Numbered from the stretch's first letter, positions 1-64,000 are shown. The stretch: 64,000 bases of DNA from Candidatus Hydrogenedentota bacterium (GCA_016182605.1 JACPGE010000055.1:1-64000); one strand, 5' to 3'. Translations and numbers: made by a program. The notes: generated by a model from the letters alone, not told the origin.

Positions 1-3000
1 ACCTTGAGTTTGAAATCGTGGTGAATGTGCCGTGGTCCGCGCCCGAAGAATTCACTATCATTGGCGAATCCGAATGCCGCACCAGCGAAGGCATGAAACG
101 GAGTAGCACGTACCTCTACCTCACCGGCGATTCGGAGAACGAGTGCGCCACGGTGCCCACCCAAGTTCTGCCCCTCGCCATTGGCAACATCTCGAACGTA
201 ACCGGCTCCATGGCCGCGGGCGTAGCACCCGCCTGCGCGGGCCCCAAGCCGGGCATGCACGCTGGCGACTACTGCCCAGCCGATTTCAAATTCCGGCATA
301 CCGAAATGCTGCGCATGATCGAACTTCACGGCGACACCCCGGGCGGCGCACTTTACCACTGCGATGGCTCCACGGACGACGGATACGCGCCAGGCGCGGG
401 CGCGGCCAATTGCGCCTTTCATAGCCTGGACTTTGCCCACGACGCCATACCGCGGGACTGGCGGATCGACGACGTGGAACTCAACCGCGCAATTGAATTG
501 TATCAGGCGAACGGGTACATTGCATCGCAGGCATCGCTCGATGGCTGGGCGCCGAATCTGGGGCCAGAAGCGTTGGTGTTACAGGCCGGAGATTCGATTG
601 CTGGCCATAGAATCAGTCGTATATATCCGACGACAGAAATCGGGGACTATCTGCCTCGGGCATACTACGGCGCAAAGTTTGAGCCAATAGACCAGATATG
701 GTCCGGCGCCGGCCAAGGCGCATACTTGAATCCCTCCACAGAAACGATCGGGTTCATTGATGATTACATTGCTGCACTGCCCGGCTATCCGCCAGCGATG
801 AGCATGCTGTATTTTGGCTCTGGAGTAAACAGTTTTCAATTTGACACCAATAACCTCCCCGCAGGCGTGACTGACGACATGGATTTATACGTCCGCAAAC
901 TGGAGACCGAATTATTAGATGATGGATCGGCTTTCCTTCCGCAGATAGCGGTCGGTTTCGCCGGCGCGATGCGCAATTGCGCATTGGATGAAGTACAGCG
1001 GGTCGTCGTGCCAGAGGGAGTTTTGTTCAAATATTGCCTCGGTAGCTTCTGTACGGATCCAGTGTCCAGCGATGGCACGGCCCAGGATCATGAAGATGTG
1101 TTGGAACGGCATCGCAATCTCAAATGGATCACCGACCCTATCGAAGTCACAAAGTCACCCTCGTCGTCGCCCCCTACATTTGAAATACGATTCAAAGACT
1201 TGAACGTCAATTTGCTCGAGGTTGTATCGGCGAATCCTGGGGAAGTGGGAGCGGCCATCCCGGGCGCCAGCGTTACCGTTCTGCAAGAAGGCCGCCGCGA
1301 AAGGGTAAACATCGACATACCCATGTCCTTGACGGATTCCGACTTGCTAAGCATAAACCTGGATCCGGAGAAGGTCGAGGCCAGCATCCAGAACCTGATC
1401 CAAGCCCTTCAAAACGTAGGGCGGCCTTTCTTCCTGCGGCTGGGCTTCGAGGCGAATGGGCTTCACAATCAGTTTTGCCCGGAATATTTCCGGTCAACCT
1501 ATCAAAAGATTGTCACCGAGTTGCGGAAGCAAGAACACGGCCTCGAATTCGCCTCCGTTTGGCACGTTACCACCGGTTATGGCTTTGATTTTGAACCTTT
1601 CTATCCCGGAGACGAGTTTGTGGATTGGATGGGCGTGTCAATTTTCTTCAATGGGGACATTCAGCCCGGTGGATCGAAGTACAATAATTTGCTGGACCTC
1701 CTGACCTTTGCGGAGAGCCACCTGAAACCGGTCATGATCTGCGAATCCGCGCCAATTGACTACGGCGTCGATGTCTACGAGTTTCCATGCCCGCCAACCG
1801 GGCAGATTTGCGACGCCAATGGAGAGAATTGTGCTCCTTGCGAGGATGGTTTTTACTGTTACCCGACGGGCTTGTGCGTAGAATTGCCCGCAGCGGAAGC
1901 CAATGATGGCTTCGCCCTGCCCAGCGACACGGCGGCCGGGCAGCGGGCATGGGACGCCTGGTTTGGCCCTTACTTTAACCTGATTAAGAACCACCCAGGC
2001 ATCAAGGCCTTCTCCTACATCAATGCAGATTTCAAACCCAAGAAAACGCCCTACGTTCCATGGAAAAAGGACTGCCAACTGGCAAAGAACGAGTACGTTC
2101 GTCAGCATTTTCAACAGGAAATGGAGAATTGGATATTCCTACATGCAAAATATCATTATCCCCGCAAGGACTCGGTGCGCACATACATGACGGCTTTTCA
2201 GTCCAAGTTGAGCTATCCGGAGTTTGTGATCAGCACATTGAATCGCCCGAATGTCCTGCGCTTTACATCGACACATGAATTCATTCTCGGGGCAGAGAAT
2301 GCCGAAGTAGTAACGGGCGTCCAAGATTTCTCTGCGTTTGAGGAAGATACGAACTCCTGGCGCGTGTACACGCTTAGCCCCCAAGGTCCTGTTCTAATCG
2401 CGGCGCTGGATGATCAGACCGGGAATCTCTTGTTGGGGGGCGCGCTCCATGCGATGGGACCTGAAGACACCGAACCGCTAAATCTTGACCAAGTGCCGCT
2501 GGATTGGGTGCTCAAAGAGGTTATAAGAAACGAGTATGGATTTTACAATACGGTCCGATTCGCAGGCTTCACTGCCAGCGGCGACCTGTATGTCCGCGAA
2601 CGCTTCCTAACGTCGAAAAACGAGCGGCTGTGGGACGGAACACAGAGTCCCGGATTTATGTACTACGGTTTTCCGGATTATGAAATCATTGATGGTCCTG
2701 GTAGGTACTGCCCGTTGGGCACCGGGCCGACACTTGAGGAGCGCTGCAATTGCATTCTGGGTTCACCTTGGTGGAACCATGGCACTGGATTCATCTGCCA
2801 TACGATGAACTCCTCCGGAAATGCAATCGAAAAGGCGATGTATGATGTAACAAAAGTATTCGAGGAATTTTACAGTGGTTTGGATGTGCTAAGCGTTGAC
2901 CGTTTTGGCAATGTAGACTTGCCGATTGGGGCGGTGCTACAGGGGGGCATTGTTGCCGCATCGGCGACAGAGGAGCGCGTCTTGGTAGAATGTGGTGGCA

Positions 3001-3266
3001 TACCTAAAGCGAAACTACTGATTTACGACAACAATGGTACAATTAGTGCTGATCTCTGGCTGGCGGGGGAGGTGACCGTAGCGTCGAAGCCTTTTGGAGA
3101 GTTGGCAACTTGTGGTGTTGAGTTTGTGGACGAAGCTGCTCATGTGGTCGCTGTGCTGGACGCGCTTGGCAACTTGATGACTGAAGGGTTGGTGCGGGCA
3201 AGGGGTCAGTACCTGATGGATGTAAATAACTGGCCGTTGCCCATTGGTCCGAAGGAAGATCTATGA
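1..3266 (+). CDS. Secreted or surface protein with GH26-like TIM-barrel domain (5' partial)
   Basis: The reading frame is open to the left edge of the window, so the true start and any signal peptide lie outside it. Residues are numbered from the first in-frame GTG at 18. The centre looks like a GH26-type glycoside hydrolase barrel: FLRLGFEANG with E478 as candidate acid/base, then WHVTTGYGFDFEPFYPGDEFVDWMG, then KPVMICESAP with E576 as candidate nucleophile. A six-cysteine insert (about 591-620) directly follows the second catalytic strand and resembles a small disulfide-rich knob. The N-terminal ~380 residues and the C-terminal ~350 residues match nothing I recognise. The stop codon overlaps the start of the next gene (ATGA), so the two are probably co-translated. 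Substrate is unknown; a beta-mannan-type or other plant or algal polysaccharide is only a guess from the family. Confidence 0.75.
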   Translation, partial: LEFEIVVNVPWSAPEEFTIIGESECRTSEGMKRSSTYLYLTGDSENECATVPTQVLPLAIGNISNVTGSMAAGVAPACAGPKPGMHAGDYCPADFKFRHTEMLRMIELHGDTPGGALYHCDGSTDDGYAPGAGAANCAFHSLDFAHDAIPRDWRIDDVELNRAIELYQANGYIASQASLDGWAPNLGPEALVLQAGDSIAGHRISRIYPTTEIGDYLPRAYYGAKFEPIDQIWSGAGQGAYLNPSTETIGFIDDYIAALPGYPPAMSMLYFGSGVNSFQFDTNNLPAGVTDDMDLYVRKLETELLDDGSAFLPQIAVGFAGAMRNCALDEVQRVVVPEGVLFKYCLGSFCTDPVSSDGTAQDHEDVLERHRNLKWITDPIEVTKSPSSSPPTFEIRFKDLNVNLLEVVSANPGEVGAAIPGASVTVLQEGRRERVNIDIPMSLTDSDLLSINLDPEKVEASIQNLIQALQNVGRPFFLRLGFEANGLHNQFCPEYFRSTYQKIVTELRKQEHGLEFASVWHVTTGYGFDFEPFYPGDEFVDWMGVSIFFNGDIQPGGSKYNNLLDLLTFAESHLKPVMICESAPIDYGVDVYEFPCPPTGQICDANGENCAPCEDGFYCYPTGLCVELPAAEANDGFALPSDTAAGQRAWDAWFGPYFNLIKNHPGIKAFSYINADFKPKKTPYVPWKKDCQLAKNEYVRQHFQQEMENWIFLHAKYHYPRKDSVRTYMTAFQSKLSYPEFVISTLNRPNVLRFTSTHEFILGAENAEVVTGVQDFSAFEEDTNSWRVYTLSPQGPVLIAALDDQTGNLLLGGALHAMGPEDTEPLNLDQVPLDWVLKEVIRNEYGFYNTVRFAGFTASGDLYVRERFLTSKNERLWDGTQSPGFMYYGFPDYEIIDGPGRYCPLGTGPTLEERCNCILGSPWWNHGTGFICHTMNSSGNAIEKAMYDVTKVFEEFYSGLDVLSVDRFGNVDLPIGAVLQGGIVAASATEERVLVECGGIPKAKLLIYDNNGTISADLWLAGEVTVASKPFGELATCGVEFVDEAAHVVAVLDALGNLMTEGLVRARGQYLMDVNNWPLPIGPKEDL

Positions 3267-5131
3267 GATACTGTCTAACCGTGATCCTTGACTTGGTCCT
3301 CATGAGCAATTTTGCCTGTGCAGCGCAATTCTTCGTTCATGATAGAGACAATATCGGAGACGCCAACCCCGGGGACGGCGTGGCACGATCAGCCGATGGC
3401 AAGAGCACATTGCGTGCTGCAATCGAAGAAGCGAATGCCTTCCCGGGGGAAGACGAGATTATATTCTCGACCAGACTATTGGGCCCTCATGGCTCTTTCG
3501 GCGATACAATTAATTACCAAGACAACCTGATTACGGAAGATCTTGTCTTCCGTGTGGACGAACAGGTCTTTTCCTTGACGATATTCCATGGTCAGATCGA
3601 CTCCGGAAAACACCGCCTACTCACAGTTTCAGAAGGAGTAACTGTGCGCATGATAGGTCCGATAAGCATTCAAGACCATGCAGCTGATAAGGGTGGCGTT
3701 TTTTACGTGTTGCCCGGAGGTAAGCTGGAGCTATCGCTTTTGGATATCGTTGACAATCACGCAGAAACGGATGGGGGTGCGATCTACAACGAGGGCGGGA
3801 CGCTGGACATCAGTTCTACGATAAGGGATTGTACTGCTGGTAACAGAGGGGGTGCGATCTTTAATGTCAATGGCAACACTCTTACCGCTACATTGAGTAA
3901 GCAGGGTGACATTTCAAATTGTGTTGCGGGTCTAGCTGGTGGCGGCATTTACAATGCAGGTGGGAGTATTAAAATGATTGGAGGGCGGATTCGTGAATGC
4001 CGTTCTCTTGGAACCGGTGCGGCACTCTATACGGAATCAGGAACTATTGAACTCGAGAACACCTATATTTTCAAGAATATCACCTCTGGCAGTGGTGCAA
4101 TCGTAGTCGAAGGTGGAAGCTTCGCTGCCTACCAAAGCGGTTTCACGGACAATGCTGCGGGTGAATCCGGTGGTGCTCTGCAACTCTTGAGCGGCGGGGC
4201 GCGTTGTATTCAGAGCACGTTCTATCGGAATACTGCCGGGACAGCGGAGGGGAGCGAAGGGCAGGGCGGCGCGGTGCGCATTGCGCCCGGGGCAACGTTT
4301 ACCTTGGGGAATTCACTCTTTGCAGCCAACACGCTGGGTTCGGGCGGCCCATCGAACCTTTTCGGATCCTTGACGTCGCTTGGCGGCAATCTTGTGGCGG
4401 TGGCGGACGGGGTCAGTGGTCTTTCGGTCGAGAAGGACTACTATGGCAGTCTGGATACGCCGATAGAGCTTACCTTAACGAGCTTAAGGGTTACTGGCCA
4501 GGTGCCCCTGCTTCCGGGTGCAGAGAGTCCAGTCATCGATCGTGGCATCAGTGCGCTTACGGTTGCCGAGTTCCCCGGGGAGGGTGCGCCGGTTGGGGAC
4601 ATTCGCGGGGAGGCCTTCCCGCGCTTCCGCGGCATGAGCGTAGACATTGGCGCCGTCGAGGTACAGGAAGTCCCCGGCGAAGGCGAGGGAGAAGGCGAAG
4701 GTGAGGGTGAGGGAGAAGGCGAAGGTGAAGGAGAAGGAGAAGGAGAAGGAGAAGGAGAGGGTGAAGGCGAAGGTGAAGGCGAGGGTGAGGGCGAGGGTGA
4801 AGGTGAGGGAGAAGGAGAAGGTGAAGAGCCCGACGTGGACGCGGTCCGCGATTTGGCGGCAGCGTTTGACACGGCGGATCTGGATGCCGATGGCAGCCTG
4901 AGTTTTGCCGAGGCCCTGGCGGCGATGCCGTCCCTGAGCCAGCCACAATTCGAGACCCTCGACACCAACGGCGACAACGCCCTCAGCCCCGAAGAACTCG
5001 ACGCCTACATCGAAGCAAACACTCCCGGCGGCTGCTTCCACCACGCGCAGCAGACCCTCCAAAAACTCCTCGGCGACGCGCTGCTGCTCCTGCTCGCTTT
5101 GGGCGCTCTGGCAGGTAGAGTGCGGGTCTGA
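3263..5131 (+). CDS. Secreted beta-helix protein with Gly-Glu repeat linker, EF-hands and C-terminal anchor
   Basis: A signal peptide (about residues 1-20) is followed by a CSLREA-like start (STLRAAIEEANAF, about 48-60) and a right-handed parallel beta-helix. The helix shows repeated GGAIYN / GGAIFN / GGGIYN rungs typical of pectate-lyase-like and polymorphic outer membrane proteins. Residues 472-521 are 25 uninterrupted Gly-Glu pairs. After the linker come two EF-hand or dockerin-like loops (DLDADGSLSFAEA and DTNGDNALSPEEL). The protein ends with a GGC motif, a hydrophobic stretch (LLGDALLLLLALGAL) and a basic RVRV tail, which together look like a C-terminal sorting signal. The ATG overlaps the upstream stop codon. 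It is likely exported and held at the surface on a stiff acidic stalk. The helix has no clear catalytic residues, so it may be an adhesin rather than an enzyme. Confidence 0.85.
   Translation: MRYCLTVILDLVLMSNFACAAQFFVHDRDNIGDANPGDGVARSADGKSTLRAAIEEANAFPGEDEIIFSTRLLGPHGSFGDTINYQDNLITEDLVFRVDEQVFSLTIFHGQIDSGKHRLLTVSEGVTVRMIGPISIQDHAADKGGVFYVLPGGKLELSLLDIVDNHAETDGGAIYNEGGTLDISSTIRDCTAGNRGGAIFNVNGNTLTATLSKQGDISNCVAGLAGGGIYNAGGSIKMIGGRIRECRSLGTGAALYTESGTIELENTYIFKNITSGSGAIVVEGGSFAAYQSGFTDNAAGESGGALQLLSGGARCIQSTFYRNTAGTAEGSEGQGGAVRIAPGATFTLGNSLFAANTLGSGGPSNLFGSLTSLGGNLVAVADGVSGLSVEKDYYGSLDTPIELTLTSLRVTGQVPLLPGAESPVIDRGISALTVAEFPGEGAPVGDIRGEAFPRFRGMSVDIGAVEVQEVPGEGEGEGEGEGEGEGEGEGEGEGEGEGEGEGEGEGEGEGEGEGEGEGEGEEPDVDAVRDLAAAFDTADLDADGSLSFAEALAAMPSLSQPQFETLDTNGDNALSPEELDAYIEANTPGGCFHHAQQTLQKLLGDALLLLLALGALAGRVRV
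4676..4825 (+). repeat. 6-bp coding tandem repeat encoding (Gly-Glu)x25
   Basis: This is 150 bp of the degenerate hexamer GGNGAR, with the third codon positions varied (ggc/ggt/gga, gaa/gag). It encodes 25 Gly-Glu pairs inside the beta-helix protein. Because synonymous positions vary, selection on the peptide is more likely than a recent slippage expansion, though partial internal runs such as repeated ggagaa could still slip. Confidence 0.95.
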
Positions 5132-5190
5132 GTCTGGAGTCTGGAGGCGCTTCGCGTACCACGAACCACACGGAAAAGACGGAAGTCCAA

Positions 5191-5470
5191 GGGGGCTGTC
5201 CCCGGAACGTTAGCGTTCTTTGGGCCTCCGTTCGGAAGCGTTCTTTTCTCTTATTCGAGTGTCTTGGCGTTCATTCGTGGTCTTCTTGAAAGAATCCAAC
5301 CACGAATGAACACGAATGGGAGAGGGAAATCAAGGCCGAGTGCAACTCGGCGATCCCAGGAAGGGGACTCACGCCAAGACGCAAAGGCGCCAAGCCCGGG
5401 GACAGCCCCCTGCTCGTGTGGGCTGGTGCTACGGGGTTGGAGTTTGTGACGCCGGCAGGGACAGCCCCCT
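5191..5470. repeat. Intergenic cluster of short dispersed and inverted repeats
   Basis: The 5132-5709 gap has no convincing gene. It holds gggggctgtcccc at 5191-5203, its exact inverse ggggacagccccc at 5398-5410, and a third copy gggacagccccct at 5458-5470. There is also an 11-bp inverted repeat, ttcattcgtgg (5270-5280) with ccacgaatgaa (5300-5310), followed by a second cacgaatg. At 5371-5394 lies acgccaagacgcaaaggcg. Short motifs of the cacgaatgaacacgaatgg and gacgcaaaggcgcaaag type recur between genes in several environmental phyla, so this looks like a graveyard of interspersed repeats. Confidence 0.6.
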
Positions 5471-5634
5471 GGGTTTGAGGGCTACTTTGGAGTGGACTTC
5501 GTAGAATCGAACGTCAGCGCCTCCGGAGTATCAAGGCCTGGAGTTGTGGCTCGGGGCTTCAGCCGGAGACCGGTGCGTTCGGCGTTTCGACCAGGGGTTT
5601 TCAAGCGTCCACCGCTACGGACATCACCCTTGCC

Positions 5635-5664
5635 TTGACACTGCCGGGGAAAACACCCAATACT
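5635..5664 (+). promoter_or_regulatory. Candidate sigma70 promoter for the membrane glycosyltransferase
   Basis: A perfect TTGACA -35 at 5635-5640 is followed by an 18-bp spacer and AATACT at 5659-5664, which matches four of six -10 positions. It lies 45 bp upstream of the ATG at 5710. Confidence 0.45.
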
Positions 5665-5709
5665 TCGCATCCCGGCATTGGATAAGAGAAGGAGTTGCAC
5701 CGTTTTCCC

Positions 5710-7260
5710 ATGCAGCGCATATCCCGCGAAGAACGCATCGCCCTGATCGTATTGCTTGCCGCAAGCCTGTACCCGTTCGCCGTCGCCCTGCTCTATGTCC
5801 GCGGGCCCAACGACGACCCCCTCATCACACTGACTTACGCCAAAAGCCTCGCGCTGGGCAAGGGTTTTGTGTACAACGCGCCGCCCGCGACCCTGGGCAC
5901 GACAACGCCGCTCTCGGCATTTCTGCTCGCGTTACTTTTGAAAGTGCTCCCCTTCATCGATCCCGCGCGCATGCTGCTCCTCTTCTCGGCCTTTTTCTGG
6001 TCGGCAAGCGCATGGGTAATTTATCTCGGGCGCAAGGGACTGCGCCTGGGCCACTGGGAGGCCCTCACGGTGGCGCTCGCCATGCTCGCACGCGGAAACA
6101 CGAATACGCTTTACATGGAGGAGCGCTTCTTCTTTTGCATGCTTCTTCTCGCTATCGTGCTGGTGGCGGGCCGCTACGTTTTTTGGGGCGGCATCGCCAC
6201 CACCCTGCTCTTTCTCGTGCGGGGTGAAGGCGCGTTCCTCGCACCCCTCCTCGGCGTCTACCTCTTGGTGCAGTGGCGATCGCGCCCGGAGAGCGCGCCA
6301 TTGCCCATGCCGCAACGCCTCTTGCGCCCGGAAGTGCTCCGTTATATCGCTGGGGGTGCAGTCCTGCTCGCCGTGTGGCTCGTCTATGCCCAGATGACCT
6401 TTGGCGCCATCTTTCCGCTTACCATGAAAGCAAAAATATTGCAGGGCCGGATCATGCAAGGAGGGCTCTTCCTGGACTCTTGGCCGAAGTCCCTGTCGGG
6501 CCTGGAATTCTTGACGTGGGGAGGGGCCGCTTTCCTCTTCGTGGCCCTCGCCATTCCCGGCGTGGTCTTTGCCGTCTGGCGGCGCAGCCCGATCATGATC
6601 GTCCTCGTGTGGACCGCGGTTTTCATGGGGCTCTATGGCGCACTCCGGGTACCCTGGTACTGGTGGTACGCCGCGCCCATTGTGAATGCGCTCTATCTCT
6701 TTGCCGGACTGGGATTGGTGGCGCTGCTGCACGCCGGGATTCGTTGGAAGCCTTCGAAGCCAGGCCGCGCGCTCGCCGTTCTTGCCGTGGCCTTCTATCT
6801 CGTGGGCAGCGCGCTCCCTGGACTGGGCTTCGCGCGGGCACCGCTCACGGAAGCCAACGTGTTCTACCTCCGCTACCCGGCCTACAAGGCGGTCGCCACG
6901 TGGCTCACCGGGAACGCCCAACCGGAGGACGCCGTTGCCATTGCGGAGATCGGCCACCTCGGATTCTACAGCAATCAGCCCATTTTCGACTTTTATGGTC
7001 TGGTGACGCCCGCACAGTTGGAATCCCTGGAGCGGAAACGGCCCGCGGACGGCTTCTGGCTTGCCAAACCCCGGTTTTTTGTGAGTTTCCGGGACCGAAG
7101 CGACCTTCCCGCCGAAGCGGTCATTCACAGCCCGCAATTCGATGCGCATTATAAATTGGCCTACACCTATCCCTGTCCACAGCCTTGGGGGGAATGCCTG
7201 GTCTTTCAGCGTAAGGACGCGGCCACGCCCCAAGCCACCGCGCCCGAGGGTGCCCGCTGA
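5710..7260 (+). CDS. Polytopic membrane glycosyltransferase of the GT-C/GT39-like type
   Basis: The 516-residue protein is very hydrophobic, with about ten transmembrane segments and a soluble C-terminal domain of ~130 residues. The first extracytoplasmic loop carries the paired acidic residues typical of GT-C enzymes (PNDDPLITLTYAKSLALGKG, Asp35-Asp36), followed by the GFVYN...TTTPL pattern seen in mannosyl- or arabinosyltransferase-like proteins. Such enzymes transfer sugars from lipid-phosphate donors on the periplasmic face. A TTG at 5695 sits only one base after the AAGGAG ribosome site, so the ATG at 5710 is the better start. Acceptor and donor cannot be told from sequence. It appears monocistronic. 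Confidence 0.75.
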   Translation: MQRISREERIALIVLLAASLYPFAVALLYVRGPNDDPLITLTYAKSLALGKGFVYNAPPATLGTTTPLSAFLLALLLKVLPFIDPARMLLLFSAFFWSASAWVIYLGRKGLRLGHWEALTVALAMLARGNTNTLYMEERFFFCMLLLAIVLVAGRYVFWGGIATTLLFLVRGEGAFLAPLLGVYLLVQWRSRPESAPLPMPQRLLRPEVLRYIAGGAVLLAVWLVYAQMTFGAIFPLTMKAKILQGRIMQGGLFLDSWPKSLSGLEFLTWGGAAFLFVALAIPGVVFAVWRRSPIMIVLVWTAVFMGLYGALRVPWYWWYAAPIVNALYLFAGLGLVALLHAGIRWKPSKPGRALAVLAVAFYLVGSALPGLGFARAPLTEANVFYLRYPAYKAVATWLTGNAQPEDAVAIAEIGHLGFYSNQPIFDFYGLVTPAQLESLERKRPADGFWLAKPRFFVSFRDRSDLPAEAVIHSPQFDAHYKLAYTYPCPQPWGECLVFQRKDAATPQATAPEGAR

Positions 7261-7393
7261 GGCGCGCCGGCACCCGCTCATGCCCTTTCGCGCACTTGTA
7301 ATCCGGGCTGGACCTCCACTATTCTCTGTGTGCCCTATTTATTGAATTTCGAGTAGATATGGAATTTTGACGCCGCCACATTGAGGAGCTTTC

Positions 7394-9649
7394 ATGAAGA
7401 TTCGCTTAGAACATTCGCTTGCCATTGCCATCATCGCCGCGTGCTGCCTGGCCGGAAGGGCCCTCGCCCAGGAAAAACAGGCGGCCAAGGCCGGCGCTTA
7501 TCCCCAGGAAATGGCGCGGCACTACACCGTAAAGGAGGGCTTGCCCTCGAACAATGTGTTCAACCTCTACCGCTCGCCGGAAGGCGAATTGCTCGCCATC
7601 ACCGATGCGGGCCATGCGGTGCTGAAGAATGGCAAATGGAAGGCCCTGCCTCGTGACGCCAAGGTGGAGAACGCGGGTACGCTGGCCCCGGCTTCCGTGA
7701 ATGACCTCACGGCGTGGAACGGCCAGACCGCGCTTGCAAGCGATCAGGGCGTGAGCCTGCTGGACGCGGACCACAAGACCACGGTTTACTTCGCGGCGGG
7801 TCAGGTGAACCAGCTTGCCGCGGATGCGAAGGGTGCGCTCTATGGTGCGAGCCAGTACGGCATCGTAAAGTTCACCGGCGCCGGATCCTTTGATCCCGTG
7901 GTGGCGCTGGACGATCAAGGCCGCCAGTGGGGGGCGCGCGACGCGCTTGGTGTGGCTTTCGACAGTACCGGCGCGCTGTGGTTTGCCGTTAAGGCGGGCG
8001 TGGTCCAACAGGCCGGCGACACGTGGAAATTCTACACGGGCGAAGAAGGCTTGCCCTACAACGACTTCACCTGTCTCGCGGCGGGTCCCAACGGCGTAAT
8101 GTGGATGGGCACCCATTTGGGCGCGATCCGCTTCGATGGCAAAGAGTGGGAATACCGTCAGGGCGGCCTGTGGCTCGCGGATGACGACGTGCGCGATATT
8201 GAAGTGGATGCGGACGGCGCCGCCTGGATCGCCACTCCCGCCGGGGTGAGCTGCATCTACTTCCAGACCATGACGCTGGCGGAGAAGGCCGCGTTTTACG
8301 AAGAGGAAATGGAGAAGTACATTCGCCGCACCGAGTATGGCTACGTGTCCGAGGTGGGCCTGAAAGGGCCGGGCGACAAGAGCGAGATCATCTACAACGA
8401 CAGCGACAACGACGGGCTGTGGACGAGCATGTATGGCGCGGGCGAGTGTTTCGCCTATGCCGCCACGAAGGATCCGAAGGCGAAAGACCGCGCCAAGCGC
8501 GCCTTTGAAGCCTTGCGATTCCTGCAAAAAGTCACTCAGGAGAGCGAAATCAAACCGCCCCACGGCTATGCCGCGCGCACCATCCGCGGCACGGATCTTC
8601 CCGACCCCAATATCGGCCGCGTCGAAGACGACATCCGCAAGAAAGCCGAGGAAGACTCGGAGTGGAAGGTATACGAACCGCGCTGGCCCAAGACCAAAGA
8701 CGGCAAGTGGTATTGGAAGAGCGACACCTCTTCCGACGAACTGGACGGCCACTACTTCTTCTATCCTGCCTACTACGACCTGGCCGCGGAGACGGAAGAA
8801 GAGAAGGAACGCGTGCGCGAGGTGGTCCGGGATCTCACCGACCACATGCTGGAGCACAACTACACCCTGATCGACCACGACGGCAAGCCGACGCGCTGGT
8901 CAGACTACAGCCCCGAGTCCCTCAACCATTCCTGGGTGTGGTGGCCGGAGCGCGGCCTGAAATCCCTGAGCATGCTCTCGTACCTGACCGTGGCGGAGCA
9001 CATGACGGGCGATGCGAAGTACACGGAGCACATTAAGCTGCTGCGGGAACAGCATGCCTTCGATACCAACGCCATGATCACCAAGGTGCAGTACGGCATC
9101 GGCTCGGGCAATCAGTCCGACGACGAGATGGCAATCATGAGTTACTACAATCTGGTGAAATACACGAAGGATCCGGAACTGAAGCATGACATGATCTATT
9201 CCTTCTACGCGTACTGGACCCTCATGCAGCCCGAGATGAATCCCTTCTACAATTTCGCGTTCGCCGCGTTGGGCTCCGGATTCGACTACCGCGAGCCTTG
9301 GGGCATTCAACACCTGGCGCCCTGGGAGGGCTGGCTCGAAGACTCCATGGACACCCTCTTCAGTTTCCCGCTGGATCGCTGCGACTGGGGCCATGAAAAC
9401 AGCCATCGTCTCGACATCGAGTTGCTGCCCCGGCAAAACCACTCCTTGCCGACCGAGCCGTACCGCATGCACCGCGGTCTGCGGAACAACGGCAAGGTGC
9501 TCCCCGTGGAGAACCGCTTCTTCCACCATTGGAACACGGATCCCTGGCATCTCGATTACCCCGGCAATGGACAGAGCCTCGGCAGCGGCACGGTCTTCCT
9601 CCTGCCCTACTACATGGGGCTCTACCACGGCTTCATCGTGGAAGAATAA
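7394..9649 (+). CDS. Secreted protein: N-terminal two-component-type propeller plus C-terminal alpha-toroid-like domain
   Basis: A signal peptide (residues 1-25, cleavage near ALA-QE) precedes about 270 residues of beta-propeller repeats of the ligand-sensor type. Blades include KEGLPSNNVFNLYRSPEGE, EEGLPYNDFTCLAAGPNG and DVRDIEVDADGAAW. The remaining ~460 residues are rich in Trp, Tyr and acidic residues and look like an (alpha/alpha) toroid as in glycosidases or epimerases, for example DPWHLDYPGNGQSLGSGTV near the end. Such propellers usually sit on hybrid sensor kinases, so joining one to a toroid with no membrane or kinase part is unusual. A GAGGAG ribosome site precedes the ATG. The activity is not assignable; a polysaccharide-acting role is inferred from the toroid only. 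Confidence 0.75.
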   Translation: MKIRLEHSLAIAIIAACCLAGRALAQEKQAAKAGAYPQEMARHYTVKEGLPSNNVFNLYRSPEGELLAITDAGHAVLKNGKWKALPRDAKVENAGTLAPASVNDLTAWNGQTALASDQGVSLLDADHKTTVYFAAGQVNQLAADAKGALYGASQYGIVKFTGAGSFDPVVALDDQGRQWGARDALGVAFDSTGALWFAVKAGVVQQAGDTWKFYTGEEGLPYNDFTCLAAGPNGVMWMGTHLGAIRFDGKEWEYRQGGLWLADDDVRDIEVDADGAAWIATPAGVSCIYFQTMTLAEKAAFYEEEMEKYIRRTEYGYVSEVGLKGPGDKSEIIYNDSDNDGLWTSMYGAGECFAYAATKDPKAKDRAKRAFEALRFLQKVTQESEIKPPHGYAARTIRGTDLPDPNIGRVEDDIRKKAEEDSEWKVYEPRWPKTKDGKWYWKSDTSSDELDGHYFFYPAYYDLAAETEEEKERVREVVRDLTDHMLEHNYTLIDHDGKPTRWSDYSPESLNHSWVWWPERGLKSLSMLSYLTVAEHMTGDAKYTEHIKLLREQHAFDTNAMITKVQYGIGSGNQSDDEMAIMSYYNLVKYTKDPELKHDMIYSFYAYWTLMQPEMNPFYNFAFAALGSGFDYREPWGIQHLAPWEGWLEDSMDTLFSFPLDRCDWGHENSHRLDIELLPRQNHSLPTEPYRMHRGLRNNGKVLPVENRFFHHWNTDPWHLDYPGNGQSLGSGTVFLLPYYMGLYHGFIVEE

Positions 9650-9669
9650 CCCACCGCACAAAAATAAAT

Positions 9670-9699
9670 CGGGCCAGGCATCGCGCGATGCCTGGCCCG
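9670..9699. terminator. Bidirectional intrinsic terminator between convergent genes
   Basis: This is a perfect 30-bp palindrome (arm cgggccaggcatcgc). On the minus strand it is followed by a T-rich run (complement of aaaataaat), and on the plus strand by tttgt. It separates the propeller/toroid gene from the convergent DUF4097 gene. Confidence 0.85.
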
Positions 9700-9715
9700 G
9701 TTTGTCCATGCAGTT

Positions 9716-10759
9716 CTACTTGCGTAGCAGCGACACGCTCGCGCTGAACGCCTCCGCCTGCACATCGGCACTTCCCGTGCCCATCACAAAACGCAGGCTC
9801 ACGCCCGGGCCGAATTCTGCCCGTACCGGCCGTGGGCCGAAGTCATTCCGGATGCTGCCGGAAAAGGTGCTGAGCTCATAGGTGGCGTTGAGCGTCTCCG
9901 GCAGCGTCAGATTCAGCCCGCCGCTGCGCGAGTCCACCTCCAGTTCGCCGTCCTCGTCGAGACTGCCATTGTAGGTGATGGTTCCCGAGATGGTTTCCAG
10001 GCTCACGTCTTCGGGCGTATTGGCGGCAATGTTCATTCCACCGCTCACGGTGGAAAACGATATGGATCGCTCCAGACCCGCGATCGCCACTTTCCCGCTG
10101 ACGGTTTCCCCTACGAGATCGCCAATCGCGCCCTGCGCGTCTATGCCCCCGCTCACCGTCATCGCCTTCATCTGCCCTGCCCGTCCCACATGCGTGATCT
10201 TCCCGCTCACCGTTTCCAGGGAAACTTCATCCGCGCCGCCCAGGTTTTGAATGCCGCCACTGACGGCCTCCAGCTTTAGCGTCTCCGCGTTGCACTGGGA
10301 CTCAATGCCGCCGGACACGGTCTCCACTTCCAGCGTGCGGCAGTTGCCGGCAAGCAGGACCTTGCCGCTGGTGGTCTCAATATCCAGATCGCCGCCAATG
10401 CCGGTAACCTCGACCTTCGCGCTTACCGCTTTTACCGTGAGGTTCCCCTGGCTGGGCATGCGCACCCGGATATGCGCAGTAATATTGCCGCCGCCCCGCG
10501 GGGCCTCCACATCGATCATAACGGAGTCCTCATCCACTTCGAACTTCAGTTCCTTGACCCCATTTTCGTATTCGGCGTTCATCTCCAGCTTCGGCTGATC
10601 CCAGGCCTCTACGGTTACGCTGCCGCTCGTGTTTTCGATGTACACCTCCACCTCGGGATTCACGTCGCACGACTGGGTCATGCGCTGTTGCGCCGTGGCC
10701 ACAGTGGCATTTCCCGCCAGGAGCAGGGCCAGGGCCAGACCGGCATTCAGGTGTTTCAT
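9716..10759 (-). CDS. Exported DUF4097-type beta-helical adhesin-like protein
   Basis: The 347-residue product has a signal peptide (MKHLNAGLALALLLAGNATVATA). It then has a long series of short beta rungs with the recurring motif ETVSGK / TVSGGI / ETISGT, typical of the DUF4097/DUF4098 beta-helix family found beside envelope-stress regulators. The start at 10759 is chosen because AGGAG lies 7 nt upstream; an upstream ATG at 10777 overlaps that ribosome site. It is the last gene of a sigma, anti-sigma and DUF4097 operon, 39 nt after the anti-sigma gene. By analogy with LiaG-like proteins it is probably an output of the stress response, acting in the periplasm or at the surface, but its biochemical role is unknown. 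Confidence 0.85.
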   Translation of the reverse strand: MKHLNAGLALALLLAGNATVATAQQRMTQSCDVNPEVEVYIENTSGSVTVEAWDQPKLEMNAEYENGVKELKFEVDEDSVMIDVEAPRGGGNITAHIRVRMPSQGNLTVKAVSAKVEVTGIGGDLDIETTSGKVLLAGNCRTLEVETVSGGIESQCNAETLKLEAVSGGIQNLGGADEVSLETVSGKITHVGRAGQMKAMTVSGGIDAQGAIGDLVGETVSGKVAIAGLERSISFSTVSGGMNIAANTPEDVSLETISGTITYNGSLDEDGELEVDSRSGGLNLTLPETLNATYELSTFSGSIRNDFGPRPVRAEFGPGVSLRFVMGTGSADVQAEAFSASVSLLRK

Positions 10760-10798
10760 CGGTGTCTCCTCTTGCATTGCTGCCGCGCACGGGGCCCG

Positions 10799-11464
10799 CT
10801 ACGGAACCCGCACCATGTCTTCCAGAAAATTCAGCTCTTTCTCCCGCGTCGCCACCAGCAGCTTCACCAGCCGCGGGTTCTCCGGATCGTCCTTGATCGC
10901 TACCCGGATCTCTTCCACCGCCACGTCAATCACCTTGAGGTTCTCCTCGATCAACGCCAGCGTCTCCTCGTCTATGTCTCCCCGCTTCTCCTCCAGCGCG
11001 TTCATCAGCAACGCCTTGGACTGGATGTATTCCAATTCATTGTCCGCCACCTCGCGGCTCAACATCTCCGCCATCGCCGGTGTTGGCGGAATCACCCGAT
11101 CGACAATCTTGCTCGCCGCCGGATTCAGGAACAGATGCAGGCCGCCCAGCGTAACCAGTGCCGCCGCCGCAATCGCGCCCAGGCGCATCCAGAGGTTCTC
11201 GCTCCAGTGGTGGCTGTCGAGGCGCGGAAACTGCGCCGTCGAAGAATTCTTCACCCGGGATTCGATGCCCGCCCACAGGTCGGTGGGCGGCGCGATTTCC
11301 CGGGGCAGCGATTTCACACTTTGCAACACGGAACGCAACGCGGCCTCTTCCGCCTGCAAGTCCGGATTCCGGCGCAGTTCGGCCTCAAAGGCTTCGATCG
11401 CGGCCGCATCGAGTTTGCCGTCGATGTAGTCGTTGAGCAGGTATTCCCAGTGGTGCATGTTCAT
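10799..11464 (-). CDS. Membrane anti-sigma factor partner of the ECF sigma factor
   Basis: The 221-residue protein begins MNMHHWEYLLNDYIDGKLD, a typical anti-sigma N-terminal helix, and has one transmembrane segment at about 91-112 (LGAIAAAALVTLGGLHLFL). A C-terminal Glu/Lys-rich helical domain of ~100 residues follows. It lacks the Cys/His cluster of zinc anti-sigma factors, so redox sensing by that route is unlikely. Its ATG overlaps the stop of the sigma gene as ATGA, ensuring matched production. A longer frame extending upstream inside the sigma gene is not coding. It likely holds the sigma factor at the inner membrane until a periplasmic signal acts on the C-terminal domain. Confidence 0.85.
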   Translation of the reverse strand: MNMHHWEYLLNDYIDGKLDAAAIEAFEAELRRNPDLQAEEAALRSVLQSVKSLPREIAPPTDLWAGIESRVKNSSTAQFPRLDSHHWSENLWMRLGAIAAAALVTLGGLHLFLNPAASKIVDRVIPPTPAMAEMLSREVADNELEYIQSKALLMNALEEKRGDIDEETLALIEENLKVIDVAVEEIRVAIKDDPENPRLVKLLVATREKELNFLEDMVRVP

Positions 11465-12102
11465 GATTGCAGTGCCTCCCGCAACAGTTTGCGGGCACGG
11501 TGTACCTGGGCCTTCGAGGTGCCCACGGCCATGCCGGTTATCTTGCTGATCTCCTGGTGCTCCATGCCTTCGACATCGTGAAGCAGGAATGCCATGCGGC
11601 AGCGCTCGGGCAGTTTCGCAATGTTCACTTCCAGATCCATCCGCAGGCCGGGATCCAACTGGCTCATGTGGTGCTGAAACTGGCTGATGTTCGGCTCGCG
11701 CTCTTCGCGCTCTTCCCGGCGGCTGCGGGAACGCCACTCGCTCACCACCACATTCACCGCCAGCCGGTGCAGCCACGTGGTAAAACGGCTCGTGCCCTGA
11801 AAGGTGTGGATTTTCTGCCACACCCGCACATAAATCTCCTGCGTCAGTTCTTCCGCCTGGCTCGGGTTCGCCGTCATCCGCAGACACAGGGCATAGGTCC
11901 GGTTTAGGGTCTGCCGGTAGATCTCTTCGAAACTGCGCGTGTCGCCGGTCTTCGCCTTGCGGACCAGCGCCTGCAGCGGATCGTTCGTGTCCAAATTAAG
12001 GCTCAACGCGGGTTCCCTGGCCACGGAACAGCGCACCAGCCACCGGCTGCCTTGCCGAAGCCCCGTTTCCGCCGGGTATAGGCGCTGTTCCAGAGTGGAC
12101 AT
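11461..12102 (-). CDS. ECF-type RNA polymerase sigma factor
   Basis: The 213-residue protein has sigma region 2 at about 42-120 (SFEEIYRQTLNRTYALCLRMTANPSQAEELTQEIYVRVW) and region 4 at about 155-211 (LPERCRMAFLLHDVEGMEHQEIS...TSKAQVHRARKLLREAL). Region 3 and region 1.1 are absent, as usual for the ECF class. It has a strong GGAGGAG ribosome site 5 nt before the ATG. The first ~40 residues extend beyond most relatives, so an internal start is possible, but the ribosome site favours 12102. It is the first gene of the sigma/anti-sigma/DUF4097 operon. Two GGAACA boxes on the minus strand (12153-12158 and 12162-12167) resemble ECF -35 elements and may mean autoregulation. Confidence 0.92.
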   Translation of the reverse strand: MSTLEQRLYPAETGLRQGSRWLVRCSVAREPALSLNLDTNDPLQALVRKAKTGDTRSFEEIYRQTLNRTYALCLRMTANPSQAEELTQEIYVRVWQKIHTFQGTSRFTTWLHRLAVNVVVSEWRSRSRREEREEREPNISQFQHHMSQLDPGLRMDLEVNIAKLPERCRMAFLLHDVEGMEHQEISKITGMAVGTSKAQVHRARKLLREALQS

Positions 12103-12379
12103 TGTACTCCTCCGGGCCCCAAGAAGCTCAAATCGTTCTGCACGTCAACGGCTGTTCCTTCTGTTCCGCTTCATGGGATTGGATGTTCCCGCGCGGGAAA
12201 GGGTTTAAACGGGATGCCCGCAAGCACGGGGTAGACCGGGCACACGGAAAAAGTGGGCGATGGAAAGGGGAGAGGGGCCGCGGATGGCGCAGATTTTAGC
12301 CGGGAGGAAGGGGACCCGGTGAACTGGAAAGGGAGCATGGATGGAGATCGGGGGCACACAGAAGCGAAGTGAAAAGGCA

Positions 12380-12418
12380 ATACCCCGCAAGCTTGCCGGG
12401 CACAGCTTGCCGGGGTAT
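12380..12418 (-). terminator. Hairpin with T-rich tail on the minus strand, possible terminator
   Basis: Arms ataccccg/cggggtat are extended by caagc/gcttg with one bulge. The hairpin also contains a direct repeat gcttgccggg. On the minus strand it is followed by ttgccttttc, so it could end the long envelope operon about 300 bp after its last stop codon. The T-run is weak. Confidence 0.4.
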
Positions 12419-12466
12419 CCGCGTGGCCAACCTGGCAATATTATTTCGATCAAGGCCTTTAACCCG

Positions 12467-12525
12467 CACATTTCACCACTTGCAGGGTCAATGCGCGAGC
12501 GATATTTGGAGCGCGGTGAAATGTG
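12467..12525. repeat. 11-bp perfect inverted repeat
   Basis: cacatttcacc at 12467-12477 is exactly inverted as ggtgaaatgtg at 12515-12525, with 37 nt between. It may be part of an RNA structure or the footprint of a small element. Confidence 0.6.
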
Positions 12526-12560
12526 ATCGGCATGACGAGGGTGCTGGCGTTCACCGGGCA

Positions 12561-12662
12561 GGATAAATCACGGGCTGTCTTGCGGTAGCGCCCTGCATGT
12601 TGTGGCCATTGCGGGTCGAAGAAGGAGTTACGGAACAGACGCGTGGAGCCCGTGATTTATCC
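12561..12662. repeat. 16-bp perfect inverted repeat spanning 102 bp
   Basis: ggataaatcacgggct at 12561-12576 is matched by agcccgtgatttatcc at 12647-12662, enclosing 70 bp with no reading frame. The size and shape fit a structured RNA or a miniature non-autonomous element. No target-site duplication is evident. Confidence 0.7.
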
Positions 12663-12714
12663 GGGTTAATGCCGTTTGTGGCCGTCTTTGAACGGGGTGT
12701 CCGTGAGCGTCTCT

Positions 12715-14040
12715 TCAGGGCCCAATGATCGCATGAATTTTCCCGACGGCCCAGTCGATCATCTGTTCCGATCCGCCTTGCGCGATCCAGGCGGTGCCGG
12801 GTTCGGCGCCGTAGCCGCCCTGGGCCATGGCGCGCGCCGAGGGGAAGTACATGTCGTGGCCGTTGCAGTAGCCGAGGAGCAGGGCCTTGGGGCCCGCGAT
12901 CGCGTTCTTGAGGCGCAGGGAGAGCGCGCTGAAGAACTCGCCTGAGCCACCGGCCAGCGCCAGCTCATGGTTGATCAGCAGCACGGTCATGCTTGGGTGG
13001 AGTTGGCCGCCGGCGCACTTTTCACTGTAACTCGCGTGGAGTTCCTCGCCGTAGGCCTCGCGCATGCCCGCGGTCACAAGGGGGTTCTTCAGATCGAGGC
13101 GCATGGGAAAGGAAAAGCGTTCCGTTGCGCCGGTGAGTGCGGGGCGCTCTGGCGCCTTGGTCTGTATCGCGGGGGCCAGCGCGATCACGTCCTTTGCGAG
13201 CCATTCGCCCATGGGATCCTTGAAGTCTTCCTTGTCCCAGAGGGCGTCGTTCATGTCGCACTGTTGATCGCCGGCGGCGCCCTGAAGGAACATGCAGGGC
13301 GCGCCCAGTTCCTTCTCCACGATCTTCGCCATCACCCCGGGGAAGTCTGCCGAAAATTTATTGAGGTGGGGGGGATGGTTCGTCGGGTGAGCCGCGAAGT
13401 TGACCATCAGGGCGATCGGCTTGCCGTCGAGCCGCTCCACACGCAGCACGAAGAGTTCCGGATCGCGCGGAATGGGGGACTCGGTGGTGTGGCGGTTCCG
13501 GCTCATGTTGGAGGGGCCAGAAGCCCAGCCCCATTTGGCGGGCTGCCGCGCCTGGTCCGCGCTCAGGATCGCGGCGGCGAGCTTCGCTTCCAATTCGCCG
13601 TAATAGGCGAAGGCGGGTTCCAGCACGGATTGATCGCGGCCGGGAATGCGCACAAGTTCCAGTGCGGGGGCGTGGTGGGTGTGGGATCCCACAAAGAGGA
13701 AATGTTCGATGCCCGCTTCGGCTTTCAGTTTCGCGCGCAGCCGTTCCAGCATGGGTTCATAGGGAGCGCGGCCCAGGTCGAGGCCGACGATGGCGGCTTT
13801 TGTGGCGCCCGCGGAGAAGACCAATGCCTTCGCGAAGAGCGGATCGTTGGCGCCGGTGGAGAAGTTTTCGGCGCGTTCGTCTTTGCCATAACCCCACAGC
13901 GGCACCGAACCTGACGGAGTAATGTCCACGGCGGCGAAACCCGCCTCGAACGCCGCAGAATCGGCGGCGTGTGCCCCTGCGGCAGCGCCCAGTGTCAGCA
14001 TGAGCATGGCATTACGGCTCCACCGCTTCAGTCGAATCAT
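12715..14040 (-). CDS. Neutral-ceramidase-like secreted hydrolase (intact HTH motif)
   Basis: The 441-residue protein has a signal peptide (about 1-26, ending AHA-AD). The neutral/alkaline ceramidase N-terminal pattern follows: FAAVDITPSGSVPLWGYG, NDPLFAKALVF, AAIVGLDLG, then GSHTHHAP with His120-Thr-His122 as candidate zinc ligands and NFAAHPTNHP further on. These enzymes hydrolyse the N-acyl bond of ceramide, but many bacterial relatives have unknown substrates. AAGGAG lies 8 nt before the ATG. The gene starts 29 nt inside the previous paralogous gene, so the pair is translationally coupled, and it is the last gene of the 15-gene operon. Its C-terminus (~441 aa total) is shorter than classical ceramidases (~650 aa), which carry an extra C-terminal beta-domain. 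Confidence 0.8.
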   Translation of the reverse strand: MIRLKRWSRNAMLMLTLGAAAGAHAADSAAFEAGFAAVDITPSGSVPLWGYGKDERAENFSTGANDPLFAKALVFSAGATKAAIVGLDLGRAPYEPMLERLRAKLKAEAGIEHFLFVGSHTHHAPALELVRIPGRDQSVLEPAFAYYGELEAKLAAAILSADQARQPAKWGWASGPSNMSRNRHTTESPIPRDPELFVLRVERLDGKPIALMVNFAAHPTNHPPHLNKFSADFPGVMAKIVEKELGAPCMFLQGAAGDQQCDMNDALWDKEDFKDPMGEWLAKDVIALAPAIQTKAPERPALTGATERFSFPMRLDLKNPLVTAGMREAYGEELHASYSEKCAGGQLHPSMTVLLINHELALAGGSGEFFSALSLRLKNAIAGPKALLLGYCNGHDMYFPSARAMAQGGYGAEPGTAWIAQGGSEQMIDWAVGKIHAIIGP

Positions 14041-15379
14041 GTTGGGGTCTCCTTTTTAGCGTGGGCGCGATCGTTGCACGCGCCAAATTGGGCGTAATAT
14101 CTTCGCGGATGCTTTTCACGATGCCGCCGGCGGCGTCGCTTGCGGCCCACGCTTGGTGCTCCGGACGCGCATCGTCCGCGGGGAGCACCTCGTGGAGGCC
14201 GGGGAAGACGAAATCGTAACCATTGCAATAGCCCAGCACGGCCACGTCGAGGGTGTTGTGTTGCAGGCGGATACTGCTTGCAGCCTGTGCGGTGAATTCG
14301 CCGGAGAGTCCCACAAGGAGCAACCGATCGTTGATGAGGCAGGTGGCTGCCGTCAGTGCGATGCGGTTGCCCTTGTAGCGGGGCAGATACGCTGCGGCGC
14401 GTTCGGGGCCGAGCAAGTTGTTGACCTCGAGGAGCACGGAAGGATTGCTCAGATTGGGCCGGGCCGGCGTGCGCACGAGTCCACTCGCATACGACAGATT
14501 GGGCTGCCTCGCGGCCACGCAGGCCAGTTGTTGCACAGCAGGGATGATCTGTTGGGCGAATTCGTGGCCCACGGCCGCGGTGGCATTTTCCGGAGCGACG
14601 GTGTCCTTCGGTGGCGCCGCATACTGGCGGTAGGCGGCGCCCTGCAGAAAGAGGCACGGCGCTCCGGTGGCAGACTGCACCTTGGCCGTGAGCACGCCGG
14701 GAAAATCCGCGCTGTAGCGCAGGTCTTCCGACGGGCGCGTGTCGGGATGACACGCAAAATTGATCCAGGTGGCGAGGGTGGTTTTTGCGGCGGTCTCCAG
14801 CTTGACGATCATGCAGGCGCCGTCCGCGGGGCGGCGTCCACCGGGCTCTTCGGGCTGCTGGATGCCGCTCAACTGTACAGTGCGCGAACCGAGTTGTACG
14901 GGCTCGAGGCGGACTTGGGCGTCGTTGATCGCATTGACCAGAAGGCCTTCGAGTTCGCCGTAGTAGCGTTTCAGGGCCTGACCCTGTGCATCCTCGGGCG
15001 TGACCGGCAGTACGGCGTCGAGTACCGGCGCGTTCTGCGTGTGCGTGGCCACGAGCATCACAAACGGCAGCCCCGTGTTGTCCATGATGCGCTGCATGAG
15101 CTTCGCTTCCGGCGGCCGCCCCAGATCGAGGCTGACGAGGGCGACGCGATGCTGTTCCGAAGCGATGATGAGCACCTTCGCCAGGAGCGGGTCGAGCGTG
15201 CCCGAGGCGGTGGGCAGGGGGCCGGGGGCGCCGTGGTAGCGCCACAGGGGCAGCATTTCTTTCGGCGTTATATCGCACTCGGCATAGGCCGCGCGCAGGC
15301 GCGCGTTTTCCCCCTGGGCATGCCATGCCGGCACACACAGCAGGAATAGGGCACAGGCGGCAAGCAGGGGCTTCATCAT
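14012..15379 (-). CDS. Neutral-ceramidase-like secreted protein (divergent HTQ motif)
   Basis: The 455-residue protein is a paralog of the downstream gene: signal peptide (ending WHA-QG), YAECDITPKEMLPLWRY, LDPLLAKVLIIA, ALVSLDLGRPP and NFACHPD. At the expected zinc site it has ATHTQNAP (His113-Thr-Gln115), where the downstream paralog has HTH. One candidate ligand is therefore changed and catalysis may differ or be lost. Its ATG overlaps the stop of the RDD gene (ATGA), which ties the ceramidase-like pair to the MoxR/SpoIIM envelope operon. It likely works in the periplasm or outside the cell on an N-acylated lipid or similar amide, which is an inference from the family. Confidence 0.78.
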   Translation of the reverse strand: MMKPLLAACALFLLCVPAWHAQGENARLRAAYAECDITPKEMLPLWRYHGAPGPLPTASGTLDPLLAKVLIIASEQHRVALVSLDLGRPPEAKLMQRIMDNTGLPFVMLVATHTQNAPVLDAVLPVTPEDAQGQALKRYYGELEGLLVNAINDAQVRLEPVQLGSRTVQLSGIQQPEEPGGRRPADGACMIVKLETAAKTTLATWINFACHPDTRPSEDLRYSADFPGVLTAKVQSATGAPCLFLQGAAYRQYAAPPKDTVAPENATAAVGHEFAQQIIPAVQQLACVAARQPNLSYASGLVRTPARPNLSNPSVLLEVNNLLGPERAAAYLPRYKGNRIALTAATCLINDRLLLVGLSGEFTAQAASSIRLQHNTLDVAVLGYCNGYDFVFPGLHEVLPADDARPEHQAWAASDAAGGIVKSIREDITPNLARATIAPTLKRRPQHDSTEAVEP

Positions 15380-16161
15380 GATGGTTCTGTCAGCTTCCGG
15401 TTGCGATAGAGCGTATCCACCGTGTTACGGAGATACTGCTCGTCACTCAGGCTTTCGGTGATCGTATCCGGGAAGGGTACCAGAGCGCGCAGAAAGGCCG
15501 CCACTTCATGATAGAGGGCCACCCGGGCGTCCGCGTTCAGTTCGTCCCGCCGGAACAGCAGGTCCACCAGGATGGCGGCCATCTCCGGGCTTACCTTTTG
15601 GCGCAGGCGCGCTTCGAGGTGGGGCGCCTGCCGGAAGGAGTTGTATTTGCCGGCCAGCACTTGGTGCACGTCGGGCGTTTCGCGCTTCGGCGTGTAGACC
15701 ACGATGGTGTTCGCCGCAAAATCGCCCAGCCGCTGGTTTTTCCGGTTGAGCAGCATGGCCGCGAGGCCTACACTGTAGAAAACCGGCAGGGCGTCTATCG
15801 TCCGCATCAGATTGCGCATGACGATCTGGGAGAAATGCAGCCGCAGCCCGTGCACATCCATCACCCGGATGCGCAGCAGGTGTTTCCCCGGCGTCTGCCC
15901 CGACCAGTACCATTCGCCTACGATGTTGTAGGCAAAATTCAGCAGGAAGATCGCAAGTATGGGAATGGCGGTCGTATAACCCGGCAGTACGGCGCCCGTA
16001 AAGCGGAAGAGGGCGCCCAGCGTGGATATGATGGCGAGAAAAAGCCCCATATCCACTGCCCAGGCCAGCAGGCGGCGCATGGGCCCCGCGAGAATCAACT
16101 GAAAGCGCACCCCTTCCGGGGTCCGTATGGTGATGGTGTCTTGCAGCGCCGCAGGGCTCAT
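15376..16161 (-). CDS. RDD-family membrane protein
   Basis: The 261-residue protein carries the RDD signature RRLLAWAVDMGLFLAI near residue 30, the second conserved patch GEWYWSGQTPGKHLLRIRVMD, and three to four membrane helices. A ~100-residue cytoplasmic C-terminal tail follows. The ATG at 16161 overlaps the stop of the SpoIIM-like gene (ATGA); the longer open frame upstream lies inside that gene. RDD proteins next to SpoIIM-like, DUF58 and MoxR genes are a known association in many bacteria, but the transported or bound substrate is not established. Confidence 0.88.
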   Translation of the reverse strand: MSPAALQDTITIRTPEGVRFQLILAGPMRRLLAWAVDMGLFLAIISTLGALFRFTGAVLPGYTTAIPILAIFLLNFAYNIVGEWYWSGQTPGKHLLRIRVMDVHGLRLHFSQIVMRNLMRTIDALPVFYSVGLAAMLLNRKNQRLGDFAANTIVVYTPKRETPDVHQVLAGKYNSFRQAPHLEARLRQKVSPEMAAILVDLLFRRDELNADARVALYHEVAAFLRALVPFPDTITESLSDEQYLRNTVDTLYRNRKLTEPS

Positions 16162-17189
16162 GAAGGTACACCGCCCGCCGGACCCGTCGCGCGCGCGCCC
16201 AGATCTTCCCGTCCGGACCGCGTCAGAAACCAGACCAGCGCCACCATTTCGATGCAGCCAAAGGCTATCTTGAGCGCATAGGGCAGCACGGGCTCGTGGT
16301 ACTGGGAGAAGAAGGCCTCGATGAGGCCCGCCCAGACCAGCATGACCGCCACCCCGTAGATCAGCAACATCAGGGAGGGGATTGTGCGGCGCATCCGCGC
16401 CCGGATGGGCTCGCGCGTGCCGAAGCCCACAAGCGCATTGCCCAGCACCAGGCCGGCCTGGCCCGCGAGCACGATGGCCGGAATCTCGATGGCCCCGTGC
16501 GGCAGGAGCCAGCCCAGGAGAAAGACGGTCTGGCCGTCCAGTATATAGTCGAGGGAGATCAGCCCCAGAATCATTCCGTTCATGAAAAGCAGCAGGACCG
16601 TGCCGAGGCCAAACGTGATGCCCGCGCACATGGTCATGATGCTGACGCGAATGTTGTTGACCATGAGCTGCGCCGAGAAGACCCCCATGTTCGCCTCCAA
16701 CTCTTCGATGCGTTCGCCTTGCTCTTCCTTCGCCACCCGATCCGACGGGCTGTTCAGGCCATGGCCGAAGGGCATGACCTGTTTGGAAGCGGGTTCCAGC
16801 GCGAAAATGATCATGCCCAGCAGCGTCCCCAGCAGGGTCACTCCCAGAGAGAGGGCAAAGGCCCGGGCATGGAGGCGCACCGCCCGGGGGAAGCCGAGCA
16901 AGAAGGCGTCCACCGGGTGAAAGCGCAGGGGGGACGTGCGCACCTCGTGGAGATCCCCATAGGCCTGCGCGATCAGTTGCTCCAGATACTGTTCCAGCGC
17001 TTCGTCTGTCGTGTGGGTGCGCACCTTCGCCAGGTCCGTCACCGTACGTTGATAAAGGTAGTGCAGGCGTTTCGCCTCGTCGAGGGTGAGCGCGCCGCTG
17101 CCGTGAAGCCGCAACTGTTGCAGGTGCCCCTCCAGCTCGTTCCAGGCCGGGCGTTCCTTCTGAATAAATTGCTCCACATCCAGGATCAT
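16158..17189 (-). CDS. Stage II sporulation protein M-like membrane protein (SpoIIM/DUF95)
   Basis: The 343-residue protein has a ~100-residue cytoplasmic helical N-terminus (FIQKERPAWNELEGHLQQL), then about six membrane helices with the family's central FMNGMILGLISLDYIL and WLLPHGAIEIPAIVLAGQAGL patch. SpoIIM is part of the peptidoglycan hydrolase complex in spore formers. In non-sporulating bacteria the homologue sits in MoxR/DUF58 operons and is thought to act in envelope work. ATGA overlaps bind it to both neighbours, and its start is fixed by the overlap at 17186-17189. Nothing else here suggests sporulation. Confidence 0.88.
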   Translation of the reverse strand: MILDVEQFIQKERPAWNELEGHLQQLRLHGSGALTLDEAKRLHYLYQRTVTDLAKVRTHTTDEALEQYLEQLIAQAYGDLHEVRTSPLRFHPVDAFLLGFPRAVRLHARAFALSLGVTLLGTLLGMIIFALEPASKQVMPFGHGLNSPSDRVAKEEQGERIEELEANMGVFSAQLMVNNIRVSIMTMCAGITFGLGTVLLLFMNGMILGLISLDYILDGQTVFLLGWLLPHGAIEIPAIVLAGQAGLVLGNALVGFGTREPIRARMRRTIPSLMLLIYGVAVMLVWAGLIEAFFSQYHEPVLPYALKIAFGCIEMVALVWFLTRSGREDLGARATGPAGGVPS

Positions 17190-18532
17190 AGAAGCTGCCG
17201 TTTCTTGATGTTCAAGTAATGCTCGATCACGTCGTTGCAGAGCTGCTCCTTCTGAAGCAAAAAGGCGCTCACGCCTTGACGGCTCAGGTTCCCTTGCAGT
17301 TCCCGCAACTGCTGCCACTGGAGGTGGCCGCCCAACTGCCCGTAGATGTCTTCCAGCGCGTCTGCTGGCGTCCCCGAGAACATCGGGCGCGCATTCGCCG
17401 GGGTGAGCAGGCACACCACGACGAGATGTTTGCGGGACAACAGATGGATGTTCGCGCAGAACTGCTCCGCCAGCATGGGATCGTCCAGGCTGGTGAAGAA
17501 AACCAGCAGAGCCCGGCGCCGCAAGACCTGCCGCAGATAGATGAACAACTCTTCGAAATCCGGATTGGCGTGGGTCGCCACCGTCTCCGTCAGCGCGTTG
17601 CGGCAGGCATTGAAGTGCCCCCGCCCCGCCCCCGCACGCAAGAACACGTTCACCTTGCTTGAGAAGGTCGCGAGCCCGAAACGATCATGCTGCCGGCCCG
17701 CCACGGCGGAAAGCAGGAGCGCCGTCGAAACGAAATGCTCCAGATAGGTGTCTTCGCGCGCCGCGTCACTTCCCGCGCCGAAATCGCGTGTGCTCAGGCG
17801 CGACGTGTCGATGATCGTGTAGACCTCCTGCACCTGTTCCAGTTGGTAGGTCTTCGTGACCGGTTTTCCACGCCGCGCGGTGCCCTTCCAGAAGATGTCC
17901 TCAAAACTGTCGCCAGGAAGATATTCCCGCAACTGCTCAAATTCCCTGCCGCGGCCCACCTGGCGCACCACGCGGGAACCCGCACCCGTACGGTGAAGGA
18001 ACATGGCCGCCGATTGGTGGCGCGCGTCGCCGAGGTTGGGGTGCACGTGAACGTCGCAGTGGGCGTTCAAGCGATGCCGTACCCGCCAGAGGCCCCAGGG
18101 TGAGGGCGCATCCGCGAATATCGTGTCCAGGAGAAAGCGTCCGCGCTTCCGCGGCGTCACGGGCCAGTGGACCCGGATGCGCTCCCCATCCCCGCCACTG
18201 CGGACGGAGAGGAATTCCTCCGCCAGGGCAATGTGGGCGGGCCAGGGAATACCCACCCGAAGCGTCATCGCCGGGCCGGGGAAAGCCGGAGTGCAGATCA
18301 GGGCCAGCTCCGCCGGAACATCTTTGAGCCAGGCGGCTTTCCCGGGCACTTCCACGGAGAAGGGCGCCGGACGCCGGGTGGCGCGAAGGGCGTCCAGCAC
18401 GAGGGCGAGGGCCAGCAGTAACAGCACGAGTACCGCGAAGGGCGCCGCTGCCGCGCTGTACGCATAGGCCAGGGCAGCCAGCACGCTCAGCACGCCCACC
18501 GTGAAGGCGAGTCTCGGCTCGGGCACGATCAT
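17186..18532 (-). CDS. DUF58 (von Willebrand A-like) protein of the first MoxR locus
   Basis: The 448-residue protein has two membrane helices near the N-terminus (about 9-50). The DUF58 core follows: GREFEQLREYLPGDSFEDIFWKGTARRGKPVTKTYQLE and IIDTSRLS at the start of a vWA-like fold. The metal site is only partly conserved (DTSRL instead of DxSxS). DUF58 proteins are the usual partners of MoxR ATPases and are thought to present a client protein for chaperoning or metal insertion. Both ends overlap neighbours as ATGA. The start at 18532 is fixed by the overlap and an upstream extension lies inside moxR. Confidence 0.9.
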   Translation of the reverse strand: MIVPEPRLAFTVGVLSVLAALAYAYSAAAAPFAVLVLLLLALALVLDALRATRRPAPFSVEVPGKAAWLKDVPAELALICTPAFPGPAMTLRVGIPWPAHIALAEEFLSVRSGGDGERIRVHWPVTPRKRGRFLLDTIFADAPSPWGLWRVRHRLNAHCDVHVHPNLGDARHQSAAMFLHRTGAGSRVVRQVGRGREFEQLREYLPGDSFEDIFWKGTARRGKPVTKTYQLEQVQEVYTIIDTSRLSTRDFGAGSDAAREDTYLEHFVSTALLLSAVAGRQHDRFGLATFSSKVNVFLRAGAGRGHFNACRNALTETVATHANPDFEELFIYLRQVLRRRALLVFFTSLDDPMLAEQFCANIHLLSRKHLVVVCLLTPANARPMFSGTPADALEDIYGQLGGHLQWQQLRELQGNLSRQGVSAFLLQKEQLCNDVIEHYLNIKKRQLL

Positions 18533-19488
18533 CGCGGTACGGCCACGTCTTCGAGCAGGCGGCTGACCACCTCGCCACAACTCAGGCCTTCGATCTCAAA
18601 CTCAGGCCGCAAGACGAGCCGGTGCTCCAGCACGGCGTGGGCCATGCTTTTCACATCGTCGGGCGTCACAAAATCACGCTTGTTCAGTATGGCCTGCACC
18701 CGGCACGCCTGAATCAGCCCCTGCGTGGCCCGCGGCCCCGCGCCCACCAGCACGCTGGGGTGGGTGCGCGACGAACGCACCACCTGCACGGCATAGCGGA
18801 GGATCTCCTCCCGCACGGTGATCGCCTCTATACCCGCGCGCACGGCAACCAGCATGTCCGCCGTGATGATCGGCGTGACGGCCCCCGATCGCAGCACCCG
18901 ATCGGGCGCCTGGTCGTTCATGCTGCGCTGGGCCAGCAAGTGCTCTTCATCGGCGGAGGGATAGTCCATGTTGATCTTCAGCAGAAAGCGATCCTTCTGC
19001 GCCTCGGGAAGCGGGTAGGTGCCTTCGTACTCGACGGGGTTTTGCGTTGCGAATACCGTGAAGTGAGGGGAGAGGGGCAGCGTGTCGCGGTCTATCGTCA
19101 CGGTGCGCTCCTGCATGGCCTGCAATAGGGCCGACTGGGTCTTGGCGGGCGCGCGGTTGATCTCATCCGCCAGCAGGAAGGTCGTGAAGATGGGGCCCTG
19201 GACCAGCGTGAAGCCATTGTCCTTCAGGCTGAATACGTTCGTGCCGGTGATGTCTGTCGGCATGAGATCGGGCGTAAACTGAATCCGGTTGAAATCGCAG
19301 TCCACCACGCGGGCCAGGGTGCGCACCAGGAGGGTTTTCGCGATTCCCGGAACCCCCTCGATCAGCGCGTGCTGGTTCGTAAACAGGGTGATGAGCGCCT
19401 GATCGATCACCGCCTCCTGGCCAATGATCACCTTCTGAATCTCGGTTCGCGCCCGCTCAAGCTGCTCATAAATCGTGTGAATGTTCAT
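18529..19488 (-). CDS. MoxR-family AAA+ ATPase (first locus)
   Basis: The 319-residue protein has Walker A GVPGIAKT (45-52), where the usual GxGKT is GIAKT, Walker B LLADEIN (105-111) with Asp108-Glu109, sensor-1 Asn150 in FATQNP, and a DRF arginine at 167. The C-terminal lid domain has VLVGAGPRATQGLIQACRV. MoxR ATPases act with vWA-domain partners as chaperones, here most likely the overlapping DUF58 protein. It overlaps the DUF4350 gene upstream and the DUF58 gene downstream, each by 4 nt. Confidence 0.95.
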   Translation of the reverse strand: MNIHTIYEQLERARTEIQKVIIGQEAVIDQALITLFTNQHALIEGVPGIAKTLLVRTLARVVDCDFNRIQFTPDLMPTDITGTNVFSLKDNGFTLVQGPIFTTFLLADEINRAPAKTQSALLQAMQERTVTIDRDTLPLSPHFTVFATQNPVEYEGTYPLPEAQKDRFLLKINMDYPSADEEHLLAQRSMNDQAPDRVLRSGAVTPIITADMLVAVRAGIEAITVREEILRYAVQVVRSSRTHPSVLVGAGPRATQGLIQACRVQAILNKRDFVTPDDVKSMAHAVLEHRLVLRPEFEIEGLSCGEVVSRLLEDVAVPR

Positions 19489-20762
19489 GGTGTTCCTGCG
19501 TTATCCTTCGTTGATGTGCTGAACGGCTTTCCGGCGCTGCCCGGCGTGCGGGACAACTGCAACTGAAGCGCACGGTACGCGGCCACCGCGGCCGCGGCCG
19601 ATTTGCCCGTGGGCGCCACACGCGGCACGGGCGCATGGGGATGCGACCGGCTCCACTCCGAGACACACGTGGCGACAATGCGATCCGGCGGGATGCTCCG
19701 GTGCAAGAGCGACACGAGCACGAACGATGCGTCCCGGCTCCGGTGCTCATACTGTTCGGCATCGTCCTCCGCCAGGCTGTGCCGCGGCACCACGGAGTAG
19801 GCCGCACGCCACGCCAGCAGCGCTGCCGTGATCAGCAGCGCCAGCAAGAGCCCGTGCAGCCGGAAGCGAATGATGAATTTCATGAAACCGGGCTGCTCCT
19901 GCAGGCCCAGGTGGGACTCGCTGAAGATTACCCGGTGGTAATCGCCCAGGAGCCAGGAAACATAGGGGGCGCACGCAGCGTCTCGCACACCCTCATTCGT
20001 GAGGAGATAGCTGTCGCTGCTGAGGACCACACTGCCCGCTCCGAAGCGGCGTTCCATCACCACCGCCTCGCCCTGCCGTTCATAGATCACGGTCCACTCC
20101 GGCGCGGCCTCTGTGAAGACTATTTCAGAACTCCACGGTACCGTTTCGGGCAATACGCCGGAGGGCACGACACGCGTTGCATTTTCCGGCGGCCATTCGC
20201 TGCTCTCCTCATCCTCGAATTCACGGACGGCGTAGGTGAATCCCCAGCGCGCACTGATGTCCACCGTCGGTTCCTCATCACCCTCACCCTCACCTTCTCC
20301 ACCAGCTTCACCTTCTCCCTCACCATCATCATCACCTTCATCCGGCTTCTCTTCCTCATCCGGTGCTTCTTCCGCCCAGAGGATTAGTTCGAGTTCGTCA
20401 GGACGATCCCAGCCGGCGAAAGAGATCACGACGCGGCTGCCGCGTTCCAGCTCCTTTTCGAAACGTTCCAGCATGGATTCGGGATCGGGTCCATAGGCCG
20501 CGCCGCTCAGCAGGACCACTGAGGGTTCTTCCAGCTCAAAGAAATAGAGATCGGTGTGGAGCCGCTCCACCAACAATGCCGGCTGACTGGCGAGGGCGTT
20601 GTGGAGGGCCTGGGTCCCTGTGGGATCGATGCGCAAGGAGGAGTGAGGCGGGAAGGCTTCGTCGTACGCGGCGTTGTGCCGGTATATCCCATAGAGGGGA
20701 ATCGCGCACACCACAATGAGTACCAGAAGGGCCATAGTCAGAAGGAATGGCTTAGCGTGCAT
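19485..20762 (-). CDS. DUF4350-type membrane protein with acidic Gly-Glu stretch
   Basis: The 425-residue protein has an N-terminal membrane helix (about 7-27), an extracytoplasmic DUF4350-like domain with GTQALHNALA and VVLLSGAAYG patterns, a second helix near 300-320 (LLLALLITAALLAWRAAY), and a cytoplasmic tail. At about 140-168 the domain is interrupted by a very acidic Asp/Gly/Glu run with alternating Gly-Glu, similar in style to the stalk of the beta-helix protein at 3.3 kb. DUF4350 proteins are regular members of MoxR operons and may bind a small ligand through a GATase-like fold. It overlaps DUF4129 by 11 nt and moxR by 4 nt. Confidence 0.82.
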   Translation of the reverse strand: MHAKPFLLTMALLVLIVVCAIPLYGIYRHNAAYDEAFPPHSSLRIDPTGTQALHNALASQPALLVERLHTDLYFFELEEPSVVLLSGAAYGPDPESMLERFEKELERGSRVVISFAGWDRPDELELILWAEEAPDEEEKPDEGDDDGEGEGEAGGEGEGEGDEEPTVDISARWGFTYAVREFEDEESSEWPPENATRVVPSGVLPETVPWSSEIVFTEAAPEWTVIYERQGEAVVMERRFGAGSVVLSSDSYLLTNEGVRDAACAPYVSWLLGDYHRVIFSESHLGLQEQPGFMKFIIRFRLHGLLLALLITAALLAWRAAYSVVPRHSLAEDDAEQYEHRSRDASFVLVSLLHRSIPPDRIVATCVSEWSRSHPHAPVPRVAPTGKSAAAAVAAYRALQLQLSRTPGSAGKPFSTSTKDNAGTP

Positions 20763-22530
20763 GGGCCTGCAATGCCTCCTTCACCGTACGGAAGATCTGC
20801 GCGTCGTCCGCCTGGGCCTCGCGGGTGCCGTACCACGCCGTCTCGAAAAGTTCGATCGCTTGGGCGAAGGCGCCCGCGCCGTTGGCAGGCGCCGCCGTTC
20901 TACGCCGGGTCTCCTGAAGATAGTCCAGGTTGGTCTTGGAACGCTTGATCGCGATCCGGCCCGCCGCGGCTTCCTGCGCCAGGATGGACAGGAAAAACGC
21001 GCGCATTGCCAGGCGGTAGCTCCCCTCACGGAGCAGGTTTTCGGCCATGCTCAGCCAGGCGTCCTCGGGCAACGCGTCGGCCTGGGTTGACTCATCGGCG
21101 ACATCCACCGTTTCCGTCCCGATTGCAGTGGCCAAGCTCATGCCGCGGGAGGCGCCGTCGCGCAGCCAGGTGCGAAGGGCGGTCACGATGACATAGAGGA
21201 GCAGCAGACAGACCAGTACGATAAGCGCAACGATGACCGTCCGCAGCACGGGATTTCCACCTGCTTCGCCTTCGGGCTGGGCCGCCGGGTCGTCTGCGCC
21301 GAAGAACCAATCCCAGAGGTCATTCACAATGTCCCACACATAACGCAGCGAGTCCAAACAGAACTCCAGTACATCCTGCGCCACCTGCACGACATAGAGC
21401 GTCGCCGTGCTCTCCGGCACCACACGGTTTTCTTTCCACAGGTAGTCCGGACGTTCCAGTTCGATGTCCAGGGCTTGGCGCAGGGCGTCCGGGTTAATGC
21501 TTGCCGGACCGGCGGGCGTCGTGACTTCCTGCGCCGTGGCCGTGGAGAACAGCGTGTTACCCCACACACTGAAGAGTATCAACAAAAGGGAGAGGGTCTG
21601 GCAACTTCGTTTCCACTTGAGGCGCAGGTCCGCCCCGGTTGCCCGCGACTCACCCTCGTAGTAGCGGATAACGTAGGCCGCTTTCAGGAGCGGGTCGAGG
21701 ACGAGATAGAGCAGGCCCACGGCCATGGCGACCGTCGTGGTGTTGATCAATTGACTGGACGAGTAAAGCGTGAAGAAGGAAGCGCCGGAAAGCGCGTCAA
21801 AGAGTGACACCACGAAATAGAACGTGGCACAGATCATGGCCAGAGCGACCACGGCCACCAGGCTGGCCAGGAAAATGGCGAGGCCGATCAACAGGGTGAA
21901 GAAGAAGAGCATCAGGTAAATGGGCTCGGGAAGAAAGTACTCCAGGATGGGGGCGAAACCAATCAGGGCCATGGCAAACCAGATCGGCAGGTGGGGGCTG
22001 AGTATCCAAAGCAAGACCGTGTTCTGTCTGGGCCACAGTTGCGCGTGGCGGATCACCTCGCCGCGCCATTGCGCAGGTGATTGCCCGGCCCGGTCGGGCA
22101 CGATGGAGGCATACTGGTAGGCGGCCAGGGCCCAGGGCAGCGCCACGGTTAACAGGAACGCCAGGGGCAGGAGGAACCAGCCCGTGGCATGGACGAAGAG
22201 CTGGCGCGCGCTTACCCGTATCCATTCGCGCAAGGTCACATTGGGCAAGGGCGCCTCCAGCAACTGGGCGCTCAGGGCCTGGCAAAAACAGTACTGCCAC
22301 CCCTTCATCCACCCGTAGAGCGCGGTGAGCAGCGCGCTACCCCACCCCAGAAGCTCGATTGCATCGCCCCGGTTCGCCATGGAGGCCCAGAACCAGATCA
22401 GGGCCGCGCAAAAAGGAATGCTCCCCAGATAATAGAGAAACCAGGTGGCGAGCGGTACGGTCCGCGCCAGCGCCAGGGCGGACTCCACCAGCGCCAGGCC
22501 CGTGCACGTTTGACGATAGCCCTGCGCCAT
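20752..22530 (-). CDS. Polytopic membrane protein with C-terminal DUF4129 domain
   Basis: The 592-residue protein has about seven N-terminal membrane helices, an extracytoplasmic segment of ~110 residues, another helix at about 428-450 (TVIVALIVLVCLLLLYVIV), and a cytoplasmic C-terminal DUF4129 domain. That domain carries EDAWLSMAENLLREGSYRLAMRAFFLSILAQE, KTNLDYLQETRRR and FETAWYG. DUF4129 regularly accompanies MoxR, DUF58 and DUF4350 and is also found at the end of transglutaminase proteins. Its ATG overlaps the stop of the B-box gene by one base (TGATG). In the usual gene order it would help link the MoxR/DUF58 chaperone to the membrane. Confidence 0.85.
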   Translation of the reverse strand: MAQGYRQTCTGLALVESALALARTVPLATWFLYYLGSIPFCAALIWFWASMANRGDAIELLGWGSALLTALYGWMKGWQYCFCQALSAQLLEAPLPNVTLREWIRVSARQLFVHATGWFLLPLAFLLTVALPWALAAYQYASIVPDRAGQSPAQWRGEVIRHAQLWPRQNTVLLWILSPHLPIWFAMALIGFAPILEYFLPEPIYLMLFFFTLLIGLAIFLASLVAVVALAMICATFYFVVSLFDALSGASFFTLYSSSQLINTTTVAMAVGLLYLVLDPLLKAAYVIRYYEGESRATGADLRLKWKRSCQTLSLLLILFSVWGNTLFSTATAQEVTTPAGPASINPDALRQALDIELERPDYLWKENRVVPESTATLYVVQVAQDVLEFCLDSLRYVWDIVNDLWDWFFGADDPAAQPEGEAGGNPVLRTVIVALIVLVCLLLLYVIVTALRTWLRDGASRGMSLATAIGTETVDVADESTQADALPEDAWLSMAENLLREGSYRLAMRAFFLSILAQEAAAGRIAIKRSKTNLDYLQETRRRTAAPANGAGAFAQAIELFETAWYGTREAQADDAQIFRTVKEALQAHAR

Positions 22531-22874
22531 CAGGGCTCCTCCTCGTCAAGCACATCCAGCATGCTGGCGACGTTGTTGAAAATATACTCGTGGCTGGCCG
22601 TAGGCGTGGCCACCAGGCTTCTCCCCGCGGTGTAGAAGACGGCCCAGAGCAACACCAGGCCGAATATGGCCTCTGCACCGCGCCGCAACCCTCCCCACGA
22701 GCGCTTCGCTCCTGAGACCTCGGTGAAGCGCGCGCGCAGACACGCGGCGCAAAGGAGACGCCCCTCATGTTCGGAAATGCACTCCCGGCAATAGTCGCTG
22801 CCGCACGAGGGACAGCGTGCCACCGCCTCCCGATGGGGGTGATTCTCGCAATGTTTGTGAGGAAGGGCTGCCAT
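22530..22874 (-). CDS. Small B-box-type zinc-binding membrane protein
   Basis: The 114-residue protein starts with a Cys/His cluster typical of B-box zinc fingers (CENHPHREAVARCPSCGSDY, then CRECISEHEGRLLCAACLRA). One transmembrane helix follows at about 68-84 (AIFGLVLLWAVFYTAG) and then an acidic C-terminal tail. The same finger type appears in the two zinc-ribbon/TM proteins further up the operon. The start is taken at 22874, 17 nt after the upstream stop; the upstream open frame has no coding character. Probably a cytoplasmic metal-stabilised interaction module anchored in the membrane; partner unknown. Confidence 0.75.
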   Translation of the reverse strand: MAALPHKHCENHPHREAVARCPSCGSDYCRECISEHEGRLLCAACLRARFTEVSGAKRSWGGLRRGAEAIFGLVLLWAVFYTAGRSLVATPTASHEYIFNNVASMLDVLDEEEP

Positions 22875-22891
22875 GCCTGTCTTTGCTGCGT

Positions 22892-23908
22892 TTAAGTAGA
22901 GGCCATCGTCGCGCCGGTGGACGCCACTGCGGAAAGCGAGCGCCGATGGAAGAATACTGTCATGAGCCCGGCCAGTCCAAGCACGGTGAATACGCCAAAG
23001 AACGTCCAGGCCGCCAGGGCCACCGCTATGGGGTCGATGGGCATGGCCGCTCCTTCCTGCGAAGTGCCCGCCTGCACCATGGACAGCAGGTAGAAGAGCG
23101 GCACCAGGGCCACGAGCGTGGCCGCCACCAGAACGCGGATCGCCCTGGAAACGGGCCGTGTGAAGTGGCGGATCTGGAGGCCCGTGGCACTCCAGAGGAG
23201 CGTCACCGTCATCAGGGCGGTCACCACGTTTATCGCACGTTCGGCAATCGGATTGTTTTCCATCTGGGGGAGGTCGAGGAGAACGATGACAACGGCCAGC
23301 AACAGCACGCCGGCAAAGTAGCCGAGATGGAGCAGCCCCGTGTCCGCCGGTTTGGGCGTGCCCGCGCCTTGGGGAAGGGCGCACTTCCGGCCGGCGAGGC
23401 TCCGTTCCCCGGTGGCGCTCCTGTTTCGCTGCGCTTCCTGAATCAGCGGCATCAGACGGTTCAGCGCCCGGTTCGCGCGGCGGACGCGGTCCAGCGACTT
23501 GAGGTGTTCCTCGTGCACCGCGGTATAGAGCACCGTCTTGCATGTGGGGCCGAGGAAAAGGTTCATCATACAAACCAGCAGGGCAAAGACCCCGATCGCA
23601 GCAGCGATCACGTTGATGGAGGAGTCGGGCAGCGGTGAGTATTGGGGGAAGTAGACGCCGGCCGTGGCCACGAGGATCATAAGCAGTCCTGCGGCCGCGG
23701 TGAGTCCTGCTGCGTAGAGCCCACGGCGCGTTTTCTCTATCGTGATCATTTCGATCTCGTCCAGAAAATAGCGCCGCACGTGATCGATGTAGCCCTTGCG
23801 CTCCCGGCTCAGGAGGTAGTCTTCCGCCAGTTCCAGGGTGTATCTGGCGCCTCGCTTCAAAGCGTAGGGGTTCAGGCCGCCGGGAAATTTTTTCGGTTTC
23901 GCGGCCAT
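22892..23908 (-). CDS. Membrane protein of unknown function (second copy of triplet member C, extended)
   Basis: The 338-residue protein has a ~60-residue cytoplasmic N-terminus (KRGARYTLELAEDYLLSRERKGYIDHVRRYFLDEIEMITIEKTRRG), two helices, a conserved patch LFLGPTCKTVLYTAVHEEHLKSLDRVRRA, then four more helices. Residues ~15-165 clearly match the shorter protein at 25186-25740, where the same patch reads VLMGATCRTIIRTRAHSEHVKSLSRERIA. The extra C-terminal half exists only in this copy. It is separated from the zinc-ribbon gene by 1 nt. I know no named family. Confidence 0.78.
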   Translation of the reverse strand: MAAKPKKFPGGLNPYALKRGARYTLELAEDYLLSRERKGYIDHVRRYFLDEIEMITIEKTRRGLYAAGLTAAAGLLMILVATAGVYFPQYSPLPDSSINVIAAAIGVFALLVCMMNLFLGPTCKTVLYTAVHEEHLKSLDRVRRANRALNRLMPLIQEAQRNRSATGERSLAGRKCALPQGAGTPKPADTGLLHLGYFAGVLLLAVVIVLLDLPQMENNPIAERAINVVTALMTVTLLWSATGLQIRHFTRPVSRAIRVLVAATLVALVPLFYLLSMVQAGTSQEGAAMPIDPIAVALAAWTFFGVFTVLGLAGLMTVFFHRRSLSAVASTGATMAST

Positions 23909-23909
23909 G

Positions 23910-24398
23910 TCATCCTCCCACTTCGCTGGCGATGGCGACGATGATGCCGATGATCATGAACACGAATGGCAGGACCAGCAGAATGGCCAGCGCCAACGAC
24001 GAGACGATGATGGAGCGGTAGTGGGGCTGCAAGCTGGGCTCAAAGAGGCGGATTGTCCCGCGCTTGCCGCGCTTCTGGTTCGCCTCGAAAAAGGTCTCCA
24101 GACAACCCGTGCACCAGGTCTGTTGCAGGTGAATCACGCTGCACATACCACAGAGATAGCGGCCGCAATGGCAGCAGAGCCCGTCTGCGGCATGCTCTTC
24201 ATGATAGAAACAGCTTGCGTCGCCCTGTTCCCGATCGACAGGACGGGACGGCGCCGCCGCGTGCGCCATATCGAGCGCGGGAAAACACTGCACCCGGATC
24301 CAGACCCCGCAGGCAGGGCAATCACCGGTATAGTCTCTTTCCGCGGCCGCTCCCCCGATGGGGGTCTGACAATGGGGGCAATTGCGTGCGTCTTGCAT
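23910..24398 (-). CDS. Zinc-ribbon/B-box membrane protein (second copy of triplet member B)
   Basis: The 162-residue protein has a zinc ribbon (CPHCQTPIGGAAAERDYTGDCPAC, about 7-30). A B-box-like cluster follows (CFYHEEHAADGLCCHCGRYLC...WCTGCLETF, about 63-102) and then one C-terminal membrane helix (IIVSSLALAILLVLPFVFMIIGIIV). It aligns along its length with the protein at 25740-26225. Zinc ligands are all present, so folding is likely intact. It lies 7 nt after the GYF-RDD gene and 1 nt before its membrane partner. Confidence 0.78.
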   Translation of the reverse strand: MQDARNCPHCQTPIGGAAAERDYTGDCPACGVWIRVQCFPALDMAHAAAPSRPVDREQGDASCFYHEEHAADGLCCHCGRYLCGMCSVIHLQQTWCTGCLETFFEANQKRGKRGTIRLFEPSLQPHYRSIIVSSLALAILLVLPFVFMIIGIIVAIASEVGG

Positions 24399-24405
24399 GT
24401 CGTGC

Positions 24406-25137
24406 CTATTCCTGTATGACCAGCGTTTCGCAGATGCGATCGTGCAGGGCGCGATGCCGCGGATCGTAGAATGCGAGGAGAAATCCGATTAACAGAATCA
24501 TGCCGCTGAGATAGCGCGCGAAATAGCGCCCCGCGGCACGCAGATAGCTCACCCGGCTGCCATCGCTCACGATCACGCGCATGCCGAAGATCATCTTGCC
24601 GGGGGTTGCGCCGAAGCGCCCCAGGAACCAGATCTCATACGCGAGCGCCAGTGCAACGCCCAGCACCAGCGTGAAGGCGTAGTAAAACGTCACCAGCCAC
24701 GTCTCATCGCTGAGGGCCATCGAGGCCAACGAGATCCCCACAAGCAGGTTGACGCACCCGGCCAGCACCTGGTCCAGCATGACCGCCAGGAAACGGCGCC
24801 CGATCGATGCCGGCGTTTTTTCCGAGGGGCGCGGCGTTCCCTGAAAGAGGCGCTGGAAGAAATACCCCTTACAGGCCGCGCACACCGAATCGCCCACGAA
24901 GCGCAGCGATTCCGGCAGCGGCGCCGGCGCGCCGCATTCCGCACACGTCACGAGTATCTTGGGATGCTGTGCGGCCCCCGTTATGTCCGGGAGGGCGGAA
25001 AGGGGCTTCCAGTCGGGCAGATCGGAATTCCAGACCAGTGTGTCCGCCGAGATCTCGCCCGACTGAATCAGTGCCTCAAAGGTGGCCTGATCCACCGGGC
25101 CGTGCTGTCCGTTCTTGGCTGCGTAGTGCCAGTTCAA
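24406..25137 (-). CDS. GYF_2-zinc finger-RDD membrane protein (second copy of triplet member A)
   Basis: The 243-residue protein combines a GYF_2 domain (WHYAAKNGQHGPVDQATFEALIQSGEI..TLVWNSDLPDW, about 3-45), a four-cysteine finger (CAECGAP...CAACKGYFF, about 65-93), and an RDD membrane domain (IGRRFLAVMLDQVLAG, then GRFGATPGKMIFGMRVI). The start is TTG at 25137, as in its paralog; no ATG or GTG is available near the domain start. GYF_2 domains bind proline-rich or similar peptide segments, so this is likely a membrane adaptor. It begins 48 nt after the end of the first triplet. Confidence 0.82.
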   Translation of the reverse strand: MNWHYAAKNGQHGPVDQATFEALIQSGEISADTLVWNSDLPDWKPLSALPDITGAAQHPKILVTCAECGAPAPLPESLRFVGDSVCAACKGYFFQRLFQGTPRPSEKTPASIGRRFLAVMLDQVLAGCVNLLVGISLASMALSDETWLVTFYYAFTLVLGVALALAYEIWFLGRFGATPGKMIFGMRVIVSDGSRVSYLRAAGRYFARYLSGMILLIGFLLAFYDPRHRALHDRICETLVIQE

Positions 25138-25185
25138 TGCCTTGTTTCCTCACACGTTCTTTTGGTGCAGGGGGAGCTAATCTCA

Positions 25186-25740
25186 TCATTCAGGCCCGGG
25201 GAGCGCGTCGTCTTCTTGTTCGGTGTCTGGAACGGCCCGCTCCACGGCGAGGCCCCGTTGCGCTTCGCGTATTGCCGGCTCCAGCATCTTCAGGGCGCGC
25301 AGGGCGATGCGCTCCCGGGAAAGGGATTTAACATGCTCGCTGTGGGCACGCGTACGGATGATGGTTCTGCACGTTGCGCCCATCAAGACGTTCAAGATCG
25401 CCCCTCCACAGAGGGGCGCGGTGATCAAGAGCGTCACCGGATTCAAGAAGATGCCTCCGGGGCCATTCAGACTTTCCGTCAACGCGAGCACCGCGTAGGT
25501 CAGTACAAGCACGCCGAGGGCCAGAGATGCCAGTACTGCCGTGATCAAGAGAGCGCGCCGGGTTCGCTGAAGGGTGATCTGTTCGATATCCACCAGAAAG
25601 AGCCGGCGGTGCTGATACGTGAGCCCGGTGTTCCCCCTGCACAACACATGATCCGGCGTCAGATGGAGGGCATAGCCCTGGGCGTGGCCCACGAGCCGCG
25701 CCATCAGGCCCCCAGGTATATTTTTCATCGTGTCCGCCAT
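25186..25740 (-). CDS. Membrane protein of unknown function (first copy of triplet member C, short)
   Basis: The 184-residue protein has a cytoplasmic N-terminus (DHVLCRGNTGLTYQHRRLFLVDIEQITLQRTRRA), two membrane helices (about 63-120), then the conserved segment NVLMGATCRTIIRTRAHSEHVKSL and a charged tail. It is the short paralog of the 338-residue protein at 22892-23908. Start and upstream stop overlap as TGATG. The cytoplasmic N-terminal part ahead of the first helix resembles a PH-like fold in spacing only, so I leave the function open. Confidence 0.75.
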   Translation of the reverse strand: MADTMKNIPGGLMARLVGHAQGYALHLTPDHVLCRGNTGLTYQHRRLFLVDIEQITLQRTRRALLITAVLASLALGVLVLTYAVLALTESLNGPGGIFLNPVTLLITAPLCGGAILNVLMGATCRTIIRTRAHSEHVKSLSRERIALRALKMLEPAIREAQRGLAVERAVPDTEQEDDALPGPE

Positions 25741-26225
25741 CAGATGGGGGCTCCCGAGAAACTCAGAAAGAAGGCAATGAGGAAGGCGATGATCGGAAGT
25801 GCAAGAAAGCCCAGGACGAGCACGCCCAATAGGACAAGTGTCGTGTAATTCCAGCGTTGGGCGCCCATTAGAATGTTGTCAGGGTCTTGGTCTTTGCCCG
25901 CGCGCACCTGCTCGTCAAAGCGTTCCAGGCACGCCGTGCAATAGACTTTGCCCCCCAGGTACACGGCGCACACCGCGCAGAGATAGCGGCCGCAATGGCA
26001 GCAGGGCGCTTCGGCGGTATGCTTCTCATGATAGAAGCAGGTGGCCGCACCCTCCATCGCTGGCACTGGGCGCGCCGGGGGGGCACTGGGGCTCGTGTAT
26101 AAGGCCGGAAAGTCCAGCACCAGAATGGGCGTTCGGCAGGCCGGGCAGGGCGTCAGGGTTTTCAGTCCGGCCGCGTCTGGCCTCAGCGGGCCGGAACACC
26201 GGGGACAAGTTTGGGGACGCTTCAT
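25740..26225 (-). CDS. Zinc-ribbon/B-box membrane protein (first copy of triplet member B)
   Basis: The 161-residue protein starts MKRPQTCPRCSGPL with a zinc ribbon closing at PCPACRTPI. A B-box-like cluster follows (CFYHEKHTAEAPCCHCGRYLC...YCTACLERF) and then a C-terminal membrane helix (TTLVLLGVLVLGFLALPIIAFLIAFFL). The start at 26225 is set by the ATGA overlap with the GYF-RDD gene; the longer frame upstream runs inside that gene. It is the counterpart of the protein at 23910-24398. Confidence 0.78.
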   Translation of the reverse strand: MKRPQTCPRCSGPLRPDAAGLKTLTPCPACRTPILVLDFPALYTSPSAPPARPVPAMEGAATCFYHEKHTAEAPCCHCGRYLCAVCAVYLGGKVYCTACLERFDEQVRAGKDQDPDNILMGAQRWNYTTLVLLGVLVLGFLALPIIAFLIAFFLSFSGAPI

Positions 26226-26971
26226 CGCTGTGGCGCCTTCATGATGACCCTCGTCGAGCATATGTAGTCATGGAGTGTGCGCTTCTGGACGTCGGGGATG
26301 GCGATGAGGTAACCCACATAGAGGATGGATGCACTCAGGATGTTCGCAAAGAAGCGCCCAAAGGCGCGCAGGTAGGAGACTTTGGATCCGTCTTCCGTCA
26401 CCACGATTAGGCCGAGGGCCATTTTTCCCGGTGTGGCCGCGAATCGGCCAGTGAACCACGTCTCGTAGACTATCTGCAGGGCGAAGGAAAAAAGATAGAA
26501 TAGGGCAAAGAGGCCCACAGCGGCTTCCTCACTCATGTCGAAGGCAAAGAGCAGGGGTGTCAAAATCGCGCTGAATAGCCCCGTGGCCGCGCTGCAAATG
26601 ACCATGTCCAACACGCGTGCAAGAAAACGCTTCCACATGGGGGCAAAACTCATGGCGCCCGGTGCGGCTGTGCCCTGGTAAACCCCCAGGAAGTAGACAT
26701 CCTTGCACTCCGGGCAGACCACGTCGTCCCTGAATCGCAGCAATTCATCCGGGTTTACGGCACGCCCGCATGCACGGCAGAACTCCAGCACCTCCGCTCC
26801 GGGCAGGGGCGGTACGGATGCAAGGATCTCGCCCAGCGGCTGCCAATCCGTCATGGACGAATTCCAGACCAGGGTTGCGTCCGATATGGTCCCTGAGATG
26901 CGCAGCCGTTCAAAAGTCTGATCATTAACCGGGCCAAGCTGCTGCCCGTCGCGCGCGTAGTACCACTCCAA
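26222..26971 (-). CDS. GYF_2-zinc finger-RDD membrane protein (first copy of triplet member A, operon head)
   Basis: The 249-residue protein opens the 15-gene operon. Domains are GYF_2 (WYYARDGQQLGPVNDQTFERLRISGTI..TLVWNSSMTDW), a four-cysteine finger (CRACGRA...CPECKDVYF), and RDD (MWKRFLARVLDMVICS, GRFAATPGKMALGLIVV). It starts with TTG at 26971: an in-frame stop lies five codons upstream and GAGG sits 10 nt before the TTG. It shares clear end-to-end similarity with the 24406-25137 product. Co-translation with the zinc-ribbon partner is set by an ATGA overlap. Confidence 0.83.
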   Translation of the reverse strand: MEWYYARDGQQLGPVNDQTFERLRISGTISDATLVWNSSMTDWQPLGEILASVPPLPGAEVLEFCRACGRAVNPDELLRFRDDVVCPECKDVYFLGVYQGTAAPGAMSFAPMWKRFLARVLDMVICSAATGLFSAILTPLLFAFDMSEEAAVGLFALFYLFSFALQIVYETWFTGRFAATPGKMALGLIVVTEDGSKVSYLRAFGRFFANILSASILYVGYLIAIPDVQKRTLHDYICSTRVIMKAPQR

Positions 26972-27120
26972 GCCGATTTCACCTCACTGTGGCGTACGGT
27001 AATTCGTAGCGCCCATCTGGTAAGAATGATAGGGTGGCTTTTGGATGTCCCAAATGTCAAACTGAAGCACAGGCAATTCCGCGAACGTGAACTTGGGTCG
27101 AGATTCAGGAGCAATGGGCC

Positions 27121-27924
27121 ATGACGGAGTTTGGCGGACAGGTGATTGTGGTTACGGGGGCCAGTGAAGGCATTGGCCGGGCATTTTGTCTCGCACTCGC
27201 CCCGCAGGGCGTCAAGTTTGCCCTTGCGGCACGCAATGAGGAACGGCTTCAGTCGTTGAAGGAAGAAGTCGTGGCCCTCGGCAGCGAGGCCCTGATTCTG
27301 CCCACGGACGTGACGGACGAGAGGGCCTGCAAGCAGCTTATCGAGCAGACTGTGGCGGCATGGGGGAGAATCGACGTGCTCGTGAACAACGCGGGCGGCA
27401 CCATGTGGACCATCTTCGAAGAGATCACGGACCTGTCGCTCTTTGAACGGCTGATGCGGCTCAACTACCTGAGTTGTGTCTACACGACCTACCATGCGTT
27501 GCCGTATCTAAAAGCTTCGAAGGGGCGCATCATGGCGATGTCGAGCGTGGCGGGGCTTACGGGGGTCCCCACCCGTACGGGCTACGCGGCGGCCAAACAC
27601 GCCATGTTTGGTTTCTTCGATTCGCTGCGCATCGAGCTGGCGCCCCATGGCGTTTCCGTGACGATGGTGGCGCCGGGTTTTGTACTTTCGGAGATCCACC
27701 GCCGCGCGCTGGGCAGCGACGGCAGGGCTATAGGCAAGAGCCCCATGAAGGCGGACAAGATCATGACCGCCGAAGCCTGCGCGGCCCTCATGGTGGAGGC
27801 GCTCTCGCGGCGTCAGCGCCTTCTGCTGCCGTCGGCCCGTGGCCGGCTTGCGCGCTGGCTGAAACTCATAGCGCCTGCAAGGATGGACGCCCTCGCCGCC
27901 AAGGCCATTCGCGAAAAAAAATAG
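27121..27924 (+). CDS. Short-chain dehydrogenase/reductase
   Basis: The 267-residue protein is a classical SDR. It has the cofactor motif TGASEGIG (12-19), NNAG (89-92), structural Asn115, and catalytic Ser142, Tyr155 and Lys159 (YAAAK). No acidic residue stands at the end of beta-2 (AARNEERL follows), which favours NADP(H). The C-terminal tail KLIAPARMDALAAKAIREKK is basic and could associate with membrane. A GGAG ribosome site precedes the ATG. The gene is divergent from the 15-gene operon with 149 bp between them. The substrate is unknown; similarity of style to fatty-acyl or sphingoid ketoreductases is only suggestive. Confidence 0.9.
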   Translation: MTEFGGQVIVVTGASEGIGRAFCLALAPQGVKFALAARNEERLQSLKEEVVALGSEALILPTDVTDERACKQLIEQTVAAWGRIDVLVNNAGGTMWTIFEEITDLSLFERLMRLNYLSCVYTTYHALPYLKASKGRIMAMSSVAGLTGVPTRTGYAAAKHAMFGFFDSLRIELAPHGVSVTMVAPGFVLSEIHRRALGSDGRAIGKSPMKADKIMTAEACAALMVEALSRRQRLLLPSARGRLARWLKLIAPARMDALAAKAIREKK

Positions 27925-28025
27925 CGCACACGTTCGGGCGTACTGATCACGCACCCAGAACGTCTGCGCCACATTGAATTGTGCCTGCCGCACTACCGCG
28001 GCCATGGCCCGGAGCTGCCTCCGGG

Positions 28026-28136
28026 TCAGGCTTTCTTCGGCTTGGCGTCATCCTTCTTCTTCGTCTTGTCTACGGCCTTCTTGTCCTGCTGCTTCTTCGC
28101 CTTGTCTTTGTCTTTCTTACCGCCTTTGTCGCCCAT
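28026..28136 (-). CDS. Very small lysine-rich protein (36 aa)
   Basis: The product MGDKGGKKDKDKAKKQQDKK... is 36 residues, about half of them Lys, with no aromatic residues. It would be disordered and strongly basic. AAGGAG lies 8 nt before the ATG and a good promoter stands 40 nt upstream, so it is probably expressed. Similar tiny Lys-rich MGDK-type proteins occur in other bacteria without a known role. Nucleic-acid or ribosome binding is a guess from charge. Confidence 0.7.
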   Translation of the reverse strand: MGDKGGKKDKDKAKKQQDKKAVDKTKKKDDAKPKKA

Positions 28137-28175
28137 CGGATTCTCCTTTCCGGTTGTCGGTGTTCCGATGCGCAT

Positions 28176-28204
28176 AGCATAATCCTTCTGCGCCCGGCTG
28201 TCCA
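28176..28204 (-). promoter_or_regulatory. Promoter of the Lys-rich small protein
   Basis: On the minus strand TGGACA (28199-28204), a 17-bp spacer and TATGCT (28176-28181) match the sigma70 consensus at five and four positions. It begins right after the T-run of the preceding terminator. Confidence 0.6.
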
Positions 28205-28243
28205 GAAAAATATGGCGCGGTCCCCTTGGCAGGGCCGCGCCAT
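28205..28243 (-). terminator. Intrinsic terminator of the Rieske/Dabb/propeller operon
   Basis: Arms atggcgcgg(t)ccc and gggccgcgccat form a 12-bp stem with one bulge and a 7-nt loop. On the minus strand the stem is followed by atttttct. It is 30 bp after the stop of the propeller gene. Confidence 0.85.
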
Positions 28244-28273
28244 TACCATACAACATGGACGGCGTCGCCTTGG

Positions 28274-29593
28274 CTACTCTCCCACCCGGACGCGTCCGTA
28301 GCAGAGCGTGTCGCCGCTGCCGCGGTATCCGAAGACATCGATGAATTCCGAGGGCGCGTTGCCCGCGCGGGTGTCGGCCAGCACGAACGATCCAAAGGGC
28401 GTCTGGAATGGCACGTCGATCCAGGGCGCGGCGTCGCGCTCCGGGTACAACTGCACGAGTTTGTTGCCGCCGTTTTGGCCATTCACATTCACGAGCGTGA
28501 AGAGGCGCCCGTCGGGGGTCTGGTGCAGGCGCGTATGGCCTGGGGTCTGGGCGTCGTTTCCTTCCAGCAGCACCCGCTTGGAGACGATGGCCCCGTCCTT
28601 CACCACGGCGAGATGCAACGAGGGCACGAGTGAGGCGCCGGGAAAGAACTTGTCGCGCATGGCTGCCGATTGCACTTCCACCTGCGTATAGAGGATGTAG
28701 GCGCTGCCGTCGGGAGCAATCCAGAGATCCTGATTGGAGATGTGCCCCGCAGTGGCGTCGAGGTTGGCAATCTCCAGCGGCTCGGAGAACGCGCCGGAAA
28801 CCAGATCGGGGGTTGAGGTGAAGAACAGGCGCCGGAACACGTAGTCCCACTTTTGGCCGGACTGCTCGAACTTGAAGTTGCGCCATTCTTCGACCGGCTC
28901 CACAATGTCGCCAATGGCGAGCACATGGGCGGCGCCATTTTTCAGTGCAACCTGCGGATAGCACGAACGAATGGGGAATGAGATCGTGCCCTTTGCCAGT
29001 GTCACGCCGTGGCTGTCCAGCAACGCATAGTGTTCCGCGCTCGTTTCTGCGTTAATGTTCAGCAGGAGCAGTTGGCGGGCCGCCGCATCCGCAGCATAGC
29101 CGCGATAAGAGTGATCGGTGAAGACCGTCTCTTCCGCCCATTGCGGGTGCAGCGCGGCGAGCTTGGGCGTGCCGGGCCCGGGGGTAATCCGGAGCACGTG
29201 GGGGAAACACGGGCCGTATTCCGTGCCGGGAGGCATGAGAGAATCGTTCACATAGAGGTTCAGGGTGTCCGTCCCGGTGACTGCGAGGATAACCGGCTCC
29301 CGCTGGCGGTAGTCATCGGCCTCTACGAGGCACTCCCAGCCAGTATCACCGCGGTGCAACAAGCGCCACCGTGTGTTGGACAGGCGCGCGACCCCTTCGC
29401 CCGTTTCCATTTGCGTGGCATAGACTTCCCCGCCCAGCCGCGCCACCACGGTGCATCCGAAGCTCCACAGCGGTCCCGCGCCGTTGTTTGGGGGAAGGAG
29501 CTTGTAAACCTCTTCCTCCACCTCGACGGTGGCGGTCTGTGCATAGGCGGCACAACTTATCAGCCCAAGGCAAAGTGCGTAGACCAGCTTCAT
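28274..29593 (-). CDS. Secreted protein, probable BNR/sialidase-like beta-propeller
   Basis: The 439-residue protein has a signal peptide (MKLVYALCLGLISCAAYA-QT). The rest is beta-rich with repeated short blades, for example QDLWIAPDGSAYILYTQ, TPDGRLFTLVNVNGQNGGNKLVQL and GNAPSEFIDVFGYRGSGDTLCYGRVRVGE. This pattern fits a BNR-repeat six-bladed propeller as in secreted proteins of polysaccharide-degrading bacteria. I see no clear sialidase RIP motif or Asp-box series, so enzymatic activity is not claimed. It is the last gene in a minus-strand set with a Dabb protein and a Rieske protein, 43 nt after the former. Confidence 0.65.
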   Translation of the reverse strand: MKLVYALCLGLISCAAYAQTATVEVEEEVYKLLPPNNGAGPLWSFGCTVVARLGGEVYATQMETGEGVARLSNTRWRLLHRGDTGWECLVEADDYRQREPVILAVTGTDTLNLYVNDSLMPPGTEYGPCFPHVLRITPGPGTPKLAALHPQWAEETVFTDHSYRGYAADAAARQLLLLNINAETSAEHYALLDSHGVTLAKGTISFPIRSCYPQVALKNGAAHVLAIGDIVEPVEEWRNFKFEQSGQKWDYVFRRLFFTSTPDLVSGAFSEPLEIANLDATAGHISNQDLWIAPDGSAYILYTQVEVQSAAMRDKFFPGASLVPSLHLAVVKDGAIVSKRVLLEGNDAQTPGHTRLHQTPDGRLFTLVNVNGQNGGNKLVQLYPERDAAPWIDVPFQTPFGSFVLADTRAGNAPSEFIDVFGYRGSGDTLCYGRVRVGE

Positions 29594-29636
29594 AACATGC
29601 TCCTTCCGGATGCATCCGCGCAGCGCGGCTTGGGGG

Positions 29637-29933
29637 CTACTCCGCGTCGTAGATCACGACGCGTTCCCAATACGTGGCATAGTTTTCGACGAAGGCCTGG
29701 TGGATGGGGTCAACCTGGTAGGCGTCGTGCGACTCCAGAGAATCCAGCAGCACGGTCAGAGCGTAGGTGTAGGACCGATCGATCACGGGCCGGCTGGTGG
29801 ACGCGGGCACGCCGATATAGGCGGCCTCGATGGCGCCGATGCCCTTGAGCGATTCGAGGCCGGCCCGGAATGCGACCCGCTGATCGGCGCTCAGGCCCTG
29901 CTTCAACCAAAAATAAACAGTATGCACAAACAT
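29637..29933 (-). CDS. Dabb (stress-responsive alpha/beta barrel) protein
   Basis: The 98-residue protein has the Dabb pattern: MFVHTVYFWLKQGLSADQRVAFRAGLESL at the start, the central SYTYALTVLLDSLESHDAYQVDPIHQAFVEN, and an invariant-type His near the C-terminus. Such proteins are dimeric ferredoxin-like folds; some act on polyketides or aldehydes, but most are unassigned. It lies between the Rieske and propeller genes with short gaps (48 and 43 nt), so it is probably co-transcribed. Confidence 0.88.
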   Translation of the reverse strand: MFVHTVYFWLKQGLSADQRVAFRAGLESLKGIGAIEAAYIGVPASTSRPVIDRSYTYALTVLLDSLESHDAYQVDPIHQAFVENYATYWERVVIYDAE

Positions 29934-29981
29934 GATTCAACGACTCCTTAATCGAATGGCCATAGCCAAAGCCGCGCCCGG

Positions 29982-30284
29982 TCAGCCGGGAAGGACGACC
30001 TTCAGTTCTCCGTTTTCTTCAATGACCTCATAGCGCAAGACGCCGTCGCGGGGTGGCGTTTCTCCGGGGTTCATGTCGAAACTCCAGCCATGCCAGGGGC
30101 AGGTCACCACCGTGCCCGAGAGAAAGCCCTCGCTCAGCCGTGCGCCCGCGTGCGGACAGCGGTTCGAGCAGGCAAAGTAACGGCCTTCCATCTTAAAGAG
30201 GGCGATTTCCTTGCCGTCACAGACTACGTGGATGCCGGAGTTCTCTTGGAGCGCGCTCGCCGGGCACGCAGGGTAAACAGGCAT
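29982..30284 (-). CDS. Rieske-type 2Fe-2S ferredoxin (NirD-like)
   Basis: The 100-residue protein has the full Rieske cluster signature CPHAGARLSEG and CPWHGWSFD, giving Cys-x-His and Cys-x-x-His ligands. Total length matches stand-alone ferredoxins of the NirD or dioxygenase type. The ATG at 30284 has GGAG 5 nt upstream; the GTG two codons earlier does not. No oxygenase or reductase partner is adjacent, so its electron acceptor is unknown. Confidence 0.92.
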   Translation of the reverse strand: MPVYPACPASALQENSGIHVVCDGKEIALFKMEGRYFACSNRCPHAGARLSEGFLSGTVVTCPWHGWSFDMNPGETPPRDGVLRYEVIEENGELKVVLPG

Positions 30285-30417
30285 GGTCACTCCATGGTCA
30301 GGGCCGCGTTTTGCCTGGGCCCGGTATTATTGGTTGAATTGCAGGCGGAAGAGCCAGGCACGATGGCCCGGAATTTCGCGGCCCGGTCACGGGGCACATC
30401 CTTCCGTGGCACGGATC

Positions 30418-30446
30418 TTAACAAAGTTCCGCCTATCGGGTATAGT
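30418..30446 (+). promoter_or_regulatory. sigma70-type promoter of the redoxin-cytochrome gene
   Basis: TTAACA (30418-30423), 17-bp spacer and TATAGT (30441-30446) lie 22 bp before the ATG. Both boxes match consensus at five positions. Confidence 0.7.
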
Positions 30447-30468
30447 GAAGCCCTAGGGAGATTCCCGC

Positions 30469-32142
30469 ATGCTTGTTTCGCGTACCATAACAACGCTTCT
30501 CTTGTTGACGGCCCCGGTCTTTGCGGAGGTGGAGATTGGGGCCCCGATCCCGAACATCGCCTTTGTCGACCCGTCGCACCACTACCGGAACCTCGATTCG
30601 CTGGGCGCGCCCAAACTCTACGTGCTGGCCTTTATCACCAACTCGTGCCCGGTTGCGCAGCGTTACTTGCCGCGCATTGACGCCCTTTGCAAGGAGTATG
30701 CGCCCCAGGGCGTGCAATTCCTCGCGGTGAACGTGGGCCCGGGCGACTCCGTGCTTGACATGGCCGCGCATGCGCAGGACTATGCCATCGCCATGCCCAT
30801 GGTGAAAGATCCCACTGGGGACGCGGTGCGCGCGCTCGGAATCACCCGCACGCCGGAGATCGCCATTCTCGATCAGAACCGGGTGCTTCGTTACCGGGGG
30901 CGCGTGGACGATCAGTACCGGCTGGGCGGCGTGAAGCCCGCCATTGGCCGGCACGATCTGAAAGAGGCCATCGACGAATTGCTCGCGGGCAAGCCGGTGA
31001 GTGTGCCCGCCACCCGTGCGGATGGATGCAGCGTGACGGACCCGGCGCTCTTCATTCCGGATCGCCCCATCACGTGGTGGAAAGACGTGCGCCCGCTCTT
31101 TGAAGCCCACTGTGTAACTTGCCATCAAGAAGGCGGCAGCGCCCCCTTCAGCCTGACTACCCTGGAGAGCGCCCTGCCCCACACCGAGGCTATCGTCCGC
31201 GCCGTACGCGATGGCGCCATGCCTCCCTGGAGTGCAGCGGGCGAGCCGGGTATATTTCACGGCGATCGCCGCCTGAGCAACGAGGCCTGGCGCACCATTC
31301 AGCTATGGGTACTCAAGGGGACGGAGGCCGGCACGCCGCCGGAGGACACAGAGGTACCTGCGCCGCCCTCTGCCCTGGGGGCGTTTGCTCCACCCCCAAA
31401 TACGATCGCGATGCACCGGGTGGCGGATGCAGCGCCCGGAGATATCCTGGAAGGGTTGCCACGATTTGAACTCCCCATTGAGACCGGGACACTGTCCGGT
31501 GACGGTATGCGGGGAATTCAATTCGGACCAGGCGGTGTGCCTGGGGCCCGCGGACTCATTTTGTATCACCGCACGGCGGAGTCCGGCGAAGTGACTCCCC
31601 TGTTCTCCCACGTCGATCTTCGAGCGCCCCTGCACTTCCCGGAGGAAGCCGCCTTGATTTTCGATTCAGGAGACACCCTGGGCGTAGCGTTGATACCCCG
31701 GACGGCGAGGCCGGAACCGCTGCCGGAAGCGGTACAGCTTTCGTATTGGCCGGCAGCGCCGAACGCACCCCAGTTGTTCATTGCGCCGCTCCAAACTGCG
31801 CTGGAATCCACCCGGGATCCTGCGCGGGGCGCGGCGCCGGCTGGAGCCCGATTGGCCTTCCTCTTCTGCGCCGCATCCAGCCGGCTCCGTGGCTATGCGT
31901 TGCAAATGGGCCAGTCCAGTACAGCGGAAGCGGGGGATCGCAAGTATAGTGTCCCCGCGCACACGCCCGATTGGCCGTTGACCTATTGGCTGGAAGCGCC
32001 CGAGCCGGTGGGGGCTGGGCGGCTGACTGGAACCTTCTTCGAAAGCCAATTCGATCCCTTCTACGCCGGAACATCACCGCTTGGGACAAAGGGGCTGATG
32101 GTGTGCGGCTGGATCCGGCAAGTGGAAGTGCCCGCTACGTAA
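30469..32142 (+). CDS. Periplasmic fusion: redoxin/thioredoxin-like domain, c-type heme site, copper-monooxygenase-like C-terminus
   Basis: The 557-residue protein has a signal peptide (1-19). A thioredoxin-fold redoxin domain at ~22-190 has a single active-site cysteine in TNSCPVAQRY (Cys60) in place of CxxC. One heme c attachment site follows, CVTCHQEG (215-219), in a short cytochrome domain with GDGAM-like AVRDGAMPPWSA. The remaining ~290 residues are beta-rich and resemble the jelly-roll pair of type II copper ascorbate-dependent monooxygenases in spacing, but I cannot identify the complete copper His/Met set. Fusions of this kind occur in planctomycete-type genomes. A role in peroxide or quinol-linked redox chemistry in the periplasm is inferred. 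It has its own promoter and an AGGGAG ribosome site. Confidence 0.8.
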   Translation: MLVSRTITTLLLLTAPVFAEVEIGAPIPNIAFVDPSHHYRNLDSLGAPKLYVLAFITNSCPVAQRYLPRIDALCKEYAPQGVQFLAVNVGPGDSVLDMAAHAQDYAIAMPMVKDPTGDAVRALGITRTPEIAILDQNRVLRYRGRVDDQYRLGGVKPAIGRHDLKEAIDELLAGKPVSVPATRADGCSVTDPALFIPDRPITWWKDVRPLFEAHCVTCHQEGGSAPFSLTTLESALPHTEAIVRAVRDGAMPPWSAAGEPGIFHGDRRLSNEAWRTIQLWVLKGTEAGTPPEDTEVPAPPSALGAFAPPPNTIAMHRVADAAPGDILEGLPRFELPIETGTLSGDGMRGIQFGPGGVPGARGLILYHRTAESGEVTPLFSHVDLRAPLHFPEEAALIFDSGDTLGVALIPRTARPEPLPEAVQLSYWPAAPNAPQLFIAPLQTALESTRDPARGAAPAGARLAFLFCAASSRLRGYALQMGQSSTAEAGDRKYSVPAHTPDWPLTYWLEAPEPVGAGRLTGTFFESQFDPFYAGTSPLGTKGLMVCGWIRQVEVPAT

Positions 32143-32159
32143 TGATGATTGAGGGCGCG

Positions 32160-32188
32160 TTGACAATCGGGGGCATGTGGGATAGGAT
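32160..32188 (+). promoter_or_regulatory. sigma70 promoter of the ABM-UbiB-like operon
   Basis: Perfect TTGACA (32160-32165), 17-bp spacer and TAGGAT (32183-32188). The 5' untranslated region of about 135 nt contains a hairpin at 32247-32263 (gggggaat/attccccc). Confidence 0.7.
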
Positions 32189-32329
32189 GCGGAAGCCGTT
32201 TCAGTACTGGGCAGCGCTTGCCCGTGGCGCACAAAATCGCCGTCCCGGGGGAATCATTCCCCCAAATGACAAAGACCAGACTGGGATTTTGTTGTTGATG
32301 CCGCCCCGAACGAGTGCGTGGAGCCGCGG

Positions 32330-32680
32330 ATGATTACGGTAGGGATGAACTATGAGGTGCTGGCGGGGAAAGAGGATCAATTTGAATCGGTCTTCAAGAG
32401 TGTACTCGCGATCATGAACGAGATGCCGGGCCATGCGGAGTCGCATCTCTATGCCGATGTGTTTTCAAGGAACTCCTATTTGATCGTTTCCGAATGGACG
32501 GATCAGGAGGCTTTCGAAACGTTTACCCATTCGGAAAAATTTCTGAAAGTTACGGCGTGGGGCCGTGAACAGATCCTGGCGGGCCGGCCCCGCCATGAGA
32601 TTTACGGCGCTGGCGCAGTCAGCAGCGAGTCTGACGCCGGCCCGGGATGCCCCGTGGCGCACGCGCCCAATCTGGATTGA
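32330..32680 (+). CDS. Antibiotic-biosynthesis-monooxygenase (ABM) fold protein with C-terminal Cys-Pro motif
   Basis: The 116-residue protein has an ABM/heme-degrading-type ferredoxin fold: MITVGMNYEVLAGKEDQFESVFKSVL, MPGHAESHLYADVFSRNSYLIVSEWTDQEAFETFTHSEKF. The C-terminal tail ends GPGCPVAHAPNLD, where Cys-Pro-Val resembles a heme-regulatory motif. The ATG at 32330 has GGAG 6 nt upstream; the GTG four codons earlier overlaps that site. The gene is 27 nt before the UbiB-like kinase and probably co-transcribed. Small quinol oxidase or heme-related function is inferred from the family. Confidence 0.82.
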   Translation: MITVGMNYEVLAGKEDQFESVFKSVLAIMNEMPGHAESHLYADVFSRNSYLIVSEWTDQEAFETFTHSEKFLKVTAWGREQILAGRPRHEIYGAGAVSSESDAGPGCPVAHAPNLD

Positions 32681-32707
32681 ATTGTACTGGTATCTGCGAG
32701 GAGAGCC

Positions 32708-34282
32708 GTGGCGGTTAACACGACGGCTTTTTTTATGGGCCGATTCTTGGATACAGCCCGGCGTGCGCGTGAACTTGCGCGCATCGCCTTGACGGCACGG
32801 GAACTCGCCACCAGTGAGGGGCAGGCGCGGGAGGCGGCGCGTCATGCCTTGCGCGACTTGCTTGCCGACGCGCGCGGCGTGCCCATGAAGGTGGGCCAGT
32901 TCCTCGCCAGTTTTGAAGGGCAGGACGCCTTCGTTCCCCTTAGCGACGGAGTCCGTGCCCTGCCTCTAGGGCGAATATTCCCATCGATAGAGACGGCGCT
33001 GGGCCGTCCGATTGAAGAGGTCTTCAGCGAGTTCAGCGAAGACGCGGTCGCGGCTTCGCTTGGCCAGGTCCACCGTGCCCGGCTGCGGGAAGATGGAGCC
33101 GAAGTCGCGGTCAAAGTGCAGTATCCGGATATCGCACAGGCAGTCGAAGCGGAGATGCGTCTTGCCCGCCTCATACCCAGTCTGGGTCCCGTCCGGCGTT
33201 GGGGTTTCGATCTGAACCGCTACAAGGAAACCCTGCACAAAAACATGTTGCAGGAACTCGATTATCTGGCCGAGGCCGCGCGCCAGCAACGCTTTCACCA
33301 GTCGGTCCGGGTGCCGGGGCTTGTGATTCCGCGGGTTCATTTGGCCTACACCCGGCCCACGGTGCTGGTGCAGGACTACTGCACGGGAGTGCCTATTCGC
33401 AGCGCTGCGGCTTGGCCCGTGGAAGAGCGTCGCGTACTTGGCGCCACTCTCCTGAAGACCCTGTTCCACACCCTTTTTATCACGGGCGAAGTGCACGGAG
33501 ATCCGCATTTCGGGAATCTGTTGTGTCAGCGTGGCAATGGCCAGGGCCCCAAAGTCGTCCTTATGGATTTCGGTTGCACCGTGGTGCTGCCCCTACAGGA
33601 ACGCATGGGACTGCTCCGGCTCATCCTTGCGAGTGTGGAGCGCGACAGCACCGATCCGCTTGCCTGTTTCTGTGCCATGGGATTCGAGCCTGAAAAGCTG
33701 ATTCCCATACAGCGCATTCTGCCTGCGCTCTGCGAGATCTTGCTGGAGCCCTTCGCGGAGGATCGCCACTTCAGTACCCGGGAATGGCATCTGGGCAGGC
33801 GCATCGATGCCCTCCTTGGCGAACTGAAATGGTGGTTCCGCTCCGCGGGGCCGCCCCAGTTGCTTTTTCTCCTGCGTGCATTTCAGGGGCTCATACTTCA
33901 ATTGGAAACGCTGGAGGTGATGCTAAACTGGCGGGCGCTCCTGGTGGAGACGCTGGGCGCCGAACTGCTTCAACAGGCGCGGAACCAGACGCTGCCGACA
34001 CCGCACGGGGGGGAAGGTGCGGCTCTAGGCTTCGATGCGCTCGCGGACTACCTGAAGGTGAGTGTGACGGAGTGGGGCGAGCAGCGTGTGGCGATGACCA
34101 TGCCTGCCTGCCAGGCCGCCGCGCTCGAAAGCCTTATACCCGAAGATGTGCTCGAACGCATCCGGGCGGCCGGGCTGGATGTCTCCCGCATAGCCCGCAA
34201 GGCCTGCGAAAGCGGCCTGGTCCCCCAGGAACTGTTTAACGTAGAAGCGGGGGAGAAGTGCTACCGCGTGTGGCTGGAGTAA
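32708..34282 (+). CDS. ABC1/UbiB/ADCK-family atypical kinase-like protein
   Basis: The 524-residue protein carries the family signatures: KVGQ (61-64), AASLGQVHRA (115-124), VAVKVQYP with Lys136, ELDYLAEA, HGDPHFGNLL (His263-Asp265-Asn270), and MDFG (Asp287). These proteins support ubiquinone or other isoprenoid-quinone synthesis, or lipid homeostasis, as ATPases. The start is GTG with GAGGAG 4 nt upstream. It lacks the paired C-terminal membrane helices of E. coli UbiB, ending in a soluble domain. The link with the upstream ABM protein suggests quinone biology but is not proof. Confidence 0.9.
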   Translation: MAVNTTAFFMGRFLDTARRARELARIALTARELATSEGQAREAARHALRDLLADARGVPMKVGQFLASFEGQDAFVPLSDGVRALPLGRIFPSIETALGRPIEEVFSEFSEDAVAASLGQVHRARLREDGAEVAVKVQYPDIAQAVEAEMRLARLIPSLGPVRRWGFDLNRYKETLHKNMLQELDYLAEAARQQRFHQSVRVPGLVIPRVHLAYTRPTVLVQDYCTGVPIRSAAAWPVEERRVLGATLLKTLFHTLFITGEVHGDPHFGNLLCQRGNGQGPKVVLMDFGCTVVLPLQERMGLLRLILASVERDSTDPLACFCAMGFEPEKLIPIQRILPALCEILLEPFAEDRHFSTREWHLGRRIDALLGELKWWFRSAGPPQLLFLLRAFQGLILQLETLEVMLNWRALLVETLGAELLQQARNQTLPTPHGGEGAALGFDALADYLKVSVTEWGEQRVAMTMPACQAAALESLIPEDVLERIRAAGLDVSRIARKACESGLVPQELFNVEAGEKCYRVWLE

Positions 34283-34472
34283 TCGCCGCCGGGGCCTTGC
34301 CTTCGAGGGTGGGTACTGCGGCCAGTCCTCCCGCATTGCGCCCCCTACTCGAAATAAATTCCCCCGACGGTGTACCATGATTCCCGCAGGTGCCCTGTGG
34401 CCTGGGATCGCCACTTCCCTGAGTGGCCGCCATGTGCACCATACTGTCGATCTCAACCGGAGCCACACCACC

Positions 34473-36386
34473 ATGTCCTCCTCAACGGCATCCACCTCGA
34501 ATGACGAACTGCGCCGCTCCCGCCAGATGGCGGAGGAGTCCCGGCAGAAGACCTGGGCCAAGCCCAGTTTCTTGCGCGATCTTGCCATGGGGCGATTTCA
34601 CTTCGAGCGCATTTGCCCCTATCCGGGTGTAGGGCGTCCGGAGCGCCCGGAGTACGAGGCGCTCATGGCGAGCTTACGCAGCTATCTGCTCCAGGAGCTG
34701 GATCCAATTGCGATTGACGAAGCCGGTGAGTTTCCCGAGGACGTCATAGAGCGGCTCGCGGAGATCGGCGCGCTGGGTTTGAACATTCCCACCGCCTACG
34801 AAGGGCAGGGCCTCTCCAAGCTGGAGTATTGCCGCGTGCTCGAACTGACCAACAGCTACGAAGGCAGTCTCATGGGCTTCATCAGCCCCCACCAATCCGT
34901 TGGGGTGCCGGAGTGCGTAAAACTCTTTGGCACGGAAGCGCAGAAGGCCCACTATTTGCCGCGTTGTGCCAAGGGCGATGTCTCTGCGTTTGCGCTGACC
35001 GAACTGGACGTGGGATCGGATCCTGCCCGTGTGAGCACGCTGGCCGTGCGGCGCCCCGATGGCGATGGCTACGATCTGAGCGGCACCAAGCTGTGGTGCA
35101 CAAATGGCACCGTGGCCAAATTGCTTGTGGTCATGGCGCGCCACGACGACACGGGTAAGATCAGCGCGTTCATCGTGGAGACGGAATGGCCCGGCGTGGA
35201 AGTGACCCAGCGCTGCCGTTTCATGGGGCTCAGTGCGCTGCAGAACGGCGTCATTCAATTCGACAAGGTTTTCGTTCCCAAAGACAACCTCATTGGCAGC
35301 GAAGGCATGGGTCTGCGCATCGCCCTCACGGCGTTGACCACGGGCCGCCTGAGCATTCCCTACGGTATGGTGGGGGTGGCCAAGAAATGCCTGGAGGTTT
35401 CCAAGACCTGGGCGGCACAGCGCAAACAGTGGGGGAAGGCGCTCGGCGAGCACGAGGCGATTGCGTTGAAACTGGCGCGCATGGCGAGCAACACGTGGGC
35501 GATGGAGAGCGCGATCAAGCTTACCTGCGAGATCGCCGATCGCGGGGACCTGGATCTGCGTCTGGAATCCGCCGCCGCGAAGGAGTGGAACACCTCGCGC
35601 GCGTGGGAGATCGTGGACGACACCATGCAGATACGCGGCGGGCGGGGCTACGAGAAGGAGTCGTCGCTGATGGCGCGGGGAGAGACGCCCATGCCGGTGG
35701 AGCGGCTCATGCGCGACAACCGTGTTGCGCGCATCTTTGAGGGCGCGAGCGAGGTGATGCATTTGCTCATTGCCCGCGAGGCGGTCGATCAGCACCTGCA
35801 AGTTGCCGGCGCCTGGGTAGAGGAAGACGCGCCGCTTGGCGCCCGCCTGAAGGCCTTGCCCCGGCTCATAAAATTCTACGGGGCCTGGTTTCCACGGCTC
35901 TGGTTCAGCAACGGTGTGCGGCCGGAAGGCGGTATTCCAGAAGGGTGCGAAGCGCATTTCAATTATATCGAGCGCAACGCACGCCGCGCGGCGCGCCAGC
36001 TATTCTACGGCATGTTGCGTTACGGCGCTTCCCTGGAATTCCGTCAGGGCTTTCTCTTTCGCTGGGTCGATATCATCCTGGAACTCTTCGTGCTCTCCGC
36101 GGCGCTCTCCCGGGCCATTACCCTGGATCGCGCCGGGGACGCCCACGCCAGGGAAGTGCAGGCGCTCACCAACACGCTTTTCGAGAACCGCCGGCAACTC
36201 ATCGAGGATCTCTTCCGGGCCCTGTGGTCCAACGCGGACACGGTCAACCGCACAACGGCGCAGCAGGTGCTCGAAGGGCGCTTCGACTGGATGCTCGATG
36301 GCATCCTCACCCTGGAAGACGAGGCCCGCGGCAGGTCCCTGCGGGAAGAAGCGGAGACGCCCGGCGGGTATACCGTGCGATCGTAA
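34473..36386 (+). CDS. Acyl-CoA dehydrogenase family protein
   Basis: The 637-residue protein has the ACAD fold: an N-terminal helical domain (LRSYLLQELDPIAIDEAGEFPEDVIERLAEIGALGLNIPTAYEGQGLS), a middle beta-domain (AFALTELDVGSDPARVST, LSGTKLWCTNG), and a C-terminal domain with IFEGASEVMHLLIAREAVD. Glu423 in FEGASE stands at the usual catalytic base position. It is longer than classic ~380-residue enzymes, with a ~170-residue C-terminal extension as in FadE-type dehydrogenases. Expected reaction: FAD-dependent alpha,beta-oxidation of an acyl-CoA thioester. The start at 34473 is chosen for its GGAG site; an upstream in-frame ATG (34377) lacks one. No beta-oxidation partners are adjacent. Confidence 0.9.
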   Translation: MSSSTASTSNDELRRSRQMAEESRQKTWAKPSFLRDLAMGRFHFERICPYPGVGRPERPEYEALMASLRSYLLQELDPIAIDEAGEFPEDVIERLAEIGALGLNIPTAYEGQGLSKLEYCRVLELTNSYEGSLMGFISPHQSVGVPECVKLFGTEAQKAHYLPRCAKGDVSAFALTELDVGSDPARVSTLAVRRPDGDGYDLSGTKLWCTNGTVAKLLVVMARHDDTGKISAFIVETEWPGVEVTQRCRFMGLSALQNGVIQFDKVFVPKDNLIGSEGMGLRIALTALTTGRLSIPYGMVGVAKKCLEVSKTWAAQRKQWGKALGEHEAIALKLARMASNTWAMESAIKLTCEIADRGDLDLRLESAAAKEWNTSRAWEIVDDTMQIRGGRGYEKESSLMARGETPMPVERLMRDNRVARIFEGASEVMHLLIAREAVDQHLQVAGAWVEEDAPLGARLKALPRLIKFYGAWFPRLWFSNGVRPEGGIPEGCEAHFNYIERNARRAARQLFYGMLRYGASLEFRQGFLFRWVDIILELFVLSAALSRAITLDRAGDAHAREVQALTNTLFENRRQLIEDLFRALWSNADTVNRTTAQQVLEGRFDWMLDGILTLEDEARGRSLREEAETPGGYTVRS

Positions 36387-36517
36387 GGTAGAATTGATGT
36401 GTTCCGCCAACAGGCCCTGCGTTGCAAAAACAGTATCCAATTTCCGGCTGTGTCTGCTATGATCGGTCTGATGCGGTGCGCAGGCTGCCGTGATCGCCCA
36501 AAGCGGGAATCTTTTTC

Positions 36518-37252
36518 ATGTCCACCCCCCCGATTAGCATAAACTACCACTTTTCCTGCGGCGATGGCAGGGAGATCCATTTCGACGTTGCCCTGGATCC
36601 GGACACCCTTGAGCACCGCTTCGCCTCGATTTCCGATCCGCCTCCGTGGACCCGGCTGGAGCATGAGCAATGCAAGGGTTGCATGCTCAACCGGGACGAA
36701 CACAGCCACTGCCCAGCAGCATTGTCGCTCGTGGAACTGGTGGATCTCTTTGGCGCACTGCAGTCCTACGATGAAGTCGACGTCACCGTCACCACGGAAA
36801 AGCGCAAGCTATCGGCACACACCTCGGTGCAAAAGGCGCTCAGTTCCCTCATCGGATTGCACATGGCCACCAGTGGCTGTCCCAGTATGACCTTCTTCCG
36901 CCCCATGGCGCGATTTCACCTGCCCTTTGCCACCAAGGATGAAACGCTCTTCCGCGCTGCGGGAGCCTACCTCATCGCGCAGTATTTCCACAACGTCTCC
37001 AGCAATCCGTGCGATTGGTCCCTGAAGGGGCTGCAGGAGGCCTATGAGATGATCCACGAAGTGAACGTCGGCATGGCGTCCCGAATCCGCCTGATATCCG
37101 AAAGTGACGCCAACCTCAACGCCATCGTGGTGCTGGATCTCTTTGCGCACGAACTGCCCTATGCCATCGGCGAAAAGCTCAGTGAACTCAAGTACCTCTT
37201 CAAGCCCTACTTCGAGGCGCGCGAGAAGGGGCTTGCCACCGGACCGGCCTGA
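36518..37252 (+). CDS. Conserved protein of unknown function with Cys/His cluster
   Basis: The 244-residue protein has an N-terminal metal-site-like cluster (WTRLEHEQCKGCMLNRDEHSHCPAALSL, about 45-72) and the motif MATSGCPSMTFFRPMARFHLPFATKDETLFRAAGAYLIAQYF. I associate this pattern with a domain of unknown function (possibly DUF6901), but cannot confirm the accession. No signal peptide or membrane helix is seen, so it is cytoplasmic. The four Cys/His suggest zinc. No clear operon partners. Confidence 0.7.
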   Translation: MSTPPISINYHFSCGDGREIHFDVALDPDTLEHRFASISDPPPWTRLEHEQCKGCMLNRDEHSHCPAALSLVELVDLFGALQSYDEVDVTVTTEKRKLSAHTSVQKALSSLIGLHMATSGCPSMTFFRPMARFHLPFATKDETLFRAAGAYLIAQYFHNVSSNPCDWSLKGLQEAYEMIHEVNVGMASRIRLISESDANLNAIVVLDLFAHELPYAIGEKLSELKYLFKPYFEAREKGLATGPA

Positions 37253-37302
37253 ACCCCTGCAGATGGACGACAGCGCCTGTGCGGCCTTGACGTGCCCGTG
37301 CG

Positions 37303-39565
37303 TTATTCATTCCTTGCCGCGCGGTATGCGGGCAACTGTAGCTCCAGTGTCTCTCTCAGCACTTCAAGTTTTTCGTTCAACGAATAGGGCGTGTAGACGT
37401 AATCGCATTCGTACTGAAAGCCGATGCGGGCGTCGTGTGTAACGGCAAGCAGCGCCAGCTCCGTGCGCGCAATTTCTTCGCGCACGATGGCCTCCATCCG
37501 ATCGAGCAATTCCCCGGCCTTTGGTGCGTCCCGCTCCGCCATCAGCCGGAGCCGGAGATCTTCGAATGTGAGGATGGCCTGGTTGCTCAAGAGCATGCGC
37601 TGAATCTGCTCCGCAACTATCACCTCGCGCAAGGCGCCGGCGCGTTTCGGCTCGGGACTCTGCAGCGCCGCGCTCCGGTAATGCGCCAGCCCCTCTTCCA
37701 TCTTGTCCGTTGCCAGACGCAGGTATTTCAAGAAGACAGGGAGGACCTTTTCCTCCGGACCTGCTTCGATCCCTGAGACGCTGCGCGCATAGCTCTCGGC
37801 GCGGTTGGATTGATTGGTGAAGTCGGGGATGAACACCAGCCGTGTCACCGTGAACGGCCAATAGGGATTGACCTCCGCGCCCAGATAGCCCATCCACATG
37901 CTCTGGTCCATCCACGAATGATTAAACGTTGCTGTGCGCGCCGGAGGCTGCTGAAAGAATATCGGGTTTCCTATGGCGTTCGTCGTCCCCATATAGGGGC
38001 CCGTGTCCGGCGCCAGACGGATCGCCTGGCTGAAGATATCCCACGCATTCACCACCTCTTGCGCATTGGCCGCGCCAAAATCACGTGCCGCGATCTGCCT
38101 CAACAGATCCTCCAGCGCGGGCGCTTCGCTCCAGCAGTACCACGCCCGAAGCTCCGTCATGAAGCTTGGCGCATAGCCTGAGGACCAGCTCTCCAGGGTG
38201 CCATTGATGCCGAAGGCCGCCAACGCCTCGTAGCGCGCATGCCATTGCTGCGGGAAGGGCTGATAGGGCACCGTCTGCAACTGCGCGCCGCAGGAAAAAG
38301 TCTGGGCGTTGCTGTAAACCTTCATGCCGCGCTGGCGCGCCTCGGCGATCTGCGCATCGGTGACCTCCGCCGGCCCCACCTGGTTGATTGCGTAGTCGCG
38401 CAAGTGCCCGTGGAAGCCGTCGATCTCGAAGCCCTTGCCGTTCTCCCACGTGAGCAGCGGTATCGTATCCTGGGGCAATTGTTGAATGAAGTAACGCTTT
38501 GTCTCCACGTTCTGCGGCCGGAAATCGATGTTGTACTCCCAGGGGAGAATCTCAATCGCCGGGTTTACCTTGTGGCACTCTTCGGCGACAACACCCACCG
38601 CATGACTCCAATGGCGCGCCCAATCTTCAATGTATTCCTTGCTCGCGCCGTGGCCGCCGCCCCAGGCTTTGTACCAGAACCCCTCCGTGAGCAGTACATA
38701 GCCCGCGATATCCGGAAAGTCCCGCAACAAGTCGCGCACCAGGCGCCGCAGATCCGCCTCGCTCTCGGGAGTCCCCACATACTGATAGATGATCGGCGTG
38801 TAGACCTTGATCCCGTATCGTGCTGCGATCGCCGTTCGGATTGGTGTAGACCGAAGCGTATATAGCATCAAAGCCGTCGTGGGCCAGGTGCGACAGGAGC
38901 GTATCGGGGAACTCCATCCATCCCATCCAGGACTGCACCATGCGCGTGTCATAGAGGCTGTGGCGCACGGTGTGCAAATCCGCCGGCAGCATCGGCGCCT
39001 CGCGCAGGTTCATCCGCGCCTCCAGATGGTAAAGCCCGTGTTGGACGCCCTTTTCATCAAAACCGCAAACAACAATCTGCTCCGGAGTCACCAGAATCTC
39101 ATAGTCCTTGGAGGCCTTCAGCGCGGCACCGCATCCGGCAAGCTGCTCGCGCGTGTCGGCCACAATCGTCTGTTTCAGTTCCTTCCAGCCCGCCAGCGAG
39201 TCGCGTGTTTCCAGCGCGACCTGTACCCCCATCGATGTCTGTAGATAGTCCTGGAAATCCCTGGCCGCACCTTCCAGCACGGCGGAGGCGCCTGAAACGT
39301 GGACGAGCGCCCAGCCTTGCGCTGGAAGCTCCAATTCATCCGTCTGCCGCGCGGCTCCGGGATCGCGCCGGTGCCTGTGCACGGGTTCGGATGAAAGCCG
39401 CTCATGGTAGGCATAGGGGGCTTCCACTGGGAGCACGCGTTCGATTTCCCGCGCGACCGCCTCCGTCGTCACGATGTCTCCATCGAGGGCTGCAGCCAAC
39501 GGCATGCCGCCGATCATCAAAATCAAGAGTGGGAGGGTGGCCAGGCTTCGTTGCTTCGTTCTCAT
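37303..39565 (-). pseudogene. Secreted TIM-barrel glycoside-hydrolase-like protein, split by a frameshift
   Basis: Reading starts at 39565 (ribosome site AAGGGG, signal peptide MRTKQRSLATLPLLILMIGG...). It gives a GH20/GH67-type N-domain (ALVHVSGASAVLEGAARDFQDYL, CGFDEKGVQHGLYHLEARMNLREAP) and the first barrel strand HDGFDAIYASVYTNPNG. The frame then changes near 38821-38842. The second frame continues AARYGIKVYTPIIYQYVG, YVLLTEGFWYKAWGG, HKVNPAIEILPWEYNIDFRP and PLLTWENGKGFEIDG down to the stop at 37303. Both halves are long and coherent, so this is one ~750-residue protein broken by a single-base indel or a small deletion, or a sequencing error. An alpha-glucuronidase- or hexosaminidase-like role is inferred from domain layout only. 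Confidence 0.75.
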
Positions 39566-39729
39566 CGGTACCCCTTCGAGTCTACACACCGGCGCCAACG
39601 CTTTGTGTGCTGCACGTCGCCAAAGGCTACGGCATAGCGCGCCAGGCAAGCAAGCCCGAATGACATGCGCAGCGCGGCAGTTACCGCCTCGAACGGTGCG
39701 GCATACGCGGCCGGGCCGCGTCCGGCGGC

Positions 39730-39775
39730 AAAAAAAGAGCCCTTCGCAGTGACGATGCCGCCATCTGCGAAGGGC
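39730..39775 (-). terminator. Intrinsic terminator of the pnt operon
   Basis: gcccttcgcag (39739-39749) pairs perfectly with ctgcgaagggc (39765-39775). On the minus strand the stem is followed by tct and seven T residues (complement of A7 at 39730-39736). It lies 15 bp past the pntB stop. Confidence 0.92.
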
Positions 39776-39790
39776 CGCGTACCGGGTAAC

Positions 39791-41188
39791 TTAGTTCTTG
39801 CCCTTGAACTGATCCACCAGCGCCGTGATGGTCGCCTTGGCATCGCCAAAGATCATTCGGGTGTTTTCTTTATAAAAGAGCGGATTCTGAATGCCGGCGA
39901 ACCCGGATGCCATGCTCCGCTTCAGCACGAAGGCCGATCTCGCCAGGTCCACGTTGATCACCGGCATGCCGTAGATCGGACTCTTCTCATTTTCGCGTGC
40001 CGCCGGGTTCACCACGTCGTTCGCGCCGATGACAATGCACACATCCACCGTTTCGATGATGGGGTTGATGTCGTCCATTTCCACGAGCTGTTCATAGGGT
40101 ACGTTGGCCTCCGCCAGCAGCACGTTCATGTGACCGGGCATGCGGCCCGCCACGGGGTGCACGGCGTACTTGACCTCGGCGCCGTTTTCTTCGAGCAACT
40201 TGCCCAACTCGCGCACGGCGTGCTGTGCCTGGGCCACGGCCATGCCATAGCCCGGGACAAAAACGACCGAACTGGCCGCCTCCAGCACGAAGTAGGCGTC
40301 CTCCGCACTGAGCGATTTTACGTCGCCTTCTTCCTCGTCGCCGCCGCCCGCACTTGCCGCGCCGAAGCCGCTGAAGAGGACATTGCCCAGGGAACGGTTC
40401 ATCGCCTTGCACATGATCTGCGTGAGGATGATGCCGCTGGCGCCCACGAGGGAGCCGGAAACGATCAACACCGTGTTGCCGAGAATGAATCCAGCGGCGC
40501 ACGCCGCCAGGCCGGAGTAGCTGTTCAGCAGGGAAATAACCACGGGCATATCGGCGCCGCCAATCGGAATGGTGGAGAGCACGCCAAAGCCCAGCGAAAT
40601 GACGACCGCGGCAAGAAAGGCGCCGTAGGCGAGTTGGGAATCGGGCCAGAGACAAAAGACAATGCCCAGCCCCAGCAATGCGGCCAGGATGGCCGCGTTT
40701 ACGAACTGCTGCCCGGAGAAGACAATCGCGCGGCTGTTCATTCTCTCGGCAAGTTTCGCGTAGGCGATCATACTGCCGGTAAAGGTGACTCCGCCGATGA
40801 GTATTGCAAGGAAGATCGAAATCAGCGGAACCAGCGTCGATTCCGCACTGGCATCGTAGCCGCCGAAATTGGTGTGGTACTCGGACCAGCCCACGAGCAG
40901 ACTGGCCAAGCCGCCGCTGCCATTAAACAGCGCGACGAACTCGGGCATGGAGGTCATGGGCACCCGAACCGCCGCAATCGCGCCAATGACGGAACCAATG
41001 ACGACGCCAACGAGAATCCATTGGAATTCCAGGCCCTGAATCAGCAGCGTTGCCACCACGGCAATGCCCATCCCGACCGCGGAAACCATATTCCCCTTGG
41101 CTGCGGTGGAGGCCTTGCTCAGCATTTTGAGGCCGTAGATGAAGAAGACGGCGGAAACAATATAGGCAATGGCAATGAAGGTGTTCAT
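39791..41188 (-). CDS. pntB: NAD(P) transhydrogenase beta subunit
   Basis: The 465-residue protein has eight to nine N-terminal membrane helices (FIAIAYIVSAVFFIYGLKMLSKASTAAKGN) and a C-terminal NADP-binding domain (VVFVPGYGMAVAQAQHAVRELGKLLEENGAEVKYAVHPVAGRMPGHMNVLLAEANVPYE, then IGANDVVNPAA). The membrane part forms the proton channel, coupling hydride transfer from NADH to NADP+ with proton entry. The domain-III motif GYGMAVAQAQ is intact. It overlaps the small alpha-2 gene by ATGA and is last in the operon before a strong terminator. Confidence 0.97.
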   Translation of the reverse strand: MNTFIAIAYIVSAVFFIYGLKMLSKASTAAKGNMVSAVGMGIAVVATLLIQGLEFQWILVGVVIGSVIGAIAAVRVPMTSMPEFVALFNGSGGLASLLVGWSEYHTNFGGYDASAESTLVPLISIFLAILIGGVTFTGSMIAYAKLAERMNSRAIVFSGQQFVNAAILAALLGLGIVFCLWPDSQLAYGAFLAAVVISLGFGVLSTIPIGGADMPVVISLLNSYSGLAACAAGFILGNTVLIVSGSLVGASGIILTQIMCKAMNRSLGNVLFSGFGAASAGGGDEEEGDVKSLSAEDAYFVLEAASSVVFVPGYGMAVAQAQHAVRELGKLLEENGAEVKYAVHPVAGRMPGHMNVLLAEANVPYEQLVEMDDINPIIETVDVCIVIGANDVVNPAARENEKSPIYGMPVINVDLARSAFVLKRSMASGFAGIQNPLFYKENTRMIFGDAKATITALVDQFKGKN

Positions 41189-41490
41189 TTGGGGGACTCC
41201 ACCTTGGACTTGGACTTGAACATGCCGAGCATGCGATGGGTCACCAGATAGCCCCCCACCACGTTGATCGTGGCGCAGACAACCGCCACAACCCCCAGGC
41301 CCGTGGCGACTGCCCCGTGCTCGGTCTGGCCGGCTGCAATCAACGCGCCCACAATGGTGATGCCCGAAATCGCGTTGGAGCCCGACATGAGCGGGGTGTG
41401 CAACTGGGAAGGCACCTTCGCAATGAGTTCCACGCCCAGGAAAATGGCGAGAACGAAGGTGAAAAACAGGAGCAGCATGATGGAGTTCAT
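41185..41490 (-). CDS. pntAB: NAD(P) transhydrogenase alpha-2 (membrane) subunit
   Basis: The 101-residue protein corresponds to the C-terminal membrane part of fused PntA: LLFFTFVLAIFLGVELIAKVPSQLHTPLMSGSNAISGITIVGAL and two more helices. In this genome alpha is split in two genes, as in Rhodospirillum rubrum. ATGA overlaps exist on both sides. Confidence 0.95.
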   Translation of the reverse strand: MNSIMLLLFFTFVLAIFLGVELIAKVPSQLHTPLMSGSNAISGITIVGALIAAGQTEHGAVATGLGVVAVVCATINVVGGYLVTHRMLGMFKSKSKVESPK

Positions 41491-42626
41491 GATTGGGCCC
41501 TCGCGTTCAGGAGCATCTTGCTGCGCAGCGCGCCGTCGTGCACGATCAGGCAGCCGTCCATGATTTCGTCTTCGAGCTTGAGATGGATCGACTTTTCTTC
41601 CTTGTTCCAGAAGTGCTGAATCAGGTTGAGCAGGTTGGCGCTGTACATCTGCGACGCATGCACCGGAACGCGGCCCGGCAGGTTCGCCAGTCCCAGGATG
41701 CGCACGCCGTTCACCTCCACCTCCTCATCCAGCCGGGCGCCTTCCACATTGCCGCCGCTTTCGATCGCAAGGTCCACGATCACGCTACCGGGACGCATGC
41801 TCCGCACCATCGCGTCCGTCACGATGATTGGCGCTTTCTTGCCAAATAGCTGGGCCGTCGTGATCACAATGTCCGCCTGCGACACCACCTTCGCCATCGC
41901 GTCGCGCTGCTTCGCGCGCTGCTCCTCCGTCAGTTCCTTCGCATAGCCGTCCTTCGTCTGGCCGGTCTCGCCCAAATCGACCTTCACGAACTTCGCGCCC
42001 AGCGAGTGCACCTGCTCCTCAACCACGGGCCGCGTGTCGAAGGCCTCCACCCGTGCGCCCAGGCGCTTCGCCGTGGCAATCGCCTGCAGACCCGCCACGC
42101 CACATCCAATGATGAACACGTGCGCCGGCTTTAAGGTCCCGGCAGGTGTCATCATCATCGGCAATATCTTGTTCAGCCGATCCGTGGCGAGAATCACCGC
42201 CACATAGCCCGCCAGATTGGCCTGCGAACTCAACGCATCCATCTTCTGCGCCAGCGTCGTGCGCGGGATCATCTCCATGGAGATCGCGTTCACGCCCGCT
42301 TGCGCAAACGCATCCACCAGGGCCGTGTTGTTGAAGGGGTCCACATAACTGATGTGCAACGCCCCTCGCTTCATCTGCGCCACCGCTGCGGTGGACGGCG
42401 GATTCAATCGCAGCACGCAATCGGCCTGCGCCATGTCGGCTGCGGGGCTGGTGCTGATCGTGGCCCCGGCCTCCGTGTACTGGCCGTCGCTGTAACCGCA
42501 GCCTGCACCCAGTCCGCTCTCCACGCTGAGTTCATTGCCCAGTTTGTGGAGTTTGGCGGCGGCTTCCGGGGTGAACGCACACCGGGATTCGCGGGGATCG
42601 GCCTCTTTCGGGACGAAAATTTTCAT
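41487..42626 (-). CDS. pntAA: NAD(P) transhydrogenase alpha-1 (soluble NAD-binding) subunit
   Basis: The 379-residue protein has the alanine dehydrogenase/PntA fold: KEADPRESRCAFTPEAAAKLHKLG at the N-terminus, then the Rossmann region KPAHVFIIGCGVAGLQAIATAKRLGARVEAFDTRPVV, ending at a soluble tail with no membrane helices. It binds NAD(H) on the cytoplasmic side and works with the two downstream membrane subunits. A consensus promoter lies about 80 bp upstream. Confidence 0.96.
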   Translation of the reverse strand: MKIFVPKEADPRESRCAFTPEAAAKLHKLGNELSVESGLGAGCGYSDGQYTEAGATISTSPAADMAQADCVLRLNPPSTAAVAQMKRGALHISYVDPFNNTALVDAFAQAGVNAISMEMIPRTTLAQKMDALSSQANLAGYVAVILATDRLNKILPMMMTPAGTLKPAHVFIIGCGVAGLQAIATAKRLGARVEAFDTRPVVEEQVHSLGAKFVKVDLGETGQTKDGYAKELTEEQRAKQRDAMAKVVSQADIVITTAQLFGKKAPIIVTDAMVRSMRPGSVIVDLAIESGGNVEGARLDEEVEVNGVRILGLANLPGRVPVHASQMYSANLLNLIQHFWNKEEKSIHLKLEDEIMDGCLIVHDGALRSKMLLNARAQS

Positions 42627-42702
42627 AGGATAGCCCTTGTTTACCTACCCGTAAGTAGAATCAGGCTCTTGCCCTCGATTCCTTGGGGTCTCGGTGCGCC
42701 AA

Positions 42703-42731
42703 AGTATAATCCCGCGCCGATCCGATGTCAA
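42703..42731 (-). promoter_or_regulatory. Near-consensus sigma70 promoter of the pnt operon
   Basis: On the minus strand: TTGACA (42726-42731), 17-bp spacer, TATACT (42703-42708). Predicted transcript start is near 42696, giving a ~70-nt leader. Confidence 0.85.
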
Positions 42732-42941
42732 AATACCGGCGCCTCGAAGTCCTGGAGCACGGTGCATGCAAAGACCCTTCGGAGGATGCTCTCCAAGAAC
42801 ACTAGGGGTAGTAACGGGGAAAGGCCCCCTGCTCCGGCCACATATAGTGCGCACACAACCCATGGTAGAGCTACAGCAGACTTGAGGAAATGAACCACTG
42901 ACAGTGGGGTACAAAAAAATTCGACCATGGATCGAAAACTG

Positions 42942-42970
42942 TTGACATCCACAATATATTGTGTTACCCT
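42942..42970 (+). promoter_or_regulatory. Promoter with embedded 14-bp palindrome, upstream of the candidate small RNA
   Basis: Perfect TTGACA at 42942-42947, 17-bp spacer and TACCCT at 42965-42970. The spacer contains the perfect palindrome CACAATATATTGTG (42950-42963), a likely repressor operator because binding there would block polymerase. Confidence 0.65.
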
Positions 42971-42976
42971 GAGCGC

Positions 42977-43152
42977 GGTGTTTGAAACTAGCCTCTACAT
43001 AGCCCTGAGTGAGACCTGATACCGATTGCAGCCCATGGTACAGAATCTGCTCAACCGTGACCCTCTTGCGCCTAGAACACGGAAATTAGTTTCAAACACA
43101 CCCGCACACAGAAGGCGGTGGGTACCCAAGACCCACCGCCTCCTTCCTTTTT
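42977..43152 (+). ncRNA. Candidate structured small RNA (~175 nt), possibly 6S-like
   Basis: A promoter ends 6 bp upstream and a strong terminator closes the unit at 43114-43152. The first bases gtgtttgaaacta (42978-42990) pair perfectly with tagtttcaaacac (43087-43099), giving a 13-bp closing stem around 96 nt. Inside, a weaker apical stem can form (cgattg..cag with ctgctcaaccg), flanked by two unpaired stretches of about 30 nt. A closing stem, large central bubble, apical stem and ~175-nt length are the outline of 6S RNA, but I could not match its sequence consensus. A 51-codon ORF crosses the region and runs through the terminator, so it is not convincing. Confidence 0.6.
43114..43152 (+). 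terminator. Intrinsic terminator of the candidate small RNA
   Basis: Stem ggcggtgggt / acccaccgcc (10 bp), loop acccaag, then tccttccttttt. No A-run stands on the other side, so it is directional to the plus strand. Confidence 0.9.
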
Positions 43153-43687
43153 GGAGTAAATTTTCCGCTGGCTGCGCATGCTGTCCATAGTGCAAGGGGT
43201 GGGGCGAACTACAACGGCCCAGGCGTCTATCAGGGAGGCTTCATGCGTTTGGCCCATAACTTCTTCTCACACCCATCGTTGCCACAATATGCACTGCGGT
43301 AGCGCTAGGGAGTCCGCGATTTGGCCTGCCCGGTGAACGCCAGCGGCATCTTTTTCAGCAGCCGCGTCGAGCGGTATTTGAAGATGAATGAGAACCCCTC
43401 GCGCTGGCCCATACCATAGAAATGGCTGTGGAAGATGATTCGAACCGGAAAAAGAAAAAGGGGGGAGACGAGACCTTCAGGCGCATACCGGCAACCCGAA
43501 TTCAGGACCCCATACTCCCTGCAGCCCGACGCTACGACTGGGCATGTTGGGGCGAATACCCGCAGCGAGACGCCCCTGCGCAATGCTTTGCCCACCGATG
43601 GCGGTAGCCGTATCCGATAGGCGGATGCGACACGAGATCGGTGCAACCGCGAATACAGAGTGGATTTTTCGCGCCCCCAAGCGGGCG
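43153..43687. other. Non-coding stretch, nothing convincing seen
   Basis: About 530 bp without a supported gene. A minus-strand open frame (43305-43646) has lower GC coding bias than neighbours and no ribosome site. A GGTTCGAATC string at 43437-43446 (minus) is not part of a tRNA. This may be a decayed gene. Confidence 0.5.
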
Positions 43688-43716
43688 TTGAAACTTGGCG
43701 GGCGAAACTCTACTAT
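43688..43716 (+). promoter_or_regulatory. Candidate promoter of the second MoxR locus
   Basis: TTGAAA (43688-43693), 17-bp spacer, TACTAT (43711-43716), 49 bp before the hydrolase ATG. Confidence 0.6.
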
Positions 43717-43765
43717 GCTGAGGCGGTGCGGCGCGGGGGCGTTGCCCTTGGGAGGCTTGAGTGGC

Positions 43766-44728
43766 ATGGTAGATCTGAGCAAGCTGAAGAGTCTGGCGGA
43801 ATGGCACAGCCACCGCGCGGGCATAGAAAACAGCATTTTGAAACTTGTCGGCAGGCCCCCCAAGGAGCGGGTGGAGACGCAGGTGAAGACGATGGATGAG
43901 GCGGATTTTCCGCGGTACACCCGCAAGCGGGTCAATTATTTTGTGGACGAGTGGACGCGGGTGACGGCGTGGCTTTTTGTGCCGCATCTGAAGGAGGAGA
44001 TGCCGGCGGTGCTGTGTTGCCATTCCCGGGCGCCCCAGGGCAAAGACGAGATGGCGGGTCTGAAGGCGCCTTCGCCCGCGGCCTTTGCCCAGCTCTTCGC
44101 GGAGCGGGGCTATGTGACGCTTGCGCCGGATTGCATCACGGCGGGGGAACGGGTGTCGAGCCGGGCGGAACCGTTTCATAGCGAGAATTTTTACAAGGAA
44201 TACCCAAAGAGCAGCCTGATCGGGAAGATGCTTTCCGATCATGTCTACGGACTGGACATGCTTTCGGAGATGAACCATGTGGACAACGCGCGGATGGCGG
44301 TGATTGGCCATGGATTGGGCGGGACGAACGCCCTGCTGCTGGCGGCGTTTGACGAGCGCATCGCGGCCTGTGTGGCTTCCAATGCCTTCACCCGCCTGGA
44401 GACGGACAAGAATCTGGAGCGCTGGTATGACGATGGGGGCATGTGCCTGATACCCGGACTGCGGGGTGTGAGCGCGGAGTCGCTGGATTTTGACTGGGAG
44501 CACGTGCTCGCGCTTGCGGCGCCGACGGCGATCCTCGTGCTGACGGCGCTGAGCGGCGCCTCGTACTGCAATCCGCGCAGTTGCCAGAAGGCGGTGACCC
44601 ATGCTGCGCGCGTGTACAAGATGCTGGGGGCGTCCCCGGCCATTGAGCACTTTGGCCATCATGATGGAAACGCGGTGACCCATGCGAGCGTGGAACTGGC
44701 GGAAGACTGGTTCGATCGTTGGGTATAG
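43766..44728 (+). CDS. Alpha/beta-hydrolase-fold protein lacking the nucleophile serine
   Basis: The 320-residue protein has the fold of the dienelactone hydrolase / acetyl-xylan-esterase-like group: VTAWLFVP, PAVLCCHSRAPQGKDEM, FAERGYVTLAPDCITAGER, then IGHGLGGTNALLLAAFDERI. At the nucleophile elbow GxSxG the serine is Gly183 (codon gga, 44312-44314), so normal ester hydrolysis is not expected. Acidic and His residues of the last strands are still present (EHFGHHDGN). The start at 43766 has GGAGG 10 nt upstream; earlier in-frame codons have no ribosome site. It lies 34 bp before moxR, probably in one transcript. It may be a binding protein or an inactive subunit. Confidence 0.8.
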   Translation: MVDLSKLKSLAEWHSHRAGIENSILKLVGRPPKERVETQVKTMDEADFPRYTRKRVNYFVDEWTRVTAWLFVPHLKEEMPAVLCCHSRAPQGKDEMAGLKAPSPAAFAQLFAERGYVTLAPDCITAGERVSSRAEPFHSENFYKEYPKSSLIGKMLSDHVYGLDMLSEMNHVDNARMAVIGHGLGGTNALLLAAFDERIAACVASNAFTRLETDKNLERWYDDGGMCLIPGLRGVSAESLDFDWEHVLALAAPTAILVLTALSGASYCNPRSCQKAVTHAARVYKMLGASPAIEHFGHHDGNAVTHASVELAEDWFDRWV

Positions 44729-44762
44729 TTTGGGCAGGCGCTGCGGGCGCATGGAGTAACTG

Positions 44763-45710
44763 ATGGACAAGGCCGTATCGGAGCAGATACAGAAGTTTAT
44801 CCGGAATATAGAGCAGGTGGTATTCGGCAAGCACGACGTGGTGAAGATGTGCGTCACCGGGCTGCTTGCGCGCGGGCACATCCTGATAGAGGACGTGCCC
44901 GGCATCGGGAAGACGACGATAGCGCAGAGTATCGCGCGGAGCATGGACTGTTCCTTCAGCCGGATACAGTTCACGAGCGACATGCTCCCCAGCGACATTA
45001 TCGGCGTCTCGATTTTGAACCAGCATACCAATGAGTTTGAGTTCCGGAAGGGGCCGGTCTTTGCGCATGTGCTGCTCGCCGATGAAGTGAACCGCACGCC
45101 GCCCAAGACCCAGAGCGCGCTGCTGGAAGCCATGAGCGAGTATCAGGTGACCGTGGACGGGGTTGCGCATCCCTTGCCGGCGCCGTTTATCGTGCTGGCC
45201 ACGCAGAATCCGATTGAATACGAGGGCACCTATGTGCTGCCCGAATCGCAGCTCGACCGCTTCACGATGCGCGTGGAGGTGGGCTATCCTCCCGCGGAGG
45301 ACGAGATGCGGATCATCCGGAGGCGCGATCCCCTGAAGGCCATCCATGACCTGCAGCCCGTGCTCAATACGGCGGAACTCGTGGCGTTGCAGGACCGCGT
45401 GGGCGAGGTGCTGGTGGACGAGAGCGTGGCGGAATACCTGCTTGCCATAGTCCGGGCGACCCGGGAGCACGAGCAAGTGCAGCTTGGCGCAAGCCCGCGC
45501 GGCGCGCTGGCCTTTTACGAGGCGTGCCAAGCCTTCGCCCTGGTGGAGGGGCGGGATTATGTGACGCCGGGCGACGTGAAACAGATGGCGGCGCCGGTGC
45601 TCAGCCACCGGCTGCTGATCAAGACCCGCGGCGCGGATCTTTCCATGGCGGCACGGGAGCGCGTGCGGGTGGTCCACGACATCATCAAGAGCATTGAGGT
45701 GCCCCTCTAA
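44763..45710 (+). CDS. MoxR-family AAA+ ATPase (second locus)
   Basis: The 315-residue protein has Walker A DVPGIGKT (44-51), Walker B LLADEVN (104-110), sensor-1 in LATQNPIEYEGTY, and the lid motif LGASPRGALAFYEACQAFAL. It belongs to the compact MoxR-DUF58-transglutaminase type of locus, so it differs in setting from the ATPase at 18.5 kb, which also has the altered GIAKT loop. Partners are the DUF58 and transglutaminase genes directly downstream (1-nt gap, then 8-nt overlap). Confidence 0.96.
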   Translation: MDKAVSEQIQKFIRNIEQVVFGKHDVVKMCVTGLLARGHILIEDVPGIGKTTIAQSIARSMDCSFSRIQFTSDMLPSDIIGVSILNQHTNEFEFRKGPVFAHVLLADEVNRTPPKTQSALLEAMSEYQVTVDGVAHPLPAPFIVLATQNPIEYEGTYVLPESQLDRFTMRVEVGYPPAEDEMRIIRRRDPLKAIHDLQPVLNTAELVALQDRVGEVLVDESVAEYLLAIVRATREHEQVQLGASPRGALAFYEACQAFALVEGRDYVTPGDVKQMAAPVLSHRLLIKTRGADLSMAARERVRVVHDIIKSIEVPL

Positions 45711-45711
45711 G

Positions 45712-46794
45712 ATGCGAAGCGTGAGTGCAGGCAGTGCGGCCCGCGGCAGAATCCTGCTTCCGGGCTGGGTGTTTCTGTCGATCATTGTGCTTGTGGCGAG
45801 CGCGGCGGTGAACACGGGAAACAACCTGCTCTACCTCGTAGTGGCGAGCTTGGCGAGCTTCATCCTGCTCTCTTTTGTGCTTGCCGCGTGGACGCTCCGG
45901 CGCCTGCACGTGGAGCGGCAGTGCCCGCGCGCGGTGTACCGTACCCAGCCTTTTCATGTCTTTCTGCGGGTGGAGAATCGCAAGCGCCTGGTGCCGGCGA
46001 TCGCGTTGCGCATTGAGCGGGAGCCGAAGCGCGATTTGGCGGGATTCATTATTCAGGTGCCGGGGAACCGCGCCGCGCTGGTGAGTGTGCCGGAGGCATT
46101 CATGGAGCGGGGCGTGCATACGTTGCCTGCGTACCGGCTCGGATCGAGTTTTCCATTTGGCCTCTACAAACGTCAGCGGCGCTACCCCGACCGTATTCAG
46201 GTCACCGTTTATCCCCGGGTGCATCAGACCCGGACCTCGGGATTGAGCCGGCTGCAATCGGGCCGCAGCACGGCCCAGCATGCGACGCGCGATGGCGACG
46301 AGTATTTCGGGCTCCGGGAGTACGTGCGCGGCGACGACGTGCGCATGATTGCGTGGCGCGCGAGCGCGCGGATGGGTACGTGGATGATCCGGGAGATGGC
46401 CCGTTACAACTCGCGCACGGTGATATTTGCGCTGGACACGCGGGTGCCGGATCCAGCGAAGTACGATCGTGATGGGTTTGAGGAGGCGGTGGAACTGGTG
46501 GCTTCGCTTGCCGTCATGCTGGCGCGCCGGCAGTTCAATGTCTCGATCTTCACGCCGGAGCAGCAACTGTCCGATCCGGATCTTGGCGTTACCGAGCATC
46601 AGATCCTCGAGATGCTGGCGCGCGCCGTGCCCATGCGCGGGGATACGGTATCGGACTTCGATGCGCGGGTTCAGACCCTGGATCGGCACGATGCGGCGGT
46701 GCTCCTCGTGGCGCCGGATCCGGAACGCTGGGGGAGCCGCTGCCAGACGACGCAGCTCCGGATTCTCGACCCGAGGGAATTGATCCATGCATGA
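45712..46794 (+). CDS. DUF58 protein of the second MoxR locus
   Basis: The 360-residue protein has two adjacent N-terminal membrane helices (about 14-60), an extracytoplasmic-type beta segment with SSFPFGLYKRQRRY, then the DUF58 core RDGDEYFGLREYVRGDDVRMIAWRASARMGTWMIREMARYNSRTVIFALDTRVPD. The vWA metal site is degraded (DTR). The start is ATG at 45712; the earlier in-frame TTG lies inside moxR. The stop overlaps the transglutaminase start by 8 nt. Confidence 0.92.
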   Translation: MRSVSAGSAARGRILLPGWVFLSIIVLVASAAVNTGNNLLYLVVASLASFILLSFVLAAWTLRRLHVERQCPRAVYRTQPFHVFLRVENRKRLVPAIALRIEREPKRDLAGFIIQVPGNRAALVSVPEAFMERGVHTLPAYRLGSSFPFGLYKRQRRYPDRIQVTVYPRVHQTRTSGLSRLQSGRSTAQHATRDGDEYFGLREYVRGDDVRMIAWRASARMGTWMIREMARYNSRTVIFALDTRVPDPAKYDRDGFEEAVELVASLAVMLARRQFNVSIFTPEQQLSDPDLGVTEHQILEMLARAVPMRGDTVSDFDARVQTLDRHDAAVLLVAPDPERWGSRCQTTQLRILDPRELIHA

Positions 46795-48991
46795 GCGCAT
46801 CGCACGGACCCTGCGTATTTCCAGCGCCCTCCTGGTCTTTTCCGGGTATCTGGCGATGGCCTCCGTTGCGGATATCGGCCCGAGAATACTGATCCTCCCG
46901 TTGCTCCTGCTCCTCCTCGCCCCGCTCGGGGAGCGCCTGGACAAGACGAGTTCGATTTACCGGGTTGTTTCCACGGCCATCGTGATTGCGTATCTCTGCT
47001 TCCTTCCGTATACGCTGGGCGCATTGGGGCTCTTGCCCGCGGTGGTACTGCTCGTGATTTTTGTCCAGGCCTATACCATGCTGCACCAGAAACGCGAGCG
47101 GAACTACTATCACCTGTTTCTCATGGCTTTCTTCCTGCTGCTGGCGGCATGCGTGCAGTCTCCCGAGCCCATCGTCGGGCTCGTGCTTTTGCTCTTCTTG
47201 CAGAGCGCGATCTGGGCGTTTCTGTGTTTGCGTCTGCACGTGGAGTCGCTGGCGCATGAGGGCGACCAGAATCCCGAGATCGTTCCCTTGTATCAGACCC
47301 GTCAGAACGCGGCGCCGGAGATGCAGGATCTGTTCAATCGCGGACTTGTGTTTGCGGTAAGCACCGTGTCGCTGGCCGCGATAGTGCTGACCATCGTGGG
47401 ATTCCGGCTGACGCCGCGCGTGGAGGCGGGGCTGCTTGGGCGCTCGGATACGGCGATTGCCCGCACCGGACTTGGCGAGAGCGTGGACATACGCGGCGGC
47501 CAGTTGATTCAGGAGGACGCCACGCCGGTCATGCACGTGCGATTTCCCGAAGAGGCGGGTGGCTGGGCCGATGCAGGCAGTGCGCTGTATTGGCGGGTGA
47601 CCACGTTGAACTTCTATGGCGATTCGCAATGGAGCCGCCGGGCGCTTTTGCACCCGCTGGAACCAGGGGTTTCGCGCCTTTATCCTTTTGAAGGCGTGGT
47701 GGAGCTTCCCGATCTCAGCGCGCTTCGGTTGGAACGCCGGCCCCGGGAGAAGTTCCGGCGGGTCCGTCAGGAGATCTATTTGGACCGCGTGCCCGAGAAC
47801 GGGTTGCCGGCACTCGATCTGGTGCAGAAGGTCGAGGTTGACATTGTTGCGAAAGACACGAAGATGGGGTGGGACGGGGAGAAGGACTTTACCATCGCGT
47901 ATGCGGCCACGGGGGCGCGCCGTCTCACCTACAACGCGTGGTCCGAGATCAAGACGCCGGACCATGCCGCGTTGCGCCAGTCTCCCTTCGACTACAAAGA
48001 CGTATTGAATCTTCGCGACCTGAATCTGCTCACCGGGCAGCCTTTGCTGCCGGAGACCGTGGCGCTGGCCGAAAGCCTGACTGCGGAGTATGACAATGCT
48101 TATGACAAAGTGCTCGCGTTGCAGCGCTGGCTGAGCGGAAGCGATTTTCTCTATTCGCTGGACGTGCCGCCGCTGCCGATCGCGTATCCCATCGACGCCT
48201 TTATTCTGAATGTCCGGCGGGGGCACTGCCAGCTTTTCGCCACGGCCCTCGCGCTGATGACGCGCAGCCTGGGTATACCCGCGCGCGTTGTGAGCGGTTA
48301 TCGCGGAGGTGAATGGAACGAAGGCGAGCAGGCCTACACGGTGCGCGCAAGCATGGCCCATCTTTGGGTGGAGGTCTTGTTCACGGATATTGGCTGGGTG
48401 GTCTTCGATCCTTCGCCGAGCGGCGAGATTGGGGAGCCGGGGGCCTTGACGCAAATCACCCGTTTCTTCTCCTCGGCCGCGCTTCGCGCCAAGATGTTCT
48501 GGTACCGGGAAGTGGTTGGCTTTGACAGCGGACTTCAGTTGGACAAGCTGCAAAGTCTGACGCTGGCGGTGATTTCGTTTCCCTTCCGGGCGGAACGCAG
48601 CAATGAGGCCGTTGTGCAGCGGGACTTGTCCGGCCGGAGCACATTGATCCTGTTTGGAACGGCGCTGATCGCGGCTGCGGTCTTTTTCCTGGGGCTGTGG
48701 CGCTATTCCCGCCGATCGCCGTCGCGCCGGCGCGGCCAGACCAAGGAACAACAGCGGGCAACGCGGCTCTATGAGAAGCTCCGTGCGCGCTTGGCGCAGG
48801 CGGGGATAGCGTGCGACGGCCGGAGTGCCGAGGAGATACGCGAGCAGGTGCGGTATTTTGACCTGGCCGATGCGGAGGAGATACTGCGCATGCTGGAGGT
48901 CTACAACGATTCGCGGTTTGGGGCGCGGCCGTTGCCGGAGGGGGAATACCGGAACTACCTTCGGGCGATCCGGCGGCTTGCGCGTGCCTGA
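46787..48991 (+). CDS. Membrane transglutaminase-like protein (TgpA/DUF3488 type)
   Basis: The 734-residue protein has six to seven N-terminal membrane helices (~10-215), then an extracytoplasmic transglutaminase core with the full triad: Cys481 in RRGHCQLFATALALMTRSLGIPARVVSGY, His525 in MAHLWVEV, and Asp541 in VVFDPSP. One more helix follows near 623-643 (LILFGTALIAAAVFFLGLW) and a cytoplasmic DUF4129-like tail (EQQRATRLYEKLRARLAQAGI). This matches TgpA of Pseudomonas, a periplasmic transglutaminase essential for growth there. It ends the MoxR-DUF58-TgpA set. Confidence 0.93.
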   Translation: MHERIARTLRISSALLVFSGYLAMASVADIGPRILILPLLLLLLAPLGERLDKTSSIYRVVSTAIVIAYLCFLPYTLGALGLLPAVVLLVIFVQAYTMLHQKRERNYYHLFLMAFFLLLAACVQSPEPIVGLVLLLFLQSAIWAFLCLRLHVESLAHEGDQNPEIVPLYQTRQNAAPEMQDLFNRGLVFAVSTVSLAAIVLTIVGFRLTPRVEAGLLGRSDTAIARTGLGESVDIRGGQLIQEDATPVMHVRFPEEAGGWADAGSALYWRVTTLNFYGDSQWSRRALLHPLEPGVSRLYPFEGVVELPDLSALRLERRPREKFRRVRQEIYLDRVPENGLPALDLVQKVEVDIVAKDTKMGWDGEKDFTIAYAATGARRLTYNAWSEIKTPDHAALRQSPFDYKDVLNLRDLNLLTGQPLLPETVALAESLTAEYDNAYDKVLALQRWLSGSDFLYSLDVPPLPIAYPIDAFILNVRRGHCQLFATALALMTRSLGIPARVVSGYRGGEWNEGEQAYTVRASMAHLWVEVLFTDIGWVVFDPSPSGEIGEPGALTQITRFFSSAALRAKMFWYREVVGFDSGLQLDKLQSLTLAVISFPFRAERSNEAVVQRDLSGRSTLILFGTALIAAAVFFLGLWRYSRRSPSRRRGQTKEQQRATRLYEKLRARLAQAGIACDGRSAEEIREQVRYFDLADAEEILRMLEVYNDSRFGARPLPEGEYRNYLRAIRRLARA

Positions 48992-48999
48992 GGGCGCTG

Positions 49000-50259
49000 C
49001 TACTTGGTCTTGTTGATGAGAAAGGCGACCTCGTCGGTTTCCCAGAGTGCCACGGCAATATCGGGTTTGCCGTCGCTGTTGAGGTCATGATCCGTCAATG
49101 CGCGCGGGCGGCCTTCCTTGAAGGTGTAAGTCTCGTGGTTGTAGACCATGGTGGCGCCGGATTTTTCCCGGGCAATATAGACTTGGACCGTAGCCGAGGC
49201 GTAACAGGCCACGGCGATATCGGGCAAGCCATCGAGACTGAAATCCGCCACGGCGAGATCCTGGATCTCATGTTCGAGCAACTGCCGATCCTTTCCCAAG
49301 ACGAGTTCCTGGGAGATGGAAAAGGCGAACTTGCCGTCGCCATAGAAGATGACCACCGAATCGTCGGTATGGCGGTGCGTCACGACGATGTCCGCCTGAC
49401 CGTCATTGTTCATATCGGCCACGGCGACGCGGCGTGGCAGCGTGCCACGGGTGGGGAAACGCGCCACCTCTTCAAAGGCGCCGGCGCCCGAACCCTTCCA
49501 CAGGCCCACCTCGCCACTGGCGCTGTTGGCCACCACAATGTCGTGCGCGCCGTCCCCGTCCAAATCGGCAAGCTTCAGATCGACGGGGCCGCCTGGACAG
49601 GGCATGATGACCGGTTCGCCAAAATGCGTCTCATTCTTGCCTGGCATGTAGACGAGACAATCGCTGGACCAGCCGGTGGCGAGGAGATCGCGGAAGGAGT
49701 CGCCGTTCACATCGCGAACCGCTATCGAAGTCAGGCCGGGGGTGTCGAAGAGGGGCATGGCATCGCCATCGTTCTGGCGGTAATATCCCATCCCGTCCGT
49801 GGGGATGGTGAAGGTGTAGGGCTCGAAGACGTGTTCTTCCTGGAGATTGAGAAAGAGGCTGATATCGCGCGCGCGGCTGTCGTGGAAGTTTGCCACCACG
49901 ATGTCGGGCCATCGCAGCGCATCGATGTTCGCAATCGCCACGGCATACGGACCGAAGCCGGTTTTCAGCGAGGGATGCAGTTTGATGTATTCCAGATTGC
50001 CCTGCGCGAGCAAAAGGGAGAGTTCGTCGTTGCCGGGCCGTTCTTCGCGCAGGTCGTTCAGTTCGCCGCGATCGGCCGTAACCACCTCGGGGTTTCCATC
50101 TTCATCGAGATCCGCGGCCGCGATAGAACTGGGATTGGGACCCACCTTGAAGCGGCGCGGGTGCATGCCGAAGAGGTCGGCCTGCACTGCGGGCGCAACG
50201 AGTGCGGTCAGAAGTGTGGCTACCGCAATCCGACGGAAAGGCAAGGCGTTGAGATTCAT
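49000..50259 (-). CDS. Secreted FG-GAP/VCBS beta-propeller protein
   Basis: The 419-residue protein has a signal peptide (MNLNALPFRRIAVATLLTALVAPAVQA-DL). It then has about seven FG-GAP repeats with calcium-type loops: DLDEDGNPE, DVNGDSFRD, DLDGDGAHD, DMNNDGQAD, DFSLDGLPD and DLNSDGKPD. Integrin-like propellers of this type are common secreted surface proteins, with binding rather than enzymatic roles. It starts 4 bp after the pdxA stop on the same strand, an unexpected pairing. Its 3' end is 8 bp from the convergent transglutaminase gene. Confidence 0.88.
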   Translation of the reverse strand: MNLNALPFRRIAVATLLTALVAPAVQADLFGMHPRRFKVGPNPSSIAAADLDEDGNPEVVTADRGELNDLREERPGNDELSLLLAQGNLEYIKLHPSLKTGFGPYAVAIANIDALRWPDIVVANFHDSRARDISLFLNLQEEHVFEPYTFTIPTDGMGYYRQNDGDAMPLFDTPGLTSIAVRDVNGDSFRDLLATGWSSDCLVYMPGKNETHFGEPVIMPCPGGPVDLKLADLDGDGAHDIVVANSASGEVGLWKGSGAGAFEEVARFPTRGTLPRRVAVADMNNDGQADIVVTHRHTDDSVVIFYGDGKFAFSISQELVLGKDRQLLEHEIQDLAVADFSLDGLPDIAVACYASATVQVYIAREKSGATMVYNHETYTFKEGRPRALTDHDLNSDGKPDIAVALWETDEVAFLINKTK

Positions 50260-50263
50260 GGGA

Positions 50264-51274
50264 TCAGGCCTGCGCCAGCTTCGCCGCCAGGCGGATGGCG
50301 GCAATCAGGCTGTTCTCGCGGGCGCGGCCCGTGCCGGCAATGTCGAAGGCGGTGCCATGATCCACGGAGGTGCGCACGATGGGAACGCCGAGGGTTACGT
50401 TGACGCCCAGGTCCATGGCAATAAGTTTCAAGGGTATGTGGCCCTGATCGTGATAGAGCGCAACCACGAGATCGAATTCGCCCTCCTGCATGCGCTTGAA
50501 AATGGTGTCCGGAGAATGGGGCCCCGAACAGTCCAGTCCTTCTTCGCGGCATTGGGCCACGGCTGGCGCGATAATCGTGGCCTCCTCCGTGCCGAAGGCG
50601 CCATTCTCCCCTGCGTGCGGGTTCAGGCCCGCGATCGCGATGTGTTTGCGTTTGAGGCCCAGCTTGCACAGGGCGTTATGCCCGATGCGTGCCGAGGAGA
50701 CGATGCGTTCCGCCGTGATCGCGTCGAGGGCATCGCGCAGGGAGAGATGCCCCGTCAGATGGACGACACGCATATCGTCCGCGAAGAGGCACATGCGGTA
50801 GTCCTCCACGCCGGTCATGGAAGCGACGATCTCGGTGTGGCCGGTGTGTTTGCAGCCTGCCTGGTAGATGACGTCTTTGCTGATGGGGCAGGTGGTCATG
50901 GCGCTGGCGATGCCCGCTTGACACAAACGCACGGCTTCCTCTATCCAGGCTACTGCGCAGGCGCCCGCGGCAGGATCGGGAACACCGGGGCGCAGTTGGG
51001 GTGTTTGTTGCATGGCTTCGCAAAGATAAAGGCGGTCTTCATGCAGCGGGGCATTCAGCGCACTGCGTTCCACGACGGTTGCGGAGGGCAACGCAGGGGC
51101 AAGTGCGCGTTGCGCTTCGAGGGCGCTGTGACTTCCGAGCACCAGGGGAATGCAATGGGCGAAGATCTGTCTGGAGGCGAGAGCCTTCGCGAGGATCTCC
51201 GGGCCGATACCATTGATGTCGCCCATGGTGATGGCGATAACCGGCTTTGGTGCAGAGGTCAAGGGATTTTCCAT
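50264..51274 (-). CDS. pdxA: 4-hydroxythreonine-4-phosphate dehydrogenase
   Basis: The 336-residue protein carries PdxA motifs: AITMGDINGIGPEI at the N-terminus, TCPISKDVI, CKHTGHTEIVASMTG, GLNPHAGENG, ALYHDQGHIPLKL and TSVDHGTAFDIAGTG, which supply divalent-metal and phosphate contacts. It oxidises 4-phosphohydroxy-L-threonine in pyridoxal phosphate synthesis. The family also has PdxA2-type members with other phospho-substrates. No other pdx gene is in the window. It is divergent from mazG with 317 bp between. Confidence 0.95.
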   Translation of the reverse strand: MENPLTSAPKPVIAITMGDINGIGPEILAKALASRQIFAHCIPLVLGSHSALEAQRALAPALPSATVVERSALNAPLHEDRLYLCEAMQQTPQLRPGVPDPAAGACAVAWIEEAVRLCQAGIASAMTTCPISKDVIYQAGCKHTGHTEIVASMTGVEDYRMCLFADDMRVVHLTGHLSLRDALDAITAERIVSSARIGHNALCKLGLKRKHIAIAGLNPHAGENGAFGTEEATIIAPAVAQCREEGLDCSGPHSPDTIFKRMQEGEFDLVVALYHDQGHIPLKLIAMDLGVNVTLGVPIVRTSVDHGTAFDIAGTGRARENSLIAAIRLAAKLAQA

Positions 51275-51425
51275 GTGAGATTGGAGCCAAAAGGGAAATG
51301 GTCCGCCTATGCGCGGGTGCGAGGCATGATAGCGTAAGCGTCACGCAATTCCCAAGTTGGAGCAGGGCAGAGGCTGCTGCGCGCAACAAAATATCGAGCG
51401 GCGCATAAGCGAAAGGATTTTTTTC

Positions 51426-51454
51426 TTGCGCCTGCCGCGCGTGAATGCTATACT
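51426..51454 (+). promoter_or_regulatory. Candidate promoter of mazG (and possibly dnaA)
   Basis: TTGCGC (51426-51431), 17-bp spacer, TATACT (51449-51454). The ~130 bp between this and the mazG start codon hold no other feature I can name. Confidence 0.6.
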
Positions 51455-51591
51455 GAAAAACCCTTGAATTACGGGGCTTCGATCGCGTTCCCCTGTGGAG
51501 CGCATGTCTTTGCGCGGGGTGAGCCGGCGTTGCATTGGGCTCATTTCGCAAACAAGCTTTTTCTCCCGCGGGAGAGGTGTGTCTGTTCGAA

Positions 51592-52017
51592 ATGGGTGAG
51601 GATGAAGTCTTGGCGGCGGACGATTGGGAAGACAACGCACTGCTTTCGAGTTACGCGTTGCAGACGCGCATTTCGGCCCGGGGCTTTGATTGGCCGGATG
51701 CGCAGGGTGTGGCGGGCAAGCTTTTGGAAGAGGTGCGCGAGCTGCACGAGGCGCTCGCGGATGACGATCATGGCGCCGCTCACCACGAGATAGGCGACAT
51801 TCTTCTGGCGGCAGTCAATCTTTGCCGCTTTCTTGGCTTTAACCCGAATGAAGTCCTGACGCAGGCGAACGCGCGCTTCGAAAACCGCTTCGCGCATCTT
51901 GAAAGAGCGCTCGATGCGAAGGGGCTTCGCGTGGAAAGTTGCACGCTTGAGGAGCTGGATCGGGTGTGGATCGAGATAAAAAGCAGTGCCGATAAAGAAC
52001 TTCGCAAAGGGCCTTGA
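51592..52017 (+). CDS. mazG: MazG-like nucleotide pyrophosphohydrolase
   Basis: The 141-residue protein has one MazG fold: KLLEEVRELHEALADDDHGAAHHEIGDILLAAVNLCRFLGFNPNEVLTQANARFENRF, with the EExxE and ExxD magnesium motifs. It matches the second, catalytic half of two-domain MazG, so it is a single-domain form. It would hydrolyse NTPs or dNTPs to monophosphates, cleaning damaged nucleotides. The start is uncertain: an ATG at 51592 is used, but the frame is open upstream to a TTG at 51535. It lies directly before the dnaA regulatory region. Confidence 0.82.
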   Translation: MGEDEVLAADDWEDNALLSSYALQTRISARGFDWPDAQGVAGKLLEEVRELHEALADDDHGAAHHEIGDILLAAVNLCRFLGFNPNEVLTQANARFENRFAHLERALDAKGLRVESCTLEELDRVWIEIKSSADKELRKGP

Positions 52018-52301
52018 CATGAGCGCGAATCATAGTGCAAACTCGTTTCTTCGATGTTGCGAAAAGCCCCGTTTCTAAAGGGTGAAAGCGCCCTGTGAAT
52101 AAGTTGTGGAGAACCTGTTGATAGCATGTGGAGGCATGCCCGGGTGGCTGAACGCGGCACGATCTACTGCGTGCCGGGCTGACCGAGGCGCTTGCAGGCA
52201 GGGTCATTGAAGAAGAGTGTGATCGCCGGAGCGCACGTCTTGCGGAAGGACGTTTGCAGCGTGAAGCGGATGGCACAATACAGCGGATACTGGGAGAAGC
52301 T
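52018..52301 (+). promoter_or_regulatory. dnaA upstream region with phased DnaA-box array, possible oriC
   Basis: TGTGAATAA at 52094-52102 is the exact reverse complement of the DnaA box TTATTCACA. It is followed by TGTGGAGAA (52105-52113, one mismatch), TGTTGATAG (52116-52124, two) and TGTGGAGGC (52127-52135, three), each exactly 11 bp from the last. All four have the same orientation. No clear AT-rich unwinding element is seen, so the region may be the origin or a DnaA autoregulatory site. Confidence 0.65.
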
Positions 52302-53663
52302 ATGTCACTGAAATCGGAGACCAACCCGTGGGTGCAGGCTCAGGAACACCTCCAAACGGCGCTGGACGAGTACAGCTACAAGAACTGGTTTGCGCAGACC
52401 CGATTCGAGTCCTTCAATGACGGGGATCTGATCGTGGGTGTTCCGAGCCAGTTCTTTGCCGATTGGCTCCGCGATCACTACATGGATACCATTTGTGAAT
52501 CGTTGCGCAAGGTCAATTCCGATTTCCGGTCGGTTCATTTTGTGCCGAATCCTGAAGTGGAGAAGGTTCCGCGGGCCGAAGTGGCGCCCGTACGCGCGAA
52601 CATGAACCTGAAGAAGGCGGCGGAGCTGAAGAAGAACTTCAACGGATTCAATCCGCGTTACACTTTCGATCGGTTTGTCATTGGCTCGGGAAACCGCTTT
52701 GCGCATGCGGCCGCGCGCGCCGTTGCCGATTCGCCTGGGCGCGCCTACAACCCGCTGTTCCTCTACGGCGGCACGGGCTTGGGCAAGACGCACCTTATGC
52801 AGGGCGTTGGGCAGCGCATACTGAGCGACAATCCCAGCCTTCGCTGCGTCTTCATATCGTCAGAGCAGTTTACGAACCAGTTGATTCAGAGCATTTCGGA
52901 GAAGTCGACGCACCGGTTCCGGGAGAAGTACCGGAAGGTGGATATTCTTCTGATCGACGACATCCAGTTCATTGCCGGGAAAGAGGCGACGGAGGAAGAG
53001 TTCTTCCATACCTTCAATGCCTTGTTCGACAGCCACAAGCAGATTGTCATTTCCAGTGACCGCAGCCCGAAGGAGATTCAGAGCGTTCAGGCGCGGCTGG
53101 TCTCCCGGTTTGAAATGGGACTGGTCACCGATATTCAGCCGCCCGATCTGGAAACGCGGGTGGCCATCTTGCAGAGCAAGGCCCGGGAAGAGAAGCTGGT
53201 GGTGCCGGACGACGTGATGCGGTACATTGCGACGTATATCACGACGAATATCCGCGAGTTGGAGGGCGCCCTGATCACGGTGCTGGCGTACAGCCGGCTC
53301 ACGGAGCAGAAGATTTCGCTTTCCATGGTGGAGGAGGTGCTGAAAGACCTTATAGGTTCGGAGAAGATCAAGCCCACCACGATCGAACAGGTGCAGCGCG
53401 CGGTGACGGAGCACTACGATGTGCGTATCGCGGATCTCTGCGGACGTGGACGCCAGCGCCAGATTGTACAGCCGCGGCAGGTGGCGATGTATCTCTGCAA
53501 GGAGTTGATTCCCAGCCTTTCGCTCAGCGACGTGGGGGACGCCTTTGGGGGCAAAGATCACACGACGGTGCTCTATGCCTGCCAGAAGGTTTCCAAGGAG
53601 ATGCGCGAGACCACGGTAATCCGGCATTCGATCGAGCAGCTTATCAAGAAGATTCGTTCCTGA
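52302..53663 (+). CDS. dnaA: Chromosomal replication initiator protein
   Basis: The 453-residue protein has domain I (WVQAQEHLQTALDEYSYKNWFAQ), a short linker, the AAA+ domain with Walker A GGTGLGKT (156-163) and Walker B LLIDDIQF (Asp219-Asp220), and domain IV with the signature GGKDHTTVLYACQKV (Asp419-His420-Thr421-Thr422). It loads at DnaA boxes and opens the origin. The start at 52302 has GGGAGAA close by; the longer frame upstream lies in the box region. Unusually, dnaN does not follow: the next genes are def and recR after a terminator. Confidence 0.98.
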   Translation: MSLKSETNPWVQAQEHLQTALDEYSYKNWFAQTRFESFNDGDLIVGVPSQFFADWLRDHYMDTICESLRKVNSDFRSVHFVPNPEVEKVPRAEVAPVRANMNLKKAAELKKNFNGFNPRYTFDRFVIGSGNRFAHAAARAVADSPGRAYNPLFLYGGTGLGKTHLMQGVGQRILSDNPSLRCVFISSEQFTNQLIQSISEKSTHRFREKYRKVDILLIDDIQFIAGKEATEEEFFHTFNALFDSHKQIVISSDRSPKEIQSVQARLVSRFEMGLVTDIQPPDLETRVAILQSKAREEKLVVPDDVMRYIATYITTNIRELEGALITVLAYSRLTEQKISLSMVEEVLKDLIGSEKIKPTTIEQVQRAVTEHYDVRIADLCGRGRQRQIVQPRQVAMYLCKELIPSLSLSDVGDAFGGKDHTTVLYACQKVSKEMRETTVIRHSIEQLIKKIRS

Positions 53664-53688
53664 ACGGGTTCTTATGCAGTTATTGTCC

Positions 53689-53718
53689 CGGCAGGCGCCT
53701 CGGCGCCTGCCGTTTCTT
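53689..53718 (+). terminator. Intrinsic terminator of dnaA
   Basis: Stem cggcaggcgc / gcgcctgccg with ctcg loop, followed by tttctt. 25 bp after the dnaA stop. Confidence 0.85.
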
Positions 53719-53745
53719 ATGTGCTGGAGCCTCGAATATCATGCG

Positions 53746-53775
53746 TTTACCCGTCTAAAATGAATGTGCTACGAT
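53746..53775 (+). promoter_or_regulatory. Candidate promoter of def-recR
   Basis: TTTACC (53746-53751), 18-bp spacer, TACGAT (53770-53775), 23 bp before the def start. Confidence 0.5.
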
Positions 53776-53798
53776 CTCCGGCAAGGAGTCTTGCAACT

Positions 53799-54314
53799 AT
53801 GGCCGTGATGGATGTGGTGTTGTATCCCGACGATCCGCTTACGCAGAAGGCGGAGCCTTTCGATTGTGTGGGGCCCGAGGCGCCCCAGCTTGCCAAAAAC
53901 ATGATCGAGACCATGGATGCCCACGACGGGGTAGGGCTTGCGGGGCCCCAGGTTGGCATTGCGAAGCGGATCTTTGTGTTGTGCGAGCCGGATCAAGAGC
54001 CGATGTGTTTCATCAATCCGGAGATTTTGGAGATGGAGGGCCGCGAGGAAGGGGAAGAGGGCTGCCTCAGCATGCCCGGAATCTATGCGAAGAATGTTCC
54101 CCGGGCCACGCGGGTGCGTGTAAAGGCGCTGGATGCGGAGGGTCAGCCTTTTGAAATGGAGGCCCACGGCTTCCTGGCGCGGATCATACAGCACGAATAC
54201 GATCACCTCGAAGGCATACTCTTCCCGGACAGGCTGGATATCATCACCCGTGGCATTGTGTTGCAAGATTGGACGGAAGTGCGTCAGGAACTCCTCTCGG
54301 CTTCGGGGGAATAG
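53799..54314 (+). CDS. def: Peptide deformylase
   Basis: The 171-residue protein has the three deformylase motifs: GVGLAGPQVG, EGCLSMPG (metal ligand Cys89), and HEYDH (His132, Glu133, His136). It removes the formyl group from nascent proteins. The second motif ends in M-P-G where the common form is V-P-G. The start at 53799 has AAGGAG 10 nt before it. It ends 3 bp before recR. Confidence 0.97.
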   Translation: MAVMDVVLYPDDPLTQKAEPFDCVGPEAPQLAKNMIETMDAHDGVGLAGPQVGIAKRIFVLCEPDQEPMCFINPEILEMEGREEGEEGCLSMPGIYAKNVPRATRVRVKALDAEGQPFEMEAHGFLARIIQHEYDHLEGILFPDRLDIITRGIVLQDWTEVRQELLSASGE

Positions 54315-54317
54315 GCC

Positions 54318-54917
54318 GTGTTATGGAACGCCCCCAGCGTGGAGCGGCTTGTGGAGGCCTTTCGCAGGCTGCCGGGGATAGGCAAGCGATCTGCGGAGCG
54401 CCTGGCGCTTCATGTGTTGAGCGCGCCGGCGGAAGAAGCCGAGGCGTTTTCCCGCGCGGTCGTCGAGGCGCGCAGCCGTGTGAGTCAATGCTCGGTGTGC
54501 CTCAACCTGACCGAAGAGAACCCGTGCGCGATATGCAGCGACGCGCGCAGGGATCAGCGTATCATTTGCATTGTGGAGCATCCCTCGGGGGCGATGGCGA
54601 TCGAGCGCGGGGGGATGTACCGGGGGGTCTACCACGTGCTTCACGGGGTGCTGAATCCGCTGGAAGGGATTGGCCCCGAAGAGTTGCGTATCGACCGGCT
54701 GCTCAAACGTCTTGAGGGCGGCGCGGTCGATGAGGTGATTCTGGCCACCAATGCGACCTCGGAAGGCGAGACGACCTCGCTCTATCTTTCACGGCAGATT
54801 GCGAAGTTTGGGATTGCCGTGACCCGCATTGCGCATGGCGTTCCCATGGGGGGCGGGCTTGAATACGCGGACGAGGCGACGCTGGCGCACGCGATGCAGG
54901 GGCGCACGCGGCTGTAG
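54318..54917 (+). CDS. recR: Recombination mediator protein RecR
   Basis: The 199-residue protein has the helix-hairpin-helix (FRRLPGIGKRSAERLALHVL), a four-cysteine zinc finger (Cys58, Cys61, Cys70, Cys73), and a Toprim domain (CIVEHPSGAMAIERGGMYRGVYHVLHGVLNPLEGIGPE). The GTG start at 54318 follows def closely. RecR works with RecF or RecO to load RecA at gaps; neither of these, nor dnaX, is nearby. Length is normal for the family. Confidence 0.97.
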   Translation: MLWNAPSVERLVEAFRRLPGIGKRSAERLALHVLSAPAEEAEAFSRAVVEARSRVSQCSVCLNLTEENPCAICSDARRDQRIICIVEHPSGAMAIERGGMYRGVYHVLHGVLNPLEGIGPEELRIDRLLKRLEGGAVDEVILATNATSEGETTSLYLSRQIAKFGIAVTRIAHGVPMGGGLEYADEATLAHAMQGRTRL

Positions 54918-54918
54918 A

Positions 54919-55911
54919 TCACGCTGGGGGCGCCGCGGGCGCTTGCAAGAAGGGCGCGAAGAGGGATTCCATTCCGGTGATCTCGAATTTGCCGGTGAGC
55001 GCGTTTTCCTTTTCCAGCCACTTGGTTTTTCCTTCCAGCTTGAGCCCTTTCGGCTGAAGCTGCAAGGCCAACTGGGGGATCGCCACGCCATTGAAGATAA
55101 ACTCGAGTCCGCTGGGCGCGGCGCTGGTGGCGTTCAGGCGCAGTGTTACGACAAGTTTGTCCAGGCTCGCCGGGTTGGCTTCAAGGCGCACATCCGTCAC
55201 GCTGGCGAGCATGGGCATGAAGCCGGCGGCGCTGGGGTCCTTCAATTGCGTCAGGACATCCTGTCCGGAGGCCGTCATAATGGAGGCCACAAGGGTTACC
55301 AGTTCACCGTTGCGGTTGTCGAGCACGGCTTCGAAAAAGCTCTCTCCACTGCTCAGATAGGGCGAGGGTTCCGTATTCAACTGCGGCCAGGTCTTGCGCA
55401 CGACGTCCATCAAGCCGGCGGGAATGGGGATCGCGCCACGTGCCTCCAGGATGCCCCGCTCCTTCATCACCATCCGGCCGGTGTCCCACTGAATGGGGGA
55501 GGCTGCGGTGAAAAGCGTGCTTTCGTTCAGCGCTTTGCACAATTGCGGGCCGCCGCGCCGCTCATTTACAAAGAGCCGCACGTCAATTTCCGATGCGTTT
55601 TGGGAGGGAGAGGCGAGCAAGGCGAGTTCCCGCGGCATAATGCTTGGCAGCAGGTCCGCCGGTTTCCACGGCAGGAGCGCCATGAAAGGGGGCAACTGTT
55701 CGGCAGGTGGCAGGATGCGCTGCAGGTAGCCGCGCGCCTTGTCCAACTGCACCACGGCGCGCAACCGGGTTTCCGGTGTGGCGCGCGTTTCGTGCGAGAC
55801 TGCATTGGCCATGGTCAGGCCGTAATCGCGATTGAATTTGAACATGACGCCCACGCCCACACCCGCACAAAGCAGGAGAAAAACACCCAGTACTACTAAG
55901 AACTTTTTCAC
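54919..55911 (-). CDS. Membrane-anchored extracytoplasmic protein of unknown function
   Basis: The 330-residue protein has an N-terminal helix MKKFLVVLGVFLLLCAGVGVGVMFKF that is a signal anchor or long signal peptide. The following domain is mixed alpha/beta, for example LVTLVASIMTASGQDVLTQL and LRLNATSAAPSGLEFIFNGVAIPQLALQL. I recognise no domain. Convergent with recR at 1 bp distance. Nothing suggests its partner. Confidence 0.7.
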   Translation of the reverse strand: MKKFLVVLGVFLLLCAGVGVGVMFKFNRDYGLTMANAVSHETRATPETRLRAVVQLDKARGYLQRILPPAEQLPPFMALLPWKPADLLPSIMPRELALLASPSQNASEIDVRLFVNERRGGPQLCKALNESTLFTAASPIQWDTGRMVMKERGILEARGAIPIPAGLMDVVRKTWPQLNTEPSPYLSSGESFFEAVLDNRNGELVTLVASIMTASGQDVLTQLKDPSAAGFMPMLASVTDVRLEANPASLDKLVVTLRLNATSAAPSGLEFIFNGVAIPQLALQLQPKGLKLEGKTKWLEKENALTGKFEITGMESLFAPFLQAPAAPPA

Positions 55912-55965
55912 AACCGATTCCTTGGCTCGATGCCGGTAGGCGATGTTCCCTCAGGGGCACTCAGT

Positions 55966-56934
55966 TTAGGGCGGGCCCGCGGCAGATGCAAGACCCCGGT
56001 TCATACCCGCCTGCCACCATACGTAGGCCGTGACGGGTTGGATGACACGAAAGCCCAGCTTCTCATACAGCCGAAGGGCCGGATTGTCACAGGTGACTCC
56101 GAGGGCCATGCGGCGGTACCCGGCTTCACGGTATACCGTGGCCAGGGCATGCAACAGCGCCTTGGCGTAGCCGCGCCCCTGAAATTCGGGGGCCACCACC
56201 AGTTGCAGAACAAAGCCGGTGTCTGGCGCAACCTCACACCCGAGCACGGCCCCCGCGCAACGATCGCCCGAGTAGAGCACCTGTTGAAAGCCGGGTTTCA
56301 CGGGGCCATAGGCGCCCTGCTGCAGCCGGCCCAGGAAATCCAGGGCATTGGGGAGGGATTGCACTTCCAGATGAAGAGGGGGGGCATCTTGAGCCCGGTA
56401 CGCCTCCACGATACAGTGGGCAACGCTTCCCGAGTCGGTGGGTGCCAGCGGGCGCACAGGAAGGAGGACCGGTGCGTGCATGGGCGCGGCGTCCAAATCG
56501 GCCACCATGAGCTGGCGCGGAACCGGGTGCAGCCCGCCTGTTATTAAAGTCGTTCCGATATCCATTCCTTCGGGGATCACACATTCGCACAAGATCCCCC
56601 GCACATTTTCCGCGTGCAACATGGCCAGGGTGTCGCGGAGCAGCCGGGTTTCGAATCCCCGCCCCTGATAGGCCTTCAGCAAGTGCACAAAGAAAATTTC
56701 TGCGAACCCCTCCCGCAACATAGCGATGGTGATACCTGCGGTAGTTTTTCCATCCAGAAGGGCCAGCGCGCGCACCTGGGGGTGCGCCAGATTGGCCGCC
56801 ATGGCCCGCCGGGCATTTTGGCGGTATTCGCCTGCGCTTTTCGCGCCGTAGAGGCGCTCAAGAATGGCGGCAACTTCCTCCTGAAAGGCGTCAAAATTCC
56901 CAGGCAGGGTGGACAGGCTTCGAACTCGCAACAT
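55966..56934 (-). CDS. Double-GNAT acetyltransferase-like protein
   Basis: The 322-residue protein contains two GNAT halves. The first (~40-150) has IFFVHLLKAYQGRGFETRLLRDTLAML, and the second (~160-310) has LQLVVAPEFQGRGYAKALLHALATVYREAG followed by VTCDNPALRLYEKLGFRV. Only the second has a full acetyl-CoA-binding Q/RxxGxG/A signature (QGRGYA), while the first has QGRGFE. Duplicated GNATs often keep activity in one domain. The substrate is unknown. Confidence 0.85.
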   Translation of the reverse strand: MLRVRSLSTLPGNFDAFQEEVAAILERLYGAKSAGEYRQNARRAMAANLAHPQVRALALLDGKTTAGITIAMLREGFAEIFFVHLLKAYQGRGFETRLLRDTLAMLHAENVRGILCECVIPEGMDIGTTLITGGLHPVPRQLMVADLDAAPMHAPVLLPVRPLAPTDSGSVAHCIVEAYRAQDAPPLHLEVQSLPNALDFLGRLQQGAYGPVKPGFQQVLYSGDRCAGAVLGCEVAPDTGFVLQLVVAPEFQGRGYAKALLHALATVYREAGYRRMALGVTCDNPALRLYEKLGFRVIQPVTAYVWWQAGMNRGLASAAGPP

Positions 56935-57057
56935 GCTATCGCCTCTGTGTGGGGGGGAGGAATCGCCTGAGTATAGCCTGCACGCGGCGTCTATCCCAAG
57001 GCAGGCTCAGGAGATAAGCGGCGATGGCGGCGAACGGGATCCGGAGGCCGATTTCAG

Positions 57058-57100
57058 TTGCATCTGGACTCCGAATGCCATATAATTAGTCACCCTAATT
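57058..57100 (+). promoter_or_regulatory. Promoter and MarR-type operator of the efflux operon
   Basis: TTGCAT (57058-57063), 17-bp spacer and a perfect TATAAT -10 (57081-57086). The inverted repeat AATTAG-TCACC-CTAATT (57084-57100) overlaps the -10 box and start site. Its size and dyad form fit a MarR-family operator, so autorepression is likely. Confidence 0.85.
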
Positions 57101-57129
57101 GATGTGAAGCCAAATTAACAGGATGCCTT

Positions 57130-57633
57130 ATGGACGAGTCGGTCCTCAATCAGGCGCGGACCATTCACCGCACCGTGCGCCTGCTCCAAGAGCGCTTGAT
57201 ACATCGCTTTAATGCCCTCCAGAAGGATCAGGGCTTCGCCCACACGTGCGCGGATTTCACCTTTCCGCAGTACAATGCAATGCTGGTCATTCAGGAGCAG
57301 GGCGAACTGAGTATCAAGACGCTGGCGGAGCATCTCCGGGTCTCCTCGCCTTCAGCCTCCTCCATGGTGGACCGTCTCGTGGAGATGGGTATGCTGGAGC
57401 GGGAGCAGAGCCAGTCGGATCGGCGGACGGTGGTGGTGCGGATGTCTGCGGAGGGCCGGGCCAATCTTGAGGCGCTGGACACGCAGATGCTGGAGGCGCT
57501 GGGTTATTTTCTGGAAGCACTGGGGCGCGAAGGGGCGCAATCCTGGTGCGCAATCTACGAACGAATAGCAGAGATCATCTGCCTGGAAGAGGCGGCGGAA
57601 CCTGAAGTGCTGTCTCAGGAGCAAAGCGTATGA
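57130..57633 (+). CDS. MarR-family transcriptional regulator of the efflux operon
   Basis: The 167-residue protein has the winged-helix MarR pattern: QYNAMLVIQEQGELSIKTLAEHLRVSSPSASSMVDRLVEMGMLEREQSQSDRRTVVVRMSAEGR, with the DRR wing. The first gene of a four-gene operon, it most likely represses its own promoter through the AATTAG/CTAATT operator and is relieved by a small lipophilic compound. Its stop overlaps the adaptor start (ATGA). Confidence 0.93.
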   Translation: MDESVLNQARTIHRTVRLLQERLIHRFNALQKDQGFAHTCADFTFPQYNAMLVIQEQGELSIKTLAEHLRVSSPSASSMVDRLVEMGMLEREQSQSDRRTVVVRMSAEGRANLEALDTQMLEALGYFLEALGREGAQSWCAIYERIAEIICLEEAAEPEVLSQEQSV

Positions 57634-58952
57634 AGTGGTACGTAAATGTGGGGGGGAGGCTTATTGCCTGTTCGCTGATCATCGTGATTGGTCTTGGCGG
57701 CATGTTTCTGCTGTCGAGTCTGAAGAAAGAGCCTGCGGCCGCGGAGATCAAGGAGCATTCGCTCAAGGTGGAAACGCTTCCGCTTCACCCGGAGGATGTG
57801 CCGGTCTTGATCACGGGCTATGGCGAAGTGCGGGCCCTGGACACCGTGAAGATTTCCGCGCAGGTGGCCGGCATCATCACCGAAATTCACCCCAAGCTTG
57901 AGGTGGGGGGGATCATACCGAAGGACGAAGTGCTTTTCCGCATTGATGCCCGGGACTACCAGGCGCAATTGGATCAGGCGGCGTCTCAGATGGCGCAGTT
58001 GGAGAACACCATCCTTCGGCTCAAGAAGCAATACGCGATAGACCAGCAGCGCGTGGAGACCTTGCAGCGCAGCGAGAAACTGGCCAATGACGAGTTTGAA
58101 CGCGTCAAGACGCTGCTGGAAAAGGATGAAGTAGGCACGAAATCCCATGTCGATCAAATGGAGATGGCCTACAACCAGATGGCGGACCAGAAAGATCAGT
58201 TAAGCCAGGCGGTGGACCTGTATCCGGTCCGTATTAAGGAAGCCGAAAGCGCCCTGGAAGGCGCGAAGGCCATGCACGATCTGGCCAAGGTCAACCTGGA
58301 ACGCACGGAAGTGCGTGCTCCATTCAATGCCCGGGTGAAGTTGGTGAATGTGGAATTGGGCCAGCTTGTAAGTCCGGGCGCCGCGGTATTGAGCCTTGCG
58401 AACGATGCGGTGCTGGAGATTTCGGTGCCGCTCGACAGCCGCGATGCGCGCACGTGGCTTCAGTTTGCGGAGAAGGCCGCCAGCGACGGCGTCAACGAGC
58501 TTGCCTGGTTTGGCAGTCTTGAACCGGTCACCTGCAAGGTGCAATGGACCGAGTCCAACGAAGACCACTACTGGGAGGGGAAACTCCACCGTGTGGAAGA
58601 ACTGGATCAGGAGACCCGCACCGTGACGGTTGCGATCCGCCTGGATGGCAACAACACGAGCGCAGGCGGGGAGGGGCTGCCGCTGGTCGAGGGCATGTTC
58701 TGCCGGGTCGAGATACCCGGGACGCTGATGAAACAGGTCTATCGGATTCCGCGCTGGGCGATCAATTTCGACAGCGAAGTTTACGTGGCGAAGGGCGACC
58801 GGCTGGAGATCCGGAAGGTGGAGGCGCTCCGGACCCAGGGCGAGGAAACCTTCGTGGCGGGGGGGGTGCAGCCCGGTGAGTCCATCATCACCACCCGGCT
58901 GGTCAATCCCTTCCCGAACTCCCTGCTTGAAGTCCTGAACAAGCCCGAATAA
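57630..58952 (+). CDS. RND efflux periplasmic adaptor (HlyD/MFP) subunit
   Basis: The 440-residue protein has an N-terminal membrane anchor (IACSLIIVIGLGGMFLLS), a lipoyl half (GYGEVRALDTVKISAQVAGIITEIHPKLEVGGIIPKDEVLFRIDARDY), and a long coiled coil (AASQMAQLENTILRLKKQYAIDQQRVETLQRS...). The second lipoyl half follows (RAPFNARVKLVNVELGQLVSPGAAVL) and then beta-barrel and membrane-proximal domains. It connects the RND pump to TolC. There is no lipobox, so it is anchored by the helix. Confidence 0.94.
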   Translation: MKWYVNVGGRLIACSLIIVIGLGGMFLLSSLKKEPAAAEIKEHSLKVETLPLHPEDVPVLITGYGEVRALDTVKISAQVAGIITEIHPKLEVGGIIPKDEVLFRIDARDYQAQLDQAASQMAQLENTILRLKKQYAIDQQRVETLQRSEKLANDEFERVKTLLEKDEVGTKSHVDQMEMAYNQMADQKDQLSQAVDLYPVRIKEAESALEGAKAMHDLAKVNLERTEVRAPFNARVKLVNVELGQLVSPGAAVLSLANDAVLEISVPLDSRDARTWLQFAEKAASDGVNELAWFGSLEPVTCKVQWTESNEDHYWEGKLHRVEELDQETRTVTVAIRLDGNNTSAGGEGLPLVEGMFCRVEIPGTLMKQVYRIPRWAINFDSEVYVAKGDRLEIRKVEALRTQGEETFVAGGVQPGESIITTRLVNPFPNSLLEVLNKPE

Positions 58953-58963
58953 GGAATCGCCCC

Positions 58964-61900
58964 ATGCGGAATTTCATGGCGGCTTTCGCCCGGAACAAGG
59001 TTTTTGCGAATATCCTGCTGCTGATGTTTCTGGGTGGCGGTTTCATCGCCGCGAGGAACATGGTGCGGGAGACGTTTCCCGATTTTTCGCTGGACTACAT
59101 CGCGGTATCTGTAATTTGGCCTGGGGCCGATCCCGAAGAGGTGGAGGAGGGGGTCTGCCGCAAGGTGGAAGAGGCCATTGAAGGGGTGGAGGGCGTCAAA
59201 CAGTACCGTTCCACGTCCAGCGAGAACAGCGGCACGGTGATAGTTGAAGTCTCCGCCGACGCAGATATGGCGTACGTGAAGGAGCAGGTGCGGAACCGCG
59301 TGGAGGCCATCTCCACTTTTCCGCCCGAGGCCGAACGGCCAATCACCGAGGAGATCCTGCTTCGGCAAGAGGTCATGTTTGTGGCGTTGTCCGGCGAGCA
59401 GCTCACGGAACGGCAGTTGAAGGAGTGGGGGGAGACCGTCGAAGAAGAGTTGCGGCTTTTGCCCGAAATTAGCCAAGTGCAGACGCTGGGCGCGCGCGAG
59501 TACGAGATCGGCATCGAGGTCTCCGAAGAGCGGCTGCGGGAGTATGGCCTTACCTTCGATCAGGTCGCCGGTGTCGTACGGGCATCCAATCTCAACCTCT
59601 CGGCGGGTTCCGTCCGCACCGAGGGCGAGGAGATCCGCTTGCGCACCATTGGCCGCAAGTACACGGGCCAGGAACTTTCCAAAATTGTGGTCATGGCCCG
59701 CCCGAATGGCGACATCATTACACTGGACCGGATTGCGGCGATCAACGACGGCTTCACGCAGGACCGCATCATTTCGCGCATGAATGGCCAGCCCGCCATC
59801 AATGTGGCCGTATTGAAGACGACCGACGAGGATTCGATTGCCATCAGCGATGCGGTGAAGGCGTACGTGGAACGCAGGAATGCCCAGTTGCCCGAAGGCA
59901 TCCAGATGACCATCTGGGCCGACGATTCCAACCTGCTCCGTCAGCGCATCAGTCTGCTGGTGAACAATGGCATCACGGGATTGTTGCTGGTCTTCGTCTT
60001 GCTCTGGCTCTTTCTAGACATCCGGCTTTCCTTCTGGGTGAGCATGGGGATGCCCATCAGTATTTCCGGGGCCCTCGTCATACTCTGGAGCCTGGGCGCC
60101 ACCATCAACATGATTTCGCTCTTTGGGCTGATCATGGTGCTGGGCGTCATCGTGGACGATGCCATCGTGATGGGAGAAGCGATTTATACGGCCCGCAAGA
60201 ATGGCGCGGGCCCGCTGGAGGCCGCGGTAGACGGGGCGTCCGAGGTGGGCATGCCCGTGATTGCCTCGCTCACAACGACAGTCATGGCGTTCATCCCGCT
60301 CTTTTTCGTGGATGGGCTAATGGGGCGTTTTATCGCCATACTCCCCACGGTAGTCGTTTCGTGCCTCACAATATCGTTGCTCGAGTGCATGTTTTGTTTT
60401 CCAGCACATTTGAACAATCTCCCCGCCCCCGAGGAACTGGCCGAACGCCGCCGCAACCGGAGCACGGTAGTAGGCCGGCTGGGCGATCGGATTCATGGAT
60501 TCACCAACCACGGTATGGAGTGGTTTGTCGAGCATGTGTATGAACCTTTTCTCACGAGGGTGCTTCGCTTCCGGTACATCTCCTTCTGCATCGCGGTCGC
60601 CATGCTCTTGTTGACGCTCGGTCTCGTGCAGAGCGGCATTATCAAGTTCGAGGTGTTTCCATCGCTTGACTCCGATCAGCTTACGGCTTCCGTGGAGTTT
60701 CCCAATGGCACGCCGCTCGCGGTCACCGAAGTGGCGGTCAGCGAACTGGAAGACGCCATACGGAGGCTTGCGGCGAAGACCACAACGCAGAGCGGCGATC
60801 CGCTCATTATTAACATGTTTACCCTGGTGGGCCAGGAGATTGTGGAGGGCCCGCCCCGAAACGGCAACCATATTGGCGCCGTGCGAGTGGAACTTCTCGG
60901 CAGCGAGAAGCGGGGTATTTACTTTGAGGAGCTGATGGCGCAGTGGGAAGCGGAAACAGACCAAGGCAAAATGCCCGGCATCACGGCGTTGAGCTTCAAT
61001 GGGCTGGAAACAGGTCCTCCTGGAGCGCCCGTTGAGATCTGGGTGCGCGGCCACGATCTCCCCACGATCCGTGCGGCCTCCGATCGGATCAAGACGAAGC
61101 TTGAGTCCTATGATGGCCTCTATCAGGTGCAAGACGATTTCCGCCCGGGCAAGACCGAATTGCGCCTCACGCTGAAAGAGGAAGCGCGCGCACTGGGAAT
61201 GACGGTGGCGGGGCTTGCCACGCAGGTCTACGCGGGCTACTTCGGTGAAGAGGCCGTGCGCTTGCAGCGGGGCCGGGACGATATTCGTGTGCGGGTTCGC
61301 TATACCGAAGAGGAGCGCGGAAAGATTGCGGAGTTCGAGCGCGTGCGTGTGCGCACGCCGCAGGGCCTTGAAGTGCCGCTCCTGTCGGTGGCCAACATCG
61401 AATATGGTCCAGGGGTCGCCAGCATCAACCGCTCCGACGGCATGCGCCGCATAGCCGTTACGTGCGATGTGGACACGAGCCGCGCCAACGCGGCGGAAGT
61501 GGTCGCGGAACTGGAGAACAACTTTTTCCCGGCCTTGCTCCGGGACTACCCTGCGGTCGACATTTCTTTCCAGGGCGAGAAGCTGCGGCAAACGGAATCG
61601 CTGGACAGTCTCGCTACGGGATACCCATTGGCCCTCATGGGGATTCTCGTGATCATTGCAGCGAGTTTCGGATCCTATTTGCAGCCGCTGGTGATTATGA
61701 TCACTGTGCCCTTCGGAATCATTGGCGCGTTGCTGGCCCACCTTTTCCTTGGCTATACGCTTTCCATGATGAGTTTCTTCGGGATGGTCGCCATGTCCGG
61801 GGTGGTGGTCAACGACGCGATCGTTCTTATCGAATGCATTAACTCCTATCTTGCGAAGGGCGAGCCGTTTCTGCGCGCCGTGAGCCGGGGAGGCGCACGC

Positions 61901-62224
61901 CGCTTTCGGGCCATTTTTCTGACGACGATCACGACGGTTGGCGGTTTGGGGCCGCTCATTCTTGAACGCGATATTCAGGCGCAGTTCCTGGTGCCGATGG
62001 CCATTTCGATTGCCGGCGGCGTAGGTTTTGCCACACTCCTTACTCTCTTGCTAATACCGTGCCTGCTTATCATCCTGAATGATCTCCGCCGTGTTGTCCG
62101 TTACTTCTTCACGAAAGAGTGGCCCACGCGGGAAGAAGTAGAGCCAGCAGTTCAGCGCGGCAAGGACGATCTCAGTGAAGGCTATGAGCCTCCTGTTCCC
62201 CTGACAGAGACGACGTTGAGTTGA
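58964..62224 (+). CDS. RND efflux pump, inner-membrane transporter
   Basis: The 1086-residue protein is an AcrB-superfamily transporter with 12 predicted helices and two large periplasmic loops. It begins with the usual FARNKVFANILLLMFLGGG helix 1 and has WPGADPEEVEEGVCRKVEEAIEGVEGVKQYRSTSSENSGTVIVEV after it. The proton-relay pair in helix 4 is intact (VIVDDAIVMGE, Asp398-Asp399). Helix 10 region has VVVNDAIVLIEC. It exports substrate using the proton gradient. It begins 11 bp after the adaptor gene. Confidence 0.96.
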   Translation: MRNFMAAFARNKVFANILLLMFLGGGFIAARNMVRETFPDFSLDYIAVSVIWPGADPEEVEEGVCRKVEEAIEGVEGVKQYRSTSSENSGTVIVEVSADADMAYVKEQVRNRVEAISTFPPEAERPITEEILLRQEVMFVALSGEQLTERQLKEWGETVEEELRLLPEISQVQTLGAREYEIGIEVSEERLREYGLTFDQVAGVVRASNLNLSAGSVRTEGEEIRLRTIGRKYTGQELSKIVVMARPNGDIITLDRIAAINDGFTQDRIISRMNGQPAINVAVLKTTDEDSIAISDAVKAYVERRNAQLPEGIQMTIWADDSNLLRQRISLLVNNGITGLLLVFVLLWLFLDIRLSFWVSMGMPISISGALVILWSLGATINMISLFGLIMVLGVIVDDAIVMGEAIYTARKNGAGPLEAAVDGASEVGMPVIASLTTTVMAFIPLFFVDGLMGRFIAILPTVVVSCLTISLLECMFCFPAHLNNLPAPEELAERRRNRSTVVGRLGDRIHGFTNHGMEWFVEHVYEPFLTRVLRFRYISFCIAVAMLLLTLGLVQSGIIKFEVFPSLDSDQLTASVEFPNGTPLAVTEVAVSELEDAIRRLAAKTTTQSGDPLIINMFTLVGQEIVEGPPRNGNHIGAVRVELLGSEKRGIYFEELMAQWEAETDQGKMPGITALSFNGLETGPPGAPVEIWVRGHDLPTIRAASDRIKTKLESYDGLYQVQDDFRPGKTELRLTLKEEARALGMTVAGLATQVYAGYFGEEAVRLQRGRDDIRVRVRYTEEERGKIAEFERVRVRTPQGLEVPLLSVANIEYGPGVASINRSDGMRRIAVTCDVDTSRANAAEVVAELENNFFPALLRDYPAVDISFQGEKLRQTESLDSLATGYPLALMGILVIIAASFGSYLQPLVIMITVPFGIIGALLAHLFLGYTLSMMSFFGMVAMSGVVVNDAIVLIECINSYLAKGEPFLRAVSRGGARRFRAIFLTTITTVGGLGPLILERDIQAQFLVPMAISIAGGVGFATLLTLLLIPCLLIILNDLRRVVRYFFTKEWPTREEVEPAVQRGKDDLSEGYEPPVPLTETTLS

Positions 62225-62279
62225 GAAACTGAGTCCCGTTGCGCACTATCCTGGCGCGGGCTGTATGAAGGAGTCTGAG

Positions 62280-63875
62280 ATGTTTGTGCGCTCCATGAGG
62301 CATTGCCTGGTTGGCCTCGTTGTCTTGTGCGCGGCCGTGGCCGGTACGGAAGAACCGATTGTCGAGGACGCGGCTGCGGTCCCGGAGGCTCCGGAGGCGG
62401 AATCCGCGCAGACGCCGGCGGATCTCCCTGCGTCACCCGAGGCGGCAGGGGTGTTGCCCGCGGCTCTTAGCCTGGAGGCCGCGCAACAGCGCGCACTCAA
62501 AGACAATCCGTCGTTGCAGGCGGTTGAGGCGGTGGTGCTTCAGGCGGAGCAGCGGATAAAGCAGGCGCGTTCCCTCTATCTGCCGCAGGTGGATCTCAAT
62601 TATTCCGCCACGCACACCCACCTGCCTAATAATGCGATCAACGAAGCGCGTGACGCCGTGCTTTCGGGCGCAGTGCAGGGGGCTTTTCAGCAGGCCCTGT
62701 TCTCTTCCCTCTTATCCCAGCAGTCTTCGCCGATTGGCACTGCATTCACGGCCGGTCAGGGCCTGCTCACGGGCATCGAGGGCCGGAACGGCATCGAGAG
62801 CACGGTGGACTCCTACAATCTTGGATTAAGCGCGAGTTATATACTGTTCAACGGGTTTTCGCGCAAGTACCGGCTTGCCATCGCGCGCATCGGCCTGAGC
62901 GAGACCGGCGCCGCCTACCAGGAGGCGCAGCGCCTCATTCTCTTTGCGGTTGCGGAAAGCTACTACGGTGTTCAGCTCGCGCAGGAGAATATCGGGATTG
63001 CGCAAGCCGATGAGGCCTTCAATCTGCGCCTCTTGAAAGAGGCACAACTGCGGCGCGAGGCGGGGACGGGTTCGAAAAGCGATGTGCTCAACTTTGAGGT
63101 GCTGGTGCGGGCGGCGCAGGCGGCGCGCATATTCGCGGAACGCGACTATCAAGTAGCGCGTATTGCGCTTGCCACGCTCATGGGTATACCCGAGGGCATG
63201 CTTCCAGAAAGTGTTTCGCTGGAACCGCTCTCCACAGAGCAGGAGCCGGAGCCGGAGCTGGTCATGCCGGAGGCCGATCCGCTCGTCGTATCCGCGTTGG
63301 AAGCACGGCCCGACGTTGCCCAGGCGCGCCACGCGCTGGACCGGAATGCATTCACGGTCAAGGAGCGTCGATCGGTCTACTATCCGCAGGTCGCGGCCTT
63401 TGCGTCGCGGGATGCGGCGCTCACGGACAATTCGCGTTTTGACGAAGGCGACTTCAGCGCGACGGTGGGTCTTCAGGTGGGCTACAGCGTTTTTGCCGGG
63501 GGCCGGAACCGCGCCCGTGTGAAAGAGGCCAAGTTTGCGGAGCAGGAAGCCGAGGCCCGGCTTGCGGACGCAGAGCTAGGTGCGGCCAACGAGGTGCGGC
63601 AGTCGCTGGTCTATCTGGACAGCGCCCAGCAGCAACTGCGTTTGCAGCAGGAGACGGCGGCCTACGTGGAAGAGAACCGCAATCTTGTGGAGAAAGAATA
63701 CAAGGCGGGTCAGGCGGCTCTGGCGCGCTTGAACCAGGCCCAGCGCGATCTGACGGAAGCGCAAGGCCGGCTGGCCCTTGCGCGGGTTTCCCTGCGGCTT
63801 GCGTGGTACCAGCTTCGTACCAGTACGGCGGAGTCGCTGCAAGTACTTTCCCCGGAGCAGCTTGGGCAGGACTGA
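62280..63875 (+). CDS. TolC-family outer-membrane efflux protein
   Basis: The 531-residue protein has a signal peptide (ending AAVA-GT), then an Ala/Glu/Pro-rich spacer of ~50 residues. Two TolC repeats follow (LSLEAAQQRALKDNPSLQAVEAVVLQAEQRIKQARSLYLPQVDLNYSA and the second half with RPDVAQARHALDRNAFTVKERRSVYYPQVAAFAS). The start is ATG 62280, 6 nt after AAGGAG; an ATG at 62265 overlaps that site. It forms the outer-membrane channel of the pump. The Pro/Ala/Glu spacer is not seen in typical TolC proteins. Confidence 0.92.
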   Translation: MFVRSMRHCLVGLVVLCAAVAGTEEPIVEDAAAVPEAPEAESAQTPADLPASPEAAGVLPAALSLEAAQQRALKDNPSLQAVEAVVLQAEQRIKQARSLYLPQVDLNYSATHTHLPNNAINEARDAVLSGAVQGAFQQALFSSLLSQQSSPIGTAFTAGQGLLTGIEGRNGIESTVDSYNLGLSASYILFNGFSRKYRLAIARIGLSETGAAYQEAQRLILFAVAESYYGVQLAQENIGIAQADEAFNLRLLKEAQLRREAGTGSKSDVLNFEVLVRAAQAARIFAERDYQVARIALATLMGIPEGMLPESVSLEPLSTEQEPEPELVMPEADPLVVSALEARPDVAQARHALDRNAFTVKERRSVYYPQVAAFASRDAALTDNSRFDEGDFSATVGLQVGYSVFAGGRNRARVKEAKFAEQEAEARLADAELGAANEVRQSLVYLDSAQQQLRLQQETAAYVEENRNLVEKEYKAGQAALARLNQAQRDLTEAQGRLALARVSLRLAWYQLRTSTAESLQVLSPEQLGQD

Positions 63876-64000
63876 GCCGGCGCACGCGCTGCGCGCCGCA
63901 AAAAAATGAAACTCCCTGTCCGCGCGGCGTATTATTACTCGTACCGGGGTGTATCCATGCCCGGGCCAGGCACTCTTACCGTAACCACATAAACATTTGG

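Follow-up and report, generated by a model that had tools for sequence, protein, structure and literature searches.

Tandem duplication of a GYF-RDD/B-box/membrane-protein triplet at the front of a ten-gene MoxR-DUF58-SpoIIM-RDD cassette

Gene layout at the operon head

The window analyzed here is a stretch of 64,000 nucleotides from a Candidatus Hydrogenedentota bacterium (GCA_016182605.1 JACPGE010000055.1:1-64000). Thirteen genes are located on its minus strand from position 26971 down to 15376, where the operon ends, and they are spaced by -11 to +48 nt. The head of the operon (22892-26971, minus strand) is formed by two head-to-tail triplets, each encoding a GYF-zinc ribbon-RDD protein, a zinc ribbon-B-box-TM protein and a membrane protein (MEM), and all six ORFs were found intact, as the initial annotation had described. 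The genes are as follows:

26222..26971, minus strand: GYFRDD_A, 249 aa; GYF_2, CxxC/CxxC zinc ribbon and RDD membrane domain (Pfam GYF_2 8e-14, RDD 4.6e-26, above cut-off)
25740..26225, minus strand: BBOX_A, 161 aa; zinc ribbon, B-box (CHC6) and TM (alignment; zinc ligands all kept)
25186..25740, minus strand: MEM_A, 184 aa; short form, predicted split PH-like domain with TM hairpin (AlphaFold model, pLDDT 89.4, pTM 0.77)
24406..25137, minus strand: GYFRDD_B, 243 aa; paralogue of GYFRDD_A (Pfam GYF_2 4e-15, RDD 1e-25, above cut-off)
23910..24398, minus strand: BBOX_B, 162 aa; paralogue of BBOX_A
22892..23908, minus strand: MEM_B, 338 aa; long form, predicted split PH-like domain with extra C-terminal helices (AlphaFold model, pLDDT 86.5)
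22530..22874, minus strand: BBOX_C (B-box2), 114 aa; second B-box/TM gene of the cassette (ANCHR-like_BBOX 4.7e-5, zf-B_box 8.5e-4, both below the Pfam cut-off)
20752..22530, minus strand: DUF4129 multi-TM protein, 592 aa (Pfam 1.7e-7)
19485..20762, minus strand: DUF4350 membrane-anchored protein, 425 aa (Pfam 1.1e-9)
18529..19488, minus strand: MoxR AAA+ ATPase, 319 aa (Pfam AAA_3 5e-61; Walker A GVPGIAKT and Walker B LLADEIN intact)
17186..18532, minus strand: DUF58 vWA-type protein, 448 aa (Pfam DUF58 2.4e-17)
16158..17189, minus strand: SpoIIM membrane protein, 343 aa (Pfam 3.8e-33)
15376..16161, minus strand: RDD membrane protein, 261 aa, final gene of the cassette (Pfam 3e-21)

The two members of each pair are clear paralogues, with identities of 46% (GYF-RDD), 34% (B-box) and 35% (MEM, over 161 aa) and z values of 84, 44 and 30 against shuffles. 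The third pair differs in length (184 against 338 aa) because MEM_B carries extra C-terminal helices. The genes had also been described as fused by overlaps; this holds for the tightly packed core genes from the end of the front end through RDD (-1 to -11 nt), but the front-end genes are spaced in order by -4, -1, +48, +7, +1 and +17 nt, which leaves a 48-nt gap from one triplet to the next and a 17-nt gap from the second triplet to BBOX_C. Both GYF-RDD genes have TTG starts with good SD-like sequences (GAGGTGA for GYFRDD_A), and a W-Y-Y-x beginning is common to the aligned GYF-RDD homologues. The promoter and terminator scan gave nothing above chance level.

Conservation and co-inheritance of the ten-gene cassette

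The neighborhoods of a first set of 60 relatives were inspected. GYFRDD_A alone gave no matches as a query for related loci; the B-box alignment succeeded, and with it the GTDB collection was scanned and the best 80 of 214 relatives were used. The two sets overlap: several contigs from the window's own order recur in the GTDB scan as Candidatus Hydrogenedentota, among them L108 (the contig of G033) and L169 (that of G036), and this assigns the window to the phylum. One triplet followed by B-box2 was found to be the fixed front end of a conserved cassette with the order GYF-RDD / B-box / MEM / B-box2 / DUF4129 / DUF4350 / MoxR / DUF58 / SpoIIM / RDD. The initial annotation had taken the triplet itself as the unit at the operon head and missed BBOX_C (22530-22874); the real unit includes this fourth gene, and the doubling is local. 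In about 20 same-order genomes, a single triplet with a long MEM stands ahead of B-box2-DUF4129-DUF4350-MoxR-DUF58-SpoIIM-RDD.

The cassette is present in at least eight bacterial phyla, and its order is fixed in about 80 loci. The best 80 of 214 relatives belong to Verrucomicrobiota (29), Thermodesulfobacteriota (24), Hydrogenedentota (5), Nitrospirota (4), Acidobacteriota (3), Lentisphaerota (1) and Poribacteria (1), together with Myxococcota-labelled (7) and Pseudomonadota-labelled (3) genomes. Among these 80, MEM directly follows B-box in 73 of 75 testable loci and B-box2 directly follows MEM in 67 of 68. The automatically derived figures for an upstream GYF gene (66/72) and a downstream DUF4129 gene (52/58) count some threshold misses as absences. 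Genuine departures are of two kinds: at L125, L127 and L131 the core and the front end lie apart, and at L160 and L165 the B-box gene is not followed by MEM. An intact triplet unlinked from the core was also seen in G001, G004, G006, G026 and G007, which suggests that the triplet may work apart from MoxR as well.

The tie to the MoxR/DUF58/SpoIIM/RDD module proposed in the initial annotation is strongly supported by co-inheritance, with MEM and the core DUF4350 co-occurring in two phyla, although the physical linkage is looser than had been assumed. Of 98 genomes sampled evenly from the order to which one desulfobacterial genome belongs, 24 contained MEM. The cassette DUF4350 was present in 23 of the 24 MEM-positive and in 0 of 56 MEM-negative genomes of this order (Fisher p 4e-19), and in a Verrucomicrobiota order of 75 genomes the same 14 carry both genes (14/14 against 0/61, p 2e-15), p-values that overstate the evidence because related genomes are not phylogenetically independent. 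When both orders were pooled, DUF4350 was found in 0 of 117 MEM-negative genomes. For several MEM/DUF4350 pairs the two genes are on different contigs, and about 1.5 Mb separates them in Desulfonema magnum (G061), so the co-inheritance is not a mere restatement of linkage. In the Hydrogenedentota set, searches with MEM_B and with DUF4129 each detected 10 of 27 genomes, nine of them in common; the mismatches were G003, in which the HMM does detect MEM, and G014, in which MEM is located at a contig end. Profile searches combined with neighborhoods did not find the triplet proteins scattered singly.

Within the concatenated-triplet tree the two window copies are sisters (100/100) on long branches, and the MEM-only tree agrees on this (SH-aLRT 86). 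A second complete triplet in tandem was not found in the approximately 110 other loci examined. The sequence comparisons thus identify the doubled triplet as a lineage-specific duplication, its copies being sisters at 34-46% identity. Tandem GYF-RDD genes alone recur at L114, L126, L148, L184 and G005:C348. Two non-adjacent triplets, one with a short and one with a long MEM, occur in three relatives: G001 (L036 short, L068 long), G021 (L066 short, L039 long) and G007 (L056 short, L065 long). The window repeats this pairing of short and long MEM, but in tandem. MEM lengths are bimodal, with classes of about 150-245 and 313-392 aa. The tree, which is weakly resolved, requires 15 changes between the short and long states; this suggests repeated loss or gain of the C-terminal helices, although no well-supported branch contradicts a single origin.

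Features of the component proteins

No family above cut-off was found for MEM in Pfam or NCBIfam. The initial annotation had named a conserved [MG]xTC[KR]T patch, which the alignments do not bear out: the actual family motif is GPTC followed by TAV, within the set ExYKRFYFxDIQAI, GPTC and TAVQxExL. The AlphaFold models of MEM_A and MEM_B (pTM 0.58 for the latter) run through four strands, then a TM hairpin, two more strands and a long helix, with further helices beyond a low-confidence linker in MEM_B. A PH-like domain, in which a C-terminal helix closes a beta sheet or sandwich, would show this order of elements if a membrane hairpin interrupted it; only six strands were called, and the fit was assessed by element order rather than by three-dimensional packing. 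When the MEM_A model was compared with the PDB by Foldseek, the best E value was 0.66 and no match was significant; many PH/PTB-like domains appeared in the top list, including the N-terminal domain of SSRP1 (TMt 0.61). Helical membrane proteins dominated the hits of the long MEM model, and the MEM profile found no convincing relative among PDB sequences. Pfam DUF6232 (PF19744) gave a weak match below cut-off in 1 of 53 MEM members (E 0.009), and in the genome of the window it had no hit, the controls being silent as well. The layout of DUF6232 consists of PH-like strands flanking a TM hairpin, a likeness MEM shares with this and other bacterial PH-like membrane proteins by prediction, although MEM is without a Pfam-level match and has its own motifs. 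Taken from the models, MEM is likely to be a PH-like domain interrupted by a TM hairpin.

Eleven of the 31 short MEM proteins end in Pro-rich, PPx-hydrophobic-like motifs (2.3 expected from shuffling), a pattern that was picked post hoc in related rows. These tails may be a lead to a GYF ligand; MEM_A of the window ends without one.

The eight zinc ligands of the C-H-C6 set are invariant in 195 B-boxes of both kinds, which suggests structural zinc. The Pfam cut-off for zf-B_box was not reached by BBOX_C (19.9 against 24.1 bits), and BBOX_A and BBOX_B gave no zf-B_box match. Bacterial B-box domains of the prokaryotic treble-clef type have reportedly been proposed as partners of membrane proteins (Burroughs, Iyer and Aravind 2011); the cassette differs in having two B-box genes, and in their tie to a MoxR core instead of to peptidases. 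Both GYF-RDD copies passed the Pfam cut-offs for GYF_2 and RDD. NCBIfam gave no useful match for the front-end proteins, with a weak GltJ match on the GYF part only.

As for the core, MoxR with its intact Walker A and B motifs is encoded in one operon with adjacent DUF58, SpoIIM and RDD genes, which places it in the MoxR-DUF58-SpoIIM-RDD module. The canonical MIDAS DxSxS is absent from the DUF58 protein of the window, which has DTSRLS (D-x-S-R-L-S) instead; the change is relevant to metal binding but does not affect assignment to the gene cluster. DxSRL was seen in nearly all variants listed in an alignment of 60 cassette DUF58 proteins, and D-x-S-R-L is a possible signature of the cassette subtype.

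Relation to known systems and candidate functions

Clusters of the core type are already known. RDD, SpoIIM, DUF58, MoxR and DUF4350 are shared with actinobacterial clusters and carry consecutive locus numbers, together with a further membrane gene, in mycobacterial Rv3689-Rv3695 / MAB_0386c-0392c, according to the annotation table of PMC8191103; within that table, which permits comparison by annotation rather than DNA, the GYF-RDD, B-box, MEM and B-box2 front end does not appear. Archaeal clusters of DUF4350 (arCOG01314), MoxR/GvpN and vWA likewise combine a membrane-anchored DUF4350 protein with MoxR and vWA, but they carry Ig-like and S-layer proteins, and GYF, B-box or MEM genes are not mentioned in the relevant excerpts of PMC5898192. 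The claim that the triplet had not been described before agrees with the literature searched, in which no description was found of a MoxR, DUF58, SpoIIM and RDD cluster or of a GYF, B-box and RDD combination, nor of the four-gene front end or the ten-gene unit, which is weak evidence given that most subscription papers lay outside it.

An adaptor or recruitment role of the front end would fit its domain make-up. GYF-RDD, B-box/TM, split-PH MEM and B-box2/TM together may make a membrane-embedded platform, whose presumably cytoplasmic GYF, zinc-ribbon/B-box and PH-like domains would bind client peptides or proteins. The clients would be passed to the MoxR-DUF58 AAA+/vWA chaperone pair, which would remodel or assemble a membrane complex of SpoIIM, RDD, DUF4129 and DUF4350. 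After the duplication there would be two platforms, one whose short MEM lacks the extra C-terminal helices and one with the long form, probably serving different clients or states. We judge the chances of such a client-docking platform to be evenly balanced, and favor it because of the domain make-up and because MoxR-vWA pairs act as chaperone and co-chaperone (PMC7159879, PMC12067865). SpoIIM homologues adjoin vWA and COG0714 ATPase genes (PMC5898192).

As regards the front end, the chief competing view is a secretion or membrane-remodelling machine in which the front-end RDD, MEM and B-box proteins would be parts of an export channel rather than client adaptors; for the cassette as a whole, such a role would be compatible with docking. 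Makarova et al. predict a machine of this kind for the archaeal DUF4350, MoxR/GvpN and vWA clusters (PMC5898192), the majority of the ten proteins resemble membrane proteins, and PH-like membrane proteins have been implicated in leaderless bacteriocin export (PMC8657885). However, the zinc fingers and GYF are recognition rather than channel domains, and cassette profiles revealed no additional member of the conserved order, for example a secreted partner; we regard an export channel as unlikely, yet a serious competitor. The presence of RDD domains in two kinds of cassette protein could instead point to an ion or envelope-stress sensor or regulator, in which RDD ion antiporters and zinc fingers acting as metal or redox sensors would tune the MoxR core. 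RDD proteins have been reported as Na+/H+ antiporters. Ion sensing, however, needs neither GYF nor PH-like domains, and the invariant zinc ligands speak for structural zinc, which makes this reading improbable.

An anti-phage conflict system of the MoxR-vWA type was rejected as very improbable. Ternary conflict systems (PMC7159879) resemble the cassette in combining a MoxR AAA+ protein, a vWA-type partner and a third component, and MoxR matches their bpMoxR Pfam family (5e-12), but its AAA_3 match is far stronger (5e-61). PADLOC gave no match except one of 0.0015 over the RDD region of one protein, and no effector domain, variable third component or VMAP/iSTAND component was recognized in the cassette. 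Unlike the conflict systems described so far, which vary, the cassette keeps a rigid gene order from phylum to phylum.

The docking-platform reading can be extended, at somewhat below an even chance, to a hitherto undescribed membrane machine encoded by ten genes in many phyla, with a GYF/zinc-ribbon/B-box/split-PH platform of four proteins that would select clients for MoxR-DUF58 building or remodelling the SpoIIM/RDD complex. MoxR-SpoIIM-RDD clusters are widespread and unexplained, and the co-inherited four-gene front end offers handles (zinc fingers, GYF and PH-like domains) on the target of the machine. The named and completely sequenced Desulfonema magnum 4be13 has front end and core at different places, which allows split and fused forms to be compared. 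MEM adds a protein family without a match among Pfam entries, with a predicted PH-like domain broken by a membrane hairpin. If the proposed role is true, the GYF, zinc-ribbon, B-box and split-PH platform would use domain types better known from eukaryotic adaptor proteins.

Separation of the front end from the MoxR core

The front end (the GYF-RDD, B-box and MEM triplet plus B-box2) and the MoxR-centred core were found apart at loci L125, L127 (Desulfonema magnum) and L131, with a distance of about 7 kb between MEM and B-box2 at L131. Among the Hydrogenedentota relatives, full triplets lay apart from the MoxR core at L036, L037, L064, L066, L056, L065, L048, L067 and L068, and no conserved neighbours of the triplets at these nine loci were seen in the ORF lists. 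A short-chain dehydrogenase gene adjoins the window operon, and a similar gene adjoins a detached triplet of genome G026, which hints at an ancient common location for the two:
27121-27924 (+), window, short-chain dehydrogenase
L048:4409-5209 (-), G026, short-chain dehydrogenase

Additional gene copies

Elsewhere in the window's own genome, a second DUF4350 gene (G000:C45:55302-56069) exceeded the Pfam cut-off, suggesting a further system of the cassette's general kind. Tandem repeats of GYF-RDD genes alone were observed across several lineages (L049 [G005:C348], L184, L126, L148 and L114).

Sequence motifs in MEM and DUF58

A PPx-hydrophobic-like motif, the pattern being chosen post hoc after inspection of the tails, was present at the C-terminal end of 11 of the 31 short MEM proteins (L113-L187). 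This motif is a possible ligand of the adjacent GYF domain.

In the window DUF58 protein (17186-18532), the MIDAS motif DxSxS was replaced by D-x-S-R-L-S, a substitution that made up nearly all of the variants listed among 60 cassette DUF58 proteins (loci L108-L187). Given this replacement, metal binding by the cassette DUF58 may be altered; D-x-S-R-L-S is also a possible marker of the cassette's MoxR subtype.
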